Origin: Methylococcaceae bacterium
Lineage (GTDB): Bacteria; Pseudomonadota; Gammaproteobacteria; Methylococcales; Methylomonadaceae
DNA length: 64,000 bases
Direction of reading: 5' to 3'
Assembly: GCA_016715325.1 (NCBI GenBank)
Contig: JADKAL010000014.1
Location: forward strand, 744,001-808,000
Within the stretch, counting starts at the first letter, position 1, and each line of letters starts with the position of its first letter. Below, piece after piece: positions 1 to 64,000 of this stretch. Both the position numbers and the translations under genes were made by a program. The notes under the pieces are model-generated. The model saw only the letters and a program-made list of their open reading frames with translations, searched no databases and was not told the DNA's origin.

Positions 1-1
1 A

Positions 2-1048
2 TTGCTAGAAATTTTTCATGCAAGTTCCAATAAAGAAGATTTTGAAAACTACGCAATGGAACTTGCCGCAGCAGGAAAGCAAGAAGATAAGGATTTCTGG
101 CGAAAAGTTATTGAATTAAGTAAAGATATTTGCCCGGATTCACCGTTATTTGCAATTCAAATTCCCAGTACGGTCGCTGTTTTTACCACAGAATCCGATG
201 TTTTAGCTGAAAGTGTTTTGCTTGGCTCCAATGCTGCTGCTGAACAAGACGCTGTTAATAAACTGGCTGAAAATAGAGAGTATCAAGGTGTTGCAAGTTT
301 TCAAATTGACGATGATGGCGCGAATGAGTCGGCTTTTGAGACTACAGAATCGGGTGTTCAGCAAGATATAAAGAAAGTGGAACAACCGAAATTTGAAGTA
401 TCCGAATCAGAAAATGACGACGTGTTGAGTTTCGATTTGGATTCATTCGAAGACAGCTTGCTCAAAGAACAGAATAACGAATTACTCGATTTCGATTTGG
501 GACCTTATCCAGGAGCGAGTGAGAAAAAAGCGGTCGATGAAAGCACGACTTTGTTACTCGATGAAGAATTGATGCTGGATAGCGAAAGCAATACTATTAA
601 AAACGACGATTCCGAAGTCAAAAATGAGATCGAAACATTCGAGTTCGATTTTAATTTGGATAAAAAGGAAACCGATAAGCCGGATAGTAAAGAGAGAGAG
701 GCTGCCGTCGAAACTATCGACAGTTGGGATCCTGAACAAACGCTTGATTTCTCAATTGATGTACCTGTTGAAAAAGAAAGATCCGAAAGTAACGCAATTG
801 ACTTTAGTTTCGATTTAGATCCAACTCTGGCAAGTTCAAGTAAGCCCGGTTATCAGGAAAACGGTTTTAACTTATCCGATTTGACCGATATGGACGAGAT
901 AGAAACAAAGCTCGATCTCGCAAAAGCTTATATCGATATGGGCGATGTAGAATCAGCCAAAGATATTATTGGACAAGTGCTAGAGAAAGGGTCGTTGGAA
1001 CAAAAGAAAACAGCGATGGCTTTGTTGGATGATTTAAATTTAGGATGA
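2..1048 (+). CDS. fimV: FimV-like protein, C-terminal part (5' end outside window)
   Basis: This is the 3' end of a large gene: the frame is open at the left edge, so the apparent TTG start is not real. The visible 348 residues are a long, very acidic, low-complexity stretch with recurrent D-F-D-L/LDFDL-type motifs. They end in a compact C-terminal domain (about residues 300-348) containing KLDLAKAYIDMGD and a final ALLDDLNLG. This acidic linker plus C-terminal TPR-like domain is the hallmark of FimV/TspA. These are inner-membrane peptidoglycan-binding proteins that organise polar type IV pilus and secretin assembly. The N-terminal LysM and membrane segment would lie upstream. A strong hairpin terminator follows the stop. 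The assignment is good; only the extent of the gene is unknown. Confidence 0.85.
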   Translation: MLEIFHASSNKEDFENYAMELAAAGKQEDKDFWRKVIELSKDICPDSPLFAIQIPSTVAVFTTESDVLAESVLLGSNAAAEQDAVNKLAENREYQGVASFQIDDDGANESAFETTESGVQQDIKKVEQPKFEVSESENDDVLSFDLDSFEDSLLKEQNNELLDFDLGPYPGASEKKAVDESTTLLLDEELMLDSESNTIKNDDSEVKNEIETFEFDFNLDKKETDKPDSKEREAAVETIDSWDPEQTLDFSIDVPVEKERSESNAIDFSFDLDPTLASSSKPGYQENGFNLSDLTDMDEIETKLDLAKAYIDMGDVESAKDIIGQVLEKGSLEQKKTAMALLDDLNLG

Positions 1049-1073
1049 TTTTTTAATAGTCGGTGAATAAAAT

Positions 1074-1098
1074 AAAAAAGCCCTTACGGGCTTTTTTT
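1074..1098. terminator. Bidirectional intrinsic terminator
   Basis: A-tract, GC stem AAGCCC-TTAC-GGGCTT and T-tract lie between the converging fimV and receiver-Hpt genes. The hairpin is flanked by A-run and T-run on opposite sides, so it can serve both strands. Confidence 0.85.
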
Positions 1099-1840
1099 AT
1101 GATCTATCGTTTAGAATTTCCAATATAGATTTACGGTGTTTATTAAATGACGAGACATTTTGTTTTAACATCAAAAAAAATCCATCCGCATACTCAAAAT
1201 TATTCTGAACTAAACTCATTTCTAATGAGTTAGCGATGTCCGCGATTTCTTTTAAGTAACATGTTTTTGCCGAGCCGTTTAGATTATGTGTAACTTCGAG
1301 CGCAATTTTGTAATTGCCTATTCTGATAGCATTTTCTATATTTATAATCTGAATCGGCAATTCTTCAAATAATTTGTCGTAAAGCATGTTGACTAAGCGA
1401 ATATTGTTTTTTGTTTTCGATAATAAGATTTCGATAGAGTCAATATAGGGCGTTAAGCTGTCGTTTTCACGCCAAAAATTGATCAATTCTTCAAGGCGAT
1501 CCCTGTTCAACGGCTTAATCACACAATCGTCGAACCCTTCGTTTATTAACATTTTTTTTTGATCCTGAGCCAGAATTTCAGCCATAGCAATAATCGGCGT
1601 ATCGTTGTTGATGCAATCGAAGCTTTTGGCTAAGAAAAGTAGGCTGGGCGCATTTAATGCTAAATCGATAAGGATGAGATTGAATAATTGTCCGGAAATT
1701 GCTGAAGCCGTTTCGTTCTGGGTATGGGTGTAGATCAGTACAAGTTCGTCTATGTCCGGTTCATATTTTTGCAATACCGTAGCATCGGCACAGGCAATCA
1801 GTGTAGTAAACTGTTTTTGCGGGCTTATATCTAAAAACAT
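1097..1840 (-). CDS. Degenerate receiver domain plus Hpt domain protein
   Basis: A 247-residue two-domain signalling protein. Residues about 10-122 look like a CheY-type receiver: FNLILIDLA places D59 at the phospho-acceptor position and DCVIKPLN gives the conserved K109. The usual N-terminal acidic pair is not clear (ACADA), and the switch Thr is replaced in IIAMAE, so phosphorylation may be impaired. Residues about 135-240 resemble a histidine phosphotransfer domain with THNLNGSAKT, which puts the acceptor at H185; the usual HxLKG lysine is Asn. This receiver-Hpt order resembles the C-terminus of hybrid kinases of the BarA type, but no kinase part is present. Its partner is unknown. It converges on fimV, and a palindromic repeat lies just upstream. 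Confidence 0.7.
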   Translation of the reverse strand: MFLDISPQKQFTTLIACADATVLQKYEPDIDELVLIYTHTQNETASAISGQLFNLILIDLALNAPSLLFLAKSFDCINNDTPIIAMAEILAQDQKKMLINEGFDDCVIKPLNRDRLEELINFWRENDSLTPYIDSIEILLSKTKNNIRLVNMLYDKLFEELPIQIINIENAIRIGNYKIALEVTHNLNGSAKTCYLKEIADIANSLEMSLVQNNFEYADGFFLMLKQNVSSFNKHRKSILEILNDRS

Positions 1841-1866
1841 TTTAATAGGATTTTTGCTTTCAATGG

Positions 1867-1987
1867 TCGGTAGTGAGTTAAATCTGTGACTTCATAGAAG
1901 GCGAAGTGACAAAACTAATTTTGTCACTTCAGGATAAACGTGAATCGCCGAGTTCATCAATATGCACAGGTTTAATCTACTAACCGA
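1867..1987. repeat. Palindromic repeat family A, copy 1 (MITE-like)
   Basis: A 121-bp element with imperfect terminal inverted repeats. The left arm begins TCGGTAGTGAGTTAAATCTG and the right arm is related to its reverse complement (CACAGGTTTAATCTACTAAC). Inside lies a perfect 12-bp palindrome (GAAGTGACAAAA / TTTTGTCACTTC, 1903-1930). A second copy with the same ends is at 10155-10302. No coding capacity is seen. Confidence 0.65.
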
Positions 1988-2144
1988 TAGTTAATTGCAA
2001 TAAAAAATTAATAATCAAAGTTTAGTTGATTACTTGAGTTTTTATGCGAAAACACCGAACGCTTGATAAAATAAACGAATAAATTAAAAATAACTTGGGG
2101 CGAAGTTTCCAAGTACAAGCAGTGTATTACCTGAATAGTAATAG

Positions 2145-2286
2145 GATTCGGCCTTTAAAGCCGGAATCGTTCAGTAGCCCTTCGAAAACTCGGAGAGCCT
2201 TGTCGAAATACAGACCATCTTCGACAGACTCAACGGACGAAGGACATACAGGGGTGAACGGGAGTTAAGATTTCATAGGGTTGAAT
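2145..2286. repeat. Palindromic repeat family B, copy 1
   Basis: The element begins GATTCGGCCTTTAAAG and ends in a degenerate CATAGGGTTGAATC. Inside are GTCGAAATACAGACC and TTCGACAGACTCAACGGACG, shared with copies at 22007-22115 and 63779-63886. It is about 140 bp and non-coding. With family A it accounts for most of the 500-bp gap at 1849-2353; nothing else was recognised there. Confidence 0.6.
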
Positions 2287-2353
2287 CTTAGCATCTGAAA
2301 AATCACTGAAAATTGAAGCGGTTGCGGTTAAACATATATTCTTTATCGATTAA

Positions 2354-2836
2354 ATGTTCAGAGTTGAAATGAATTATCCGTCACCTGATAACGGCTTTCA
2401 CAATCGTCAAGCTGCTTTGATTTGCGAAAGTTACCAATTGCTTTTAAGGGAATCGTTATTGAATAGCCATCATCCTTTTGAAACTCAAGCCGAAGCCTTA
2501 TTTCACGCACCGTTTGCAGTCCTTTCACATACGGTTGATACAGACCCGGTATTTAATTATGTGAATTTGAATGCGATGGAACTATTCGAGTTTACTTGGG
2601 ATGAATTTATCGGTATTCCATCAAGACTTTCTGCGGCACCCGCTTGTCAAGCAGACCGAGATAGACTGTTAAAAGAAGTCAGCTTAAACGGATATATTAA
2701 AGATTATCAGGGTGTTCGCTTAAGAAAAACGGGAGGTAAATTTCTAATTAAGAATTCAGTGGTCTGGAATTTATGCGGTGACCGAGGAAATTATGCGGGG
2801 CAAGCAGCTTGTTTGATAGATTGGGAATTTCTGTAG
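2354..2836 (+). CDS. MEKHLA (PAS-like) domain protein
   Basis: A 160-residue soluble protein. The sequence FNYVNLNAMELFEFTWDEF followed by GIPSRLSAAP and VRLRKTGGKFLIKNSVVWNL is typical of the MEKHLA domain, a PAS-related sensory fold best known at the C-terminus of plant HD-ZIP III proteins and found as stand-alone bacterial proteins. The ligand is unknown. An alternative start at residue 6 (2369) has a slightly better upstream purine run. It sits alone downstream of two repeats and converges on the lipoprotein gene 14 bp away. Confidence 0.7.
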   Translation: MFRVEMNYPSPDNGFHNRQAALICESYQLLLRESLLNSHHPFETQAEALFHAPFAVLSHTVDTDPVFNYVNLNAMELFEFTWDEFIGIPSRLSAAPACQADRDRLLKEVSLNGYIKDYQGVRLRKTGGKFLIKNSVVWNLCGDRGNYAGQAACLIDWEFL

Positions 2837-2850
2837 TGAATCGCTTTTAT

Positions 2851-3450
2851 CTAAATCGATCCTGGAGTTGGTTTTTTAGTATTAGTATTAGTATTAGGAT
2901 TTTGGGGTTTTTCCAAAGAACGGCCGAATTCATCGATTTGATTTTTTAATTCATCGCCGAGGGATTCCATTTCTTTTTGTATGAGAGGTAACTGTTTTTC
3001 TAATTGTTTAGCGAAGACACCGCCTAAATTTTGTAGGCTTTTAACCACATCCTCTAACGGTAGCATCGAGATATTCATTTGGGTTTGTAAATAATCTACT
3101 TTCCAGGCGTCTTGTTCTAAGGACAATGCGGTGTCGAAAGTCACCTGTTTTTTATGTCGCATAAGGGTGGTTTGCACCATAGCGTTAGATTCTTCGATTA
3201 CGGCCTCGCCGATTTGGATGGTGGAATGTTGATCGATGTCCTGAAGATTGACGAGATGTTGAGAGCTGGTTGTTACGAAGTCTTTAGCATTTTCGATCCG
3301 GCCTTGCGCTAAGGTTTGCCAAAATTGTTTAGTCACCTCTTCGGGCGATTTTTCGGATTGACAGCCCAAAATACTGAGCACATAAAAAAGCCCGGCCAAA
3401 ATGGCCAGGCTTTTGAATAGTGAAGGGAATGACTTAATCGTCACCACCAA
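2851..3450 (-). CDS. Hypothetical lipoprotein
   Basis: A 199-residue protein with an N-terminal signal sequence and lipobox (VLSILGC), so it is probably anchored in the membrane through the cysteine near residue 30. Residues about 33-130 (PEEVTKQFWQTLAQGR...) look like the small secreted DUF4878/NTF2-like domain with its opening helix. The rest is a helical, probably coiled-coil segment. The C-terminus has an NTNTNT tract encoded by tandem ATTAGT repeats. The start is GTG and overlaps the end of the YccA-like gene by 17 nt, so the two are probably co-translated. The function is not known. Confidence 0.6.
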   Translation of the reverse strand: MVVTIKSFPSLFKSLAILAGLFYVLSILGCQSEKSPEEVTKQFWQTLAQGRIENAKDFVTTSSQHLVNLQDIDQHSTIQIGEAVIEESNAMVQTTLMRHKKQVTFDTALSLEQDAWKVDYLQTQMNISMLPLEDVVKSLQNLGGVFAKQLEKQLPLIQKEMESLGDELKNQIDEFGRSLEKPQNPNTNTNTKKPTPGSI

Positions 3451-4102
3451 AAATACCCAATATTTGTAACAAGCTCAAAAATAAATTGTAAATAGAAACG
3501 TACAGAGATACGGTCGCGAGGATATAGTTGGTTTCGCCGCCGTGTACGATTGCGCTAGTTTGCATCAAAATCATCCCAGACATCAACAGTATAAACATGC
3601 CCGATACAGCCAGGGATAAGGCAGGAATAGCAAAGATTGCCGCGCCGATGCCTGCCAAAAAGGCGACTAGAATGCCGACCAGCAGGAAACCGGACATAAA
3701 GCTGAAATCTTTACGCGTTGTTAAAGCATAACCTGAAAGCCCCAGGAATATAATGCCGGTGCCGCCGAGTGCTGTCATAACCAATTCATGCCCGTTGCTA
3801 AAGGCTTGAGTATACATGTTAATGATGGGGCCAAGTGTTAAACCCATAAATCCGGTCAACGCAAATACAAAAACCAAACCTAATGCGCGATCGCTGAATT
3901 TAGTAGTCAAAAACAACAACCCGAAATAGCCGACCATCGTTAAAATCATGCCCGGATGCGGTAAGTTGAAGTAAACGGAAGCCGCAGCGGTCATGGCGCT
4001 GAAAAGAAGCGTCATCGACAGTAAAAGGTATGTGTTTCTCAACACCTTATTTGTCGATAAGACACCGGCTTCTGAACGTGAAATAGCGGTATTTAAACGC
4101 AT
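3434..4102 (-). CDS. yccA: Bax inhibitor-1/YccA family membrane protein
   Basis: About 222 residues forming seven predicted membrane helices. Family-typical segments include LGLTLGPIINMY, GTGIIFLGLSGYA and a final acidic GGDD. Family members are inner-membrane proteins; E. coli YccA modulates the FtsH protease, and BsYetJ is a pH-sensitive calcium leak channel. I chose the ATG at 4102 (MRLNTAIS) rather than the ATG seven codons upstream because a GAGGAA ribosome site lies 9-10 nt before it and would be inside the longer frame. It is followed by an overlapping lipoprotein gene. Confidence 0.85.
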   Translation of the reverse strand: MRLNTAISRSEAGVLSTNKVLRNTYLLLSMTLLFSAMTAAASVYFNLPHPGMILTMVGYFGLLFLTTKFSDRALGLVFVFALTGFMGLTLGPIINMYTQAFSNGHELVMTALGGTGIIFLGLSGYALTTRKDFSFMSGFLLVGILVAFLAGIGAAIFAIPALSLAVSGMFILLMSGMILMQTSAIVHGGETNYILATVSLYVSIYNLFLSLLQILGIFGGDD

Positions 4103-4341
4103 AATGGTAAATTCCTCATACAAGTAAAAACATAATCTGAGACAATCTTACAAGAGTTTTGTTCTCTCTAGTAATTTTATTTTTAGCTCATTTGGAATCT
4201 AACAGTAAATAATCGTTTGTAAAGAGACCGGATTGAATGCGTTCTATTCGTTTTTTGGAGAGAGCGAAGCGCTGAAATTAACGATATAGCCCTTAATAAT
4301 CTCTTTCATTGTAGTAGACTGTTCATCTCTCAGCTTCATTA

Positions 4342-5094
4342 ATGTTTTACATCGAAATGGCCGAAAATTTGCCGTTTTCCTACCGGATTCGTCGCAGCCA
4401 GCGCGTTGCAAATGCCCGTATTGTCGTAAAGCCGGGGCAAGTTGAAGTGGTCGCGCCTTTACAAATACCGGAACATCGCTTGCACCATTTCGTCCAGACG
4501 AAACGACAATGGATCATACAAGCATTGGGTAAGATGGCTGCTTCCAGTCCGCAACAAAGCGGTTTTGTACCCAGCGAATTCAAAACGGGCGAAACTATCG
4601 CCTATTTAGGCCAGCCTTATCCGTTAACATTGCTTCCGTCGAAATTAAAAAGAGTCAAAATCGAATTTATCGCGGACTACAAGATCCACGTGCCAGAGGT
4701 CATAACCCCTGAACATCATCAGCCTCTCATCCGAGAAGCTTTAATCCGCTGGATGAAAAAACAAACACAGACGCATGTCGAGGATTATGTCAATCATCAT
4801 GCTCGAAAGCATTCCTTGATGCCGCGTTCGATTGCCGTAAAAACACAAAAAAGCCGCTGGGGCAGTTGCGGGATTCATAATGATATTAACATTAACTGGC
4901 TCTTGATTATGGCGCCGAAGGACGTGTTGGAATACGTGGTGGTGCATGAACTCTGCCATATCAAGGTAAAAAATCATTCCAGCCAATTCTGGTCGCTGGT
5001 TGCCGAGCATTTGCCTGATTATCAACAACGCCGACAATGGCTAAAAAAACAGGGGCGTAGCTTAATGATGGCTTTTTTTGAAAATGCAGACTAA
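4342..5094 (+). CDS. YgjP-like/M48-type metalloprotein (DUF45)
   Basis: A 250-residue protein of the YgjP/WLM-like zincin family. The zinc motif HELCH is at residues 202-206 with a third likely ligand at H212 (KNHSSQFW), and the family signature SRWGSC is at 171-176. E. coli YgjP has been reported as a UTP pyrophosphatase, so a peptidase role should not be assumed. An alternative start is M6 (4357). The gene ends 3 nt before radA on the same strand and is probably co-transcribed with it. Confidence 0.8.
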   Translation: MFYIEMAENLPFSYRIRRSQRVANARIVVKPGQVEVVAPLQIPEHRLHHFVQTKRQWIIQALGKMAASSPQQSGFVPSEFKTGETIAYLGQPYPLTLLPSKLKRVKIEFIADYKIHVPEVITPEHHQPLIREALIRWMKKQTQTHVEDYVNHHARKHSLMPRSIAVKTQKSRWGSCGIHNDININWLLIMAPKDVLEYVVVHELCHIKVKNHSSQFWSLVAEHLPDYQQRRQWLKKQGRSLMMAFFENAD

Positions 5095-5097
5095 AAC

Positions 5098-6474
5098 ATG
5101 AGCAAAAAAGCAAAAACAGGCTTTGTGTGCCAGGAATGCGGTGCGGATTATCCGCGATGGGGCGGACAATGCACCAGTTGCGGCGAATGGAATACCATCA
5201 AGGAAGTCAGGTTAGGTTCAAGTACAAACGAACGTAATAGCCGATCACAAGGCTATGCCGGAAGTGTTTCGGACGTTAAATTGCTTTCCGACGTCAGTTT
5301 GGTACATGCAGAAAGAGTTTCGACCGGCCTGTCGGAATTCGACCGTGTTTTAGGCGGCGGCATCGTTAAAGGCAGCGTCGTCTTGATCGGCGGTGCGCCG
5401 GGTGCGGGCAAAAGCACATTGTTATTACAAGCCGTCGCAAATATCGCAGGGCAAGGAATACCTGTGCTATATGTGTCCGGCGAAGAGTCGTTGCAGCAAA
5501 TTGCTGAAAGAGCGCATCGACTAGGGCTACCGACTTCCAACATCATGATGTTGGCCGAAACGTCGGTTCAGCGAATTATCGATGTGTTGGATGAAATACA
5601 ACCGAAAGTCGTGGTGATCGATTCCATTCAAGTGGTATACAACCAGGATGTCGAATCCGCGCCGGGTTCGGTTTCCCAAGTCAGAGAGTCCGCCAGCTAT
5701 CTGACCCAATACGCCAAACGGAATAACCTATCTGTCTTTATGGTCGGCCATGTGACAAAAGATCAATCGTTAGCAGGACCGATGACTTTAAGCCATATCG
5801 TCGATACCCAAGTCATGTTATCGTCCACGGACGATGCTAGATTTAGAGTGTTGAGGGCGGACAAAAATCGCTTCGGCAGCGTCGGCGAATTGGGTTTTTT
5901 TGCGATGGATCATGCCGGACTAAAAGAAGTTAAAAATCCGTCGGCGATGTTTCTTAACAGGCCGGATAAACCTTCATCCGGAAGTGTGGTAACGGTGTTG
6001 TGGGAAGGCACCCGTCCGCTGCTGGTGGAAATCCAGGCGTTGGTGACAGACTGCCAATACGGCAATCCGCGCCGCTTGGCCGTGGGTTTCGACCAGAATC
6101 GACTGGCAATGTTACTGGCTGTGTTGTCGCGACACGGCGGAATTGTAACCGCAAACGACGAGATTTACGCCAACGTGGTCGGCGGTATTAAAGTGAGTGA
6201 AACCAGTTCGGACTTGGCGATTGTCGTCGGCATCGTTTCAAGCTTCAGGAATAGGATTATCCCGCACGATGCGTTTTTTTTCGGTGAAATCGGATTGAGC
6301 GGTGAAATAAGACCGGTGGCAAACGGTCAGTCGCGTTTAAACGATGCCGCCAAACACGGCTTTAAAATAGCCGTGATTCCAAAAGCCAATGCACCGAAAA
6401 AACGGATTGAAGGCTTGCAGATTTACCCGGTAACGACACTTTCCGAAGCTTTAGATGTCGTAAGCGGTTTGTAA
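5098..6474 (+). CDS. radA: DNA repair protein RadA (Sms)
   Basis: A 458-residue RadA, close to the usual length. It has an N-terminal four-cysteine zinc finger (C11, C14, C25, C28), a Walker A motif GGAPGAGKST at 98-107, a VVVIDS Walker B, the RadA-specific KNRFG at 256-260, and a C-terminal Lon-like domain. RadA is a hexameric DnaB-like motor that promotes branch migration and strand exchange in recombinational repair. It converges with the CorB-like gene, whose stop is 4 nt away. Confidence 0.97.
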   Translation: MSKKAKTGFVCQECGADYPRWGGQCTSCGEWNTIKEVRLGSSTNERNSRSQGYAGSVSDVKLLSDVSLVHAERVSTGLSEFDRVLGGGIVKGSVVLIGGAPGAGKSTLLLQAVANIAGQGIPVLYVSGEESLQQIAERAHRLGLPTSNIMMLAETSVQRIIDVLDEIQPKVVVIDSIQVVYNQDVESAPGSVSQVRESASYLTQYAKRNNLSVFMVGHVTKDQSLAGPMTLSHIVDTQVMLSSTDDARFRVLRADKNRFGSVGELGFFAMDHAGLKEVKNPSAMFLNRPDKPSSGSVVTVLWEGTRPLLVEIQALVTDCQYGNPRRLAVGFDQNRLAMLLAVLSRHGGIVTANDEIYANVVGGIKVSETSSDLAIVVGIVSSFRNRIIPHDAFFFGEIGLSGEIRPVANGQSRLNDAAKHGFKIAVIPKANAPKKRIEGLQIYPVTTLSEALDVVSGL

Positions 6475-6478
6475 TTTG

Positions 6479-7732
6479 TTAATGGCTTTCGGGCAAAAAC
6501 TTAACCAATTTCACCGCCATCTCATCGCGTTTTAGAATTTCCAAGGCATAACCGTACAATTTGATACTGGTACCGGCTTCGGGAATAGTTTCCATAAACT
6601 CGATAATCAAACCGTTTAACGTCTTAGGGCCTTCAGTCGGTAAATCCCATTGCAAAGAACGGTTGAGTTCTCTGATGGTGATGTTGGCATCCACCAAATA
6701 ACTACCGTCGACTTGTTTTCTGACAGCGTTTTCGTCAGTTATAATTTCACCGACAATCTCCTGTAATAGATCGTCCATCGTCACTAAGCCCTGAACGTCG
6801 CCGTATTCATCGACAACCAAGCCGATACGGATTTTTTCGGCTTTAAACTTGATCATTTGCGAATGTACCGGCGTCGTGTCGGGTATGAATATGGGTTTGC
6901 TCAGCAGGCTAATGAGCAGTTGCTTATCGAAATCGTCATGATTAATCAGCGTCAACACTTTGCGCAGATGCAAAAAGCCGATAATGCGGTCAATGCTTTT
7001 CTTATACACAGGTATACGAGTATGCGAACTAACTTTAATCTGAGTAACGATCTCCTCAATCGGCGCTTCCAGATCGATGCCGACGATTTCGTTCCGCGGC
7101 GTCATGATGTCTTCGACCGTTGCCGATTCCAGATCGAGAATACCCATTAACATTTTTTGATAGCGCGGCGGCATTATGCTTTCCGCTTCGGCAATGATAA
7201 CTTTTAATTCGTCTTTGCTGAGCGATTCCAGGCTGTGCGTTTTAATGTTAACCCGAAACATCCGCAACAATAAGTTTACAAAAATATTAACGAATTGGAT
7301 TATCGGGTAAAACAGTTTGATTAATGGAACATAAACCCAGGCCGATGGAAACGCCAGTGTTTCCGGTTTAACAGCGGCATAGGTTTTAGGCGTGGCTTCC
7401 GAGAAGATCAAAGTGACTAAAATAAGAATGCCGTCTGCAATTAAAACGCTGCTTTCTTGGTCTGGATAAAGCCGGATAGCAATGATGGTAACGACAGACG
7501 CGGCAGCCGTATTAACGAAGATATTGCCGAGCAAAATCATGCCCAATAAGCTGTCCGGGCGCTGTAATAACCTATGAGCTTTGATGGCGCCTTTATGTTT
7601 GAGTTTAACTAAATGCCTTAACCGGTAGCGGTTTAAGGCCATTAATGCGGTTTCCGAGCCGGAAAAAAAAGCGGAAAGCAGCAGCATGGCAGCGAGTATG
7701 CCGAACAGCATACCCAGGGACAAATCGTTCAA
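6479..7732 (-). CDS. CNNM/CorB family transporter (DUF21-CBS-CorC/HlyC)
   Basis: A 417-residue membrane protein. The N-terminal DUF21 domain (about 1-190) contains several helices and the FSGSETALMALNRYRL motif. A CBS pair follows (about 200-325, MTPRNEIVGI... and VVDEYGDVQGLVTMDDLL), then a C-terminal CorC_HlyC domain. This matches the CorB/YfjD branch of the CNNM family, linked to magnesium or cobalt transport. The exact substrate cannot be read from sequence. Confidence 0.9.
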   Translation of the reverse strand: MNDLSLGMLFGILAAMLLLSAFFSGSETALMALNRYRLRHLVKLKHKGAIKAHRLLQRPDSLLGMILLGNIFVNTAAASVVTIIAIRLYPDQESSVLIADGILILVTLIFSEATPKTYAAVKPETLAFPSAWVYVPLIKLFYPIIQFVNIFVNLLLRMFRVNIKTHSLESLSKDELKVIIAEAESIMPPRYQKMLMGILDLESATVEDIMTPRNEIVGIDLEAPIEEIVTQIKVSSHTRIPVYKKSIDRIIGFLHLRKVLTLINHDDFDKQLLISLLSKPIFIPDTTPVHSQMIKFKAEKIRIGLVVDEYGDVQGLVTMDDLLQEIVGEIITDENAVRKQVDGSYLVDANITIRELNRSLQWDLPTEGPKTLNGLIIEFMETIPEAGTSIKLYGYALEILKRDEMAVKLVKFLPESH

Positions 7733-7819
7733 TGCGGTACTCTTGGGAAATGAAAAACGGGTCTAGTGTCTACTAAGTGGAAAATTTGTCAAGCAGCGAT
7801 CTAAATTCGTGTGCGTCGA

Positions 7820-8272
7820 TTAACGTTTGACGGCTAAATACCGATCCAACGCATTCGCAAACGCTTGTTTATCGCGCTGACCGAATGCGGAAGGGCCGCC
7901 TGAAACTTGTCCGGTATCGCGAAGACCAGTCATAAAGTCTCGCATGGCGAGCTGTTCTTTAATATTTTCCGGCGTGTATAGCTCCCCTCTTGGATTGAGG
8001 GCGAAGGCTTTTTTTGCGACGACTTCCGCCGCCAAGGGAATATCGGCCGTTATTACTAAATCGCCGGTATTACAGTGCTGGACAATATAATTGTCGGCGA
8101 CATCGAAGCCGTTGGCAACCTGTACGGCTTTAATAAAAGGGGATGGCGGCGACGCCACGAAACGATTGGCGACTAACACCAACGCTAATTTTCTGCGTTC
8201 GGCGGTACGGAATAAAATATCTTTAATGACATTCGGGCAAGCATCGGCATCGACCCAGATTGTTACTGTCAT
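7820..8272 (-). CDS. YaiI/YqxD family protein (DUF188)
   Basis: A 150-residue soluble protein beginning [16 protein letters not shown], with [16 protein letters not shown] and a C-terminal [20 protein letters not shown]. These segments define the UPF0178/YaiI family, a PIN-like fold of unknown function. The aspartates of DADACP and TADIP are the likely active-site positions by analogy with PIN nucleases. It lies between the CorB-like and YheT genes on the same strand. Confidence 0.88.
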
Positions 8273-8312
8273 ATAAAACGCGTGAAGAATGAAAATTTGG
8301 AAGGTTTAGTGC

Positions 8313-9320
8313 TCATAAATGGCTATCTCGATTTAGTTGTTCTACTAAAAAACAAGTAATCCTGTGTTCCAGCCAGTAATGCGGCTTTAAGGGATTATGT
8401 CCACTGATAAAGCCGACATGTCCCCCGTGTCGAGTGAGTTCTACTTGCACGGAAGGCGAAAGCTCGTCGGGCTTGGGCAAGACGTCGGCGGTCATAAAGG
8501 GATCGTCGATGGCTTGAATTAAGAGTGTCCGGACGGCAATCGATTTGAGAAATTGTCTGGAGCTGGACCGGTTATAGTAGTCGTTAACATCCTGAAAGCT
8601 ATGTAATCGGGCAACGACGCGGTCGTCGTATTGCCAGAAGGATTTAATCGTCGATAAATCGCCCAATTCTTTGATTTTATTCGCATCGTCAAAATGTCCG
8701 ATAGCTTCCAAATGCTGCAACTTGTTGAGCATATAGATCTTGAGCTCGTCCAATAAATTTTTACGATAGATTTTTGAAAAACCGCTATCCAGTTTTGTTG
8801 CACAGATTCCTAAAACCAAGGGTACCGAAACTGCGGTAGCCGCGAATAGATCGAGGTTGTTGCCTTGCTCGCCCAGCCACTTTAATAATACATTGCCGCC
8901 CAATGAAAAACCGGCAGCAGCAATCGGCGTTTGGGGTTCTCTTTGCCGTAACGTTTGATACAGGAAATGCGTATCTGCGGTTTCGCCGGAATGATAACAA
9001 CGCGCCCGGTTGTTCGATTGACCGCTGCATCCCCGAAAATTAATAGCGGCGCTGCGAAAGCCGTGTCGAAATAAAGCGCTCTGTAATCCTTTTATGTAAC
9101 CCGATTGCGAACTGCCGGTGAGTCCATGCAATAAGATGACCATCGGCTGCGTACCCGTGCCGCAGAAATCGACATCGATGAAGTCGTCATCCGGTGTGTT
9201 GAGCCTTTCTCTCCGGTAGTCCGGCGGATTGGGCGCCTTTCTGAATAAAGACGGGTAAATCGTTTGTAGATGGCGATTCTTAAGCCACCAAGCCGGTTTG
9301 AATGAGGTCGGTTGAAACAT
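8313..9320 (-). CDS. YheT family alpha/beta hydrolase
   Basis: A 335-residue hydrolase of the YheT/ABHD1-3 family, opening with the typical WWLKNRHLQTIYPSLFR. The nucleophile elbow is AAGFSLGGN. LTRHGGHVGF supplies the catalytic His, and an Asp lies in AIDDPFMTADVLP. The oxyanion region is HGLTGSSQSGYI. Family members are putative esterases; the substrate is unknown. Confidence 0.9.
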   Translation of the reverse strand: MFQPTSFKPAWWLKNRHLQTIYPSLFRKAPNPPDYRRERLNTPDDDFIDVDFCGTGTQPMVILLHGLTGSSQSGYIKGLQSALFRHGFRSAAINFRGCSGQSNNRARCYHSGETADTHFLYQTLRQREPQTPIAAAGFSLGGNVLLKWLGEQGNNLDLFAATAVSVPLVLGICATKLDSGFSKIYRKNLLDELKIYMLNKLQHLEAIGHFDDANKIKELGDLSTIKSFWQYDDRVVARLHSFQDVNDYYNRSSSRQFLKSIAVRTLLIQAIDDPFMTADVLPKPDELSPSVQVELTRHGGHVGFISGHNPLKPHYWLEHRITCFLVEQLNRDSHL

Positions 9321-9332
9321 ACGTTAAGTCGG

Positions 9333-10118
9333 TTAGTGGTTTCCTAAAAGTTGAATACTCCAAAAGACTAAAAAACCGCTAAACAAAACCAGCGTAGAAA
9401 TGTTTTTTTCTTCGACTTCATGGGCTTCCATCAACAGTTCTTCGGTCACTAAATAGAGTAGCGCAGCGGCGCTGAAGGAGAGAACGCCACCAATCAATGC
9501 GTGGGAAGCATCGGCCAATAAATAATTTCCCAGAAACGCAAATGAGAATACCGTTGCGCCGAGCAGTCCTGAAATTGCGATGATAAGCCAACCTTTTACG
9601 GTTTCGGAAGTTAGCGATAAGCCCAGAAACAGTAATTCTACCGATAATCCCAACGCTAAAATCATACCGGTGGTTCCGCCTGCCGCAAAGCCCGCACCGA
9701 TAATAAAGCCGTCCATCGATACATCGATAAAAGTCGCCAGCATTAAACCGATGTTAGAGCTTTCCGAGCCCGCCTTTAGCGCAGCTTGATGCTCTAAATT
9801 GATCGTCCATAGTTTTAAAGCATACATAAAGAAAAAACCGACAACAAACGAACCGATCAATACCAAACCGGGGGCATGTTCTCTTTCGATTTCCGGCAGC
9901 AGTTCGACCGCCAATGCGGCCAATACAACCCCGGCGGCGAAATGTTGGATAAGACTTCGTGTGCTATGGCTGGGCCGCCAAACGGATGCCATGATCCCGC
10001 CCAATAAAGCGACACAGGCGGGAAAAGACATGAGAACGAGATCGTGAGTATTAATCGATACTGTGTGAAACGGATTATAAAGTTGGTGAGTCCAATTTGC
10101 AGGTGATGAAAAATCCAT
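9333..10118 (-). CDS. ZIP family divalent metal transporter
   Basis: A 261-residue membrane protein with about eight helices. The signatures are HFAAGVVLAALAVELLPE and DGFIIGAGFAAGG, matching the ZIP metal-binding helices TM4 and TM5 (His/Glu and Asp/Gly-rich variant). ZIP proteins import zinc or related divalent metals into the cytoplasm. The canonical HN..DG pair is altered (DVSMDGFIIG), so metal specificity is uncertain. It is 12 bp upstream of the YheT gene and probably co-transcribed. Confidence 0.8.
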   Translation of the reverse strand: MDFSSPANWTHQLYNPFHTVSINTHDLVLMSFPACVALLGGIMASVWRPSHSTRSLIQHFAAGVVLAALAVELLPEIEREHAPGLVLIGSFVVGFFFMYALKLWTINLEHQAALKAGSESSNIGLMLATFIDVSMDGFIIGAGFAAGGTTGMILALGLSVELLFLGLSLTSETVKGWLIIAISGLLGATVFSFAFLGNYLLADASHALIGGVLSFSAAALLYLVTEELLMEAHEVEEKNISTLVLFSGFLVFWSIQLLGNH

Positions 10119-10154
10119 TGAATCAACGATTACTGAGATGAAGTATGATTTAGG

Positions 10155-10302
10155 TTGGTGGCTTAAATCTGTGCTTTTTGATGAACTTGTTTGCTTTATT
10201 TTGCAAATTCGCGTGTTTTTTGGAGTGAATACCTTTTATGCTCTTTAGGGTAAGGTTTGTCACTCCGGCCTATTTCAAGCCACAGGTTTAATTCACTACC
10301 GA
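10155..10302. repeat. Palindromic repeat family A, copy 2
   Basis: The left end TTGGTGGCTTAAATCTGTG and right end CACAGGTTTAATTCACTACC match the ends of the 1867-1987 element. The interior contains GGAGTGA...TCACTCC (10222-10266) and a nested ACCTT...AAGGT. The remaining gap to 10569 is AT-rich, and I see no gene in it. Confidence 0.6.
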
Positions 10303-10569
10303 TTTATGAATGAGTCGCTCTGGTCAAGTGCAATTCATCCAAAATTGGCTATTAAGCAGCCTAAAGTCATAACAAATAGCTAAAAATGCTTCTATTGTAG
10401 CGGGAAAGTCTTGCAATCGGTTAACGAAAGCAAAACAAGCAGGCGGAGAGATGTCTTATGAAATTGAAGATTGTGATAAAGGTTTAGCAATATGGCGGAT
10501 AAGGCTTTGAAGTTTTAAATGAACGATGTATTCAAAACAGCTTCGTTTTGAGCGGATCAAAAATGAAAG

Positions 10570-11037
10570 TTATTTACGAGCTAACTTCTTCTTATACTCA
10601 ATCATAAAAATAACTCTATCCAGCATTTGTTTGAACGCTAATTGTTGAATCGGTTTAGTCACAAAATACGAACTTCCGGCAATAATCGACTGGGCTTCGT
10701 CTGAAGGAGACGTTAATCCTGTAACCATAATGATAGGCGTATCCTTATAGCCGTCATATTTTCTCAACAGAGAGCAAGTTTGGTATCCGTCCATCCCAGG
10801 CATAACCGCGTCGATAAAAATGATGTCGTAATTTTCCACTTTCACTTTTCTTATAGCTTCATCGCCGCTGCTTACGCAGTCGATTTCACCAATTTGAGGC
10901 TGCATGGATAAAGTTAGCGTCAATAACTTTTGAAACGAAGCACTGTCATCCACAATTAATACCCGATAACGGACATCGCTTAGTGGAACAGCCTTAAAGT
11001 TTAAAACATCCAGCGATGAAATGGTTTTTGCGTTCAT
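10570..11037 (-). CDS. Single-domain response regulator (CheY-like)
   Basis: A 155-residue protein with one receiver domain (about 24-150) and no output domain. The acidic pair is D30-D31 (VLIVDDSASF), the phospho-acceptor is D76 (IDAVMPGMDG), and the switch Thr T106 and Lys K128 are intact. It should therefore be phosphorylatable. The short N-terminal extension and basic C-terminus (EYKKKLARK) are unassigned. No kinase is adjacent, so it is an orphan. Confidence 0.85.
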   Translation of the reverse strand: MNAKTISSLDVLNFKAVPLSDVRYRVLIVDDSASFQKLLTLTLSMQPQIGEIDCVSSGDEAIRKVKVENYDIIFIDAVMPGMDGYQTCSLLRKYDGYKDTPIIMVTGLTSPSDEAQSIIAGSSYFVTKPIQQLAFKQMLDRVIFMIEYKKKLARK

Positions 11038-11428
11038 GATTGAAATTATCGTTAAGCGATTATTAGTTATTTTTAGTATCTGAAAGTTTGTTAATAGCCC
11101 TTAATTTCTCGTATAACAATCGTTCTCTTAAAAGTTGAGATTAATTTACTACAGGTCGTGTTTGGAAAATATGAACTATTACCATCACGTGCTTAAAAAT
11201 ACATTTCATGATAACAAGTTTAGCGTAACGCTATTTTTGTGTAGGCTTAAACAGAGGCATATTTAAAAAATCTATTCAAACCTTTTTAATAAACATTAGA
11301 CATTAGATTCCCAGAAAAATCTGCGAGTTAAATCACAGTTTTTATTTACCATTCTGTTAAAGTAATCTCAAATATTGAACAGGCTAGCGGTACCGGTTAC
11401 TGAAAATTGTAAGAAATAGGCAGCGATA
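11038..11428. other. Intergenic, no feature recognised
   Basis: About 390 bp of AT-rich sequence between the orphan response regulator and the end of rtcA. No ORF, RNA gene or repeat copy was recognised. It should hold the promoter of the response regulator. Confidence 0.4.
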
Positions 11429-12448
11429 TTAAACGATTCTGACTCTTATCGTTCCGTTCTCTTCGATGTCATGGTGAATCTTAATAGGTAAAAATTGTTT
11501 AATAACCTCGGCATTGGTATCGGCATGTAGGCTCCATTCAGTCGTGGTAAAAGAACCGCCGCCCGCTAACGCCATTGGCAATAACAATTGATCAGCCAAA
11601 TAGGTATCAACCGCCGCATTGCTGGTTAAGTATTTTTGCACTTTGGCAACCGCACCCTTGGCAACGACTTCCACCGCCACGCCGCGCTCGGCAAAACCGG
11701 TAAACACTTCGGTGACCTGTTTATGTTCTAAAGTAATCAGCAACACGTTCCCCGGCCCTTGGTTGCGGTTGATTTCCCGCAGCAACAATTGTTCATCACT
11801 CCAGGATAGCTTTTGCTTAACCACGGCGAGTTCGCGTTCAGCGATATGGGCAGGCAATGCCGCAAAATAACTTTCCGCATAAGCATTCACCCGTTCGCCG
11901 CGACCTTCCAAATGCAACGGCATAAGGCGAGTGCTGGGTTTAATGGTCGCCGTAATTTCACCGCCACCCGCCGGATAAAAGCCGAAACGGTTTAACTGCA
12001 AATCAACCTGGACGCCCATCCGCTTTAATAGCGGAATAAACGCCCGTTGCAAAAAATGGAACGGCGGGCACATCGTATTATGCGTACCGCCAGTAATCAC
12101 AAGTCGACTTTCCTGATCTGCCATCAACAAAGCTGGTAACACCGTTTGCAACACCAATGTACAACTGCCCGCCGTGCCGATGTTAAAGTTGTAATCACCG
12201 CCTTGCACCTTGTCTGGGTTAAAGCTTAACTCGGTTGAGCCGACTTGTGCGCCTTTGACTTCCGCGCCGGAAATCGCTGCCGCCGCATTCACGGCGGTCA
12301 AATGCTGACGCATTAATCCGGGCGTTTTACGTTTGGCGCGGATGTTTTTAATCTGGATGGCTTGTCCGGTGATAATGGCTAAGGATAACGCCGTGCGTAA
12401 AATTTGGCCGCCACCTTCGCCTTGGGAGCCGTCGATTTGGATGGTCAT
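11429..12448 (-). CDS. rtcA: RNA 3'-terminal phosphate cyclase RtcA
   Basis: A 339-residue RtcA, full length. IDGSQGEGGGQILRT at residues 5-19 and the central GGTHN and PAGGGE motifs are intact. H308 in WSLHADTNAE is the predicted catalytic histidine that is adenylated by ATP. The enzyme converts RNA 3'-phosphates to 2',3'-cyclic phosphates, the type of end used by RtcB and sensed by RtcR in enterobacteria. It is the last gene of the minus-strand rtc unit, 80 bp after the HEPN-like gene, and unlike rtcB it has no frameshift. Confidence 0.96.
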   Translation of the reverse strand: MTIQIDGSQGEGGGQILRTALSLAIITGQAIQIKNIRAKRKTPGLMRQHLTAVNAAAAISGAEVKGAQVGSTELSFNPDKVQGGDYNFNIGTAGSCTLVLQTVLPALLMADQESRLVITGGTHNTMCPPFHFLQRAFIPLLKRMGVQVDLQLNRFGFYPAGGGEITATIKPSTRLMPLHLEGRGERVNAYAESYFAALPAHIAERELAVVKQKLSWSDEQLLLREINRNQGPGNVLLITLEHKQVTEVFTGFAERGVAVEVVAKGAVAKVQKYLTSNAAVDTYLADQLLLPMALAGGGSFTTTEWSLHADTNAEVIKQFLPIKIHHDIEENGTIRVRIV

Positions 12449-12528
12449 TTTTTATTCAATTCCATTGGTTTTAACCAAATAAATGCTAAAGACTGATCAG
12501 TCCATTTTGTTCGAGACATGTTGTCTTA

Positions 12529-13287
12529 TCAGCCTGAGTTGTGACCGCTAATTTCATCTTGATACGCATTTTTAACAGTTTTAGGTAGAAACACATATTT
12601 GACTACCTCATTAAGTATTTCTGGATCCATATAAAGAGGTGCGTTGCCAGATTCCCAAAATGGGATCATACGTATTCTTTTGCGGCGAGATAAACCAAAA
12701 TACAGATTATTCCAAAGCAGAGCTTCTCGCGCTGGATGTTTTTTGTTTACTATGACAGTTTCAAGCCATCCATTTGATATACATGTATCTTTTATATTGC
12801 TGGAAAGTTTGTCTCTAATTATGTTTAAATTTTTTTCAAGTTGATTTTCCAAGCCTCCGTTTATTTCGATATCGTAGTCGATAGGTTGACAATACCGTCT
12901 CAGCTCTGAAACAGCGCAGTCAAGACGTAAAATATCGTGTTCTTGAGAACAGTAAGGCACTTCAAAATACCTAAATTCAGCACCAGATTCTAGTCGACCA
13001 ATAAATTCTTGAACCGCTTTCGAGAGATTAACTTGGAATTTTCCTTTATTTTCAAGGCGAGATATTGATTCTAATACTTCATGCCGAATATTAGTTCCGT
13101 CTATTCTATTCAATAGAAGTATACATTTAGCATATTTTTCAAGACAGTGAAGCGATGACCAAAGGAATTGTGGTATTAGTCGCGCTTGGTATGCAAGTCG
13201 AGCGTGAATATAATCGCGGTCAGCAGTGTCACGAAAGCTTCGAATTGCAAAATGATTAATTCGGACATCAATAGGGTAATTATTCAT
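12529..13287 (-). CDS. Hypothetical protein, possible HEPN-like fold, inside the rtc locus
   Basis: 252 residues without a family I can name firmly. The N-terminal half is helical: DRDYIHARLAYQARL, then QFLWSSLHCLEKYAKCILLL, then IRHEV with H69. This recalls HEPN proteins, where a helix rich in EKY/K-L is followed by a conserved R/N-x-H near the second helix pair. The spacing of R61 and H69 (or R68-H69) does not strictly fit the usual R-x4-6-H nuclease motif. The C-terminal half contains several conserved-looking aromatic and basic patches (NNLYFGLSRRKRIRMIPFWE). It lies between rtcA and the GIY-YIG gene on the same strand. A HEPN RNase or nucleotidyltransferase partner would fit RNA damage and repair, but this is inference. 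Confidence 0.5.
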   Translation of the reverse strand: MNNYPIDVRINHFAIRSFRDTADRDYIHARLAYQARLIPQFLWSSLHCLEKYAKCILLLNRIDGTNIRHEVLESISRLENKGKFQVNLSKAVQEFIGRLESGAEFRYFEVPYCSQEHDILRLDCAVSELRRYCQPIDYDIEINGGLENQLEKNLNIIRDKLSSNIKDTCISNGWLETVIVNKKHPAREALLWNNLYFGLSRRKRIRMIPFWESGNAPLYMDPEILNEVVKYVFLPKTVKNAYQDEISGHNSG

Positions 13288-13357
13288 AAAATATAATGCT
13301 TAAACGAAAAAATTTGGTTTCTTTTCAGTATTCCCAAGCTCTGCATGGAAAAAATAA

Positions 13358-13690
13358 CTAACAAATTCGCGTTAGATTAATGGCTTTAATAATGTGGCTT
13401 GTCGAAGGATGGGCGGATTTGCTTTGGGCTAAACGGGAAACTTCCGCCCAATCGCCGTGCATCATGGCTTCTTTTTTCTTGCGGCTCCAACCTTTGATTT
13501 GCCTTTCTGCTGATAAAGCTTCTTCGCGGGTGTTGAATTCTTGTGACCATGCAAATTCCACAGGTAACCGTGTGGCGGTATAACCAGGATATTCCCCTGC
13601 TTTATGTTGAGCGATGCGACTTTCAAGATTATCGGTATGGCCTGTGTAATAACTGCCGTCAACGCATTTTAAGATATATACCCAAAACAT
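13358..13690 (-). CDS. GIY-YIG nuclease domain protein (UPF0213/URI type)
   Basis: A small single-domain GIY-YIG protein of about 110 residues. It opens MFWVYILKCVDGSYYTGHT (the VYIL...YTG form of GIY-YIG), with LESRIAQHKAGEYPGYT, FNTREEALSAERQIKGWSR and a lysine-rich KKKEAM. I chose the start at 13690 because AAGG lies about 6 nt upstream and family members begin at MFWVYIL; the frame extends 14 codons further upstream. The last 20 or so codons (SAHPSTSH...) overlap sequence related to the dispersed repeat GTCGAAGGATGGG, and a second degenerate copy of this 3' end is at 13860-13929. The protein probably binds or nicks DNA; no substrate is known. Confidence 0.82.
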   Translation of the reverse strand: MFWVYILKCVDGSYYTGHTDNLESRIAQHKAGEYPGYTATRLPVEFAWSQEFNTREEALSAERQIKGWSRKKKEAMMHGDWAEVSRLAQSKSAHPSTSHIIKAINLTRIC

Positions 13691-13733
13691 TTTTGCCTTA
13701 TCTTGTTGTATGGATTTGAGAACTTTTCCCATT

Positions 13734-13867
13734 CATCCTTCGACTAGGCTCAGGACGAACGGAAAAAGTTGGTTATTTTGATTTATTTCTTGGTGCTACT
13801 ATGAGTCAAAATCGTCATCGTCGCCACGTAAAAGTAAATCCGTTCGTCCTGAGCCCAGTCGAAGGAT
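13734..13867. repeat. Inverted pair of family B-type palindromic repeats
   Basis: ATCCTTCGACTAGGCTCAGG (13734 on) continues into ACGAACGGA. It is repeated in inverted orientation as TCCGTTCGTCCTGAGCCCAG (13840 on), continuing into TCGAAGGAT, about 78 bp apart. The two could form a long stem. Both match the core of the family B elements. Confidence 0.7.
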
Positions 13868-13929
13868 GGGCGGATTTACTTTGGGTCAAACGGGAAACTT
13901 CCGCCAAATCGCTGCGTATCATGGCTTGC
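13860..13929 (-). pseudogene. Fragment duplicating the 3' end of the GIY-YIG gene
   Basis: On the minus strand this stretch reads MIRSDLAEVSRLTQSKSAHP, nearly the same as MHGDWAEVSRLAQSKSAHP in the intact GIY-YIG gene (13393-13460 region). It has no GIY-YIG core and is joined directly to a repeat copy. It is a leftover of a second nuclease gene or a partial duplication carried with the repeat. Confidence 0.6.
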
Positions 13930-13958
13930 ATAGTTCCCACGCGTAGCATGGGAACTAT
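13930..13958. repeat. Perfect palindrome downstream of rtcB
   Basis: ATAGTTCCCA and TGGGAACTAT form a 10-bp stem around a 9-nt loop, 20 bp after the rtcB stop. It has no clear T-tract, so it may be an mRNA-stabilising hairpin or dispersed repeat rather than a terminator. Confidence 0.55.
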
Positions 13959-13978
13959 TTATTCTTTCGTCTTGTGCC

Positions 13979-15202
13979 TTACCCCTTCACACAAACCACC
14001 TGCTTCAAGGTATGCACGATCTCCACCAAGTCCGCTTGCGCTGCCATGACCGCATCGATGTCCTTGTACGCCATCGGGATTTCGTCGATGACATTGGCAT
14101 CTTTCCGGCATTCCACGCCTTGGGTTGCCGCTATTTGGTCGGCGACGTTGAAGCGTTTTTTCGCGGCGGTTCGGGACATGGTTCGTCCTGCGCCGTGGCT
14201 GCATGAGCAGAAAGATTCTTCCTGTCCTTTACCACGCACGATGAAGGATTTTGCACCCATCGAGCCGGGGATAATTCCCATTTGCCCGGGCCATGCCGCT
14301 ACCGCGCCTTTGCGCGTTACCAATACGTTATGACCGAAGTGATGCTCGCGCTGCACATAGTTATGGTGGCAATTCACCGCTTCCACATCAGCGGTAAACG
14401 GCTTGGGCGAAATCGCTCGAATCGCCGCAACCACATTTTGCATCATTAACTCACGATTTCGACGGGCAAAATCTTGCGCCCAGCTTACCGCTTGCACATA
14501 GTCATTGAAATGTTCCGTGCCTTCCGGAAAGTACGACAAATCACTATCCGGCAATTGGATATAGAACTTTTCCATATCCTTTTTCGCCAGTTCGATAAAG
14601 TGCGTGCCGATACGATTCCCCACTCCACGCGAACCGGAATGCAGCATAAACCACACGTTTTGACTTTCATCCAAACAAACTTCGATGAAGTGGTTGCCAG
14701 TGCCGAGTGTCCCCAAATGCTTATGGTTGTTGGTGTTCTTGAGGCATTTATGTTTGGCACAGATCGCTTCAAATTCCGGCAATAACTCCGCCCATTGTTT
14801 ATCCACATTGGCCGAGGTGTTTTCCCAAGAACCTTTATCCCGGCCACCGCGCGTACGCGACAAGCCATGCGGCACGCGCGTTCAATCGCTGTTCGCCAGC
14901 CGTGCAGGTTATCCGGCAAATCACTAGCAGTTAAGCTGGTACGCGCCGCCATCATCCCGCAACCGATGTCCACGCCGACCGCCGCCGGAATAATCGCACC
15001 TAAAGTTGGTATTACGCTACCGATGGTTGAACCCTTACCCAAATGCACGTCCGGCATCACCGCGACATGCTTAAAGATAAACGGCAATTCCGCGATGTTC
15101 CGCAATTGCTTTTGGCTTGTCTTCCACCGGCACGCCGTGCGTCCATAGTTTGATCGGCTTGCCGTTTCCGGCTTGCATGACGGTAAAGTTTTCGGGTTGC
15201 AT
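13979..15202 (-). pseudogene. rtcB: RNA ligase RtcB, two single-base frameshifts
   Basis: RtcB seals 2',3'-cyclic-phosphate or 3'-phosphate RNA ends to 5'-OH ends using GTP and Mn2+. The protein can be followed from MQPENFTVMQAG (ATG at 15202, preceded by AGGAG) through FKHVAVMPDVHLGKGSTIGS, GVDIGCGM, GTLGTGNHF, NCHHNYVQ, CSCSHGAGR and the terminal VVCVKG, giving about 407 residues, the normal length. Two indels break it. One is an extra A in an A4 run near 15110-15113. The other is a missing G near 14872-14876, where ERAV-PHGL should read through. Metal and guanylylation residues (C, H, H and the SHGAGR His) are all present. Whether it is a true pseudogene or a sequence-error casualty cannot be decided here. 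Confidence 0.9.
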
Positions 15203-15220
15203 GAGACTGTTCTCCTATTT

Positions 15221-15655
15221 TTATAACTGCATTATTAATTGCTGGTTAGCGATTATTTCCTGCGGCAATTTGTTATTGCTAAGTTGCCGTTTTCTCAATA
15301 ATCCTTCTAAATGTATTTTTCTAGCCAGCGCTTTCCGTTCACGTTCTTTTATTCGGCAGGGCCGACATAAAACCGCGATTGTCCAGATATCACCCTTTGC
15401 CAGTTCATACCACCAATGCTGTTGCTGGGCTGTCCAGATTTGCGGCGTTCCACAATGTTTACAAGTAAAAGGCATGTCAACATAAAACCCGCGCTTAACA
15501 AATTCCGGTATCCCATAACTGTTGTTAGGACTTAAACTGGCCGGATTTACGGGTACACTTCCATGTGGCATATCATATTGGCTGGCTAGCGATACGCGCT
15601 TAAGATATTTACTGTTAGCCGAGTTTGTTAACCGTATCTCTTTTCGCCGCAACAT
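15221..15655 (-). CDS. Zinc-ribbon protein in the rtc unit
   Basis: 144 residues. Residues about 62-102 contain FTCKHCGTPQIWTAQQQHWW followed later by VLCRPCRIKE, a CxxC...CxxC zinc ribbon of the kind that usually reads W-T-A-x-Q-Q-x-W-W-Y. The flanks are basic and helical and may bind RNA. The ATG overlaps a TAA stop of an upstream reading frame (TAATG), showing translational coupling to a gene that is now only a remnant. It ends 18 nt before rtcB. The function is unknown; the position suggests an accessory RNA-binding role in repair. Confidence 0.7.
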   Translation of the reverse strand: MLRRKEIRLTNSANSKYLKRVSLASQYDMPHGSVPVNPASLSPNNSYGIPEFVKRGFYVDMPFTCKHCGTPQIWTAQQQHWWYELAKGDIWTIAVLCRPCRIKERERKALARKIHLEGLLRKRQLSNNKLPQEIIANQQLIMQL

Positions 15656-15719
15656 TATTTCGGCTCGACGTTGACGACCGCTTCATGACACTGTACCCAT
15701 AAGGTTAAACTGACTTGTT
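15656..15719 (-). pseudogene. 3' remnant of a gene coupled to the zinc-ribbon gene
   Basis: An open frame ending LTLWVQCHEAVVNVEPK and a TAA that overlaps the zinc-ribbon ATG. It has no start; upstream it runs into the palindrome at 15722-15772. The TAATG overlap is unlikely to arise in random intergenic DNA, so this is probably the tail of a lost gene. The family was not recognised. Confidence 0.35.
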
Positions 15720-15721
15720 GA

Positions 15722-15772
15722 TCCGTTCATGGTTCGACAAGCTTTTGTGCCCTTCGGGTCACCATGAACGGA
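15722..15772. repeat. Palindrome between slipin and zinc-ribbon genes
   Basis: TCCGTTCATGGT and ACCATGAACGGA form a perfect 12-bp stem. The left arm continues TCGACAAGC, matching the core of the dispersed family B repeat. It lies directly after the slipin stop and may attenuate read-through. Confidence 0.6.
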
Positions 15773-15775
15773 CTT

Positions 15776-16915
15776 TTATTGCTTAATGCTGATCAAACCG
15801 TTCAACACCTGATCCAGGCCGCCGAATACGGAAATCTTGTCAATCCGTTCGGCGACACGTTCCAGGGTTTCCAGTTCTTTCAACCGTAGCGCCGTGGCGT
15901 TTTCTTCCATGACTTTGGCGGTGTTCAGCAAGGACCGGGTTGCGTTGGTTTCTTCCCGGCGCTTGATGATATTGGCTTCAGCCGCTTTTTGCGCTTCCAC
16001 CACTTGTGCCAGGATAGTTTTCATTTCGCCTGGCAGGATGATGTCGCGCAGGCCGACGCTGGTTACGTCGATGCCAAAGCTCGCCAGCTTGCCTTGTACG
16101 GCATCCAGCAACAGCTTATTCAGCGACTGCTTGTTTTCCAGCAAGTTATTCAGCGTGCGTTCGCCAATGGCTTCACGTAGGGCGAACTGTAATTCGCGGT
16201 ATAAATGCTCTGCTGGCTTGTTCAGCTTGGCAAAGGCCAATAACACATCGCTAAATTGCCAGGTCGCAATCAGGCTGATCCGCAAGGCCACCTTGTCTTT
16301 GGTCAGGATTTCCTGGCCGCTGACTTCCTGGTTTTGCAAGCGCATATCAACGGTTTCCACTGTAATGTCACGGTTAAAGCCCCAGAATACTTCTGTTGCT
16401 GCGGTCATCAAACGCAACAACTTTGCCGTCGATTTTCAACACGCCGACATGGTAAGCTGGAATCATAACCGCCAATAAACCTTCAGAACCCTTCAACTCG
16501 CGGCCTTTCAGCCAGGATTGCTTGATACGCTGGGTCAATTGCTTATCTACTTCGTAACCTGAGATATATCGGCCTTTTCTAATGCAAAATCGATATCGCC
16601 TTTCCAATAAGCGCGACGGGTGCCTGGGGCTAAAATTTCAACCAGCTTATTATTGGCGTACAACAAGCCAGCTTCCTGGTCGCTTAATTCAAAAACGTGC
16701 AGGTAACGACTCACCAGCGCGGCTTCGTTCTTCTGCAAATAATTCAGCAAGGTTTCGTCATTGAATTCGCTGTCGGCAGCAATTATCGTCACAGTTTGCC
16801 GTTTAAACGGGTTCAACGACAAACGATGTTCGCCGGATTCCAAAACACGGACAAAATCGCCACGCTGCATCAATAAGCCGCGTTCGTTAAGCTTGATAAA
16901 TACTGTTTTAAACAT
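15776..16915 (-). pseudogene. Slipin (SPFH/stomatin family), two frameshifts
   Basis: A slipin of about 380 residues can be followed from MFKTVFIKLNERGLL (ATG 16915, AAGGAAAG upstream) through GYEVDKQLTQRIKQSWLKGR, VFWGFNRDITVETVDMRLQN and GFNR/SPFH core residues to the C-terminal coiled coil ISVFGGLDQVLNGLIS. It has no obvious membrane anchor, like other slipins encoded beside rtcBA. One base is missing near 16559-16565, before SGYEVDKQ. One extra T lies in a run near 16410-16412, where KVVALMTAATEVFWGFNR would read through. Slipins scaffold membrane or protein assemblies; linkage to RtcB operons is a known recurrent context, but the molecular role is not known. Confidence 0.8.
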
Positions 16916-17113
16916 AATCTTTCCTTAAGTTATATTGAGGCTGGTCGGATATCCCAAACTGCGTCCGTGTTCTGGCAAACCAGGGAGTCGCAACGCTAGT
17001 GAATTTCAGGGGTAAGGGGCTTGGTTGCAATTGCATCCAATCCTTTAATCGCTGTTTTCACTGAACCTGTTGCGACTTGCCTAACTTGCGATCCTACTTT
17101 TGCGGTTAAGGAC

Positions 17114-17136
17114 AGTGGACACTTGCGTGTTCCACA
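17114..17136 (-). other. Hairpin with GNRA tetraloop in the rtc leader
   Basis: On the minus strand GTGGA-A-CAC-GCAA-GTG-TCCAC forms a 5+3 bp stem with one bulged A and a GCAA tetraloop. It lies downstream of the tRNA-like modules and 200 nt before the slipin start, in a 260-nt untranslated stretch with no ORF. Confidence 0.5.
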
Positions 17137-17181
17137 ACCAGCCGTACTGCATTATTTGTTTATCGGTTTTATAGACCGAAA

Positions 17182-17251
17182 TTTGGAGCAGGAGTCGAAC
17201 CCGCGACAAATGGATTATCAGTCCATCGCTCTACCCACTGAGCTATCCAAT
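17182..17251 (-). ncRNA. tRNA-Ile(GAU)-like RNA module
   Basis: On the minus strand this folds as a cloverleaf by hand. The D-arm is GCTC-AGTGGGTA-GAGC. The anticodon arm is ATGGA-CTGATAA-TCCAT, with anticodon GAT. A five-base variable region follows, then the T-arm GCGGG-TTCGACT-CCTGC. Only five acceptor pairs form (TTGGA/TCCAA), and no encoded CCA follows, so it is a tRNA mimic or a decayed tRNA-Ile rather than a normal gene. It starts at the base after the 3' end of the second module and reads in the direction of slipin-rtcB-rtcA. Rtc loci of other bacteria encode tRNA-mimicking Y RNAs, which makes a functional RNA plausible. Confidence 0.55.
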
Positions 17252-17361
17252 GGTGGATGCGGTGGAATCGAACCAACCTCTGTCACCAGACACACCCGTT
17301 TGCCATAACTGAAACTTTGGCGGCATACGGCACAACAACCTTATCAGGGCTTTACCGCACC
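17251..17361 (-). ncRNA. Second tRNA-like/Y-RNA-like module
   Basis: A 111-nt structured RNA on the minus strand. A 7-bp closing stem pairs GGTGCGG with CCGCATC. Inside are a short arm AGCC-CTGATAA-GGTT, whose loop is again the tRNA-Ile anticodon loop; an 8-bp arm CCGT-A-TGCC / GGCA-A-ACGG (17296-17304 with 17322-17330); a TGTC-TGGT-GACA hairpin; and a T-arm with loop TTCGATT. The 3' end reads CACCA and abuts the next module. It has no ordinary D-arm. It lies about 50 nt downstream of the predicted start of the sigma54 promoter. Folding was done by eye only. Confidence 0.5.
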
Positions 17362-17419
17362 AGTGTGTTGCTAAACACAACTTGTAAGCACAAACTTCAT
17401 TACATGACATTCACAACAA

Positions 17420-17436
17420 AGCGATAACTATGCCAA
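17420..17436 (-). promoter_or_regulatory. Sigma54 promoter of the rtc unit
   Basis: The minus strand reads TTGGCATAGTTATCGCT. The GG (17433-17434) and GC (17421-17422) are separated by exactly 10 nt, as in the -24/-12 consensus TGGCAC-N5-TTGC. It faces the tRNA-like modules and slipin-rtcB, and the divergent gene encodes RtcR, a sigma54 activator. Transcription would begin near 17409. Confidence 0.75.
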
Positions 17437-17506
17437 AAAATTTTTTAGTGTTTAAATATTTATAACTATCTGATTATTTGTAATTAAAAATCATTTATGT
17501 AGTTTA

Positions 17507-17536
17507 TTATTGGGCTATAAAAAGATGAACTATACT
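17507..17536 (+). promoter_or_regulatory. Possible sigma70 promoter of rtcR
   Basis: TTATTG (-35 like) is separated by 18 nt from TATACT (-10), about 40 nt before the rtcR ATG. The AT-rich region 17440-17570 between the divergent promoters would also be expected to hold RtcR enhancer sites; none was identified with confidence. Confidence 0.4.
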
Positions 17537-17577
17537 AATAATGTTAGATTTATATATCGCCTTTATAAATATTTCTC

Positions 17578-19160
17578 ATGAAGAAAAAAGTAGTCATCGG
17601 CTTTATCGGTTCTCAACTGGATTCTGGTGTCGGGTCGGGACGTTGGGAAAAATGGCGGCCTACCGTATCGTTGACCCAACATGAAGATTTGGTCATCGAC
17701 CGTTTTGTCTTGTTTTACGACCGAAAATATCAGTCCTTACTTCAATTACTCACTGAAGACATCGCGTCGGTGTCCCCTGAAACTGAAGTGTTGCCGGTGG
17801 AAATGACGATTGCCGATCCTTGGGATTTCGGCCAGGTTTATGGCGCATTGTTCGATTTCTCCACGCACTATCCCTTCGATACTGAACGCGAAGACTACTG
17901 GATACACATCACCACCGGCACGCATGTCGCCCAGATTTGCTTGTTTTTGATGGTCGAAGCGCGCTACTTTCCCGGCATGTTGTTGCAAACCTCCCCCACC
18001 ACGCAGGCAAAAAAGCGGCTTGGTCGGCAGTTATGCCTTGATTGACCTGGACTTAAGTCATTACGACGCGATAGCCAAACGCTACGCTAAGGCGGAAGCC
18101 GATGCTATCGCCTTGTTGAAGTCCGGCATTGAGACACGCAATGCTGCCTTCAACCGAATGATCAGCGAAATCGAACATGTCGCCGTGCGCTCGAAAGCAC
18201 CGATGTTGTTGATGGGTCAAACTGGGGCGGGCAAGTCCTTTCTCGCCAAGCGTGTTTTTGAACTTAAAAAAGCCCGCCACCAAATCTCAGGTAGCTTTGT
18301 AGAAATCAATTGCGCAACGTTACGCGGCGATGGCGCAGCCTCGGCTTTGTTCGGCCATGTCAAGGGCGCATTCACTGGGGCACAACAAGACCGGGGCGGG
18401 TTGCTCAGGAGTGCGGATAAGGGTTTGTTGTTCTTGGATGAAATTGGTGAACTCGGCGCGGACGAACAAGCGATGCTGCTGAAAGCCATCGAAGAAAAAT
18501 TTCTTTCCGGTCGGCGGCGATAAACTGGTGAAGAGCGATTTCCAGTTAATTGCCGGAACCCACCGTGATTTAAGGCAAGATGTGGCTGCGGGACGATTCC
18601 GCGAAGATTTATTCGCCCGTATCAATTTGTGGACTTATGAGTTGCCGTCACTGGCACAGCGTCCGGAAGACATCGAGCCGAATATCGATTACCTGCTGGC
18701 GCAACAATCCGCCGAAATAGGCTGTAAGGTTAGTTTCAATAAAGAAGCGAGGCGTAAATATCTTCAATTTGCGACATCGCAGGCGGCTTTATGGCAGGGT
18801 AATTTTCGCGATCTCGGCGCTTCTATTTTGCGGCTGTCAACTTTGGCTGAAGGCGGGCGGATTACCGATGATCTGGTCGAGTATGAGGTTCAACGCTTGA
18901 GTAAACTTTGGGGGCAGGCGCGCGAAACTGAGTTCGCCGGATTAACGGAAATACTTGGCCTGGAGCAATTGGCGGAACTGGATTTATTCGACCGCTTGCA
19001 ATTACAAGCGGTGCTGAGTGTTTGCCGCGAATGTAAAAATCTTTCAGAGGCGGGTAGGAAATTATTCGCTGTTTCCAGAACTCAACGCGGTAGTACGAAT
19101 GATGCCGACCGCCTTAGGAAATATTTGGCACGATTTAATTTGGATTGGTCGAATCTGTAA
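17578..19160 (+). pseudogene. rtcR: Sigma54 activator RtcR (CARF-AAA+-HTH), two frameshifts
   Basis: RtcR activates rtcBA from a sigma54 promoter; in enterobacteria its N-terminal CARF domain senses RNA ends with cyclic phosphate. Here the N-terminal domain (MKKKVVIGFIGSQLDSG... to about residue 175) and the AAA+ domain (GQTGAGKS Walker A, GAFTGA loop for sigma54, LLFLDEIGEL Walker B) are present. So is the C-terminal Fis-like HTH region (NDADRLRKYLARFNL). Two indels split it into three frames: an extra A in an A6 run at 18009-18014 (TQAKSGLVGSYALID expected), and two missing bases near 18495-18502 (EEKRFFPVGGD expected). The AAA+ ATP site and GAFTGA are unchanged. Confidence 0.92.
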
Positions 19161-19195
19161 ACTTATGCCGGAATGAAAAATTGACGTTTACCGCA

Positions 19196-20470
19196 TTAGC
19201 AAAGCCTAGATAAGGGAAAATAGCAGCTAAAAGTGCTGCCTCTATGAAGTTCGCTGACGATATGTAAATGGGCGTCGTGTCTCAGAAGAACATGTTTGAC
19301 TATCGCTAAGCCCAATCCTGTTCCCGCTATTTTTTCGCTCCGCTTGATGTCCACCCGATAAAACCGTTCGGTGATTCTGGGAATTTCCGTTTCCGCAATG
19401 CCTTCGCCTTGATCGATAACGTCTAATATCCCGTTGCTTTCTGTCATTCGCCATTGGATTTTTACTACGGAGTTGACCGGAGAGTATTTCAAGGCGTTGC
19501 CTAACAGGTTGGAAAAGGCGCTACGTAATTCGTTTTCGTCGCCGTAAAGACGGACTGATGTAGACACGGTCAATTCAACACGTCCGGTGTATGGCGGCAG
19601 CTTTTCGGTTTCTTTACAAATCTTGTTCAGCAATACGGGTACGTCGACACAGTGAGTCTTTTTAGGTTGGGTTTCCAGATTCGATAAGAGCAGTAAGTCG
19701 TCGACTAAATGCTGCATCCGATCCGTTTGTTCAAGCATTTGCTGGAAGGAGTGGGAGAGTAAGGGCAACTGCGGTTCGTCCAGGTCTTGCAGGGTTTCCA
19801 GATAACCGCGCAATACGGTCAAAGGCGTTCGCAATTCATGGGATACATTGGCGACGAAATCCTTACGCATCTGCTCCATTTTACGCAACTGTGTTACATC
19901 CTGTGCGAGTAAGAGTCTCAAGCCCGCGCCGTAACTGACGACACGTACCGCTAAGGTTAGATGATTATTGGTGGGAGAGGGGATAATGATCGATTCATTA
20001 AAATGGCCTTCTTTTAGGTAACGGACAAAAATGGGGAAACGGATCAGGTTAGGGATGCGTTGTCCGCGGTCCGTGGCTTGGATTCCCAAGACGGTTTTTG
20101 CGGCATTGTTTGCCCATTCGATTTCGTCGTGCTTGCCCAGCACAACAGCGGCATCGGGTAAGGCATCGGTCGATTTTCTGAATTGGTCGATAATTTTCGC
20201 CAATTTCTTTTTGCGTTTCTTTTCGCTTTTTTTGATGATATAAACGTGATAGTAAATGTCTTCCCATATTCCTTTTGCTTTCGGATATTTTCCGCGTCCG
20301 CCATTACTAATCCATCTTTCAAAGCGATTGATCTGGACGACTTGCCAGCTTAACAAGCTGAACAGCAATATAAAAAGCAATGGGATGAACGTTCCCGTTA
20401 AGCTACCGAGTACGGCGACAATCACGAAGATCGTCGCGACTAAAACAAGCTCTTTTCCCCAAGCGGACAT
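19196..20470 (-). CDS. phoR: Phosphate regulon sensor kinase PhoR
   Basis: A 424-residue PhoR. There are two N-terminal membrane helices (about 7-47) with no large periplasmic loop, then a PAS domain (about 95-190). The H-box is NVSHELRTPLTVLRGY with H211, and the N, G1 and G2 boxes of the ATP-binding domain include GEGIAETEIPRITERFYR and GTGLGLAIVK. The kinase phosphorylates PhoB during phosphate limitation. It starts 5 nt after the phoB stop and is in the same operon. Confidence 0.95.
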   Translation of the reverse strand: MSAWGKELVLVATIFVIVAVLGSLTGTFIPLLFILLFSLLSWQVVQINRFERWISNGGRGKYPKAKGIWEDIYYHVYIIKKSEKKRKKKLAKIIDQFRKSTDALPDAAVVLGKHDEIEWANNAAKTVLGIQATDRGQRIPNLIRFPIFVRYLKEGHFNESIIIPSPTNNHLTLAVRVVSYGAGLRLLLAQDVTQLRKMEQMRKDFVANVSHELRTPLTVLRGYLETLQDLDEPQLPLLSHSFQQMLEQTDRMQHLVDDLLLLSNLETQPKKTHCVDVPVLLNKICKETEKLPPYTGRVELTVSTSVRLYGDENELRSAFSNLLGNALKYSPVNSVVKIQWRMTESNGILDVIDQGEGIAETEIPRITERFYRVDIKRSEKIAGTGLGLAIVKHVLLRHDAHLHIVSELHRGSTFSCYFPLSRLC

Positions 20471-20475
20471 CCGGT

Positions 20476-21168
20476 TTAATTCAGTAACGAAAAACGGTAG
20501 CCGAAACCGCGCACTGTTTGAACGAGATCTTCTCTTCCATATTCTGCAAGAATCTTACGTAAGCGCCTGACGTGGACATCGACGGTACGTTCTTCGATAT
20601 AAACGCTCCTTCCCCATACTTGATCGAGCAATTGGGTGCGATTGAATACTTTGTCTGGGTGAGTCATAAAAAACTGCATTAGGCGAAATTCGGTCGGGCT
20701 GACATCCAATTGATGTTCGCCGATGCTTAGTCGATGTTGTTCGGTATCGAGGATGAGATCGCCCAGGATCAATTGAGAAGGACCGAACAATTTGCCGCTT
20801 CTACGCAGTACGGCGCGTATTCTGGCCACCAGTTCTTTAGGCGAAAAAGGTTTGGTTAAATAATCGTCCGCGCCGATTTCCAGGCCCCTGACCTTGTCTT
20901 CTTCTTCGCCTCGTGCCGTTAGCAGGATGATAGGAATTTCCCGATAACTCGGATCTTTCTTTAAACGCCTAGCCCATTCGACACCACTGATGCCCGGAAG
21001 CATCCAGTCCAATACGATCAAATCGGGCAGATTATCGGATAACATTTTCTGGGCGGCATCGACTTCGCCAGCCGAAAGGGGCAAAAAGCCTGCTTGTTCG
21101 AGGATGATCGTTAACATCCCCCGAATAGCGATTTCATCTTCTACAACCAGGATAGTAATTTTTGCCAT
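20476..21168 (-). CDS. phoB: Phosphate regulon response regulator PhoB
   Basis: A 230-residue OmpR-family regulator with a receiver domain (E10, D11, phospho-acceptor D54 in LIVLDWMLPG, K in DYLTKPFSP) and a C-terminal winged helix (about 130-228, including RTVDVHVRRLRKIL and VRGFGYRF). It activates phosphate-starvation genes. A Pho box lies about 40 nt upstream, indicating autoregulation of phoB-phoR. No pst genes are in the window. Confidence 0.96.
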   Translation of the reverse strand: MAKITILVVEDEIAIRGMLTIILEQAGFLPLSAGEVDAAQKMLSDNLPDLIVLDWMLPGISGVEWARRLKKDPSYREIPIILLTARGEEEDKVRGLEIGADDYLTKPFSPKELVARIRAVLRRSGKLFGPSQLILGDLILDTEQHRLSIGEHQLDVSPTEFRLMQFFMTHPDKVFNRTQLLDQVWGRSVYIEERTVDVHVRRLRKILAEYGREDLVQTVRGFGYRFSLLN

Positions 21169-21208
21169 AGTGAGAGCTTAATTTAAAGCATGAATTGTAC
21201 CGGGTAGT

Positions 21209-21229
21209 ATGTTACAGGTTTATGACATC
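21209..21229 (-). promoter_or_regulatory. Pho box upstream of phoB
   Basis: The minus strand reads ATGTCATAAACCTGTAACAT. It agrees with the PhoB half-site pair CTGTCATA-N-CTGTCAT/C, with the 11-bp repeat spacing visible (TGTCATAA and TGTAACAT). It lies directly in front of phoB. Confidence 0.7.
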
Positions 21230-21407
21230 TATAAATCAATTAAAATAACTGAGACCGGATTCGCAAAAGCTCAAAAAGCTATACTTTTGAGCGAATTAAA
21301 TCGATAATTTAGGTTGGCGTCAGGTTAATTAAGGGAGTATCTAAATTACCGAAACGCTGTTTTAATCCATGAGTTAGCTTTTACCACAATTATGAGGGAA
21401 TTTGATT

Positions 21408-21815
21408 ATGAGTATGTTACAAGAATTTAAAGAGTTTGCTATGAAGGGGAATGTTGTCGATCTCGCCGTGGGCGTGATTATCGGCGGCGCATTCGGCAAA
21501 ATTGTTTCATCATTGGTTGCGGATGTCATCATGCCGCCGATTGGCGTAATGATGGGCGGTGTCGATTTCACTAAGCTTGGCGTTGTTCTAAAAGAAGCGG
21601 TTGACGATAAAACACCTGCAGTTTTGCTTAATTACGGAAACTTTATTCAATCCATTGTCGACTTTACGATTGTTGCTTTTGCTATTTTTATGGCGATTAA
21701 GCTTATGAACAAATTAAAAAGAACAGAGCCGCCTGCGCCGGAAGTACCGCCTGCACCGACAAAAGAAGAGTTGTTATTGACTGAAATCAGGGATTTACTT
21801 AAAGCAAAAAATTAA
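21408..21815 (+). CDS. mscL: Large-conductance mechanosensitive channel MscL
   Basis: 135 residues, matching the usual MscL size. An N-terminal amphipathic helix ([20 protein letters not shown]) leads into TM1 ([21 protein letters not shown]). A periplasmic loop, TM2 ([19 protein letters not shown]) and a C-terminal bundle with [13 protein letters not shown] linker follow. The channel opens on hypo-osmotic shock. The ATG at 21408 was chosen because GAGGGAA lies 8 nt upstream; the frame also has a TTG two codons earlier. A terminator follows. Confidence 0.96.
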
Positions 21816-21853
21816 CAATATTGATTCTTCGGTTTTTTACGGCCTTTTGACCG

Positions 21854-21889
21854 AGCGGGTCTTGATTTCGCTGGTTACCCGCTTTTTTT
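21854..21889 (+). terminator. Intrinsic terminator after mscL
   Basis: AGCGGGT pairs with ACCCGCT around a 16-nt loop and is followed by a run of seven T. Confidence 0.75.
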
Positions 21890-22006
21890 CAGGCCTGCAG
21901 AGGAATGGAGACGTTAGCTCGGATGGTTTTTAAACGATACAAAGCCGGATAATCGTTAATTTGGAAAACTTCGGTCAAGCTAAGGCTGGGTTGATGTCAA
22001 ACTATT

Positions 22007-22115
22007 GATTCGGTTCTTTATAAGGCTTAACCGTTCGTGTTGAACATGTCGAAACACAGGCCTTCTTTCGACAGGTTCAAGACGAAAGGGAGTAAAGACT
22101 TCACAGGGCCGAATC
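22007..22115. repeat. Palindromic repeat family B, copy 2
   Basis: The element begins GATTCGGTTC and ends GGGCCGAATC. The interior AACCGTTCGTGTTGAACATG, then GTCGAAACACAGGCC and TTTCGACAGGTTCAAGACG, matches the 2145 copy in the same orientation and the 63779 copy in the opposite orientation. It accounts for the middle of the 400-bp gap between mscL and gpsA. Confidence 0.75.
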
Positions 22116-22214
22116 AATAAAGTTAACGGTTTACAGCGGATGAATGGTGTAATCCCATTTCTTTAGTCTAAACCTTTTCCAGTAACAAGTTTTGAAAGCA
22201 CAGTTGATTAAATC

Positions 22215-23216
22215 TTAGGATTCGGCTTTTTGATCGCGCGACAGCAGGTTTTCGACGGCAGTTAAAGGGTTAAGACCTTCGTACAGAACCTTGTAGGTTT
22301 GTTCGGTAATAGGCATTTCGATGTTATGGCGCTTGGCAATTAAGTAGGTGTCTTTTGCGGCGGAAATGCCTTCCACCTCTTGTCCGATTTCTTTGAGAAT
22401 GGACGATTTTTCCTTCCCTTGTCCTAAAGCAAGGCCGAATCGACGATTTCTGGATTGGTTGTCGGTACACGTTAAGACTAAATCGCCGAGTCCGGCTAGA
22501 CCGATGAAGGTTTCTTGTTTGCCGCCGAGCTTTATTCCTAAGCGCGTAATTTCAGCAAGCCCGCGGGTGATTAATGCGGCTCGCGTGTTGGCGCCGAACC
22601 CCAAGCCATCGGCAATTCCAGCAGCAATGGCGAGTACGTTTTTAACGGCGCCGCCGACCTCTACGCCAATAACGTCGGAACTGGTGTAAGCTCTAAACCG
22701 GTCGTTGTGAAAGATATTCGCTAAGCGGTAGGCGAATTGCTCTTGTTGAGATGCTATTGTAATGGCTGTCGGCAGATTGTCCGTAACTTCGCGAGCGAAG
22801 GTCGGGCCGGAGAGAATGGCGGCCGGAACTTCAGGGTAAAGCACATCGGCAACCACTTGATGTAATAACGATCCATCTTCAGGATTGAAGCCTTTGGTTG
22901 CCCAAGCAATCTGCAGAGCGCTCTCGGCGACGAAAGGTTTGACTTGGGTTAATGTGCTTTTGAATGCGTGGCTGGGAACCGAAACCAAGATAATTTCGCT
23001 GAATTCAGCCGCGAGTTTTAAGTCTGAAGTAACGTCTAATCCAACCGGAAAAAGTTGTCCGGGCAAATAGCGCTCGTTTTTCCTATCTTTAGCGAGGCTT
23101 GCCATGTGTGCTTCATGATAACCCCATAATAAAACCCTACAACCGTTTTTGGCCGCCAATATAGCGAGTGCGGTGCCCCACGAACCCGCCCCGAGCACCG
23201 TAATCGAATGGCTCAT
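22215..23216 (-). CDS. gpsA: Glycerol-3-phosphate dehydrogenase [NAD(P)+]
   Basis: A 333-residue GpsA. The Rossmann motif is GAGSWGTAL at 8-16. LSGPTFAREV, VEVGGAVKNVLAIAAGI (catalytic Lys) and ALITRGLAEITRLG complete the family signature. It reduces dihydroxyacetone phosphate to sn-glycerol 3-phosphate for phospholipid synthesis. It lies downstream of secB by 18 nt, the gene order seen in E. coli. Confidence 0.97.
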   Translation of the reverse strand: MSHSITVLGAGSWGTALAILAAKNGCRVLLWGYHEAHMASLAKDRKNERYLPGQLFPVGLDVTSDLKLAAEFSEIILVSVPSHAFKSTLTQVKPFVAESALQIAWATKGFNPEDGSLLHQVVADVLYPEVPAAILSGPTFAREVTDNLPTAITIASQQEQFAYRLANIFHNDRFRAYTSSDVIGVEVGGAVKNVLAIAAGIADGLGFGANTRAALITRGLAEITRLGIKLGGKQETFIGLAGLGDLVLTCTDNQSRNRRFGLALGQGKEKSSILKEIGQEVEGISAAKDTYLIAKRHNIEMPITEQTYKVLYEGLNPLTAVENLLSRDQKAES

Positions 23217-23234
23217 TTACATCAATGCAGCAAA

Positions 23235-23705
23235 TTAATTGATGCTAGTAGAACCGGCGCTTTGTTGTTGAAGTTGTTGTAAATGTTGGCTGTATAAAGC
23301 GTCGAAGTTGACAGGCGCCAAAAGTAATTGCGGAAAGCCGCCTTTCGTGACTAAATCTGAAATAACTTCTCTAGCGTAAGGAAATAATATATTCGGACAG
23401 AAACTGCCTAACATCGGCCCCATTTCCTGCTCATTAAAGTTTTCCATCGTGAAAATTCCAGCCTGATTTACTTCGACGAGATAAGCGTTATTTTCGCCGC
23501 TTTTGACAGTAATCGTTACTGTTAAAGTGACTTCGTAAACCGTTTCATCGAGCTTATTAACATTTGTTCCTAAGTTGAAATCGACGATCGGTTCCCATTT
23601 TTCCCGGAATATTTTCGGCGCATTAGGCGTTTCGAAAGATAAGTCTTTGGTATAGATTTTTTGAATCGAAAATTGTTTTTCCAGCGAGTTGGTTTCTTCA
23701 GCCAT
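23235..23705 (-). CDS. secB: Protein-export chaperone SecB
   Basis: 156 residues with typical SecB segments: [19 protein letters not shown] near the N-terminus, [17 protein letters not shown], and the conserved [20 protein letters not shown]. The tetramer holds preproteins unfolded and delivers them to SecA. The usual glutamine-rich C-terminus ([11 protein letters not shown]) is present. The gene sits between the rhodanese gene and gpsA. Confidence 0.97.
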
Positions 23706-23768
23706 GAGTTTAATGTTTGAATAGTTGATAGATAATTAATAAGGTTATGCTTTAGGCTAACCGTTGAC

Positions 23769-24230
23769 TTATTTTTTGCGGTTGACTTTAATCGGCAATT
23801 TATAATCTTCTTGCCAGGATTGCATGCCGCCGGTAATGACAAAAACCTCTTTAAGCCCGGCCTTCGTCGCTAATTTGGCGGCACTGGATGAACGAGTGCC
23901 GTCTTGGCAAACGATCAGAATTTGATTGCTTTTATAGGCATCCAGACTTGTAATTTGATCCTTTATTCTGCTAAAAGGCAGGTTTATGGCGCCTTCTATA
24001 TGACCTTTTTGGTATTCATCATGTTCGCGAACATCCAGTACAACCGTACTGCCGTTATTCATTTTGGTCACGGCGAGCAATGGCGAAACAAATCCGAATT
24101 TTTTAAGCGCCGCGTCGAACAACTCTTGAATGAGAAGGTAGGTTACGACAATGAGTGCGAGCGATAAAATGTAATGGTTCAAAACGAACTCGATAAGGCG
24201 ATCGGGTGTTACGGTAGCTAATACTGGCAT
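23769..24230 (-). CDS. yibN: Membrane-anchored rhodanese-like protein (YibN type)
   Basis: 153 residues. An N-terminal membrane segment (ILSLALIVVTYLLIQELF) is followed by a single rhodanese domain with VVLDVREHDEYQKGHIEGA and the active-site loop IVCQDGTRSS, whose Cys could carry persulfide sulfur. E. coli YibN holds the same place upstream of secB. It is divergent from gpmI across a 263-bp gap that must hold both promoters. Confidence 0.9.
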   Translation of the reverse strand: MPVLATVTPDRLIEFVLNHYILSLALIVVTYLLIQELFDAALKKFGFVSPLLAVTKMNNGSTVVLDVREHDEYQKGHIEGAINLPFSRIKDQITSLDAYKSNQILIVCQDGTRSSSAAKLATKAGLKEVFVITGGMQSWQEDYKLPIKVNRKK

Positions 24231-24493
24231 GACTGAATAAAGGTTAGTGCTCTGATGGCATTTAGGAATGTAGGAATTCGGTCAGGGCATTTACACGCCC
24301 ATAGTTAATTATATTTTAGTATAATGTCATCCGTTTGCGTCTAATTGTCGCACTTTTTGAATACAAAACGGATAAACCGGCGGAATAATACCTTATTTTC
24401 GCCTATTCCGGTAATGGAAAGTGGGTAAGCAAAGATTTTGAATTCCGTTTATGACGGGAATAGTGAGTTAAAAGTCTGGAGATAAAGAGTAAG

Positions 24494-26035
24494 ATGTCGA
24501 GTCGGCCAAAACCTGTTGTATTGCTGATCCTTGATGGGTTCGGTTATTCCGAGGAAAAAGAAAACAACGCTATCGCAATGGCGAATACCCCCTGTTGGGA
24601 TAGGTTACAAAAAGATTATCCTATGACTCTGCTGGGTTGTTCGGGCGAAGTGGTCGGCCTTCCCGACGGTCAAATGGGAAATTCTGAAGTCGGTCATATC
24701 CATATCGGTACCGGGCGTTATGTGCCTCAAGATTTCTCAAAGGTGAACGACGCCATTAAAGACGGCAGTTTTTTTACAAATCCGGTTTTGTGTCAGGCTG
24801 TCGATACCGCCAAGGAAAAAGGCAAGGCTTTACACATTATGGGACTATTATCTCCCGGCGGTGTACATAGTCATGAAACCCAAATCGCTGCGATGATTGA
24901 GTTGGCGGCAAATCGAGGTTTAAAAAAGATTTATTTACACGCGTTTTTGGATGGCAGAGACGTACCGCCTAAAAGCGCTACCAGTTCATTGCAACTTATG
25001 GACGATAAATTCAAGTCCCTCGGTGTCGGAAGTATTGTATCGATTGTTGGCCGTTTTTATGCCATGGACAGGGATAAACGATGGGATAGAGTTCAACAAG
25101 GCTACAATTTGATTGTTAAAGGCGAGTCCGAACATCGTTTTACATCGGCTATATCCGCTTTAGAAGCCGCCTATGAACGGGGAGAAACGGATGAGTTTGT
25201 ACTACCTTCGTTGATTTTGGATGCAGACGGTCAGGCGGTTGTGCTCGATCCCGATGATTCGGTGGTATTTATGAATTTCCGTGCCGATCGGGCGCGAGAA
25301 ATTTCTCAAGCGATAACCGATGCCGATTTTGCCGGTTTCGAGCGCGGACATGTACATCATAAAGGTTGTTACACGACCTTAACCGAATATCATGAAGATT
25401 TTACCTATCCGGTTGCTTTCCCGACGGTCGATATTAAGAATAGTTTGGGCGAATATTTGTCGAAACTAGGGATGACCCAGCTTCGTTTAGCGGAAACCGA
25501 AAAATACGCGCATGTAACTTTTTTCTTGAACGGGGGCGTTGATGCGAGTTTTCCCGGCGAAGATAGAATCTTGGTGCCTTCACCGAAAGTCAGAACTTAC
25601 GACATGCAACCTGAAATGAGCCTGCCTGAAGTGACGGATCATCTTGTAGAGGCCATCGAAAGCGGTAAATACGATGTGATCGTTTGTAACTACGCTAACG
25701 GCGATATGGTCGGGCATACCGGGATAATTCCGGCTGCGATTAAAGCGGTAGAAGCCATAGATGCATCGTTGCAACGTGTTGTCGACGCACTCAAAGCTGT
25801 GGGCGGTAAAATGTTGGTGACGGCCGATCACGGCAATATCGAACAAATGGTAGACGACGAGGGTCAAATACAAACGGCGCATAGCACGAATCCGGTGCCT
25901 TTAATTTACGTTTGCGGAGAAGGAAAATTATCTCCCGGCGGCAGCTTGAAAGATTTAGCGCCGACTGTTTTATCGATATTAGGCGTTGGACAGCCACCTG
26001 AAATGACCGGTAAATCGCTTATCGCACCTGTCTAA
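24494..26035 (+). CDS. gpmI: 2,3-bisphosphoglycerate-independent phosphoglycerate mutase
   Basis: A 513-residue GpmI. The metal and phosphoserine site is GQMGNSEVGH with S64. LILDGFG at the N-terminus, FLDGRDVPP, RDKRWDRVQ, MNFRADRAREI and the second metal site NYANGDMVGHTG and TADHGNIE are all present. The enzyme interconverts 3- and 2-phosphoglycerate using two Mn2+. It begins a gpmI-envC-ctpA run, the conserved enterobacterial order. Confidence 0.98.
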   Translation: MSSRPKPVVLLILDGFGYSEEKENNAIAMANTPCWDRLQKDYPMTLLGCSGEVVGLPDGQMGNSEVGHIHIGTGRYVPQDFSKVNDAIKDGSFFTNPVLCQAVDTAKEKGKALHIMGLLSPGGVHSHETQIAAMIELAANRGLKKIYLHAFLDGRDVPPKSATSSLQLMDDKFKSLGVGSIVSIVGRFYAMDRDKRWDRVQQGYNLIVKGESEHRFTSAISALEAAYERGETDEFVLPSLILDADGQAVVLDPDDSVVFMNFRADRAREISQAITDADFAGFERGHVHHKGCYTTLTEYHEDFTYPVAFPTVDIKNSLGEYLSKLGMTQLRLAETEKYAHVTFFLNGGVDASFPGEDRILVPSPKVRTYDMQPEMSLPEVTDHLVEAIESGKYDVIVCNYANGDMVGHTGIIPAAIKAVEAIDASLQRVVDALKAVGGKMLVTADHGNIEQMVDDEGQIQTAHSTNPVPLIYVCGEGKLSPGGSLKDLAPTVLSILGVGQPPEMTGKSLIAPV

Positions 26036-26041
26036 TGCGGC

Positions 26042-27220
26042 ATGGGGAAATATCCGTTTGTTTGCCTTCTTTTGACGTTAACGGCTTTTCCGGTTAGCTC
26101 GGAAGAGTTGATTCAAGAGCAATCCGGCGAAGGTGTCGCTGTCAATACGGACCATCCACGCTCTCAAGCGTTACAAGAACAGAAAGATCAGTTATTCGGT
26201 TTATTGGCGCAAGTTGACGAACGCTACGGCGATGTTTCCGCTTCTTTGAAAGCGATTGAGACGCAAATTGCGAATAGTAATATAGCGATAGACAAGCTGC
26301 GTAAGGAAATCGGGAGTTACCAAGATCAAATCGACACGTTGGATAAAGAGCTATCGGGACAAGTGCGAGCGGCGTATGCGATGGGGCAGCAAGATAAATT
26401 AAAATTGATGCTTAATCAACGAGATCCGGCGTTATCGAGCAGAATGATGGTATATTATGAGTATATCAACAAGTCGCGGTTGGAAAAACTTTCGAATATT
26501 CAGCAGACTGTCAGATATTTAGACCAGTTAGATAAGGAAAAACAGACTGAAGCCGAGTTGCTGGAAAAAAATTTAGGACAGAAAAAAACCGAACAAGCGG
26601 CTTTAGAGCAGGTTAGAAAGCAACGCAATAATTTGGTTAAACAGTTAAACGATGATTTTTCTTCCGAGGATGACCAATTAAGTCTCTTAAAAGAGAGTGA
26701 AACTAAACTGATAAACCTTATCGGAACTTTGGAAAAAGAATCCGATCAAGAGGTTCTTGACGAAGAAGGTGATAATGCGGAAATTACAATCGCTCAGAAC
26801 CAAAGTAGTTTTCCAAAACTAAACGGCGATTTTACATCGCTGAAAGGCAAATTGCCTTTGCCTGTAAAAGGAAAGCTGGCGAGCATGTTCGATAATCCGT
26901 CGGCAACGGATGGGATGTGGAAAGGCGTGGTGATCAACACCCATGAAGGCGCTGAGATCAAAGCCATTACCAAAGGCAGGATAGTCTATGCAGGTGCTTT
27001 AAAAGGTTACGGTTTGTTGATTATTGTCGAACATGACAAAGAATTTATGACGTTGTATGCATTTAACCAAAGCCTTTACAAGCATAAAGGCGATTGGGTT
27101 GAGGCGGGCGATGTCATAGCAACGGTAGGGCAAAGCGGCGGGCGGACAACCCCCGGTCTTTATTTTGAGATTCGGAAAAACGGCAAGGCGGTCGATCCTT
27201 TGCTTTGGTGTCGTAACTGA
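26042..27220 (+). CDS. envC: Murein hydrolase activator EnvC
   Basis: 392 residues. A signal peptide (to about residue 20) precedes a long coiled coil (about 45-235) and a C-terminal LytM/M23 domain (about 285-390). The LytM zinc ligands are lost: the HxH position reads LYFEIR. This is the degenerate form that activates the AmiA/AmiB amidases rather than cutting peptidoglycan itself. It starts 6 nt after gpmI. Confidence 0.93.
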   Translation: MGKYPFVCLLLTLTAFPVSSEELIQEQSGEGVAVNTDHPRSQALQEQKDQLFGLLAQVDERYGDVSASLKAIETQIANSNIAIDKLRKEIGSYQDQIDTLDKELSGQVRAAYAMGQQDKLKLMLNQRDPALSSRMMVYYEYINKSRLEKLSNIQQTVRYLDQLDKEKQTEAELLEKNLGQKKTEQAALEQVRKQRNNLVKQLNDDFSSEDDQLSLLKESETKLINLIGTLEKESDQEVLDEEGDNAEITIAQNQSSFPKLNGDFTSLKGKLPLPVKGKLASMFDNPSATDGMWKGVVINTHEGAEIKAITKGRIVYAGALKGYGLLIIVEHDKEFMTLYAFNQSLYKHKGDWVEAGDVIATVGQSGGRTTPGLYFEIRKNGKAVDPLLWCRN

Positions 27221-27376
27221 CCGTATACAAAAATGCGTATAGATGAAATGCGCAAATTAGAGATTCTGCTTAATAGAAAGCATATGATATTCATCGAAAA
27301 AAAGGGATAGCGTTGAAGAACCGGTTTGTTCCCGAACAATTTACTGAAATTTGTGGTGGTTGGAGTTTAAAGGCAC

Positions 27377-28702
27377 ATGCTAAAAAAGAATAGTCTATTT
27401 ATTTTGTCCTTAGGGGTTATGTTGGGTGTTTTTATGGGCATCTGCGGTAGTGTCGTTGCCGAAAAGGACAAAAGCGATGCAGTAGTGGATTCTGAAGCAT
27501 TGCCTTACGAAGACTTGCGTACATTCACCGAAATATTCGGTCGAATTAAACGGGATTATGTCGAACCTGTTTCAGACAAAAAACTATTGGAAGACGCCAT
27601 ACGGGGTATGTTGGCAGGTCTCGATCCTCATTCGGCGTATTTGGTTTCAGAAGAATACCAAGAGCTGAAAGAAGGGACGACAGGTCAGTTCGGCGGTTTG
27701 GGTATCGAAGTAACGATGGAAAACGGCTTTATCAAAGTGGTTTCGCCGATTGACGATACCCCGGCACAAAGGGCAGGGATTAAAACCGGAGACCTTATCA
27801 TCAGGCTGGACGACCAACCGGTTAAAGGCATGTCTTTGGCTGATGCCGTAAAAACCATGCGCGGCGAACCCGGCAGCAAAATAGAACTCACCGTGGTCAG
27901 AGAAGGCGCCGATGCGCCGCTAAAATTGACATTGGTTCGGGCTGTTATCAAAGTGCAAAGTGTAAAAAGCCGGGTTTTGGAAAAAGATTACGGCTATATG
28001 CGAATCAGCAGCTTTCAGTCCGGTACCGGCGAAAGCTTGAAAGAAGCGTTAGGAACATTAAAGAAAGACAACGGCGGCAAACTTAAAGGCTTGGTATTGG
28101 ATTTAAGAAATAACCCCGGCGGCGTATTGAATGCAGCTGTTGATGTGAGCGATGCGTTCTTAAAATCCGGTCTTATCGTTTATACCGAAGGACGAATAGA
28201 AAACTCGGAAATGCGCTTCAACGCTACGCCGGACGATTTAATAGACGGCGCGCCTATGGTAGTGTTGATTAATGCCGGTTCTGCTTCGGCTTCCGAGATC
28301 GTGGCGGGGGCGTTGCAGGATCAGAAACGGGCTGTGATTATGGGTGAGAAATCATTCGGCAAAGGTTCCGTACAAACTATCTTGCCGACGAGTAACGGAT
28401 CGGCGGTAAAGTTAACAACAGCTCGTTATTACACGCCTTCCGGTAGGTCTATTCAGGCGGAAGGAATTGAGCCGGATATTGCTTTGGCTAACGTTAAACT
28501 GGAATCCTTGGATAAGATTGATTTCGATCCGGTTAAAGAAGCCGATTTGACTCATCATTTACAAAACGGTAATACCAAAGGCGGGGCGAAAGAAGGCGAT
28601 GCCGATAAACAAGCGAAAGATAAAGAGGCGGATTATTACAAGGACTACCCGCTTTATCAGGCTTTAACTTTGTTGAAAGGTATCAGTATCGTTAATAAAT
28701 AA
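27377..28702 (+). CDS. ctpA: Carboxyl-terminal processing protease (S41 family)
   Basis: 441 residues with an N-terminal signal/anchor. A PDZ domain (about 95-180, GQFGGLGIEVTMENG and PAQRAGIKTGDLI) and an S41 catalytic domain follow. The latter carries INAGSASASEIVAGALQD (catalytic Ser) and GEKSFGKGSVQT (catalytic Lys). Such periplasmic proteases trim or degrade envelope proteins. A hairpin terminator follows. Confidence 0.95.
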   Translation: MLKKNSLFILSLGVMLGVFMGICGSVVAEKDKSDAVVDSEALPYEDLRTFTEIFGRIKRDYVEPVSDKKLLEDAIRGMLAGLDPHSAYLVSEEYQELKEGTTGQFGGLGIEVTMENGFIKVVSPIDDTPAQRAGIKTGDLIIRLDDQPVKGMSLADAVKTMRGEPGSKIELTVVREGADAPLKLTLVRAVIKVQSVKSRVLEKDYGYMRISSFQSGTGESLKEALGTLKKDNGGKLKGLVLDLRNNPGGVLNAAVDVSDAFLKSGLIVYTEGRIENSEMRFNATPDDLIDGAPMVVLINAGSASASEIVAGALQDQKRAVIMGEKSFGKGSVQTILPTSNGSAVKLTTARYYTPSGRSIQAEGIEPDIALANVKLESLDKIDFDPVKEADLTHHLQNGNTKGGAKEGDADKQAKDKEADYYKDYPLYQALTLLKGISIVNK

Positions 28703-28724
28703 AGTAATCGGACAATCAAAATGC

Positions 28725-28762
28725 AAAACCCAGCACTGTGGAAACAGTGCTGGGTTTTTTTA
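28725..28762 (+). terminator. Intrinsic terminator after ctpA
   Basis: AAACCCAGCACTGT and ACAGTGCTGGGTTT form a stem of about 14 bp with a short loop and a T-run. Confidence 0.9.
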
Positions 28763-28818
28763 TGCCGCTTAATTTGTCGATGAAATGTATTTTTGAAAGA
28801 TGTAAGTCGAGAAAAAAC

Positions 28819-29271
28819 TTAATTTACAGAAGGTTGGTAGTTTACCGAAAAATCCTTTAAACCGGCGAGCGTAGAAGATAAGCGTGCTTGGTCTTCTGTA
28901 GCAAACGAATCAACTCCGACGCGGGATAGGTAAAATACCTGATCCGGCAGAAAGTGGCCGGTTGCTCTGATTTCACCGGAGAAATGGTAGCGATTTCTTA
29001 ATAACCACGCCTGAGAAAACAAGCGCCCGTCTGCAAGTTCAGGGAAGTGTAGTTCGATTAGCGATAGCTTTGGTAATAGTTCGGCAATATCCGAAACTGA
29101 GTCTTCAGGCGTTAGCCTAACACCGAGTTTTCCCTTTCGATTCAATAATGTTTGACTATGTTGTTTCAATCTGGATGTCGACACTGTGGCATCGCCGTCA
29201 GCGATTTCCATATCGTCGGCAAGATAGGCCCATGTGTTTTCAGTTAGTTGATTATCTTTAATGATTTGCAT
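28819..29271 (-). CDS. DUF934 domain protein
   Basis: 150 residues. TRL-K-like RLKQHSQTLL, LGVRLTPEDSVSDIAELLPK, IELHFPELADGRLFSQAWLL and GEIRATGHFLPDQVFYLSRVG are the DUF934 signature. These proteins are almost always encoded next to CysI-type hemoproteins in proteobacteria and are presumed to help sulfite reduction. It overlaps the reductase gene by 14 nt, so the two are translationally coupled. Confidence 0.88.
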   Translation of the reverse strand: MQIIKDNQLTENTWAYLADDMEIADGDATVSTSRLKQHSQTLLNRKGKLGVRLTPEDSVSDIAELLPKLSLIELHFPELADGRLFSQAWLLRNRYHFSGEIRATGHFLPDQVFYLSRVGVDSFATEDQARLSSTLAGLKDFSVNYQPSVN

Positions 29272-30910
29272 AAACCTGTTCCCTAAATGGCTCGATACCG
29301 ACGCGTTTTACCATGTCGAGAAATGATTCTTCTTCAAGGCGTTGTTTAACATAGACATCGAGTATGGTGGTGATGGCTTTGGTAACGTCGCTCTTGGCAA
29401 CCGCAGGCCCTAGCCGTTCTCCAATAGCGGCTTCGTTATCCGATGTGCCGCCCAACGTCAGTTGATACCATTCTGTACCTTTTTTATCGACACCCAGGAT
29501 GCCGATATGGCCTACGCTTTGATGCGCGCAGCCGTTCATGCAGCCTGACATATTGATTTTAAGTTCGCCGATGTCGTGGATGTAATCCATATCGTCTAGC
29601 GCTTGGTTAATTTCTTTGGCGACACCGATCGAGCCCGCGTTTGCGAGCGAACAAAAATCGAGGCCGGGGCAGCAGATGATGTCGGTAACCGTTCCTATGT
29701 TGGGTGTTGCTAATTTAAGTCGATCGAGTTTTTGCCAAAGCACAAATAAATCGGCTTGTTTAACATCGGCAAACACCAGGTTTTGGCGATGGGTTACGCG
29801 GATTTCGCCGTAGGTGTAATCATCGGCGAGATCAGCGACTGCGTCGAGCTGGTCGTCGGTCATATCGCCGGGTGGAACTTCAGGTGCTTTGAGCGATAGG
29901 AAAACGGCTCGATAACCGGGTGCTTTATGATCGGCGGTATTATATTTATACCAAGTGGCAAATGCTGGATTTTCTTGCTGATGCAATACAAAAGTTTGAT
30001 CTTCAGCGGCTGACAGTTCGTAGGGCGGCGCAACAAAATGCTTCTTGATAGCATTAATACGTTCTTCGGTCAGGATGAGCGTATCTTTTGTAAGCTGCCA
30101 TTCCTCTTCGATTTGCCGGGTAAATTCCTCTATGCCGGTTTCTTTAACTAAAATTTTAATTCTAGCCTTATATTTATTATCTCTACGGCCGTAAAGGTTG
30201 TAAATTCGAAGGATCGCTTCTAAATACGACAGCAGATATTTCTTTTCAAGAAAAGGACGGATAACGTGGCCGATCATCGGTGTGCGACCGAGACCGCCGC
30301 CCACAAGAATTCTAAAGCCTATTTCGCCGTTTTTGTTTTTGACTAGATGGATGCCGATGTCATGAAGCTGTGTTGCCGCCCGATCATGAAGCGCACCGCT
30401 GACCGCGATTTTAAATTTACGCGGCAGATAGTCGAACTCAGGGTGTAAGGTCGTCCATTGGCGGATGATTTCGCAATAAGGGCGCGGATCTTCGATCTCG
30501 TCTACACACACGCCGGCCAAATGATCAGTCGTCGTATTGCGCATACAATTTCCGCTGGTTTGAATGGCGTGCATTTGTACGCTTGCCAATTCGGCGAGTA
30601 TATCCGGCACTTCTTCCAATTTAGGCCAGTTGTACTGTATGTTTTGACGGGTGGTAAAATGACAGTAACCTTTATCGAACTTGCGAGCGATATAAGCCAG
30701 TTTGCGTATTTGTTTTGAATTTAATAAACCGTAAGGCCCTGCGACTCTCAGCATCGGGGCGTGCGTTTGGATATAAAGGCCGTTTCTTAAGCGCAAATGA
30801 CGAAATTCGTCTGCGCTTAACTCGCCTTTTAGAAACCGCTCGGTTTGCCGCCGGAATTGGGCGACCCGTTCATCAACAAGTTTTTGGTCGATTTCGTTAT
30901 ACTGGTACAT
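29258..30910 (-). CDS. cysI: Sulfite/nitrite reductase hemoprotein (CysI type)
   Basis: A 550-residue siroheme and 4Fe-4S enzyme with two ferredoxin-like and two siroheme domains. The cluster ligands are CCPGLDFC and SGCMNGCAHQ near the C-terminus. FTTRQNIQYNW and SGNCMRNTTTDHLAGVC are family segments. It should reduce sulfite to sulfide in cysteine synthesis; a nitrite role cannot be excluded. No flavoprotein partner gene is adjacent, so it may use ferredoxin or an unlinked CysJ. Confidence 0.9.
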   Translation of the reverse strand: MYQYNEIDQKLVDERVAQFRRQTERFLKGELSADEFRHLRLRNGLYIQTHAPMLRVAGPYGLLNSKQIRKLAYIARKFDKGYCHFTTRQNIQYNWPKLEEVPDILAELASVQMHAIQTSGNCMRNTTTDHLAGVCVDEIEDPRPYCEIIRQWTTLHPEFDYLPRKFKIAVSGALHDRAATQLHDIGIHLVKNKNGEIGFRILVGGGLGRTPMIGHVIRPFLEKKYLLSYLEAILRIYNLYGRRDNKYKARIKILVKETGIEEFTRQIEEEWQLTKDTLILTEERINAIKKHFVAPPYELSAAEDQTFVLHQQENPAFATWYKYNTADHKAPGYRAVFLSLKAPEVPPGDMTDDQLDAVADLADDYTYGEIRVTHRQNLVFADVKQADLFVLWQKLDRLKLATPNIGTVTDIICCPGLDFCSLANAGSIGVAKEINQALDDMDYIHDIGELKINMSGCMNGCAHQSVGHIGILGVDKKGTEWYQLTLGGTSDNEAAIGERLGPAVAKSDVTKAITTILDVYVKQRLEEESFLDMVKRVGIEPFREQVYANH

Positions 30911-31058
30911 AGTTGGCTTTGTGTGGCCTTTGTTCGTTGTTCATCAAGACTTTCAATCATATACTGTACGTCTTAAAATGACAAAATTTATTAGAAAGTG
31001 TTAAGATTATCGGTTTGAATTTTTGATTTTTCATAATAACAAACAAAGGTAGGGGATT

Positions 31059-32420
31059 GTGCTGCGATTTTTATTCGTCTTGTTATTCGCGTTGTTGTTG
31101 CCGGAAATGGCGATGGCGGCAGATTTTGATACGCTGGGGTTAACGGGAACGCAAAGGGGGATTTACACCGTATTAATTTTTATTATTGCGTATGCCTTCG
31201 TAATGACCGAAGAGTTTACGCATTTAAGTAAGTCCAAGCCGGTAATTCTTGCTGCAGGCATTATTTGGGCGCATGCCGCTATTCTTTCGAAAGAAGCCGG
31301 TGTTTCTGCGGAAGAGATGCATAAAGCTTTCGAATATAACTTAAAAGAATATGCCGAATTGATGTTGTTTTTACTGGTTGCAATGACCTATATCAACTCA
31401 ATGTCCGAACGTAATGTATTTGAAGCCTTGCGATCCTGGCTGGTGAGAAAGCAGTTCAGTTACCGGCAATTATTCATAATAACTGGTATCACTACATTTT
31501 TTCTTTCGTCTGTTGCTGATAACCTGACGGCTGCATTATTGATTGGCGCGGTGGTTTCTGCAGTGGGTAAAGGAAATGAAAAATTCATTAGTATGGGTTT
31601 TGTGAATCTCGTTGTTGCAGCGAATGCGGGCGGGGCTTTTTGCCCATTCGGCGATATTACGACCTTGATGGTATGGCAAGCCGAATATGCAGAATTTTTC
31701 GACTTCTTTAAACTTTTCGTTCCCTCGCTTGTAAATTACGCTGTGCCTGCTGCGGTAATGTATTTTGCGTTGCCTGACGAACAACCGGAAGCCACGAACG
31801 AAGCAGCCGTTCAGCTTAAACCGGGTGCAATTACTATATGTATAATGTTCTTGGCAACTATTGCATCTGCCGTTAGCTTTAAACAAGTGCTGCATTTACC
31901 GCCGTTCATGGGAATGATGGTCGGCTTATCGGTGCTGATGCTATACGGCTATTACTTGAAAGTAAAAGTAACGGTTGAAGGCGATACTGCATTCAATATT
32001 TTCGATAAGGTCCGTCATGCGGAATGGGATACCTTACTGTTCTTTTTCGGCGTTGTGTTTGCAGTCGGCGGTTTGGGATATATCGGTTATCTTGAGTTGC
32101 TGTCCGGTGCGATGTACGACACGCTTGGCCCTACCACGGCAAATATCTTGGTCGGTTTGATTTCCGCGATCGTCGATAACATTCCGGTCATGTTTGCGGT
32201 GCTTAACATGAACCTGGATATGGACTTGTACCAATGGTTGTTGGTGACATTGACGGCCGGCGTCGGCGGATCGTTATTATCGGTAGGTTCTGCGGCGGGT
32301 GTAGCTTTGATGGGGCAATCCGATCATAAATACACATTCTTCAGTCACTTAAAATGGACGCCGGCTATTGCAGCCGGTTATGTCGGTAGTATCGTAGTTC
32401 ATTACATGATTAACGGATAA
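31059..32420 (+). CDS. nhaD: Na+/H+ antiporter NhaD
   Basis: A 453-residue membrane protein starting with GTG preceded by GGTAGGGG. It has a signal-like first helix and about ten more helices. SSVADNLTAALLIGAV, NAGGAFCPFGDITTLMVW and LISAIVDNIPVMFAVL are the paired ion-binding motifs of the NhaD/IT superfamily. It exports Na+ (or Li+) in exchange for protons. It lies divergent from cysI and is followed by a terminator. Confidence 0.93.
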   Translation: MLRFLFVLLFALLLPEMAMAADFDTLGLTGTQRGIYTVLIFIIAYAFVMTEEFTHLSKSKPVILAAGIIWAHAAILSKEAGVSAEEMHKAFEYNLKEYAELMLFLLVAMTYINSMSERNVFEALRSWLVRKQFSYRQLFIITGITTFFLSSVADNLTAALLIGAVVSAVGKGNEKFISMGFVNLVVAANAGGAFCPFGDITTLMVWQAEYAEFFDFFKLFVPSLVNYAVPAAVMYFALPDEQPEATNEAAVQLKPGAITICIMFLATIASAVSFKQVLHLPPFMGMMVGLSVLMLYGYYLKVKVTVEGDTAFNIFDKVRHAEWDTLLFFFGVVFAVGGLGYIGYLELLSGAMYDTLGPTTANILVGLISAIVDNIPVMFAVLNMNLDMDLYQWLLVTLTAGVGGSLLSVGSAAGVALMGQSDHKYTFFSHLKWTPAIAAGYVGSIVVHYMING

Positions 32421-32442
32421 AGGCCGTTAGGCTTGGTAATAT

Positions 32443-32491
32443 AAAGGTAAGGTCGAATTCTGTGCGGTTTACTTTTCGGTCTTACCTTTTT
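32443..32491 (+). terminator. Probable terminator after nhaD
   Basis: AAAGGTAAG pairs with CTTACCTTT and is followed by T-rich sequence. Confidence 0.55.
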
Positions 32492-32643
32492 CGTTTTATT
32501 CCAAATTAGTGTATCAATAGAGTTTTTCTTTGGATTGCCGGGCGTTGTCAGGCAATTCAGTCTTCGAGTCATTGCTTGAATATTTCTTTGTCTTTTTTAA
32601 GGAAAGTACTTGTAAGAACTCCATTCTGCAGAAGGGGAAATCA

Positions 32644-33880
32644 ATGACGGAACATACGGTCCAGAACCAATCTTTGGTTAATCGACGTATGCTGATTTGC
32701 ATATTCACCGGCTTTAGTTCCGGTTTGCCTCTCTATATCCTTATTAGCTTAGTGCCTGCTTGGTTGCGTTCGGTAGGTGTAGACCTTAAGTCGATCGGTT
32801 TATTTGCTTTAATTCAATTGCCGTTTACGTGGAAGTTTATTTGGGCGCCCATTTTTGACCGCTATATTCCCCCGTTAGGTCGTCGTCGCGGTTGGTTGCT
32901 GATTACGCAAATTTTTTTATTGGTGATTTTGCCGTTATTCGGCTATTTGAGTCCGCAATTCAATCTCTGGAATGTGGCTTATCTATCGATAATAGTGGCT
33001 TTTTTCAGCGCCTCGCAAGACGTCGTTTTGGATGCCTACCGTCGCGAATTATTGTTGGACTATGAGTTAGGGCTTGGTAATGCGATTCATGTCAATGCCT
33101 ATAAGATTGCCGGTTTAGTGCCTGGATCGCTTTCATTAATTTTAGCCGACCATTTGCCCTGGAATAGCGTTTTCTTTATCACTGCGCTGTTCATGATGCC
33201 TGGTCTACTGACAACGCTATTAATAACAGAACCGCAGCTGAATGGCGCGCCCAAAACGTTAAGAGCGGCCGTAATAGAGCCTTTCGAGGAGTTCCGAAGC
33301 CGCGGCTTAAAATCAGGATTATTGATTTTAGCGTTTATTTTTTTACAAACTGGGCGACAGTATGGCTACCGCGTTGGCAACCCCTTTTTATCTCGACATG
33401 GGATTTAGCAAAACCGAGATTGGATTGATTGCAAAAAATGCAGGGCTTTGGCCAAGTGTAATCGGTGGGTTGTTGGGCGGGGTATGGATGATTCGGTTAG
33501 GCATTAATCGAGCGCTATGGCTTTTCGGGGTAGTGCAAATGGTAGCTATATTAGGCTTTGCGTGGCTTGCTACGGTTGGTCATAATCCTTTATGGCTGGC
33601 GATAGTGATCGGCGTTGAAGCCTTGGGTGTGGGGTTGGGGACATCGGCATTCGTCGCGTTTATTGCGCGAACGACTCATCCGCTCTATACGGCAACGCAA
33701 TTTGCATTATTTACCAGTCTAGCCGCAGTACCGCGGACATTTGCTAACGCTGCAACGGGTTATCTAGTTGAAAGTTTGGGATGGACAACATTTTTTTTAG
33801 TATGCTTTTTTATGGCGATACCCGGAATGGTTTTGCTGATTAAGGTAGCGCCATGGTACCAGAAAGAAAATGAGATTTAG
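32644..33880 (+). pseudogene. AmpG-type MFS permease, one frameshift
   Basis: An MFS transporter of about 412 residues in two frames. The first part (MTEHTVQNQ..., with GRRRGWLLITQIFL and ASQDVVLDAYRREL) and the second (ATALATPFYLDMGFSKTEIG...) join if one T is added to the T7 run at 33338-33344. The joint then reads FIFFYKLGDSMATALATPF, which restores the AmpG KLGD-x-M motif. AmpG imports anhydro-muropeptides for peptidoglycan recycling. The start at 32644 follows an AGGGGAAA site. All else looks conserved, so sequence error or homopolymer phase variation is likelier than old decay. Confidence 0.85.
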
Positions 33881-34004
33881 GTTACCCAAGCCGATTCTTC
33901 AGCCAGCTAGGTAAATCAAAAGTTGCAGTTTGGTAAAGGAAAACGTAATATAGCGGGTTGAATTTCAACCAAGTAAATTTAATAAAGTTAAGCGGGTTAC
34001 AAAC

Positions 34005-34205
34005 ATGAAGCCAGAAATACATCCTCAATATAAACAAATTACGGTTACCTGCGGCTGTGGGAATACTTTCACTACCGGTTCCGTTTTAAATAAGGATTTG
34101 CAAATAGAGGTTTGCTCTGCTTGCCATCCATTTTATACGGGCAAACAACGGGTTGTAGATACCGCTGGACGCGTGGATAAATTCCGTAAAAAATATGGCA
34201 AATAG
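34005..34205 (+). CDS. rpmE: 50S ribosomal protein L31
   Basis: 66 residues, zinc-containing (C+) form with cysteines in VTCGCGN and [28 protein letters not shown] is the family signature. Zinc-free paralogues normally replace it under zinc limitation. A symmetrical hairpin terminator follows. Confidence 0.97.
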
Positions 34206-34235
34206 CCTTATTTCCTCGATTCAGTTAAGTGATGG

Positions 34236-34266
34236 TTTTCTATTGTTGTGATTCAACAATAGAAAA
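34236..34266. terminator. Bidirectional terminator between rpmE and mrcA
   Basis: TTTTCTATTGTTG and CAACAATAGAAAA form a perfect 13-bp stem around TGATT. Two more AT-rich hairpins (TTGCTTTTTC/GGAAAAGCAA and ATTTTGTG/CACAAAAT) follow up to the mrcA stop. Confidence 0.7.
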
Positions 34267-34363
34267 TTCAGTCAAACAGCAAGTCAAAATTGCTTTTTCA
34301 CAAGGAAAAGCAAAGATTTTGTGTGTTTTTACATTCACAAAATAAATTCTTGATTTTTTCTTC

Positions 34364-36676
34364 TTAGAATAAAGCTTCCATCGGTTTTTCCTTGATGGCT
34401 TTTTCTTTAGTAAGGCGTTTTGCCGCTTCTGTCGCTAATTTGCCGGCGGCACTTGGTATAGGTGCTACCTTTCTAAGTTTCACGCCTTTTTGAATATACT
34501 CCGAACCTTTTTTGTAAACATCGTCAGGCGGATTAAATGACGCCACGGGTGTGTTTTTAAGGGCAGTACACATGTACTGTATCCACATCGGTAAGGCTGC
34601 AACGCCTCCGGTTTCATAATGGCCTAATGGTTTAAAATTATCGAATCCCACCCAAGCAGATGCAACTTGAGTTGGTGTAAAACCGTTAAACCAAGCATCT
34701 CTTTGATCGTTTGTCGTTCCTGTTTTACCGGCAATATCGCTTCTTCCCAATACTCTGGCGTCCGTTGCGGTGCCGAGTTTTATAACATCACGCATCAAGG
34801 AATTCATGATGAAGTTAATGCCGGGACTTATAATTCTTGGCGCTAAGTTTTTCGATAAATCTTCGTTTTGGGTACAGGTCGAACACGCGATTTTCGGGTT
34901 GGCTTGAAAGAGGACTTTTCCTTCATGAGACACGACCCGATCGATAAAATAAGGATCGATGAGAAAACCTCCATTGGCGAATACGGAATACATCCGAGCC
35001 ATCTGTAAGGGTGAGGCGTGTCCGCTTCCCAAAGCCAGCGATAAGCCGGAGGGCAGTTGATCTTTAGCAAAGCCGAAGCGTAGTCCGGTGGCAATACCTT
35101 TGTCGATGCCAACGTCCTTTAAAAGCTGAATTGCAACGATATTTCTGGAGTAGGTTAAAGCTTTACGAAGGCTCGTCGGACCGTAGAATCTTTTTGTGGA
35201 GTTTTCAGGTTTCCATAGCCTGCCGAGGCTGGGGTCGAATACCGAAATCGGGGCATCGTTAATCATGCTAGCAGCCGTATAGCCTTCTTCGAGCGCTGTT
35301 GTGTAAATGATGGGCTTAAACCCGGAGCCGGGCTGTCTTTTTGCTTTGGTTGCCCGATTGAATTTATTTTGTTTGAATTCAAAGCCGCCGACTAACGCTA
35401 AGATAGCGCCGTTGGATGGGTTTAAGGAAACAAATGCGCCTTCGACTTCTGGTATTTGCGTTAACGACCACACGCCTTTTTTTAGTTGCCGAACTCGAAT
35501 TGGTGCATTCGGTATTAAATATTTTTTGGCTTTATTGCCGCCCCATTTGATTTTATCCCAAGCAATTTCGATAGGCACATCATTGTAAAGCTTTGCTTTT
35601 ATGCCTTTGTTATCGAGGCTCTTCACGGTTGCAGCGAGGGTATCTCCGACGATGGGGTTTGTTTCAGCTAAGTCGTCTTTATCGGCTGTTTCGTGAGCCG
35701 TAAGCCTAAAACCATGTCGTTCGTCGTAAATATGTAGCGAATCTCTGAGGGCTTGTTCAGCTGTTTTTTGTAAGATTGGATCAATCGTCGTATACACTTT
35801 AAGACCCAGCGTATAAGCCTCTTCTCCATATTTGTCGTACATTTCTTGTCTGACCATTTCGGCAACGAATGGCGCTGAAATCTCGGAGGAATGGTATTGC
35901 AGCTTTGCAGTTGAGGGTTGTTGCGAAGCTTCTTCAAAGGCTTGTTGATCGATATAGTGAAGTTCGTACATGCGTTGTAAAACATAATTACGCCGCTCTA
36001 TCGCGCGGGCTTCATCCGTGATTGGATTGTATGACGAAGGCGCTTTCGGTAAACCGGCAATCATCGCTTGTTCGGAAAGCGTCAATTCATCCAGAGATTT
36101 TCCGTAATATGTTTGGGCGGCCGCTACGACGCCGTAAGCGCTGTGTCCCATATAGATTTGGTTAAGATACAGCTCGAGAATTTTGTCTTTAGAATATTCT
36201 TGTTCAATTTTCAAGGCGAGAATGATCTCTTTCAATTTACGCGTAAAGGTTTTTTCGCTGGTAAGAAGAAAGTTGCGAGTCACTTGCATCGTAATCGTAC
36301 TGCCGCCCTGTTTTTTCTTGCCGGTAATAAGAAGCTGTATGCCGGCGCGTAATAACCCTTTATAATCAACGCCTGGGTGTTCGAAAAAGCTATCGTCCTC
36401 AGCCGCAAGAAAGGCATTGATAAGCTGTTTTGGCACTTCTTCGATTTTAACCGGGATGCGTTTATTACCGCCGAATTGGGCAATGAGTTGATTGTCTTTG
36501 CTATAGATGCTAAGAGGGACTTCGTACCGGACATTGTGTAATGTTTTAATGTCCGGCAGGTCTGAGGCCAAGCGGTTGTAACCAAGGTAACAGACAATGG
36601 CGGCGCTCAAAGTAACCATTACCAAAAAAATTACCAACCACTTCAGTATGCTGCCGTCTTGATGTTTTATCGACAC
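34364..36676 (-). CDS. mrcA: Penicillin-binding protein 1A
   Basis: A 770-residue bifunctional PBP. It has an N-terminal anchor (about 13-32), a GT51 glycosyltransferase domain with AAEDDSFFEHPGVD (catalytic Glu), GGSTITMQ and KILELYLNQIYMG, and a transpeptidase domain with RQPGSGFKP (SxxK), TYSRNI (SxN) and GKTGTTND (KTG). It polymerises and cross-links peptidoglycan. It is divergent from pilM, as mrcA is from hofM in E. coli. Confidence 0.96.
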   Translation of the reverse strand: MSIKHQDGSILKWLVIFLVMVTLSAAIVCYLGYNRLASDLPDIKTLHNVRYEVPLSIYSKDNQLIAQFGGNKRIPVKIEEVPKQLINAFLAAEDDSFFEHPGVDYKGLLRAGIQLLITGKKKQGGSTITMQVTRNFLLTSEKTFTRKLKEIILALKIEQEYSKDKILELYLNQIYMGHSAYGVVAAAQTYYGKSLDELTLSEQAMIAGLPKAPSSYNPITDEARAIERRNYVLQRMYELHYIDQQAFEEASQQPSTAKLQYHSSEISAPFVAEMVRQEMYDKYGEEAYTLGLKVYTTIDPILQKTAEQALRDSLHIYDERHGFRLTAHETADKDDLAETNPIVGDTLAATVKSLDNKGIKAKLYNDVPIEIAWDKIKWGGNKAKKYLIPNAPIRVRQLKKGVWSLTQIPEVEGAFVSLNPSNGAILALVGGFEFKQNKFNRATKAKRQPGSGFKPIIYTTALEEGYTAASMINDAPISVFDPSLGRLWKPENSTKRFYGPTSLRKALTYSRNIVAIQLLKDVGIDKGIATGLRFGFAKDQLPSGLSLALGSGHASPLQMARMYSVFANGGFLIDPYFIDRVVSHEGKVLFQANPKIACSTCTQNEDLSKNLAPRIISPGINFIMNSLMRDVIKLGTATDARVLGRSDIAGKTGTTNDQRDAWFNGFTPTQVASAWVGFDNFKPLGHYETGGVAALPMWIQYMCTALKNTPVASFNPPDDVYKKGSEYIQKGVKLRKVAPIPSAAGKLATEAAKRLTKEKAIKEKPMEALF

Positions 36677-36934
36677 AAATAATCCTGGTCAGTTTTTAAA
36701 ATATTTTGCCAAACAAATCACATAATTTGGCTTTATTCTTTTGTTAAAAGGTGTCTGTTATAAAATCAGGTTGCGAGTATAGAGCAACACATGAAACAAA
36801 TAAATTGAATATTTTTTAGCAATAAAACTTAAAAGGCTACTATACTTTTGCGAAGGATAATTTTGGTTGCTTTAATGATAATATTAACAATATCAACAAA
36901 GCGATCTGATGTTAATAACAAATAAGGGCGTTTC

Positions 36935-37996
36935 ATGATCTGGTTCAATCAGAAACAGAATGCAGTACTCGGCTTGGATATTAGTACTGCCGCGGTCAAA
37001 TTGCTGGAATTAAGTAAAGTGGGTACTCGTTACCGGGTCGAAAGTTACGCTGTGGCGCCTTTACCGCAAGATGCATTTGTCGATAAAAATATCGCTAACA
37101 TTGATGTCATTTCAGAAGCGATAAAATTCGCAGTAAAGCAGTCGGGCACCAAAATCCGCCAAGCTTGTGTGGCGGTATCCGGTTCTGCTGTCATGTCTAA
37201 AGTTATCTCTATCCCGGCTTCTTTAGACGAATCCGAGCTTGAAGATCAAATTTTGGACGAGGCATCTCAGTATGTTCCTTACTCGCTGGATGAGGTTAAT
37301 CTTGACTTTGAAATACAGCGAGTGAACGAAGCGAATTCTCAAATGCTGGATGTTCTTTTAGTTGCTTCGAGAAAGGAAAATGTAAACGATCGGGTAGAAG
37401 CGTTAGCTAAAGCCGGGTTGAAAACCAAGATTGTCGATGTTGAAGCCTTCGCCATAGAGAACGCATTCGTATTACTTACCGACCAACTGGAAGGTGCAAC
37501 CGAAGGTAAGACTTATGCTGTCGCGGATGTCGGCGCAACGATGGCAACCTTGAACATCGTCCATGACGGACATACCGTCTATACCCGCGAGCAGGGTTTC
37601 GGGGGGAAACAGTTGACCGAGGAAATTCAACGGCGATACGGATTTTCCTATGAGGAAGCTGGTTTAGCTAAGAAACGCGGCGGATTGCCTGAAAGCTATA
37701 ATGTCGATGTGCTAGAGCCGTTTAAAAAAGCGATGGTTCAACAAATTTCCAGGTCGATGCAGTTCTTTATGTCTTCCAGCGCAAACAGGACTGTGGATGG
37801 GATCGTTTTAGCCGGCGGTTGCGCATCCATTCCCGGCATTGATAGCTTGGTGGAACAAAGCTTGGGTATTACCGCTTATATCGCCAATCCCTTTATCAGT
37901 ATGGCGCTTTCCAATAAAGTGAAACCTCAAACCTTGAGTGCCGACGCGCCAGCTTTAATGTTGGCTTGCGGATTGGCATTAAGGAGTTTCGATTAA
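36935..37996 (+). CDS. pilM: Type IV pilus inner-membrane platform protein PilM
   Basis: A 353-residue actin-like ATP-binding protein on the cytoplasmic face of the type IV pilus machine. VLGLDISTAAVKLLELSK and YAVADVGATMATLNIVHDG are the phosphate-binding loops, and GIVLAGGCASIPGID is the adenosine motif. It binds the N-terminal motif of PilN. First gene of pilMNOPQ; its stop overlaps pilN (TAATG). Confidence 0.96.
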   Translation: MIWFNQKQNAVLGLDISTAAVKLLELSKVGTRYRVESYAVAPLPQDAFVDKNIANIDVISEAIKFAVKQSGTKIRQACVAVSGSAVMSKVISIPASLDESELEDQILDEASQYVPYSLDEVNLDFEIQRVNEANSQMLDVLLVASRKENVNDRVEALAKAGLKTKIVDVEAFAIENAFVLLTDQLEGATEGKTYAVADVGATMATLNIVHDGHTVYTREQGFGGKQLTEEIQRRYGFSYEEAGLAKKRGGLPESYNVDVLEPFKKAMVQQISRSMQFFMSSSANRTVDGIVLAGGCASIPGIDSLVEQSLGITAYIANPFISMALSNKVKPQTLSADAPALMLACGLALRSFD

Positions 37997-38571
37997 TGGC
38001 AAAAATTAATTTACTGCCTTGGCGCGAAGAGCTTCGCCAACGTAAGAAAAAAGAATTTCTATCGTTGTTAGGATTAGGGGCTTTAGTGTCCGTCCTTATT
38101 ATAGGATTAGTCCATCTTTATATCGATGGGTTGAAAGACTACCAAAATCAAAGAAATAAAGTGTTGCAAGATGAGATTGTTGAACTCGATAAAAAAATTG
38201 TTGAAGTTAAAACAATCGGGGAAAAGAAAAGTAAATTGCTGGCAAAGATTGATCTTGTGCAACGATTACAGGAAAGCCGTCCTGAAATTGTTCATTTGTT
38301 TGATGAAATTCCAAAAACAACACCGGATGGTGTATTCCTAACTAAATTTACGCAATTGGGACCGAATCTTGTATTTGAAGGTAAAACCCAATCCAATGCG
38401 CGGGTTTCGGCATTTATGCGAGCGGTTGAAGCTTCTCCATGGTTAAAATCGCCTAAACTGGATGTAATCAAGTCGCCTACCAAAACCGATGTCGAACAAA
38501 ATAGTGACTTTACCTTACGAGCCATGCTCGGCAAAAAAGAAACTGAATCCGAGAAAGGGGTTAAACCATGA
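37996..38571 (+). CDS. pilN: Type IV pilus assembly protein PilN
   Basis: 191 residues. The conserved cytoplasmic tail MAKINLLPWREELRQRKKKE binds PilM, followed by one membrane helix (about 26-48), a coiled coil and a ferredoxin-like periplasmic domain. It dimerises with PilO to link PilM to the PilP-PilQ channel. The start at 37996 overlaps the pilM stop by 1 nt; a longer in-frame start lies inside pilM and is rejected because family members begin at MAKINLLPWR. Confidence 0.95.
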   Translation: MAKINLLPWREELRQRKKKEFLSLLGLGALVSVLIIGLVHLYIDGLKDYQNQRNKVLQDEIVELDKKIVEVKTIGEKKSKLLAKIDLVQRLQESRPEIVHLFDEIPKTTPDGVFLTKFTQLGPNLVFEGKTQSNARVSAFMRAVEASPWLKSPKLDVIKSPTKTDVEQNSDFTLRAMLGKKETESEKGVKP

Positions 38572-39197
38572 ACCTGTCGGAAATTAATTGGGACATAAAT
38601 GCTTCCGGCACATGGCCGATGCCTGTAAAGGCGTTAGTGATCGGATTAGCTTGTTTAATGGTCATCGGCGGAGGCGTTTATCTCGACACACTTGCCCAGC
38701 TCGACGAATTAGCCGCTTTAGAGAAAAAAGAGATTGACTTAAAAACCGATTTTGAAGGGAAGCAAAAAAAATCGGCGAATCTCCAAGATTATCGAGATCA
38801 ATTGGCGCAAATAGAAACGTCACTTGCGATTATGATCAAGCAGATGCCTACTGAAGAAGAAGTAGCAAGCCTTTTGATCGACATCTCTCAAACCGGTTTA
38901 GCAAGCGGGTTAGAATTTAGACTCTTTAAACCGGGAGCGCCAATCCCTAAGGAGTTTTATTCGGAACTTCCGATTACGCTCCAAGTGGTCGGTAAATATG
39001 AGGAATTAAGTCTATTCGTTAGCGGATTAGCAGCTTTACCGCGAATTGTTACAGTACATGACGTGAAGATAACCCCTGTTACTACGAAAGGGGGCGAAGA
39101 AAATACGATGATTATGGATGCCGTCGTGAAGACCTATAACGAAAAGATAGCGGATACATCGTCCCCTGCGGACAAAAAGAAGAGGGGGAAAAAGTAG
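38568..39197 (+). CDS. pilO: Type IV pilus assembly protein PilO
   Basis: 209 residues with a membrane helix (about 21-43), a coiled coil (LAALEKKEIDLKTDFEGKQK) and a ferredoxin-like domain including GLEFRLFKPGAPIPKEFYSE and LPITLQVVGKYEEL. It partners PilN in the alignment subcomplex. It overlaps pilN by 4 nt (ATGA). Confidence 0.95.
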   Translation: MNLSEINWDINASGTWPMPVKALVIGLACLMVIGGGVYLDTLAQLDELAALEKKEIDLKTDFEGKQKKSANLQDYRDQLAQIETSLAIMIKQMPTEEEVASLLIDISQTGLASGLEFRLFKPGAPIPKEFYSELPITLQVVGKYEELSLFVSGLAALPRIVTVHDVKITPVTTKGGEENTMIMDAVVKTYNEKIADTSSPADKKKRGKK

Positions 39198-39199
39198 TA

Positions 39200-39760
39200 A
39201 TGGATATTTACCAACCCTTTTTTGCTGTTCTTAAGAGATTCAGTTTACTGCTCTGTTCCGTATTAGTTCTGTCTAATTTAACGGGTTGCAGTAACGACGA
39301 TTTGTCTGATTTAAAAAAATATATAACCGACGTGAAGGCTAGACCGAAAGGAATGATCGAACCTTTGCCGGAAATTAAACCGGTTGAGCCGTTTGTCTTT
39401 AAGCCTGAAGGTCTACGCGATCCGTTTAAATCGACAAGCGAATCCGAAGAGGCAGAAGAAACTGCTGTTTCAATCGGAAACGGAATTAGGCCCGATACAT
39501 CTAGACGTAAAGAAGAGTTAGAGGCTTTTCCTTTGGATAGTTTGAGAATGGTGGGGACCGTGGTAATGAAATCGAATCTATGGGGACTCGTCAAAGCGAG
39601 CGATAAAACCATATATCGCGTTCAAGTAGGAAATTACATGGGTAAGAATTACGGAAAGATTATCCGGATTCTTAACGACAAGATTGAATTAATGGAAATT
39701 GTTCCCGATAAGCCCGGTACGTGGCGAGAACAGCAAACTTCATTAGCTTTGACAGAATGA
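39200..39760 (+). CDS. pilP: Type IV pilus lipoprotein PilP
   Basis: A 186-residue lipoprotein (lipobox LSNLTGC). A disordered linker carries the ARPKGMIEPLPEIKPVEPF motif that binds PilN-PilO. The C-terminal beta domain (FPLDSLRMVGTV..., VQVGNYMGKNYGKI) contacts the N0 domain of PilQ. Confidence 0.95.
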   Translation: MDIYQPFFAVLKRFSLLLCSVLVLSNLTGCSNDDLSDLKKYITDVKARPKGMIEPLPEIKPVEPFVFKPEGLRDPFKSTSESEEAEETAVSIGNGIRPDTSRRKEELEAFPLDSLRMVGTVVMKSNLWGLVKASDKTIYRVQVGNYMGKNYGKIIRILNDKIELMEIVPDKPGTWREQQTSLALTE

Positions 39761-39774
39761 TTTTGAGGGTAAAA

Positions 39775-42072
39775 ATGAATAATAAACAGGGTATGAGTAT
39801 GTGGAACACATTGACGCGAATGAGGATAACTTACGTCAGTTTAAGCGTGTTGTTGTTTATTTTCCAAATTGCCTCAGTTAAAGCATCAGGTCTTGCGATA
39901 ACCGGAATCGATGTTGCTTCCTCGGGAGGAGACAAGCTTCAGGTACAAATGGAATTAAACGGTTCCGCCGTTGCTCCGAAAGTGTTTCAAACAGACAATC
40001 CGGCGCGGATAGCACTGGATTTCCCAGGCGTTGCAAACGGACTGGGCAAGAAAATGTATCCGATAAACCAAGGTGCTGTTAGTAGTATTTATGTCGCCGA
40101 AGCGGCTGATAGAGTCCGGGTCGTTGTAAATCTTATTGAGCCTACGACTTTTAACACCAAAATCGAAGGCAATAAAGTGCTACTGTCCTTATCTAATTCG
40201 CGGTCTGCCGGAGCGATGCCGGTTTCGGCAGCAAGTAGACCTTATATCAGAAAATCAACACCTTCATCGGTAGCGGCCGGCTTGATTCCTGAACAAGGAA
40301 TAAAAGGAATTGATTTTAAACGCGGCGATAACGGAGAAGGCAGAATTTTAGTCTCACTTGCCAATCCGGATACTATCGTAAACACGCGTGAAGAAGGCGG
40401 CAATGTTGTTATTAGCTTCATTAATACGCGTTTACCCGAAAATTTATCCAAACGCCTGGATGTATCAGAGTTTGCTACGCCGGTCAAAACGATTTCCTCA
40501 ACTTCTTCGAGCAGAGAGACGACGATTACAGCAGGAATGCAAAATAGCTTGTACGATTACTCGCTGTTTCAATCGGAGGGTTTGTTGACGGTAGAATTTA
40601 GACCGTTAACGGAGCAAGAGAAAGAAGTCTTAGATAGTAAACGCGAAAAATACAAAGGCGATAGGTTGTCTTTGAATTTCCAGGATATTGATATACGCAG
40701 TGTCATAGCAATTTTAGCCGAATTTACCGGACAGAATGTTGTGGCGGGAGATGAGGTCGCCGGCACCATCACGTTAAAAATGGATGATGTGCCTTGGGAT
40801 GAAGCTTTGGATTTCATCATGATGACGAAAGGACTCGAAAAATTCGAATCCGGCAATGTCATCCTGGTGGCGCCGGTCGGTAAAATTAAGGAATACAAAG
40901 AAAAACAACAAGCTACCGAACAAGTTGTCGAGCAATTGGAGCCATTAATAACGGAATATATAAAGATCAACTATTCCAGAGCGGAAAACTTTAGAAACTT
41001 GTTAAACGGTCTGGATACAGGGGCCTTCGGTAGCTGCGGTCCGAGTAAATCGTCAGGTTCAGGTGGCGGGTCGAGCGGCGGATCGGGTGGTCAATCTGGC
41101 GGTTCCAGCCAGGGCAATCAGCAGTCTGGAGGATCTCAACAGGGTGGCGGGGTCAATACCCAAAACGACAAATTTAGAATCTTGTCTACTCGCGGTTCTG
41201 CGGTTGTCGATGCAAGAACGAATACCTTAATCGTTCGCGAGACAGCCAAGCGCTTAGATGAAGCCAAAAAACTAATTCGCAGACTGGATGTGCCGGTACG
41301 TCAAGTCATGATCGAAGTACGGATAGCGACGGCTAGCACGATATTTGCAAAACAATTGGGTGTTAGATTCGGTGTAGGTAAACAAGCCGGTGTTGGATCG
41401 AGTAAGACATTTGCTCTCGGCGGCAGAGGAACGCGAGGAAACGAGAATGCCGAGCCGGACGATGAAGGCAAAATCGGCGAGCTTAGCAGTCAAATGGTCG
41501 AATTAGGGCTTGCTTCGCCATACGGCGCATTGGGTATGACCCTGGTAAGAGCGGCCGATTACGTATTAAACCTTGAATTACAAGCGTTACAAAACAATAA
41601 CCAAGGTGAATTGCTGTCCAATCCTAGAGTATTGACGTCCGATCGTTGCCAAGCGACTATCAAGCAAGGTACTCAGATACCTTACCGTGTACAACAAGGG
41701 CAGGGTGCGTTTTCGGTTGAATATAAAGACGCAACGTTGACGCTTGATGTATTGCCGCAAATTACCCCGAGCGGAAGTGTTGTGATGGCATTGAAAGTGT
41801 CTAAAGATGCGCCGGGCGCTTCATCGGTCGACGGGGTTGCTATCGATACGCGTCAACTTGAGACGAATGTCCATGTGATGGATGGCGAAACCGTGGTACT
41901 AGGCGGTATATTCGAGCAAACATTCAACGATAACGTAAACAAAGTACCGTTTTTTGGAGATATTCCAGGCATTGGGTTTTTATTTAAGAGAAATGTTAAA
42001 CAAGACGATAAGTCTGAATTGCTGATCTTTGTAACACCCAAAATCATTAAAGATAATCTAGCAACTAACTGA
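39775..42072 (+). CDS. pilQ: Type IV pilus secretin PilQ
   Basis: About 765 residues. A signal peptide is followed by two AMIN domains (about 35-235) that bind peptidoglycan, an N0/STN domain (LSLNFQDIDIRSVIAILAEF), an N1/KH domain, and the secretin core (VRQVMIEVRIATAS through VPFFGDIPGIGFLFK). The core forms the outer-membrane gate. Residues about 427-459 are a Gly/Ser/Gln-rich insertion. The ATG at 39775 was chosen because GAGGG lies 6 nt upstream; the longer frame starts inside pilP. Confidence 0.95.
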   Translation: MNNKQGMSMWNTLTRMRITYVSLSVLLFIFQIASVKASGLAITGIDVASSGGDKLQVQMELNGSAVAPKVFQTDNPARIALDFPGVANGLGKKMYPINQGAVSSIYVAEAADRVRVVVNLIEPTTFNTKIEGNKVLLSLSNSRSAGAMPVSAASRPYIRKSTPSSVAAGLIPEQGIKGIDFKRGDNGEGRILVSLANPDTIVNTREEGGNVVISFINTRLPENLSKRLDVSEFATPVKTISSTSSSRETTITAGMQNSLYDYSLFQSEGLLTVEFRPLTEQEKEVLDSKREKYKGDRLSLNFQDIDIRSVIAILAEFTGQNVVAGDEVAGTITLKMDDVPWDEALDFIMMTKGLEKFESGNVILVAPVGKIKEYKEKQQATEQVVEQLEPLITEYIKINYSRAENFRNLLNGLDTGAFGSCGPSKSSGSGGGSSGGSGGQSGGSSQGNQQSGGSQQGGGVNTQNDKFRILSTRGSAVVDARTNTLIVRETAKRLDEAKKLIRRLDVPVRQVMIEVRIATASTIFAKQLGVRFGVGKQAGVGSSKTFALGGRGTRGNENAEPDDEGKIGELSSQMVELGLASPYGALGMTLVRAADYVLNLELQALQNNNQGELLSNPRVLTSDRCQATIKQGTQIPYRVQQGQGAFSVEYKDATLTLDVLPQITPSGSVVMALKVSKDAPGASSVDGVAIDTRQLETNVHVMDGETVVLGGIFEQTFNDNVNKVPFFGDIPGIGFLFKRNVKQDDKSELLIFVTPKIIKDNLATN

Positions 42073-42086
42073 TCACTTCAACTTGT

Positions 42087-42118
42087 CAAAAAAAGGGGGC
42101 ATAATGCCCCCTTTTTTA
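42087..42118 (+). terminator. Terminator between pilQ and aroK
   Basis: AAAAAAGGGGGCAT and ATGCCCCCTTTTTT form a compact GC stem flanked by A and T runs. It separates the pil operon from aroKB. Confidence 0.88.
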
Positions 42119-42141
42119 ATCTAAAAATAAGCAGCCCCAGA

Positions 42142-42663
42142 ATGACATCGGAGAACATCTACTTGATAGGCCTTATGGGAGCAGGAAAAACAACAATAGG
42201 CAGGCAATTGGCTAAATCGCTGAAATTACCGTTTTATGATAGCGATAAAGCAATAGAAGAAAGTACTGGCGTCGATATTCCCACTATTTTTGAATTTGAA
42301 GGCGAAGAAGGTTTCAGGGATCGCGAACAAAAAATGATACAAAAGCTTACTCAGTTGCAGGGCATTGTTCTTGCTACTGGCGGCGGCGCAATTTTGCGCG
42401 AAGAAAACCGCAAGTTATTAAAAGAAAACGGTTATGTTGTGTATTTACAGTGTTCCGTCGATAGAATACTGGAGAGGACCCGGCGCGATACACAACGTCC
42501 GTTACTAAAAACAGACAATCCGAAAGAACGGCTACAACAATTATTCGACCTGCGACAGCCGCTTTATTTATCTTGTGCCGATTTCAAGATAGATACCGGC
42601 GTTCACAAAACAAAAATTGTGGTGAATCGTATTCTCGAAGAATATAACGCAGTGAATGAATAA
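42142..42663 (+). CDS. aroK: Shikimate kinase
   Basis: A 173-residue P-loop kinase. [15 protein letters not shown] is the Walker [19 protein letters not shown] the shikimate site, and [11 protein letters not shown] and RPLLKTDNP the lid region. It phosphorylates shikimate in aromatic amino-acid synthesis. It overlaps aroB. Confidence 0.97.
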
Positions 42664-42670
42664 AGAAATA

Positions 42671-43750
42671 ATGAAAACGCTAAATGTTGACTTAGGCTTT
42701 CGAAGTTATCCCATCTATATTGGTTCAAGTCTGTTAGATGAGCCGGGCTTATTAAGCCGTCATATCAAAGCAAATCAGGTTTTAGTCGTGACAAATGAAA
42801 CTATCGCGCCTTTGTATCTGGATAAAGTTCTAAATCAGCTCAGAGGTTTTAAGTACGAAAACGTTATTCTCCCCGATGGCGAACAATTTAAAAACCTCGA
42901 TGTCTTAAATCAAATTTTCGACGCTTTATTACTCAATAAATTCGGTCGTAGTACGACACTCATTGCTTTGGGCGGTGGCGTTATCGGCGATATGGGCGGA
43001 TTTGCAGCGGCTTGTTATCAACGTGGAATCCCTTTTATACAAATTCCGACAACATTACTTGCACAAGTCGACTCATCGGTCGGGGGTAAAACCGGAGTAA
43101 ACCATCCACTGGGAAAAAATATGATCGGTGCGTTTTACCAGCCCCAATGCGTCATTGCAGACATCCAAGTTTTCGACACCTTGGATGACCGGCAATTATC
43201 TGCAGGCCTTGCCGAAGTCATCAAGTACGGACTAATAAGAGATGCTGAGTTTTTTTCATGGCTGGAAAATAATATGACGGCTTTATTGGCGAGAGATAAA
43301 GAAACATTAGCCTTTGCCATCGAGCGTTCTTGTATTAATAAGGCGGAAGTCGTTGCAGAGGATGAGACGGAATCCGGTGTTAGGGCGACGTTGAATTTAG
43401 GTCATACATTCGGACATGCAATTGAAACCGGAATGGGCTATGGCGAATATCTGCACGGCGAGGCTGTTGCCATAGGGACGTGTCAAGCGGCCGATCTGTC
43501 AAAACGCTTAGGCTGGCTGACCGATACAGACGTGGAAAGAATTGTAACGCTTTTTAAAAAAGCGAAGCTTCCCATCGATCCGCCAAAGAATCTTAACGCA
43601 GATCAATTTATAAATTTGATGTCGGTAGATAAAAAAAATATCGAAGGTGAAATTAGATTGATATTATTGAAAGCGATTGGCGAGGCAACGTTACCAGTCG
43701 GTATCGACATAAAATTATTACGTGAAACGTTAGACGCTAAAAAGAACTAA
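42671..43750 (+). CDS. aroB: 3-dehydroquinate synthase
   Basis: About 359 residues. [40 protein letters not shown] and [11 protein letters not shown] hold the NAD and zinc-binding residues. The enzyme converts DAHP to 3-dehydroquinate. I prefer the ATG at 42671 ([15 protein letters not shown]) by family alignment; an in-frame ATG at 42656, overlapping aroK, is possible. Confidence 0.96.
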
Positions 43751-43774
43751 TAAAAGCAAGTTGCGAGCCGTACA

Positions 43775-45244
43775 TTGAATGCAAAAATAAAGACACCGGC
43801 TTCAGGTTATTCTTTAATAACCAAAGAACGGACTCAAAAGCTTGATTTATTGCAACATTTAGTTGTCAATATTGCTCGTGCAATTGTCGTTTGCGGTCCT
43901 GAAGGTGTCGGTAAATCGCGTTTATTGAAATATTTTCAAGAAATGTCGGCGGATTCTAATATTTTTTGTTCAATAAACGGTGACAGTCGGCTGAGTTATG
44001 AGCAAGTGCTAGACATGTTAAAACAAGCGTTGGTTGATAAAATGCCGAATCTTAAGATTCCACCGTTATCAAAATTATCTGAAGGATTGACAGGTCAAAA
44101 CATTAAAGTTGTATTAGTGATCGACGAAGCAGGAAAGTTAGCGCCGGGTTTGATCGAGAGCCTTATCGCTTATGCGAACGGGCAACCTGCTTTGAGATGT
44201 ATTTTAGTATTGACTCATAGCGAATTATATCTAAAGAACAGCACCGATCCGGCTATTGAAGACTGTTATCAAATCGAAATTCCTCCGTTATCGGAAAAGC
44301 AATGCGGAGAATTTTTGGAATATTTATCGACTTTACCCAATTCGAGAGTTCAATTCAGCAGCATAAATGAAACAAGTGTTGCAGAGTTGTATCGGGAAAC
44401 TCACGGTATACCGGGCAACATCCTTAAATATTTGCCGCATCCTGAGCGTGGTAAGACGGTCGATTATGGCAAGCCGGTTCTTATTCTAGCTGTTATCGTT
44501 TTGATCGGTGTGGCATTAGGTGTGCAATGGTGGAGCGCAAAACAAACAACCGAAACCGAACAGAAAGTTGTAAGCAACCTAAAGCCTAATAACAATCAAG
44601 ACTCTCGAAAAAATAAGACGTTAGTTTCTGAGCAGGATAAGCAGAAGCAATTTCCCGTTCAATCTGCAGCAGAACAAACGGTGAAAAAACCAAATCAACT
44701 GCCGATCGAGCCTTTAGCCACAGCAACGCCAGCGGCTCCGCCCGTTCAAAATAGGATTTTGGAATCGCCCAAGATTGAGACGCCGTTACAAAAAAATTAC
44801 GTAGTAAGTGCCTCTTCAACGACAGATGATGCAACTTTAAATCCGGATAATTTGAACGCACAAACTAAACCGGATAATGCCGGGAATATCGAGAACCAGA
44901 CTCAGGAAAATACTACGGCGACACAGGAGGAAGGCGAGCGCTGGATTAAAGCCGAACCGGTTGAAAATTATACTTTACAGTTAATGGCGCTCCCGGACGA
45001 ACAAACAATCATCGATGTAATGACGAGAAATCAGGCGATTGGAGAAAAATTGCGTTACGTCAAAACTAAAACCAAAACGGGTAAAGATAGGTTTATCCTT
45101 TTGTACGGTTCTTATCCGAATCTCGAGGAAGCCGGAAATGAGGCGAGCGTTTTGCCTAAAGAGTTTCAAAAAACCTGGACTCGAAAGATAAGCGTAATTC
45201 AACAAGAAATATTAACAACTTATTCATCCAACTCAGCAGAATAA
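43775..45244 (+). CDS. damX: DamX-like AAA-SPOR protein
   Basis: A 489-residue protein starting with TTG. The N-terminal AAA ATPase-like domain (about 15-220) has GPEGVGKS and a [11 protein letters not shown]alker B. One membrane helix follows (about 233-251, [18 protein letters not shown]), then a disordered Pro/Thr/Gln-rich linker and a C-terminal SPOR domain (about 395-480, [18 protein letters not shown]). SPOR domains bind denuded septal peptidoglycan, and DamX acts at the division site. Its place after aroKB matches E. coli. Confidence 0.9.
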
Positions 45245-45246
45245 AA

Positions 45247-46314
45247 ATGATGGACTTAAAAAACGACACCTTCATCAGGGCGTTGTTGAAACAACCCGTA
45301 GAATACACTCCGGTTTGGATGATGCGACAAGCAGGACGTTATTTGCCGGAATATCGAGCAGTAAGAGAGAAGGCCGGCAGCTTTCTAAATCTGTGTACCA
45401 ATCCGGAATTGGCCTGTGAAGTCACAATGCAGCCGTTGCGCCGATTTGATTTCGATGCCGCAATTTTATTTTCCGATATTCTAACGATTCCCGACGCAAT
45501 GGGCTTGGGATTATTTTTTAGCGAGAATGAAGGACCGAAATTTAAGAATCCGATAAAAACCGTGGCGGATATTCAAAAAATACCGATACCTGATCCGGAG
45601 ATTGAGCTGCGCTATGTCATCGATGCTGTTCGGCTTATTAGAAAGGAATTGCAAGGCCGTGTGCCTTTAATCGGGTTTTCAGGAAGTCCTTGGACATTAG
45701 CGACCTACATGGTCGAGGGCGGCAGCAGTAAGAGCTTTCAAAAAGTTAAAAGTTTGATGTACGAACAACCTAAGCAACTCCATATTCTTCTCGAAAAGCT
45801 CGCATTATCGGTTGCTGCTTACCTGAATGCGCAAATTGCAGCCGGAGCTCAAGCCGTCATGTTATTCGATACTTGGGGCGGATCGTTAACGACCGAGGAT
45901 TACGCAGAGTTTTCACTCAATTACGCAAAACAAATTCGATCATTATTAAACGTGGATAGGGAAGGGCATAAAATACCGACCATACTATTTACCAAGGGCG
46001 GCGGGCAATGGTTGGAAGCAATGTTGGATGCCGGATACGATGCCTTAGGGCTGGATTGGCAAACCGATATTCAACTTGCTCGTCGGAGAGTAGGTCATAA
46101 AGTCGCCTTACAAGGGAATATGGACCCCATAACACTCTACGCGCAACCTGATTTTATCCGTGAAAAAGTAAAAACGATATTGGAGAAATATGGGACCGGT
46201 TCCGGTCATGTCTTTAACTTGGGGCATGGTATATTACCCGATGTTAATCCTGAGCACGTGAAAGCGATGGTCGATGCAGTTCATCACTTCAGCCCAGCCT
46301 ATCATCCAGATTAA
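45247..46314 (+). CDS. hemE: Uroporphyrinogen decarboxylase
   Basis: A 355-residue Hem[17 protein letters not shown] at the N-terminus holds the substrate arginine residues; [29 protein letters not shown] and [15 protein letters not shown] are invariant. It decarboxylates uroporphyrinogen III to coproporphyrinogen III in heme synthesis. It follows damX by 2 nt. Confidence 0.98.
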
Positions 46315-46340
46315 CACATCGAATTGAAGAGGTAACCGAA

Positions 46341-46799
46341 ATGAAAAGAAGTATCTTAGCCATTGCGTTGATAATTAATCCGGGGTTCGTACTCTCTGAA
46401 AGCAAAACAGCAAACGAGCCGGTTGAGATTGTTGTGCATAGAAGTCCAAGTTGCAGTTGTTGCGGAAAATGGGTAGAACACTTGAAACAGAACAATTTTA
46501 AAGTTGAAGATATCGTTACAGAAGGTGTTCAGTCTATTAAAGATAAATTTGGAGTAACCCAGGGCATGGCTTCATGCCATACTGCCTTAGTGAACGGATA
46601 TGTGGTTGAAGGTCACGTTCCGGCAAACGACATAAATAACTTGTTAAAAAATAAACCCCAAGTTGTCGGTATATCTGTACCGGGAATGCCGAAAGGAACA
46701 CCTGGAATGGAAATGGGCGGAAAAAAAGATGCCTTTCAAGTATTGAGCTTCGATAAAAACAATCAGTACAAAGTGTTTAATAGTTATGCGGCTGAATAG
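46341..46799 (+). CDS. DUF411 metal-binding protein
   Basis: 152 residues with a signal peptide, so probably periplasmic. The DUF411 core has HRSPSCSCCGKWVEHLKQNN, GMASCHTALVNGYVVEGHVP and GISVPGMPKGTPGMEMG. The Cys cluster and Met-rich tail suggest copper binding, as reported for related proteins near copper-resistance genes. No copper operon is beside it here. It starts 26 nt after hemE. Confidence 0.88.
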   Translation: MKRSILAIALIINPGFVLSESKTANEPVEIVVHRSPSCSCCGKWVEHLKQNNFKVEDIVTEGVQSIKDKFGVTQGMASCHTALVNGYVVEGHVPANDINNLLKNKPQVVGISVPGMPKGTPGMEMGGKKDAFQVLSFDKNNQYKVFNSYAAE

Positions 46800-46850
46800 A
46801 AAAAAACGAATTGCGATTGAAATGATTTAAGCAAACTCTGAACAAGTTGA

Positions 46851-46915
46851 TTCCGTTCATGGTTCGACAAACTCACCACGAACGGAATCAACTGCTTAGC
46901 GTTCGTCTTGAGCCT
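46851..46915. repeat. Family B-type repeat fragments
   Basis: TTCCGTTCATGGTTCGACAA with CACGAACGGAA forms a palindrome. It is followed by CGTTCGTCTTGAGCCTGTC, matching the core of the dispersed repeats. The ends typical of full copies are missing. Confidence 0.55.
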
Positions 46916-47026
46916 GTCTCAGGACTAAATCAGAGGTTCCTTAAATACACAGGACTCTTTAAGAGACAGATTTATAATGTCATCCTTCGAAAGGTTGGAC
47001 TTAACATGACAATTTATTTGAAGCGC

Positions 47027-47260
47027 TTAATTTTTTAATTCAAGTTCATTTGTCTTTCGCTCACTAATGTCGACACATGCTCCCCTCAAACCAAGAAACT
47101 CGCCATCTTCATTAAAACGAGGGGAGCCAGAATTCATTACCCATCGGTAAATACCCGCATTATTTTTTAACCGATGGTCAATGCAAAAAGGGTTGCGCCT
47201 GATTAAAGCAAGCTGGAAGGTTTCTAAAAGAAGTTTAAATCATCAGAATGAATATGCTCC
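47027..47260 (-). pseudogene. Frameshifted C-terminal PAS end of the adjacent regulator
   Basis: The next gene stops at 47235, but its second PAS domain continues in other frames. SNGWAEHIHSDDLNFF is followed by LETFQLALIRRNPF, AGIYRWVMNSGSPRFNEDG and GACVDISERKTNELELKN, ending at 47027. Adding one A to the A5 run at 47274-47278 and one T to the T4 run at 47226-47229 (minus-strand bases) gives a complete PAS-PAC domain. Confidence 0.7.
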
Positions 47261-48971
47261 GCCCAGCCGTTACTTTTTCATCTTTGAATTGCCGTCCGGT
47301 AAATTTCAACCAATAGTCGTTTAAATAGCTAACCTTACCATTCGGATCAGATTCCCAAATCATGATCAAAGAATGATCGATCATCTCATAGAACCGTTGC
47401 TCAATTTCGCGCAACCTGATTTCGACTTCTTTGCGTTCCGATATATCTTCCTCAACCGCTATAAAATGGTGGATGACACCCACGTCGTTGACAATAGGCG
47501 TAATGGAAGAAAGTACCCAAAACTTTTCACCGGATTTTTTCTTATTACAAAGCTCCCCTTTCCAGGTTTTACCCGACATTAAGGTTTCCCACATGTGCCG
47601 GAAAACTGACTTGGGGATAATGCCTGAGCTCAAGAACCGAGGATTCTTGTCTTTAATCTCTTCCAGCTTATAACCGGTCACTATTTCAAAAGACTCATTA
47701 ACATATTTGATATCACCGTGTTGATCCGAAATGATCATCATGCCTGCAGTTTGCTGCATTGCGCTCGCCAGCAATTGCGTATAACCGTCATTTTCTGAAG
47801 CGACCTTATTGTGCTCTAAAATTTCCTCTATCAATTGGACATAGGAATGCTCTATATCAGCAAGGATATCTGACAGACTTAAAATCTTGGTGAAGTCCCC
47901 TTTATAATCCAGCACAGCAAGGTGTTTTATTTTCTTGATGTCCATAAGCTGCCTTGCCACTAATATCGAAGTATCTTCTTTAATCGTGACTAAAGGCGGG
48001 AAATCCAAATTGCCGATTAATACATTTAGGCATTTATTGGCTATCAGATCAATCAGGTCGCGTTCGGTAAAGGAAAACAGCGGACGATTAGCCAAATCGA
48101 TGATTAATATATCGGTATGTTGTTGACGCATTTGAAGCACAAGTTCGGCAACTGGTACATTTTTCCTAATTACGAATGGTCTACGAAATGCGATTGAGTT
48201 TACATCCTTTACGGTCATGAACGATTCAACACCATGCGTATAAATAATGTCACTCTGGCTTATTACACCGCGGGCTTTGCCTTCATTATCAACAACAACA
48301 AGATGTCGAATGCCTTTGCTACGCATAATCGCAACCGCATCTGTAATGGGTTTTTCTGCCTCCAATGAGACCACTGGAGTTTGCATAACTTCGGCCATGT
48401 TGATTTCCAAAACAGCTGGATGGTTTAAGTCGAGATTTAAAGCATCTGCTTCGGTCCAAATTCCAATTGGCTTTTGTTCTTGTAATATGAGAATTGCGCT
48501 TTTTTGACTACCGCTAAGTAGACTTGCTGCTTCAAACACCGTTGTTTCAGTGTTGCATGTCAAGATTTCTTCGGAAGCAATTTCACCCAGTGTAGTCGGA
48601 CTAATCGTGGTTCTACTCTTTTCATTAGTTGATTTTCTTTCCCGAGAAAATAAAACCTTACCTACAAAACGATAGCCACGGCCATATTCCGTTTTAATTA
48701 ATTGTTCGGAACCCGAGCTGGCTAAACGCATTCTTGCTTTAACCACGGAAATGCAACGGGCTATACTCTCATCAGAAGTAGAATATCCGTTCCAAACCGC
48801 TTTTATAATTTGTTCTTTAGAGACCAATTGGCCTGCTTGTTGAACTAGCAGCCATAGTACAGCTAACTCTTTGGGGCGTAATCTCAGTTGAGTGCCATTT
48901 TTATGAAAAACACCTTGGTCAATATCAATTTCAAAATCAGCAAATTTTGCTTGCGTTCTTTTTTGATCCAT
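47235..48971 (-). CDS. Winged helix-CBS(x4)-PAS regulator
   Basis: The annotated frame has 578 residues. Residues 8-105 form an OmpR/CadC-type winged helix (LRPKELAVLWLLVQQAGQLV, YGRGYRFVGKV) without a receiver. Four CBS motifs follow (about 126-180, 192-245, 255-310, 322-375), including SKGIRHLVVVDNEGKARGVI, so two Bateman modules are expected to bind adenine nucleotides. Residues 395-515 form a PAS-PAC domain (GDIKYVNESFEIVTGYKLEE), and 520 onward a second PAS cut by frameshifts (see 47027-47260). There is no kinase or cyclase output domain, so DNA binding by the N-terminus is the likely output. Targets are unknown; the BON lipoprotein gene lies upstream on the same strand. Confidence 0.8.
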   Translation of the reverse strand: MDQKRTQAKFADFEIDIDQGVFHKNGTQLRLRPKELAVLWLLVQQAGQLVSKEQIIKAVWNGYSTSDESIARCISVVKARMRLASSGSEQLIKTEYGRGYRFVGKVLFSRERKSTNEKSRTTISPTTLGEIASEEILTCNTETTVFEAASLLSGSQKSAILILQEQKPIGIWTEADALNLDLNHPAVLEINMAEVMQTPVVSLEAEKPITDAVAIMRSKGIRHLVVVDNEGKARGVISQSDIIYTHGVESFMTVKDVNSIAFRRPFVIRKNVPVAELVLQMRQQHTDILIIDLANRPLFSFTERDLIDLIANKCLNVLIGNLDFPPLVTIKEDTSILVARQLMDIKKIKHLAVLDYKGDFTKILSLSDILADIEHSYVQLIEEILEHNKVASENDGYTQLLASAMQQTAGMMIISDQHGDIKYVNESFEIVTGYKLEEIKDKNPRFLSSGIIPKSVFRHMWETLMSGKTWKGELCNKKKSGEKFWVLSSITPIVNDVGVIHHFIAVEEDISERKEVEIRLREIEQRFYEMIDHSLIMIWESDPNGKVSYLNDYWLKFTGRQFKDEKVTAGRSIFILMI

Positions 48972-49309
48972 ACTTTTTAAGTTAAATTTTCTATAACAGT
49001 GGTTAAGAATTGAATAAGAAAATTCAATTTTTGCGTTGAATTTTACATTTTAATGATGGTTACAGAAATCGAACAGACGGTATCTTTCACGTGCTAGCAA
49101 ATGAAGTCATGGGAATAATCAAAGTCATATTTATATTTTAATTTTATTCGATTCAATAGCTGACAAGGTATTTATCGAATCGCCAATAGTAACCCTGAAA
49201 TGGAGGTTATTAACTTAAGCAGAATTAAACCCCAGTCGTTAGAAAGAATGCTAAAACCAGCATAGCTTTCTAACGTTTCTATGATGAATAGGTTTAGCTC
49301 TCCCTGCGA
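48972..49309. other. Intergenic, no gene recognised
   Basis: AT-rich sequence upstream of the winged helix-CBS-PAS gene. TTGAATAAGAAAATTCAA gives a short dyad near 49010. A CTTTCTAACG-type repeat (GTTAGAAAG at 49238 and CTTTCTAAC at 49265) could form a terminator stem for the BON gene. Confidence 0.4.
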
Positions 49310-49633
49310 CTAATCCTTCAATAAAATATCGTTTCGGACGGTTTTCACGCCGTCTATCTCGCTGACTAGCCTTTCAGCTTGTTTAATTTCACTATTGGAT
49401 TTGGCGAATCCGCTTAATTGAACCATCCCTTTGTGTGTTTCCACGTTAATTGATAGTCCGCTAACTACAGGATCATTCAATAATTTTGCCTTTATCTTTG
49501 CAGAGATTGCCGAATCATCGATGTATTGGCCGGTACTTGCGTTAGTTCCATTAGTAGCACAACTTGTCAGGTTAACGGCTAAAGTTAAACCCAGTATGAT
49601 TTTACAAAGTAAGGATAAATAGTTTTTAGACAT
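49310..49633 (-). CDS. BON domain lipoprotein
   Basis: 107 residues with a signal sequence and lipobox (AVNLTSC). One BON domain follows (about 38-105): DDSAISAKIKAKLLNDPVVS, VQLSGFAKSNSEIKQAERLV and VKTVRNDILLK. BON lipoproteins of the OsmY/YraP class act at the envelope in osmotic stress. The next gene upstream is a small coiled-coil protein on the same strand. Confidence 0.85.
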   Translation of the reverse strand: MSKNYLSLLCKIILGLTLAVNLTSCATNGTNASTGQYIDDSAISAKIKAKLLNDPVVSGLSINVETHKGMVQLSGFAKSNSEIKQAERLVSEIDGVKTVRNDILLKD

Positions 49634-49681
49634 GGCAATAATCCTTTTATTGGATAGCTTTGCAGGGATCTTGAAAATATA

Positions 49682-50005
49682 TCAGCCATACTTTGAAAAC
49701 AATTTCTGAACTGAATCACTGATGGCTGACCATTTTTCTTCAGCTTCATCTTTGAAATCATCCCATTGATCTTCTGCGCGGTCTCCCAGCTCGGAAAGAT
49801 AAGCGCTGAAAGTATTTTTGTTTTCCTCAAGCTGCTCCAATACCGAATCTAATTCCGATTTGGCATCGCCGATCAGGTCTTTTCCGTTATCTTTTAAGGC
49901 ATCAATTTGATGTTGCCAATCTGAAATTTGAGTTTCAGCATAGCGCTGATATTCCTGTCTATTACCGTGACTTAATTTTGATGTTTCATTGTCTGAATTG
50001 TGCAT
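49682..50005 (-). CDS. Small coiled-coil protein
   Basis: About 107 residues, strongly helical and acidic, with heptads such as ISDWQHQIDALKDNGKDLIG and YLSELGDRAEDQWDDFKDEA. It is cytoplasmic, since no signal was seen. I start it at MHNSDNETS because GGAGA lies 7 nt before that ATG and would overlap the earlier ATGs. The family was not recognised; small stress-induced coiled-coil proteins often accompany BON proteins. Confidence 0.6.
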   Translation of the reverse strand: MHNSDNETSKLSHGNRQEYQRYAETQISDWQHQIDALKDNGKDLIGDAKSELDSVLEQLEENKNTFSAYLSELGDRAEDQWDDFKDEAEEKWSAISDSVQKLFSKYG

Positions 50006-50179
50006 GGTCATTCTCCAACATTTAATTTTATAGAACACTTAATATGCAGTTGCCTTAACTTGCTTGGCAGCTAATTGCCTTATTGCCCAATGCTTATGCT
50101 TTCGCCGACTCGGCCTCCCTTTCCCAAAACCTGAGTTTGTTTAGGCTTATCATAAAATCGGTCACAGTGTCTGCTGACG

Positions 50180-50653
50180 TTAGCAAAAACAGCCACCATC
50201 CATTTGAGATTCAAGATCGATCTTGTTTAAATAATCGAGCAAGGCGGGACTGTAGCCGATATATTTAAAATGATTGATTGCATCAGTAACAAAGTCGGCG
50301 ATTTTAGGTTTTAGGCTTAAATCGATGTCGGTATCGTTTGGGATTAACAAAACAACGGCATCAAACAAGACGGAAGGTGCAGCGCCAATAAAGTGATCAA
50401 CCTTAACTTTAGAATTATCGCTTAAAGAAATATTTCCTATTTGCGGCGCAATCACTTCAACAGTGGCTTTAAGCTTGTCGATCTCATAAATTACATAATT
50501 AAAAATATCGGCGCCGGCGCCGTTAGCCACTAAAAGCCCCAGCTTTCTTCCGGCAAACGTTGTCGGTTTAGCCATCAGGCTTAATGAGGATGCCTTAGGT
50601 AAATCCAATATGGGTGACTTTGCCGGTTTGATGGCTTCAGGTAATTTCATCCC
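50180..50653 (-). pseudogene. katE: C-terminal domain of large-subunit catalase, cut off by an IS
   Basis: About 157 codons with AGRKLGLLVANGAGADIFNY, KATVEVIAPQIGNISLSDNS and LFDAVVLLIPND. This is the DJ-1/flavodoxin-like C-terminal domain of HPII-type catalases. Removing the element at 50656-51749 and one TA joins SNKL to GMKLPEAIKPAK in frame with the catalase core. A short ORF with its own ATG remains (50650), so this domain might still be made separately if transcribed. Confidence 0.85.
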
Positions 50654-50655
50654 TA

Positions 50656-51749
50656 GTGTAACGTCCTCAACATATCTTTAGCTTTGTCTACTTTAGCCAA
50701 GATCGTCTCTGGTTTGGCTGTCCAATGGTAAGGTTTTGGGTTGCTATTGCGGTGGTCGAGATACTCCTGTATCGCTGTTTTGGGTCGTCAACACTGTGGA
50801 AAACACCACGCCGGATACTTCCTCGGTAATGTCGGAAGAAACGCTCACTAAGTTGAGCCATGGGGCCGAGTTGGCGTGAAGGTAAGTGGAACCGGGGATG
50901 CTGGGCCAGCCAGTCCTTTACTTCGGCATGTTTGTGCGTCGCATAGTTGTCGACGATCAAATGCAATGCCAAGGTTTTGTCGGTTCGCCGGTCAATTGTC
51001 TTCAGGAACTTGAGGAACTCGTCGTGGCGGTGCCTGGGCTGGCATTGCCCAATCACCGTTCGGTCTGGTCGAGTGCCGCAAACAAAGTTGTGGTGCCATG
51101 TCGCTTATAATCGTGCGTCATCGTCCCGCTTTTCCCGGCTTCATCGGCAGGCCGGGTTGGCTACGATCTAGCGCCTGGATTTGGCTTTTCTCGTCGACGG
51201 AAAACACGATGGCCTTCTCCGGTGGGTCCAGGTAAGGCCCACGACATCGCGCACTTTTCGGCGAACAGCGGGTCGTTCGAAACCTTAAAGCCCTTCATTG
51301 ATGGGGCTTCGGTTTGGCTCCGCCAGATGCCTGCACCGCCATCCGGGAAATGCCGACCTGCTCCGCCATCGTCCGGCAACTCCACTGCGTCGCGGCAGCC
51401 GGTTTACCGGTCAATGTCAAGGCCAGGACTTCTTGGACTTTGTCAGTCGGCAGCGGCGGTATCCGCGACGGGCGGGTCTTGCCTTTCTTGAGCCCTTCAA
51501 CACCACTTTCGAGATAGCGATTCCCACTTGTTCAAGGTCGGGTTGCGACCCCAACGTTGCCATAATGACCGTTGTTGACAAGCCCTCGGCGGTCATCAGT
51601 ACCATTCTAGCCCGTAGTCTTTGTTTAGCCCCAACAGACCGGCCTTCAACGTTCCAGTTGTTCGATCCTCTTCAATCAGTGTAATTTTCATTGGCGTTCT
51701 CATGGACACCAATTGTATCATATCTTAATGTTTGTTGAGGACGTTACAC
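50656..51749. mobile_element. IS630-type insertion sequence (degenerate)
   Basis: 1094 bp with perfect 17-bp terminal inverted repeats GTGTAACGTCCTCAACA, flanked by TA on both sides (50654-50655 and 51750-51751), the IS630/mariner target duplication. It is inserted in katE. Confidence 0.9.
50688..51702 (-). pseudogene. IS630 family transposase, multiple frameshifts
   Basis: The minus strand holds the transposase in pieces: an N-terminal HTH region (GIAISKVVLKG..., TGKPAAATQWS, MAEQVGISRMAV), [20 protein letters not shown] (first catalytic Asp) and the DDE core (HLIVDNYATHKHAEVKDWLA, then a disrupted ERFFR segment). At least three frame changes separate them, so the element is probably not autonomous. 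Confidence 0.85.
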
Positions 51750-53264
51750 TAGCTTGTTGCTTACAGTAAGCGCGAAGTCATTATCGATATTACGCAAATG
51801 ACCAACCGTACGCTCTCGAATCATCGGGGTTTCAACTTTGCTGAGTTCAAATATCAAGGCATCGGCAATATGTTTTTTTTCCAACGCTGATTGGCTTAGA
51901 TAAAACTGTCTTGCCTGACTGTAATGGTCGGCAAAGGCTTCAGGTCTTATCCGCAGCTTTTCACCGCTAATTACTTCAGGAAAGCTGATAAATCCTTGTT
52001 CACGACTTTCTCTAGGTCCGCCTATCGCTTTACCCCAACTGTTCGGTTCATAATTCACCCGGCCTTCACGGTTGTTGGTCGTCATATGCCCGTCTTGATG
52101 AAAAGCATGCATCGGGCATTTCGGGGCATTAATCGGTAGATGTGCGAAATTCGGACTACCCAATCGTTTGAGTTGGGTGTCAAGGTAAGAAAAGTTTCTG
52201 CCTTGCAGTAACGGATCATCGGTAAAATCGATACCGGGAACGATATTATGGGTCAGGAACGCAACCTGTTCAGTCTCGGCAAAAAAATTATCGACGACAC
52301 GATCCAATACCAAACGACCGACAATTTTTAACGGAATAATTTCTTCCGGAATCAGTTTTGTCGGATCAAGTATGCTGAAATCATAACTTTCCGCGAACTT
52401 TTCATCGAAGGTTTGAATGCCTAACTCCCATTCCGGAAAGTCACCCTTGGAAATGGCATCCCATAAATCCCTGCGATGGAAATCAGGGTCGGCACCGTTA
52501 ATTTTGACGGCTTCATCCCAGACAACCGATTGCACACCCAGTTTCGGTTTCCAATGAAATTTAACAAAAGTGGATTTACCTTTTTTGTTAACAAAACGGA
52601 AGGTATGCACGCCAAACCCCTCCATGAACCGCAAGGACCTTGGGATTGTCCGGTCAGACATGACCCACATCACCATGTGCATGCTTTCTGGCGATAGGGA
52701 GATGAAATCCCAAAAGTTATCATGTGCCGATTGCGCTTGTGGAAACCCCCTATCCGGTTCTTCTTTGACGGAATGAACCAAATCGGGAAACTTGATAGGG
52801 TCTTGAATAAAAAAGACCGGGATGTTGTTACCGACTAAATCCCAATTGCCTTCCTTGGTATAGAACTTAACGGCAAACCCACGAACATCCCGAGCCAAAT
52901 CGGCTGAGCCTTTACTCCCGACGACCGTTGAAAATCGAACGAAGACCGGTGTTTTTTCGTTTTTACGCTGGAATATATCGGCTGAAGTAATCTCTGATAA
53001 TTCGGTGGTTGTTTCGAAAAAACCATGTGCACCGTAACCCCTGGCATGCACCACGCGTTCAGGGATACGTTCGTGATCGAAATGGAAAATCTTCTCCCGA
53101 AAATGGAAATCTTCCATAAGTAAAGGCCCGACTTCACCAACCCGTAGATGAGATTGGTTGTTGCCGATGGGTACGCCGTGACTAGTGGTTAAAACCTCAT
53201 AGCCATTGCTCGCATCCTGATGCGGCGCACCGTTTTTGTCTAACGGTAGTTTTTGTTCAGACAT
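51744..53264 (-). CDS. katE: Large-subunit catalase core (katE, interrupted)
   Basis: 506 residues covering the catalase core. H73 in [13 protein letters not shown]147 in [13 protein letters not shown] and the proximal heme Tyr in [16 protein letters not shown] are intact. The reading frame ends at SNKLV, where the last codons come from the IS630 terminal repeat. The normal C-terminal domain lies beyond the element (50180-50653). The heme core is complete, but clade II catalases normally need the C-terminal domain for stability, so activity is uncertain. The gene follows the hemerythrin gene by about 30 nt and is probably co-transcribed. Confidence 0.9.
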
Positions 53265-53296
53265 TGCTACGACTCCTATAACTTCATCAGATTGAC

Positions 53297-53980
53297 CTAG
53301 GGAGATGTACTTTTCTTGTTCGTACTCTCATCCTTGCTCGCCGCTACGGTCGTTTCCTCTTTTTTAGCTGACGATTTCGGGGATTTACTTTGTTCCGTTA
53401 ACCCTGCTGCTGATTTGTCTTTGTTCTCTATTATGTCTGCAGGTTCGTCCATTAACTCCGCTTTACGGATGGCGATGGCTTTTCCTAAAGCATGTAAATC
53501 CAGTTTTAGCTTTTTCGCTTTCGGAAAAATTTCGCCTTCTTCCTCTTTAACATGGTGGTCGATATATTCGCCGAGTACTTTAACCTTGGCGTCATATAAC
53601 GAATCCCTTCGGTTGCCGGAGGTGATTTGCTCAATCAAGGCTTTAACGGTGGCATGCTCAACAGCGGCCTCATCGATAAGCTCTTGCGTGTCAAAGCTTT
53701 TACGCATAGCGGGGTATAGCAATTCTTCCTCCACTTGGGCGTGGACAGTTAACGCCACACAGATCTGATTAGCCAAGGCACTCAGCTCTTTGCTCTCCGA
53801 CGCTTTGTTCAACAATTTTTGATAGGTTTCGAAAAGATTTTTTACCGCTTTATGATCGGTCGTTAACAGTTCAACGGCATCAGGATAACTCTCGGGCGAT
53901 TTTTTGCTTTCTGGTGTTTTAGCAGGTGTATCTTTCGAATTATCACTCTTTGCAGTAGTTGCAACTTTGCTGTTCGACAT
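53297..53980 (-). CDS. Hemerythrin HHE domain protein
   Basis: 227 residues. The HHE domain (about 30-175) carries [44 protein letters not shown] and [17 protein letters not shown], with the His/Glu ligands of a di-iron site. The N- and C-terminal tails are Lys/Ser/Thr-rich and disordered ([12 protein letters not shown]). It may bind O2, NO or iron. It lies upstream of katE in a stress-related run. Confidence 0.88.
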
Positions 53981-54591
53981 AGCGTTTCTCCGATGAAATT
54001 TAAAAATCCCTAGCTTTATGCTCCCAATTAATCAGACTAATAAACAACTGACTCAAAATATGATTTGAAATCACGTTTATTTAAGCTGTCCGAAATTCTT
54101 TATGAAATGTGTTCTTGATTTTGGATCCAATTCAACAAAGCTTCTTATTTTTCCACTTTGATTGTTTCCCTATGTTTAAAAGTTATATTCAAATATTTGT
54201 CAGTCAGTGAGGTTTTTAACTTGGCTTTAATAATATAATTTTCAACAGGGGTAAATCCTGATACGAAGTAGATAAATCTTGATTTAAAGTGGATATATTA
54301 AGCTTGTAATCGAAGTGTTTATGGGAGAGCTTTAAATGGATTTCTAGATTCTTAAAGGTATCAAAATGAGTTGACTGATAAGACAGCACAAGATTTAACC
54401 TGCAGATTATCGGTATCTGTCTTAACGACAATATTCCAATAAAGGATATTAACAATTTGAAAGTCTTCTTACCTACTTGTGCCTTATTTTATGTCGCATT
54501 ATGGTGCTTTATCGGTGCTAGACATCCCAAATATTAACCATCAAAACTCAACGCGATAGACAATTTCTAATAATTAAAACAGGACAGAGAC
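53981..54591. other. Intergenic, no gene recognised
   Basis: About 600 bp of AT-rich sequence between divergent hemerythrin and MetE-like genes. Only short frames without family signals were seen. Promoters for both genes should be here; none could be assigned with confidence. Confidence 0.4.
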
Positions 54592-55656
54592 ATGACATTA
54601 CCGACCGAATCCATTGGCAGTATTCCACGTCCGCCAGCGCTTCTTGAGGGAATCGAGCAATTTAGACTAGGAAAGCTTTCTCAAGCAAAGTTAGATGCTT
54701 TGTATGAGGATGCGCTCAAAGATACCATTGCCCGTTTGGAGGCGACCGGATCACCCGTAATTTCCGACGGCGAACAAACCAAATCGAGTTTCGCCACTTA
54801 CCCTTTGCTCAATCTCACTAATATCGCTGCTGACGGGGTCACAATACCCTTTGAAGACGGTCACACCAGGCAGTTACCAAAGCTAACGGCTGGGCCGTTT
54901 AAGTACGGCATCCATGCGGGCGCTTATGTTAAAGCCGCCAAACGCTATGCCCATAAACCTATCAAAGAAGCGGTAATCTCGGCATCTGCTTTAAGCTTGC
55001 TCTATCCGGCAGAAGGTGTCCCCGGTTATTCCCGGGAGGCCTTCATAACCGATTTAATCCAGGAGACGGTAGCGGATATTCGCGGCTGTTTTGAGGCTGG
55101 GGCTTATCATGTCCAGATCGATTTCACCGAAGGCCGTTTATCGGTCAAACTCGATCCCAGCAAAAAACTGCTGCAAGATTTCATTGATCTTAATAATCGG
55201 GTGTTAAGTCACTTTACAATCGAGGAACGCAAGCGAATTGGTGTGCATACGTGTCCTGGCGGCGACCATGATTCTACCCATAGCGCCGATGTGGATTATG
55301 CTGACTTGATCCCCGATTTATTTAAACTGGATGCGACCAATTTTTATATGCAATTGGCCAGCGAGAAAAACCCCGAGCAAGTGTTGGGCATCATCAAAAA
55401 TCACCTCAAGCCGGGGCAACGCATTTATGTCGGCGTAATCGACGTGATTAACCCCGATGTGGAAGAACCGGAACAAGTGCGCGACCGCATCTTGCAGGCT
55501 GCAGACTATATTCCTGTCGCGCAACTGGGGACGACTGACGATTGCGGATTTTCGCCTTTTGAAGACGACACATCGACAGGCAGGGACACCGCTTTTGCCA
55601 AAATCAAGTCCAGGATAATCGGAACCGAACTCGCTTCGAAAATTTTGAATTGCTAG
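54592..55656 (+). CDS. MetE-like methyltransferase (cobalamin-independent type)
   Basis: 354 residues with the UROD/MetE-like barrel. TESIGSIPRP at the N-terminus, GVPGYSREAFITDLIQETVA, HVQIDFTEGRLSVKLDP, GVHTCPGGDHD (His and Cys of the zinc site) and LGTTDDCGFSPFEDD (third Cys) match the C-terminal catalytic half of methionine synthase MetE. The length fits stand-alone archaeal/bacterial MetE-like proteins without the N-terminal half. The methyl donor and acceptor are not known. Confidence 0.85.
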   Translation: MTLPTESIGSIPRPPALLEGIEQFRLGKLSQAKLDALYEDALKDTIARLEATGSPVISDGEQTKSSFATYPLLNLTNIAADGVTIPFEDGHTRQLPKLTAGPFKYGIHAGAYVKAAKRYAHKPIKEAVISASALSLLYPAEGVPGYSREAFITDLIQETVADIRGCFEAGAYHVQIDFTEGRLSVKLDPSKKLLQDFIDLNNRVLSHFTIEERKRIGVHTCPGGDHDSTHSADVDYADLIPDLFKLDATNFYMQLASEKNPEQVLGIIKNHLKPGQRIYVGVIDVINPDVEEPEQVRDRILQAADYIPVAQLGTTDDCGFSPFEDDTSTGRDTAFAKIKSRIIGTELASKILNC

Positions 55657-55983
55657 TTAACTAATTAAGCGATAAGACGAATTACATAGTTTGTATCTTG
55701 TACTTGATACGGTGCGCTCAATGATCGATATTCCCTATAATTAATGTGTGGCGATTTACTACAAATGCAATTCTTGATCTTATAGATGATGAAATTGATT
55801 CAATAGATGGAGATATAAATTCTGGGCTTGAGCCTGAAAATTAATTTATTCACCAATATCTACATATAACTCATTGATTCCATTTATTGTGCGACTGCTA
55901 CGTGATAGCAGAAATAAAGTTAATGTTAAAGATACTAAATATTTTTGATTTATTCATGGCTATTAATCAACCACCCATGTTAC
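55657..55983. other. Intergenic, only a doubtful short frame
   Basis: A 32-codon GTG frame at 55746-55844 ends DEIDSIDGDINSGLEPEN. It is acidic and could be an antitoxin-like remnant but has no partner. Nothing else was recognised between the converging MetE-like and cysK genes. Confidence 0.3.
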
Positions 55984-56970
55984 TTAGCATGGATCAATCG
56001 GTAGTCCTTTTTCATCAAAAAGCCCTTCAAATAAGATTGAACTTAAATAGCGTTCACCGGAATCAGGCAACACTACCACGATTGTTTTGCCTGTATTTTC
56101 GGGAAGTTTGGCATAACGTACGGCAACGGCTACAGCAGCTCCGCATGAGATTCCCGATAGAATGCCTTCTTCCAACGCCAGTCGTCTTGCGTATTCAATC
56201 GCTTCTTCATTAGTGACTTGTTCGATTTTGTCGACTAAAGATAAATCCAGAATATCGGGAACAAATCCGGCGCCGATGCCTTGTATTTTGTGTGGGGCAG
56301 GCTTTAATTCTTCACCGGCAAGTTTTTGCGTCAGTATCGGGCTTGCGGTGGGTTCGACGGCGACCGAAATAATCGGCTTGCCTTTGGTCTTTTTAAGGTA
56401 GCGAGTAACGCCAGTAATCGTGCCGCCTGTGCCCACGCCGGAAACAAAAATATCAACGTTACCATCAGTGTCATCCCAAATTTCAGGGCCTGTAGTTTGT
56501 TCATGAATGGCGGGGTTGGCCGGGTTTTTAAATTGTTGGAGCAAGACATAACGATTGGGGTCGGAAGCGGCAATTTCTTCCGCTTTGTTGACGGCGCCGG
56601 TCATGCCGCGGGCTGCTTCGGTGAGTACCAAATTAGCGCCGTAGGCGACTAATAATTTTCGACGCTCCAAACTCATACTTTCCGGCATGGTTAAGGTAAG
56701 CGGGATTCCCTTGGCGGCAGCTACAAATGCCAGGGCAATGCCGGTGTTGCCGCTGGTAGGTTCAACCAATTCTTTACCGGGACCCAATAGCCCGCGCTGT
56801 TCAGCATCCCAAACCATTGCCGCACCGATCCGGCATTTGACTGAATAGGCGGGGTTGCGGCCTTCAATTTTTGACAAGACGGTGGCTTGCGCGCCGTCAG
56901 TGATCCTGTTCAACTTTACAAGCGGCGTGCGACCGATGGACTGTGCGTTATCTTCAAACCATTGCGGCAT
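55984..56970 (-). CDS. cysK: Cysteine synthase A
   Basis: A 328-residue PLP enzyme. The PLP lysine is K45 in [30 protein letters not shown] and [18 protein letters not shown] are the substrate and phosphate loops, and [14 protein letters not shown] is near the C-terminus. It makes cysteine from O-acetylserine and sulfide, downstream in metabolism of the CysI-type reductase at 29-31 kb. It is monocistronic here. Confidence 0.96.
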
Positions 56971-57078
56971 TTGCGTCTCCTAAAATTTAGTTGTCGTGAG
57001 TGAAGCTTTGCATTTAAAACATTTGTGCATTTGTATCCTGTTTAATACGGTTGCCGTACTGTGCTTGGTTAAACTATA

Positions 57079-57634
57079 TAGTCGCCTCTGAAAATCATAC
57101 AACCAATAGATAATAAGTTAAAAAGAAGCCATTTGGCTGGGCAATAACTGCAAGGAATTGATAAAATACGGTTTAATTTCTTGCAATTATTGCCCGCCAT
57201 GTTGCCCAAACGCCAAGAAACCGTCATTCAAAACGACCTGTTCAAAATAGCCCTTGCCGATTTGCTGAATCCTCGCCACGAGCTTGTCCTTCTCGCCGGG
57301 AAGATTGACTGGCAGGCGTTGGATAAGGCCTTCGGCGATTATCTCACCGACGGCAAAGGGCACCTGCGCTGCCGACCCGGTCATTAGGCACCTGAAAACG
57401 ACAGCCTGCTCCGGCGCAACTATCTCAAAGGCGCGTTGGGCGATGCCATGCATGCCATCCTGTGCGGCGCAGGTCACAACATCCGCGTGATCCTCCGGCA
57501 ACACCGGATTTTTTGGCCTTGGTTTTGCCGGTCTTTGTCAGAGTGGTTGCCTAGGGAAATCAACACCTTCGTGACAATGGTAACCTGACAGGATTTCGTT
57601 TTTTAAAATCGCGCTTTTTCAGGGGCGACTAGTT
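57079..57634. mobile_element. Internally deleted IS5-like remnant
   Basis: Ends GTCGCCTCTGAAAA (57081) and, inverted, TTTTCAGGGGCGAC (57616) are terminal repeats with one mismatch. Inside, an N-terminal transposase piece (MLPKRQETVIQNDLFKIALA, LLNPRHELVLLAGKIDWQAL) is joined to a C-terminal piece (NYLKGALGDAMHAILCGAGH). The central DDE region is missing. Confidence 0.75.
57198..57560 (+). pseudogene. IS5 family transposase fragment
   Basis: About 62 N-terminal codons end at a TAG in ...CRPGH; the following bases encode APENDSLLRRNYLKGALGDA and the terminal helix RVILRQHRIFW. Both ends are typical of IS5-group transposases, but the catalytic centre has been lost by internal deletion. It is not active. 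Confidence 0.75.
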
Positions 57635-57639
57635 ATATT

Positions 57640-58046
57640 GACTTAAAAATCTAATCTGCCCCGTCAAGTTGTCAACAGAACACTGTCGAAATTATCATAT
57701 CACTGCCTTAATGGGTCAAAACCAACTCGTCTGCATACGGTATTTTAACGACTGATAACATTCGGTCGAGTTGTAACGACCGCCAAAACGCCCACCTAAT
57801 ACTATCTGTTATCCCCAGAAAGCTTTGTTATATCTAGTTAAGCCTGTGTGCTTAGATCTTAAGATGTTAATTGTGCATAAGGCTATCCCAAGACTGCAGA
57901 AAGTAGCTATTCCCGTTAATTGCAAATATTCAACTATAAATTTATAGGCTTAAACGTAAACCTGAGAAACATTTTTGATTGATGCTTTGCTCTGTAAAAT
58001 AGTTAATGTAGAATATTAAACAAATATGTAAAATAAGAACAAACAC
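57640..58046. other. Intergenic, no gene recognised
   Basis: About 400 bp upstream of the chromate cluster without a convincing ORF or RNA. It should contain the chrB-chrA promoter, which ChrB is expected to regulate. Confidence 0.4.
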
Positions 58047-59000
58047 ATGATCCCTTCATGGCTTATCCTGATTGTCAGTCTGCCAACCCAAAATTCCGCT
58101 GGACGGATGCGGGTCTGGCGGGTTGTGAAAGCGCTGGGCTGCGCGGTGCTACGTGACGGGGTTTATTTAATGCCGAACCGTAAGGAATTCAGGCAAACTT
58201 TTAAAAAGCAAGCTGAAGACATACTTTCTGGGGGCGGAAGTTCCCATGTTCTTGTTTTAGAGGCTGAGAATCCAGAACAACAACAGGCTTTCGAGAGCCT
58301 GTTTGACCGGTCTGCTGACTATACAAAGCTGATTGAATCCATCCATCAAGCTAGCCGAAGCGATTTCCTATCGGTAGACGTTGATAAATTGCGAAAACAA
58401 CTCCAACGGTTTCGGAAAGACTTAGAAGCTATCGCGATGCAGGATTTTTTCCCCGGTGCGGCGCGTGAACAAGCCGCTTTTGCCTTGGAAGATTTGGAGC
58501 ATAACATTAATGAACACCTGATGCCGGATGAACCTCAGGCCGTTAACCGGCGAATCAAACTGCTTCGATTGGCAGATTATCAAGGGCGGATATGGGCAAC
58601 CCGCCAGCGTCCTTGGATCGACCGGCTGGCGAGTGCCTGGCTTATTCAGCGCTTTATCGATCCCGATGCCAATTTTATTTGGCTAATTGATCCTGGCGAG
58701 TGTCCTGCCGATGCGTTAGGCTTTGATTTTGACGGGGCTGAATTTACGCATGTCGGTGCAAAAGTGACTTTTGAGGTATTGCTGGCGAGTTTCGGGTTAG
58801 GGAAAGATAACGGGCTGAACCAAATTGCAAACTTGGTGCATTATCTGGATGTGGGCGGTATTCCGGTACCGGAAGCGGCGGGTTTGGAAACACTGGTCCG
58901 GGGAATGAAACAACGCTGGTCTTCCGATGATGATTTGCTGATTGAAACGAACAAAATTTTTGATTCCTATTACCAGGCTTTTTCAGGAAACAACGCATGA
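58047..59000 (+). CDS. chrB: Chromate resistance regulator ChrB
   Basis: 317 residues. The N-terminal half (WLILIVSLPTQNSAGRMRVW, GCAVLRDGVYLMP) resembles ChrB N-terminal domains. The C-terminal half carries RQRPWIDRLASAWLIQRFID and DFDGAEFTHVGAKVTFEVLL, the ChrB C-terminal domain. ChrB proteins are chromate-responsive regulators of chrA in some proteobacteria. It overlaps chrA by 4 nt. Confidence 0.9.
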   Translation: MIPSWLILIVSLPTQNSAGRMRVWRVVKALGCAVLRDGVYLMPNRKEFRQTFKKQAEDILSGGGSSHVLVLEAENPEQQQAFESLFDRSADYTKLIESIHQASRSDFLSVDVDKLRKQLQRFRKDLEAIAMQDFFPGAAREQAAFALEDLEHNINEHLMPDEPQAVNRRIKLLRLADYQGRIWATRQRPWIDRLASAWLIQRFIDPDANFIWLIDPGECPADALGFDFDGAEFTHVGAKVTFEVLLASFGLGKDNGLNQIANLVHYLDVGGIPVPEAAGLETLVRGMKQRWSSDDDLLIETNKIFDSYYQAFSGNNA

Positions 59001-60373
59001 ATGACAGCGAATCTCTCTCTTCACCACCACAACCTGTTTCGTTAGGCCAAGCCTTTTGGTATTGGTTAAAACTGGGCTTCATCAGTTTCGGCGGTCCTGC
59101 CGGACAAATTGCCATCATGCATCAGGATTTAGTCGAGAAAAAACGCTGGATTTCGGAACGACGTTATCTACATGCGTTGAACTATTGTATGTTACTGCCC
59201 GGTCCCGAAGCCCAGCAGTTGGCGATTTACATTGGTTGGCTAATGCATCGCACCCTGGGTGGAGTGATTGCCGGAAGTCTGTTCGTGCTGCCGTCTCTCG
59301 TTATCCTGATTGGCCTGAGCTGGATTTATCTGGCTTTCGGGCATTTACCCGCTGTTGCCGGAGTTCTATACGGTATCAAGCCAGCCGTTACCGCGATTGT
59401 GCTGTTTGCGGCTTACCGGATTGGGTCGCGGGCATTGAAAAATGGGCTGCTATGGGCAATGGCAGGTTTAGCGTTTTTTGCCATCTTCGTATTCGATACG
59501 CCATTTCCCTTGATCGTTCTCGTTGCGGCGCTACTCGGTGCTATCGGAGGTAAGTATGCACCTGAGAAATTCACCGTTGGCGGTGGTCACGGCAATGCAA
59601 AACAACGTTACGGTAAAGCACTGATCGACGACGACACACCGATTCCAGACCATGCCAAATTCAGCGTTAAACGGTTAGGTAAATTAATAGTGATCGGTTT
59701 GATTTTATGGGGCGGTGCAATCGGATTATTGTGTGGTCGATATGGCTGGGAAGGGGCATTGACCCAGATGGGTTGGTTTTTCACAAAGGCGGCACTGCTG
59801 ACCTTTGGCGGCGCCTACGCAGTCTTGCCATATGTCTATCAAGGTGCAGTAGATCACTACCAATGGTTGACACCCCATCAAATGATTGATGGGCTAGCCT
59901 TGGGCGAAACTACGCCGGGTCCTTTAATCATGGTAGTCACTTACGTCGGCTTTGTTGCGGGATGGACAAAAGAGTTGTTTGGAGCCGACCAGCTTTTCCT
60001 TGCAGGCGCCACGGCGGCCAGTGTTGTGACCTACTTTACATTTTTACCCAGTTTTTTATTCATCTTGGCAGGCGGCCCTTTGGTCGAATCAACCCACGGT
60101 AATTTAAAGTTTACCGCGCCGTTAACTGGTATTACCGCCGCTGTGGTCGGCGTTATCCTAAATTTGGCAGCATTTTTTGCTTACCATGTCTTTTGGCCTA
60201 ACGGCTTCGAAGCCCGACTTGATCTGGTTGTGTTAGTGATAGGCCTTGCAGCCTTACTGGCATTATTGAGATTCAAAGCCGGTGTAATCCCTGTGATCGC
60301 TTTCTGCGGTACAGTAGGCTTATTAATGACTTACCTCAAACCCCTGTTAGAACAGGTAGGTCTATTCTTATGA
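58997..60373 (+). CDS. chrA: Chromate transporter ChrA
   Basis: A 458-residue two-domain CHR transporter. The first half has FGGPAGQIAIMHQDLVEKKR and LLPGPEAQQLAIYIGW; the second repeats the pattern with LTFGGAYAVLPYVYQ and GLALGETTPGPLIMVVTYVG. It exports chromate from the cytoplasm. It is co-transcribed with chrB. Confidence 0.95.
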   Translation: MNDSESLSSPPQPVSLGQAFWYWLKLGFISFGGPAGQIAIMHQDLVEKKRWISERRYLHALNYCMLLPGPEAQQLAIYIGWLMHRTLGGVIAGSLFVLPSLVILIGLSWIYLAFGHLPAVAGVLYGIKPAVTAIVLFAAYRIGSRALKNGLLWAMAGLAFFAIFVFDTPFPLIVLVAALLGAIGGKYAPEKFTVGGGHGNAKQRYGKALIDDDTPIPDHAKFSVKRLGKLIVIGLILWGGAIGLLCGRYGWEGALTQMGWFFTKAALLTFGGAYAVLPYVYQGAVDHYQWLTPHQMIDGLALGETTPGPLIMVVTYVGFVAGWTKELFGADQLFLAGATAASVVTYFTFLPSFLFILAGGPLVESTHGNLKFTAPLTGITAAVVGVILNLAAFFAYHVFWPNGFEARLDLVVLVIGLAALLALLRFKAGVIPVIAFCGTVGLLMTYLKPLLEQVGLFL

Positions 60374-60407
60374 AATTTCCTTACATAGGGTTGGCTGGGA
60401 GTATTCG

Positions 60408-60865
60408 ATGAAATGGATTACCCGTGAACGTCCTAAGATCGACCGCATTGCGTGCCCTTGGCTCATCGAACGTTTTATCGATAAAGAAGCGGAATTTCTC
60501 TGCACGTGGCTGCGACCGAAGTATTTAAGGTAGCGGAAGAAACAGGCGCTATCCCTTATGATATTCCCGGTGCAGAACTGTCCCATGTCGGCGACCTGTG
60601 CAGTTTCGATGCTTTCCTACTGAAATATGGCTTAACCGATCCCGCGCTCCAGCATTTGGCAGTCATTGTCCGTGGAGCCGATACGTCAAGGCTGGATTTG
60701 ACGCCCCAATCGGCTGGTTTGTATGCCGTGTCGTTGGGGCTGTCGCAAAACTTCAGGGACGACCATGACATGCTAAAGCACGGTATGGTGTTATACGATG
60801 CGCTTTACAGTTGGTGCAAGTCTTGCCAGGAAGAAAGCCATAAATGGCCTCCAGTGATTGAATAA
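60408..60865 (+). pseudogene. ChrB C-terminal-domain protein, frameshifted
   Basis: A small stand-alone ChrB C-terminal domain protein of about 152 residues. MKWITRERPKIDRIACPWLI and RFIDKEAEFL are in one frame. VAATEVFKVAEETGAIPYDI, GAELSHVGDLCSFDAFLLKY and the terminal CQEESHKWPPVIE are in another. The break is near 60500-60504, where EFLYVAATEV would be expected. It follows chrA by 34 nt and repeats the domain found at the end of chrB. Decay or sequence error are both possible. Confidence 0.75.
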
Positions 60866-61016
60866 CGCTTATGAAATAGTGGAAAGTCATAGTGTAAGCA
60901 TGTGAATGAACAGCCGACAGCTAAATTGCAATGATTTTATATTGAACAGTGAGAAAGCTATTGCTGCAGATAATTTTCATTTCCAAATCAGGCAAAAAGT
61001 TGTTGTTCATGAAGCA

Positions 61017-63593
61017 CTAAAACAACAAATAATGATTAAAATACCAGTGATAAAAACCTCTTTTAGCCGCCTCGACTATAGCCAGATATACCACTACCAT
61101 TGCCGCCAGGATGGCATAAAACTGAGCGGGTGGCGGAACAAAACCGAAATACGATCCGATTGGGGTAAAAGGCAGGGTCGCTCCTAAAGCCACTACCGCT
61201 AAAGATGTTGCTACCAGCATAGGATGAGCGCGGCTTTTGAAAGGATTGCCACGGGTGCGGATGATGAATATCACCAGGACTTGGGTAGACAGGGATTCTA
61301 CAAACCAGCCGGTTTGGAACAACGTTTCGTTGGCTTTCAGCACGACTAACATGACGTAGAATGTCAGGAAGTCGAAAGCCGAACTGATAGGCCCAATCAC
61401 CAGCATGAAATTGCGTATAAAGTTCATGTCCATGACCCTAGGTTTTCGGAGTTCCTCCAGATCGACCTTATCTAGCGGAATTGGGACTTCGGAAAGATCG
61501 TACAATATATTATTGAGCAAGATTTGGGTCGGCAACATCGGCAGAAAGGGCAAAAACAGTGCAGCGCCTGCCATGCTGAACATGTTGCCGAAGTTAGAGC
61601 TGGTACCCATCATGATGTATTTCATGATATTGCCGAAGGTACGTCGTCCTTCCATCACGCCGTCAAGCAGAACGTTCAAGTCCTGGTCGAGAAGGATCAT
61701 GTCGGCGGCTTCTTTTGCGACATCGACAGCCGAGTCGACTGAGATACCGACATCTGCCGAGTGCAGTGAAGGGGTGTCATTGATGCCGTCCCCCATATAG
61801 CCGACCACATGGCCGCGCGCCTTGAGAGCCAAAATAACACGATCCTTCTGCGAAGGATTTACCCGGCAAAACAAGTTTGTTGTTTCCACTCTGATTCGCA
61901 AGGCCGAATCATCCATCTGAGCAATCTCTTTGCCGGTTAACAAGCCTGTCACAGGAATATTCAATTGGGTGCAGACATGCTGAGTCACCAGTTCGCTATC
62001 ACCGGTAACAATCTTGACCGACACCCCGCTATCCTGGAGGGCAGCAAGGGCGGCACCGGCACTCTGCTTGGGTGGGTCGAGAAAGCCTGCAAAACCGGCG
62101 AAAACAAGTTCCGACTCATCACTAATCACGGCATGGGGATGATCTACTGCAACTTCCCGCCATGCAATACCCAATACCCGGAAACCTTCCTTTTCGAGGG
62201 CGATATGCTCGCCGTGGATACGATCCCGTGAAGCCTTATCGAGCGGAATCTGGGCCTCATTACTCTTTTCTTCATAGTGGGTGCAAAGCTCAATAATTTC
62301 TTCCGATGCACCTTTGACTACCAATATTCTGCCATTGCCTTTGTCCAGCAATACGGACACCCGTCGGCGTTCAAAGTCGAATGGGACTTCATCGATCTTT
62401 TTCCAGGCGCTTACGTCTATATTTTCGTGAGCCAAGATTGCATCGTCGAGCGGGCTTTTCAGGCCGGTTTCAAAGAAGCTGTTGAGATAGGCGAGTTCCA
62501 ATACCCGCTCGCTGGGTTTTCCCTGCGGATCGACATGTTGTTCCAGCCGAATTTTCGCCTCGGTCAACGTGCCGGTTTTATCGGTACATAAAACATCCAT
62601 CGACCCTAGGTTTTGGATAGCGGCCAAGCGTTTAACAATCACCCGTTTCTTAGCCATGTGCATGGCGCCTTTCGACAAGGTAACCGATACCACCATAGGC
62701 AGCAGTTCCGGGGTCAGCCCCACCGCCAATGCAACAGCAAACAGGAAAGACTCCAGCCAAGGCTTGTGCATTAGGGCATTAACCAAGAGCACAAAGAGAA
62801 CGAGCAGGATAGTCAACCGCATGATGAGTAGGCCGAAACGGTGGGTTCCTATTTCAAAAGCTGTCGGTGGCGGTCGACCGGTAAGTCTATCGGCAATAGC
62901 TCCAATAGCCGTACCCGTACCCGTCTTAACGACACGCATCCGTGCGCTTCCGCTGATGACAGTCGTTCCCATGAATAGCGCATTGGTAGCGTCCTGCAAC
63001 TCAGTCGCATCTGCGGTAAGGGTGCCGGGACGCTTTTCAACGGGATAAGATTCACCAGTCAGCAGCGCTTGTTTGACGAAGAGGTCGTTTGCTTCCAATA
63101 CAACACCATCCGCAGGAATCATATCGCCAGCCGAAAGTACGGCGAGGTCGCCGGGAACGACGCCAGTCACCGGTATTTCGATGGGTTTGCCGTCACGGAT
63201 AACCCTGGCTTGCACCGACACTGATTTACGTAGGCTTTCCGCCGCTTTACCCGCCCGGTGTTCCTGGACAAAATCCAGCGTCACGCTCAACAACACCATC
63301 ACGGTGATGATCACAAAGTTGGTCATTTCACCGGTAAAGGCTGAAATAGCACTGGCTACAAGAAGAAGGATGACCAGCGGGTTTTTAAAACGGGCTAAAA
63401 ATTGAAGGATTAAGGACTGTTCTCGATGATCGCGAAACAGGTTCGGCCCAAATTTGGCTAGTCGGGAACGGGCCTCTTTACCGGATAATCCTGCGGCATC
63501 GGTTGCCGATGCAGCCATAGGTTCTGCTAGTGGTTTTAGCCACCAAGCCGTTTGTTCTGATTTACCCTTTGGCTGAATAATCGATTTGTCCAT
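61017..63593 (-). CDS. mgtA: Magnesium-translocating P-type ATPase
   Basis: An 858-residue P3B ATPase. TGES at 179-182 (actuator), the phosphorylation site CTDKTGTLTEAK with D338, and MGDGINDTPSLHSADVGISV of the hinge are intact. GLTPELLPMVVSVTLSKGA in TM4 is typical of MgtA/MgtB. It imports Mg2+ at low external magnesium. No leader peptide or magnesium riboswitch was recognised upstream. Confidence 0.94.
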   Translation of the reverse strand: MDKSIIQPKGKSEQTAWWLKPLAEPMAASATDAAGLSGKEARSRLAKFGPNLFRDHREQSLILQFLARFKNPLVILLLVASAISAFTGEMTNFVIITVMVLLSVTLDFVQEHRAGKAAESLRKSVSVQARVIRDGKPIEIPVTGVVPGDLAVLSAGDMIPADGVVLEANDLFVKQALLTGESYPVEKRPGTLTADATELQDATNALFMGTTVISGSARMRVVKTGTGTAIGAIADRLTGRPPPTAFEIGTHRFGLLIMRLTILLVLFVLLVNALMHKPWLESFLFAVALAVGLTPELLPMVVSVTLSKGAMHMAKKRVIVKRLAAIQNLGSMDVLCTDKTGTLTEAKIRLEQHVDPQGKPSERVLELAYLNSFFETGLKSPLDDAILAHENIDVSAWKKIDEVPFDFERRRVSVLLDKGNGRILVVKGASEEIIELCTHYEEKSNEAQIPLDKASRDRIHGEHIALEKEGFRVLGIAWREVAVDHPHAVISDESELVFAGFAGFLDPPKQSAGAALAALQDSGVSVKIVTGDSELVTQHVCTQLNIPVTGLLTGKEIAQMDDSALRIRVETTNLFCRVNPSQKDRVILALKARGHVVGYMGDGINDTPSLHSADVGISVDSAVDVAKEAADMILLDQDLNVLLDGVMEGRRTFGNIMKYIMMGTSSNFGNMFSMAGAALFLPFLPMLPTQILLNNILYDLSEVPIPLDKVDLEELRKPRVMDMNFIRNFMLVIGPISSAFDFLTFYVMLVVLKANETLFQTGWFVESLSTQVLVIFIIRTRGNPFKSRAHPMLVATSLAVVALGATLPFTPIGSYFGFVPPPAQFYAILAAMVVVYLAIVEAAKRGFYHWYFNHYLLF

Positions 63594-63778
63594 GTTGTAA
63601 TCAAGAATAATAAATTTGTATCAGTGTAGCCTTACCGTATTGTTTCAACGCGTATAGTTTGATGTTGGATACATGCCACGACAGGTTAAACGGGAATCGG
63701 AGTTAAGGCTTAACAAGGCCGAATTAATTAAGCTTATATCCTTTCTTGTAATTGAGTGTTTTCAATTCGGCTCCTATA

Positions 63779-63886
63779 GATTCGGCCCTATGAAGTATTT
63801 ACTTCCGTTCGTCTTGAGCCTGTCGAAAGACGGTCTGTGCTTCGACTCGCTCAGCACGAACGGTTCAGACTTTAAAAGGCCGAATC
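63779..63886. repeat. Palindromic repeat family B, copy 3 (inverted)
   Basis: The element begins GATTCGGCCCTATGAAG and ends AAAGGCCGAATC; inside are CCGTTCGTCTTGAGCCTGTC, then GAAAGACGGTCTGTGC and CAGCACGAACGG. This is the reverse orientation of the 2145 and 22007 copies. A second CAATTCGGCTCC half-end lies just left (63763). The rest of the 63594-64000 stretch holds no gene I can support. Confidence 0.75.
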
Positions 63887-64000
63887 AATAATAATAGATA
63901 GCATCGTTGCTTTCATCCGGTTTTGTCCTGAGAAAGATGATTCGCATTTATCGCGTTATTGTCATCGTATTGGAATATGTGGGCTGTTTTATGCTCAGGG

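Follow-up and report, generated by a model that had tools for sequence, protein, structure and literature searches.

A conserved, usually tandem tRNA-like RNA encoded upstream of slipin genes in RNA-repair loci

Operons for RNA repair (rtc operons) respond to broken tRNAs, and those of the Ro60 type carry tRNA-like Y RNAs. The 64,000-nucleotide stretch of DNA analysed here (the window) contains an rtc locus in which the sequence between rtcR and a gene for a slipin, a protein of the SPFH/Band 7 type from a membrane-scaffold family, resembles tRNA. An initial annotation took this sequence for tandem RNAs that head an RNA-repair operon lacking a visible Ro60 gene; Ro60 was indeed not found in the window, and the arrangement is conserved far outside the source genome. 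The locus raises the questions of whether such RNAs are spare tRNAs or tRNA mimics, and which gene of the operon they accompany.

The RNA element is flanked by the divergent rtcR and the slipin gene, which is followed by rtcB and rtcA (Table 1). With a divergent rtcR, a sigma54-like site, rtcB and rtcA (rtcR and rtcB being frame-broken), the locus has the genes of an RtcR/sigma54-type rtc operon, and control by RtcR is putative. The site TGGCATAGTTATCGC is called sigma54-like by comparison with the -24/-12 consensus, and the close relative L172 (genome G124) carries a similar site, TGGCACAGTTATCGC, at the same position. The rtcR-slipin stretch of L172 is 82% identical to that of the window, and its frames are open (rtcR, 530 amino acids; slipin, 381; rtcB, 413); the window slipin is 81% identical to this open slipin. 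Because rtcR, slipin and rtcB are all frame-broken in the window, this copy of the operon may be decaying, or the sequence may be faulty. A gene for an MFS transporter at positions 32530-33880 also seems to be divided between two overlapping frames, which makes faulty sequence possible besides decay. Between slipin and rtcB, at positions 15221-15655, lies a gene for a zf_Tbcl (treble clef) protein, and zf_Tbcl-like genes are found again in several rtc loci.

Table 1. Positions of the RNA element and its neighbouring genes in the window
Feature	Position	Strand	Basis and remarks
sigma54-type -24/-12 promoter-like site	17421..17435	-	sequence (TGGCATAGTTATCGC)
P3 hairpin of leader RNA	17325..17360	-	outer stem by parser; comparison with L172
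Module A, stunted tRNA-like domain, ends ACCA	17251..17297	-	sequence and acceptor test
Module A acceptor GGGTG/CATCC	17297-17293 / 17259-17255	-	sequence
Module A T-arm; ACCA	17277-17261; 17254-17251	-	sequence
Module B, tRNA-like cloverleaf	17183..17250	-	ARAGORN, Rfam tRNA, covariation in alignment A4
Module B acceptor TTGGA/TCCAA			5 bp; no encoded CCA
Module B D-arm; T-arm	17243-17228; 17204-17188	-	
Module B anticodon arm; loop CTGATAA	17226-17210; 17221-17215	-	
Remaining leader, module B to slipin	16916..17182	-	conserved patches; 77% identical to L172
slipin (SPFH/Band 7)	15776..16915	-	Pfam Band_7; frame broken in window
rtcB	13979..15166	-	Pfam RtcB; tblastn pieces in different frames; frame broken
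rtcA (RNA 3'-terminal phosphate cyclase)	11429..12448	-	Pfam RTC; frame open
rtcR, divergent	17578..19160	+	three frames, broken; relatives named RtcR

The element is probably best delimited from a start at about 17410 to 17183, with more conserved patches downstream of module B. ARAGORN calls a single tRNA-Ile(gat) at 17252-17180 on the minus strand of the window. A check against tRNA and Y-RNA models, which the initial annotation had proposed, places the Rfam tRNA family (RF00005) at 17250-17183 with 58 bits, the sole gathering-level match in the 64 kb, whereas the Y-RNA family YrlA stays below its gathering score. None of the Rfam families fits the whole element.

Two abutting tRNA-like modules had been drawn on the minus strand, and two are present, the second being a cloverleaf with the D-arm, anticodon arm and T-arm attributed to it. 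The canonical T-loops, TTCGATT (17272-17266) and TTCGACT (17199-17193), are likewise where they were described, and the CACCA end of the first module lies within CCACCA at 17256-17251. The fold proposed for the first module is not supported. Its 7-bp closing stem, GTGCGGT/ACCGCAT, is paired in just 37% of cells over 36 loci, and the 3' strand of this stem reads AATACAT in L172; the GTGCGGT...GTAT stretch forms a hairpin of its own, P3. Both CTGATAA 7-mers exist, at 17347-17341 and 17221-17215, but the former lies in the tip of P3, outside any anticodon arm, and is present in L172 and absent from the related leader L066.

Between the window and L172, P3 is 97% identical and the leader before module A 96-97%, compared with 74.5% for module A and 82% for module B. 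In the nearest relative the anticodon stem of module B changes from ATGGA/TCCAT to GTGAA/TTCAC with pairing kept. Single-sequence folding energies of two stretches were no better than those of shuffled sequences (z 0.34 and -0.18), so support for the structures is comparative.

Relatives were gathered by way of both flanking genes. The best 120 matches of an RtcR search include names from Methylococcales and betaproteobacteria. Loci anchored on rtcR were taken from genome contigs (the best 80 of at least 583 confirmed), and slipin was seen by tblastn typing in 19 of these 80. A profile built on six leaders (those of the window, L020, L050, L066, L071 and L074) matches 15 of the best 80 loci and the window over most of its length, and several others partly. 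The distance from rtcR to the slipin match is approximately 610-760 nucleotides in slipin-type loci; that from rtcR to the Ro60 match is approximately 170-450 nucleotides in Ro60-type loci. Model R1 was set aside as a finder: it matched 151 of 151 genomes, mostly at apparent ordinary tRNA pairs that were not inspected singly. Because R1 is unspecific, further loci were gathered through the slipin protein. Whole-genome protein searches found this slipin in 8 of 151 genomes from the order to which G001 (the genome with the Methylomonas koyamae locus) belongs, in 14 of 274 genomes of its class, and in 32 of 399 and 17 of 200 genomes in overlapping sets from the orders of G019 and G021.

A parser for module B recognises it ahead of 45 of 51 slipin genes; in the same loci it found the module in none of 51 antisense strands, none of 51 slipin bodies and 1 of 51 downstream regions. 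In 35 of 55 loci the coding strand has a pair of T-loops, spaced 55-90 nucleotides apart, within the 600 nucleotides that precede slipin; such a pair occurs in 0 of 55 on the antisense strand and in 1 of 55 in the slipin body or downstream. The T-loop count keeps all 55 slipin loci; four of them (L138, L146, L148 and L151), in which the slipin match starts inside the gene, are left out of the module B, P3 and acceptor counts. The list used for the module B parser and for tRNA densities includes L059, where tblastn shows no slipin; the contig of L072 ends short of where slipin would lie. In the slipin-anchored loci L113, L136, L144, L154, L158 and L165 (6 of 51), the parser finds no module B. 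Among rtcR-anchored slipin loci, 14 of 19 are positive. The parser finds no module B in the other five, of which L017, L021, L041 and L052 match R1 weakly (24-27 bits) at the place of module B and L011 contains a piece resembling module A.

The rtcR-proximal region of 59 rtcR-anchored loci in which slipin was not seen, all from the best 80 of at least 583, yielded neither module B (0 of 59) nor an R1 match in the gap. Within this set the upstream sequence of L002 and L003 is short, and L002, L036 and L073 have no recognised operon gene. Many Ro60-type loci show weak R1 matches roughly at the gap between rsr and rtcB, which is where the Ro60-type locus L001 has YrlA. In 20 larger slipin loci (up to 16 kb, several of them cut by contig ends) rtcR was seen in 6, rtcB in 15 and module B in 19 (the exception is L183); rtcR or rtcB may sit outside the fetched loci. 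Five genomes without rtcB in the locus have an RtcB match elsewhere, that in G257 being just 41% identical, and RtcB was matched in 15 of the 16 genomes searched overall. Protein searches for Ro60 found it in none of 19 other genomes and in the control G001; the corresponding family search (PF05731, TROVE) missed this control. These 19 comprise 16 slipin-bearing genomes, in all of which Ro60 was absent from the matches, together with that of L072 and those of L058 and L059, the latter two without slipin.

Compared in this way, the RNA appears to track slipin and not RtcR. The initial annotation had suggested that the RNAs could be decoys, repair substrates or self-made ligands of RtcR that give the operon a feedback loop. 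As a general function the role of RtcR ligand was set aside, given that rtcR was seen in 6 and module B in 19 of the 20 larger loci and that module B was found in none of the 59 rtcR-proximal regions just described.

The examination of orthologous gaps for compensatory changes that had also been proposed there was carried out, and the element passed it. In an alignment (A4, made with MAFFT) of the 25 module B copies that have preferred 7-nucleotide loops, 95.2% of cells are paired, compared with 71.5% after shuffling, and there are 119 compensatory cells, compared with 36.8 (standard deviation 4.5). Fourteen of 20 pairs show changes on both sides, and the covariation score is 0.645, against 0.173 for shuffled and 0.069-0.141 for slid alignments. 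The anticodon helix of A4 is biased in that the row-picking parser requires pairing there. The acceptor helix, which was not used in picking rows, is 86.7% paired, with both-side changes in six of six pairs. With shuffled versions of the stretch itself as reference, the arms of module B reach p<=0.05 in 27 of 56 copies. For the module A acceptor, 25 of the 47 loci tested are at p<=0.05, with a combined p of about 4e-18 that overstates the case because the rows are related; taken alone, neither the window (p 0.30) nor its close relative L111 (p 0.60) gives a significant acceptor. The outer stem of P3 is found in 36 of 66 loci, with 256 of 288 cells paired compared with 204 after shuffling, pair counts that are biased because the parser demands six of eight pairs.

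The comparison thus shows, at the level of sequence, a conserved and covarying tRNA-like RNA that is usually tandem and tied to slipin. That the modules are decayed tRNA genes without function might be imagined from the frame-broken operon genes of the window, but is highly improbable in view of compensatory changes both across and within lineages and of the strong linkage to slipin. The module order varies in places: in L135, L153, L155, L156 and L157 it is seemingly swapped, with a T-arm hairpin after the cloverleaf, and L164 and L179 have three consecutive tRNA-like modules upstream of slipin.

A functional tRNA is expected to have a 7-bp acceptor stem followed by CCA. In the window, module B scores as a tRNA and has a 7-nucleotide anticodon loop with U33, but its acceptor has 5 bp and no CCA is encoded, and the 5-bp acceptor of module A is followed by ACCA. 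Acceptors of 3-5 bp are found for module B in many loci and of 7 bp in a few (L117 and L141), whereas CCA is inconstant after module A, where CCU, CCC and GAU also occur. Loops differ between the modules as well. Fifteen upstream modules were parsed; in the 12 loci where module A has a full arm and adjoins module B (L132, L135 and L164 were omitted as not adjacent), its preferred loop has 3-6 nucleotides in 11 and one is unparsed. When shorter stems are allowed, a 7-nucleotide loop is possible in six of these 12, with U33 in L163 only. For module B the preferred loop, that on the longest stem, has 7 nucleotides in 25 of 56 copies. Thirty-eight of the 56 can form a 7-nucleotide loop on at least four pairs (27 of them with U33) and 18 cannot; many of the latter carry GCAA or GAAA tetraloops. 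The 25 copies with preferred 7-nucleotide loops have U33 in 21, U36 in 20, A37 in 18 and A38 in 23, and this U36/A37/A38 pattern presumably resembles that of tRNAs for ANN codons and of t6A sites.

Because module A is mostly without a usable anticodon loop and 18 copies of module B cannot form a 7-nucleotide one, mimics fit these data better than spare tRNAs. The canonical loops available to 38 copies of module B, together with some 7-bp acceptors, nevertheless make tRNA function possible in places, and the mimic reading suits module A well and module B less uniformly.

Some related loci do contain tRNA genes in number. In L166, rtcB and slipin are surrounded by approximately 18 tRNA genes of ordinary appearance and many kinds, and L167, L168, L169, L171 and L175 have smaller arrays around one or both of these genes; rtcR was not seen in any of these six. 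At least three ARAGORN tRNA calls lie outside the 620 nucleotides before slipin in 7 of 55 slipin loci. The density of calls is 2.4 per 10 kb in slipin loci without these 620 nucleotides and 4.4 when the modules are counted, whereas for the 59 rtcR loci that are not on the slipin list it is 0.38 per 10 kb. The arrays suggest sets of spare tRNAs next to RNA-repair genes. Arrays also adjoin rtcR in two Ro60-type rtc loci, with approximately 20 tRNA genes in L037 (10233-12673) and 8 in L042 (10291-11423 and on).

Module B might accordingly be viewed as a functional spare tRNA that replaces broken ones and is the remainder of such an array, as its ARAGORN and Rfam matches and its frequently possible 7-nucleotide loop would permit. 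We consider this improbable, since the short acceptors, the lack of CCA in many copies and the loops described above argue against it for both modules, and since the module pair stands right before slipin whether or not a locus has an array.

The loops are also pertinent to a role in which the RNA would serve anticodon nucleases, RtcA or RtcB as decoy or substrate and a cleaved 5' half of module B could feed RtcR. The U33, U36 and A38 frequencies given above would be appropriate to such a target. RtcR is reported to bind 5' halves of tRNAs with a cyclic-phosphate end, and the same authors suggest that YrlA might inhibit the nuclease competitively (PMC7790460); RtcAB are reported to bind the CARF domain of RtcR (PMC9650030). 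Against this stand the 18 copies of module B that cannot make the loop and the 14 of 20 larger slipin loci in which rtcR was not seen, and we regard the decoy role as unlikely to be the principal one.

The closeness of the modules to slipin may instead mean a role in cis. As part of the slipin/rtc mRNA they might set the stability or translation of slipin, either as entry sites for RNase P, RNase Z or another nuclease or as a sensor of the load of tRNA processing or repair. They lie approximately 220-550 nucleotides before slipin on the coding strand, conserved patches continue from module B to slipin, and module A often has a tRNA-like 3' end, which in the window is ACCA. However, module B of the window ends without CCA, its acceptor is short in many loci, and the 3' end of module A is inconstant, so that a cis-acting leader is conceivable but rather doubtful.

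The likeliest role, although we hold it tentatively, is that of a tRNA mimic that acts in trans, in the manner of a Y RNA, and works with slipin in the response to damaged tRNA. The RNA is widespread and consists of one or usually two tRNA-like modules, often preceded by the P3 hairpin; in rtc loci of gamma- and betaproteobacteria its sequence immediately precedes the gene for one particular slipin. In RtcR-type loci it would be the leader of a sigma54-driven operon and, by analogy with the published mechanism of Salmonella RtcR, would be produced once RtcR has been activated by broken tRNAs. The elbow of D-arm and T-arm is kept while the acceptor and anticodon arms vary, which suggests that a tRNA surface is displayed without decoding. 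We favour action in trans with slipin because the RNA follows slipin even where rtcR or rtcB is not seen. By analogy, the RNA and slipin may hold the place that the Y RNA and Ro60 have in other rtc operons, and the RNA may act as a tether, counter or decoy for anticodon nucleases or for enzymes that handle tRNA. Transcription as a single leader, its processing, action in trans with slipin, and a decoy or repair role are all inferred. The RNA looks like an unnamed RNA component of the cellular response to broken tRNAs, and an earlier description of a slipin-linked tRNA-like RNA was not found in the open-access literature.

Several known systems resemble parts of this arrangement. Like tRNA-Ile(GAU) and other tRNA genes (RF00005), module B is a cloverleaf with the D- and T-loops of tRNA, but it differs from them in the acceptor and 3' end noted for the window, and in some relatives tetraloop hairpins replace the anticodon arm. 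Module A, with an acceptor, a T-arm and a reduced D region, recalls the tRNA-like domain of tmRNA; the tmRNA family itself (RF00023) was rejected, with 14.9 bits against a gathering score of 47.

In Anabaena, TrcR represses an operon of 26 tRNAs (trn), rtcB and a slipin gene, all of which rise when TrcR is deleted, and trn is activated by translational stress (PMC10272220). Unlike the rtc-slipin loci, these are separate loci under a repressor, with no RtcR. PaFlo8 of Pseudomonas aeruginosa is encoded by an SPFH gene among rtcA, rtcB and rtcR, and strains with one or several paFlo genes deleted showed no pronounced phenotype (PMC13086221). An SPFH gene in an rtc locus is common to both, and the description of PaFlo8, as far as consulted, mentions no RNA.

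The predicted model of the rtc slipin has no evident membrane helix. Fold searches with it (Foldseek, VIA) list stomatins first and major vault protein further down, and its N-terminal domain alone gives weak rows and no Foldseek match at E<=0.001; families missing from these lists are uninformative. The vault particle consists of major vault protein, TEP1 and vault RNA, and the likeness of the slipin model to it is a lead only. One can picture the rtc slipin as an SPFH shell, perhaps vault-like, that is loaded with the tandem mimic and brings RtcB and RtcA together with broken tRNAs so that these are repaired, a counterpart of Ro60 and Y RNA; in some loci spare tRNA genes would be added. This picture is a speculative one that we would not expect to hold in full. 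The slipin of rtc loci nonetheless gains a testable candidate RNA partner, and the tRNA arrays at some loci add the idea that cells either repair or replace.

The closest parallel is YrlA, the bacterial Y RNA (RF02553), which as an identity for the element was rejected. In the scan at E<=1 that also listed tmRNA, the window scores 19.8 bits, far below the gathering score of 69, and no gathering-level match was found in L066, L071, L074, L020, L008, L069, L017 or L058, while the Ro60-type L001 scores 73.6 bits. Y RNAs such as YrlA bind Ro60 or PNPase through their terminal stem. Like YrlA of rsr-yrlBA-rtcBA operons, the slipin-linked RNA mimics tRNA and is encoded in an RNA-repair operon, and the weak RF02553 alignment, which spans the junction of modules A and B, finds a T-arm followed by a D-arm in both. 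Unlike YrlA, which in L001 lies between rsr and rtcB, it stands at the head of the operon before slipin, has successive modules and a P3 hairpin, and is not accompanied by any Ro60 found in the window or the slipin-bearing genomes searched. A second, structurally different tRNA mimic where Ro60 is undetected suggests that tRNA-shaped RNA is a recurrent component of bacterial RNA repair.
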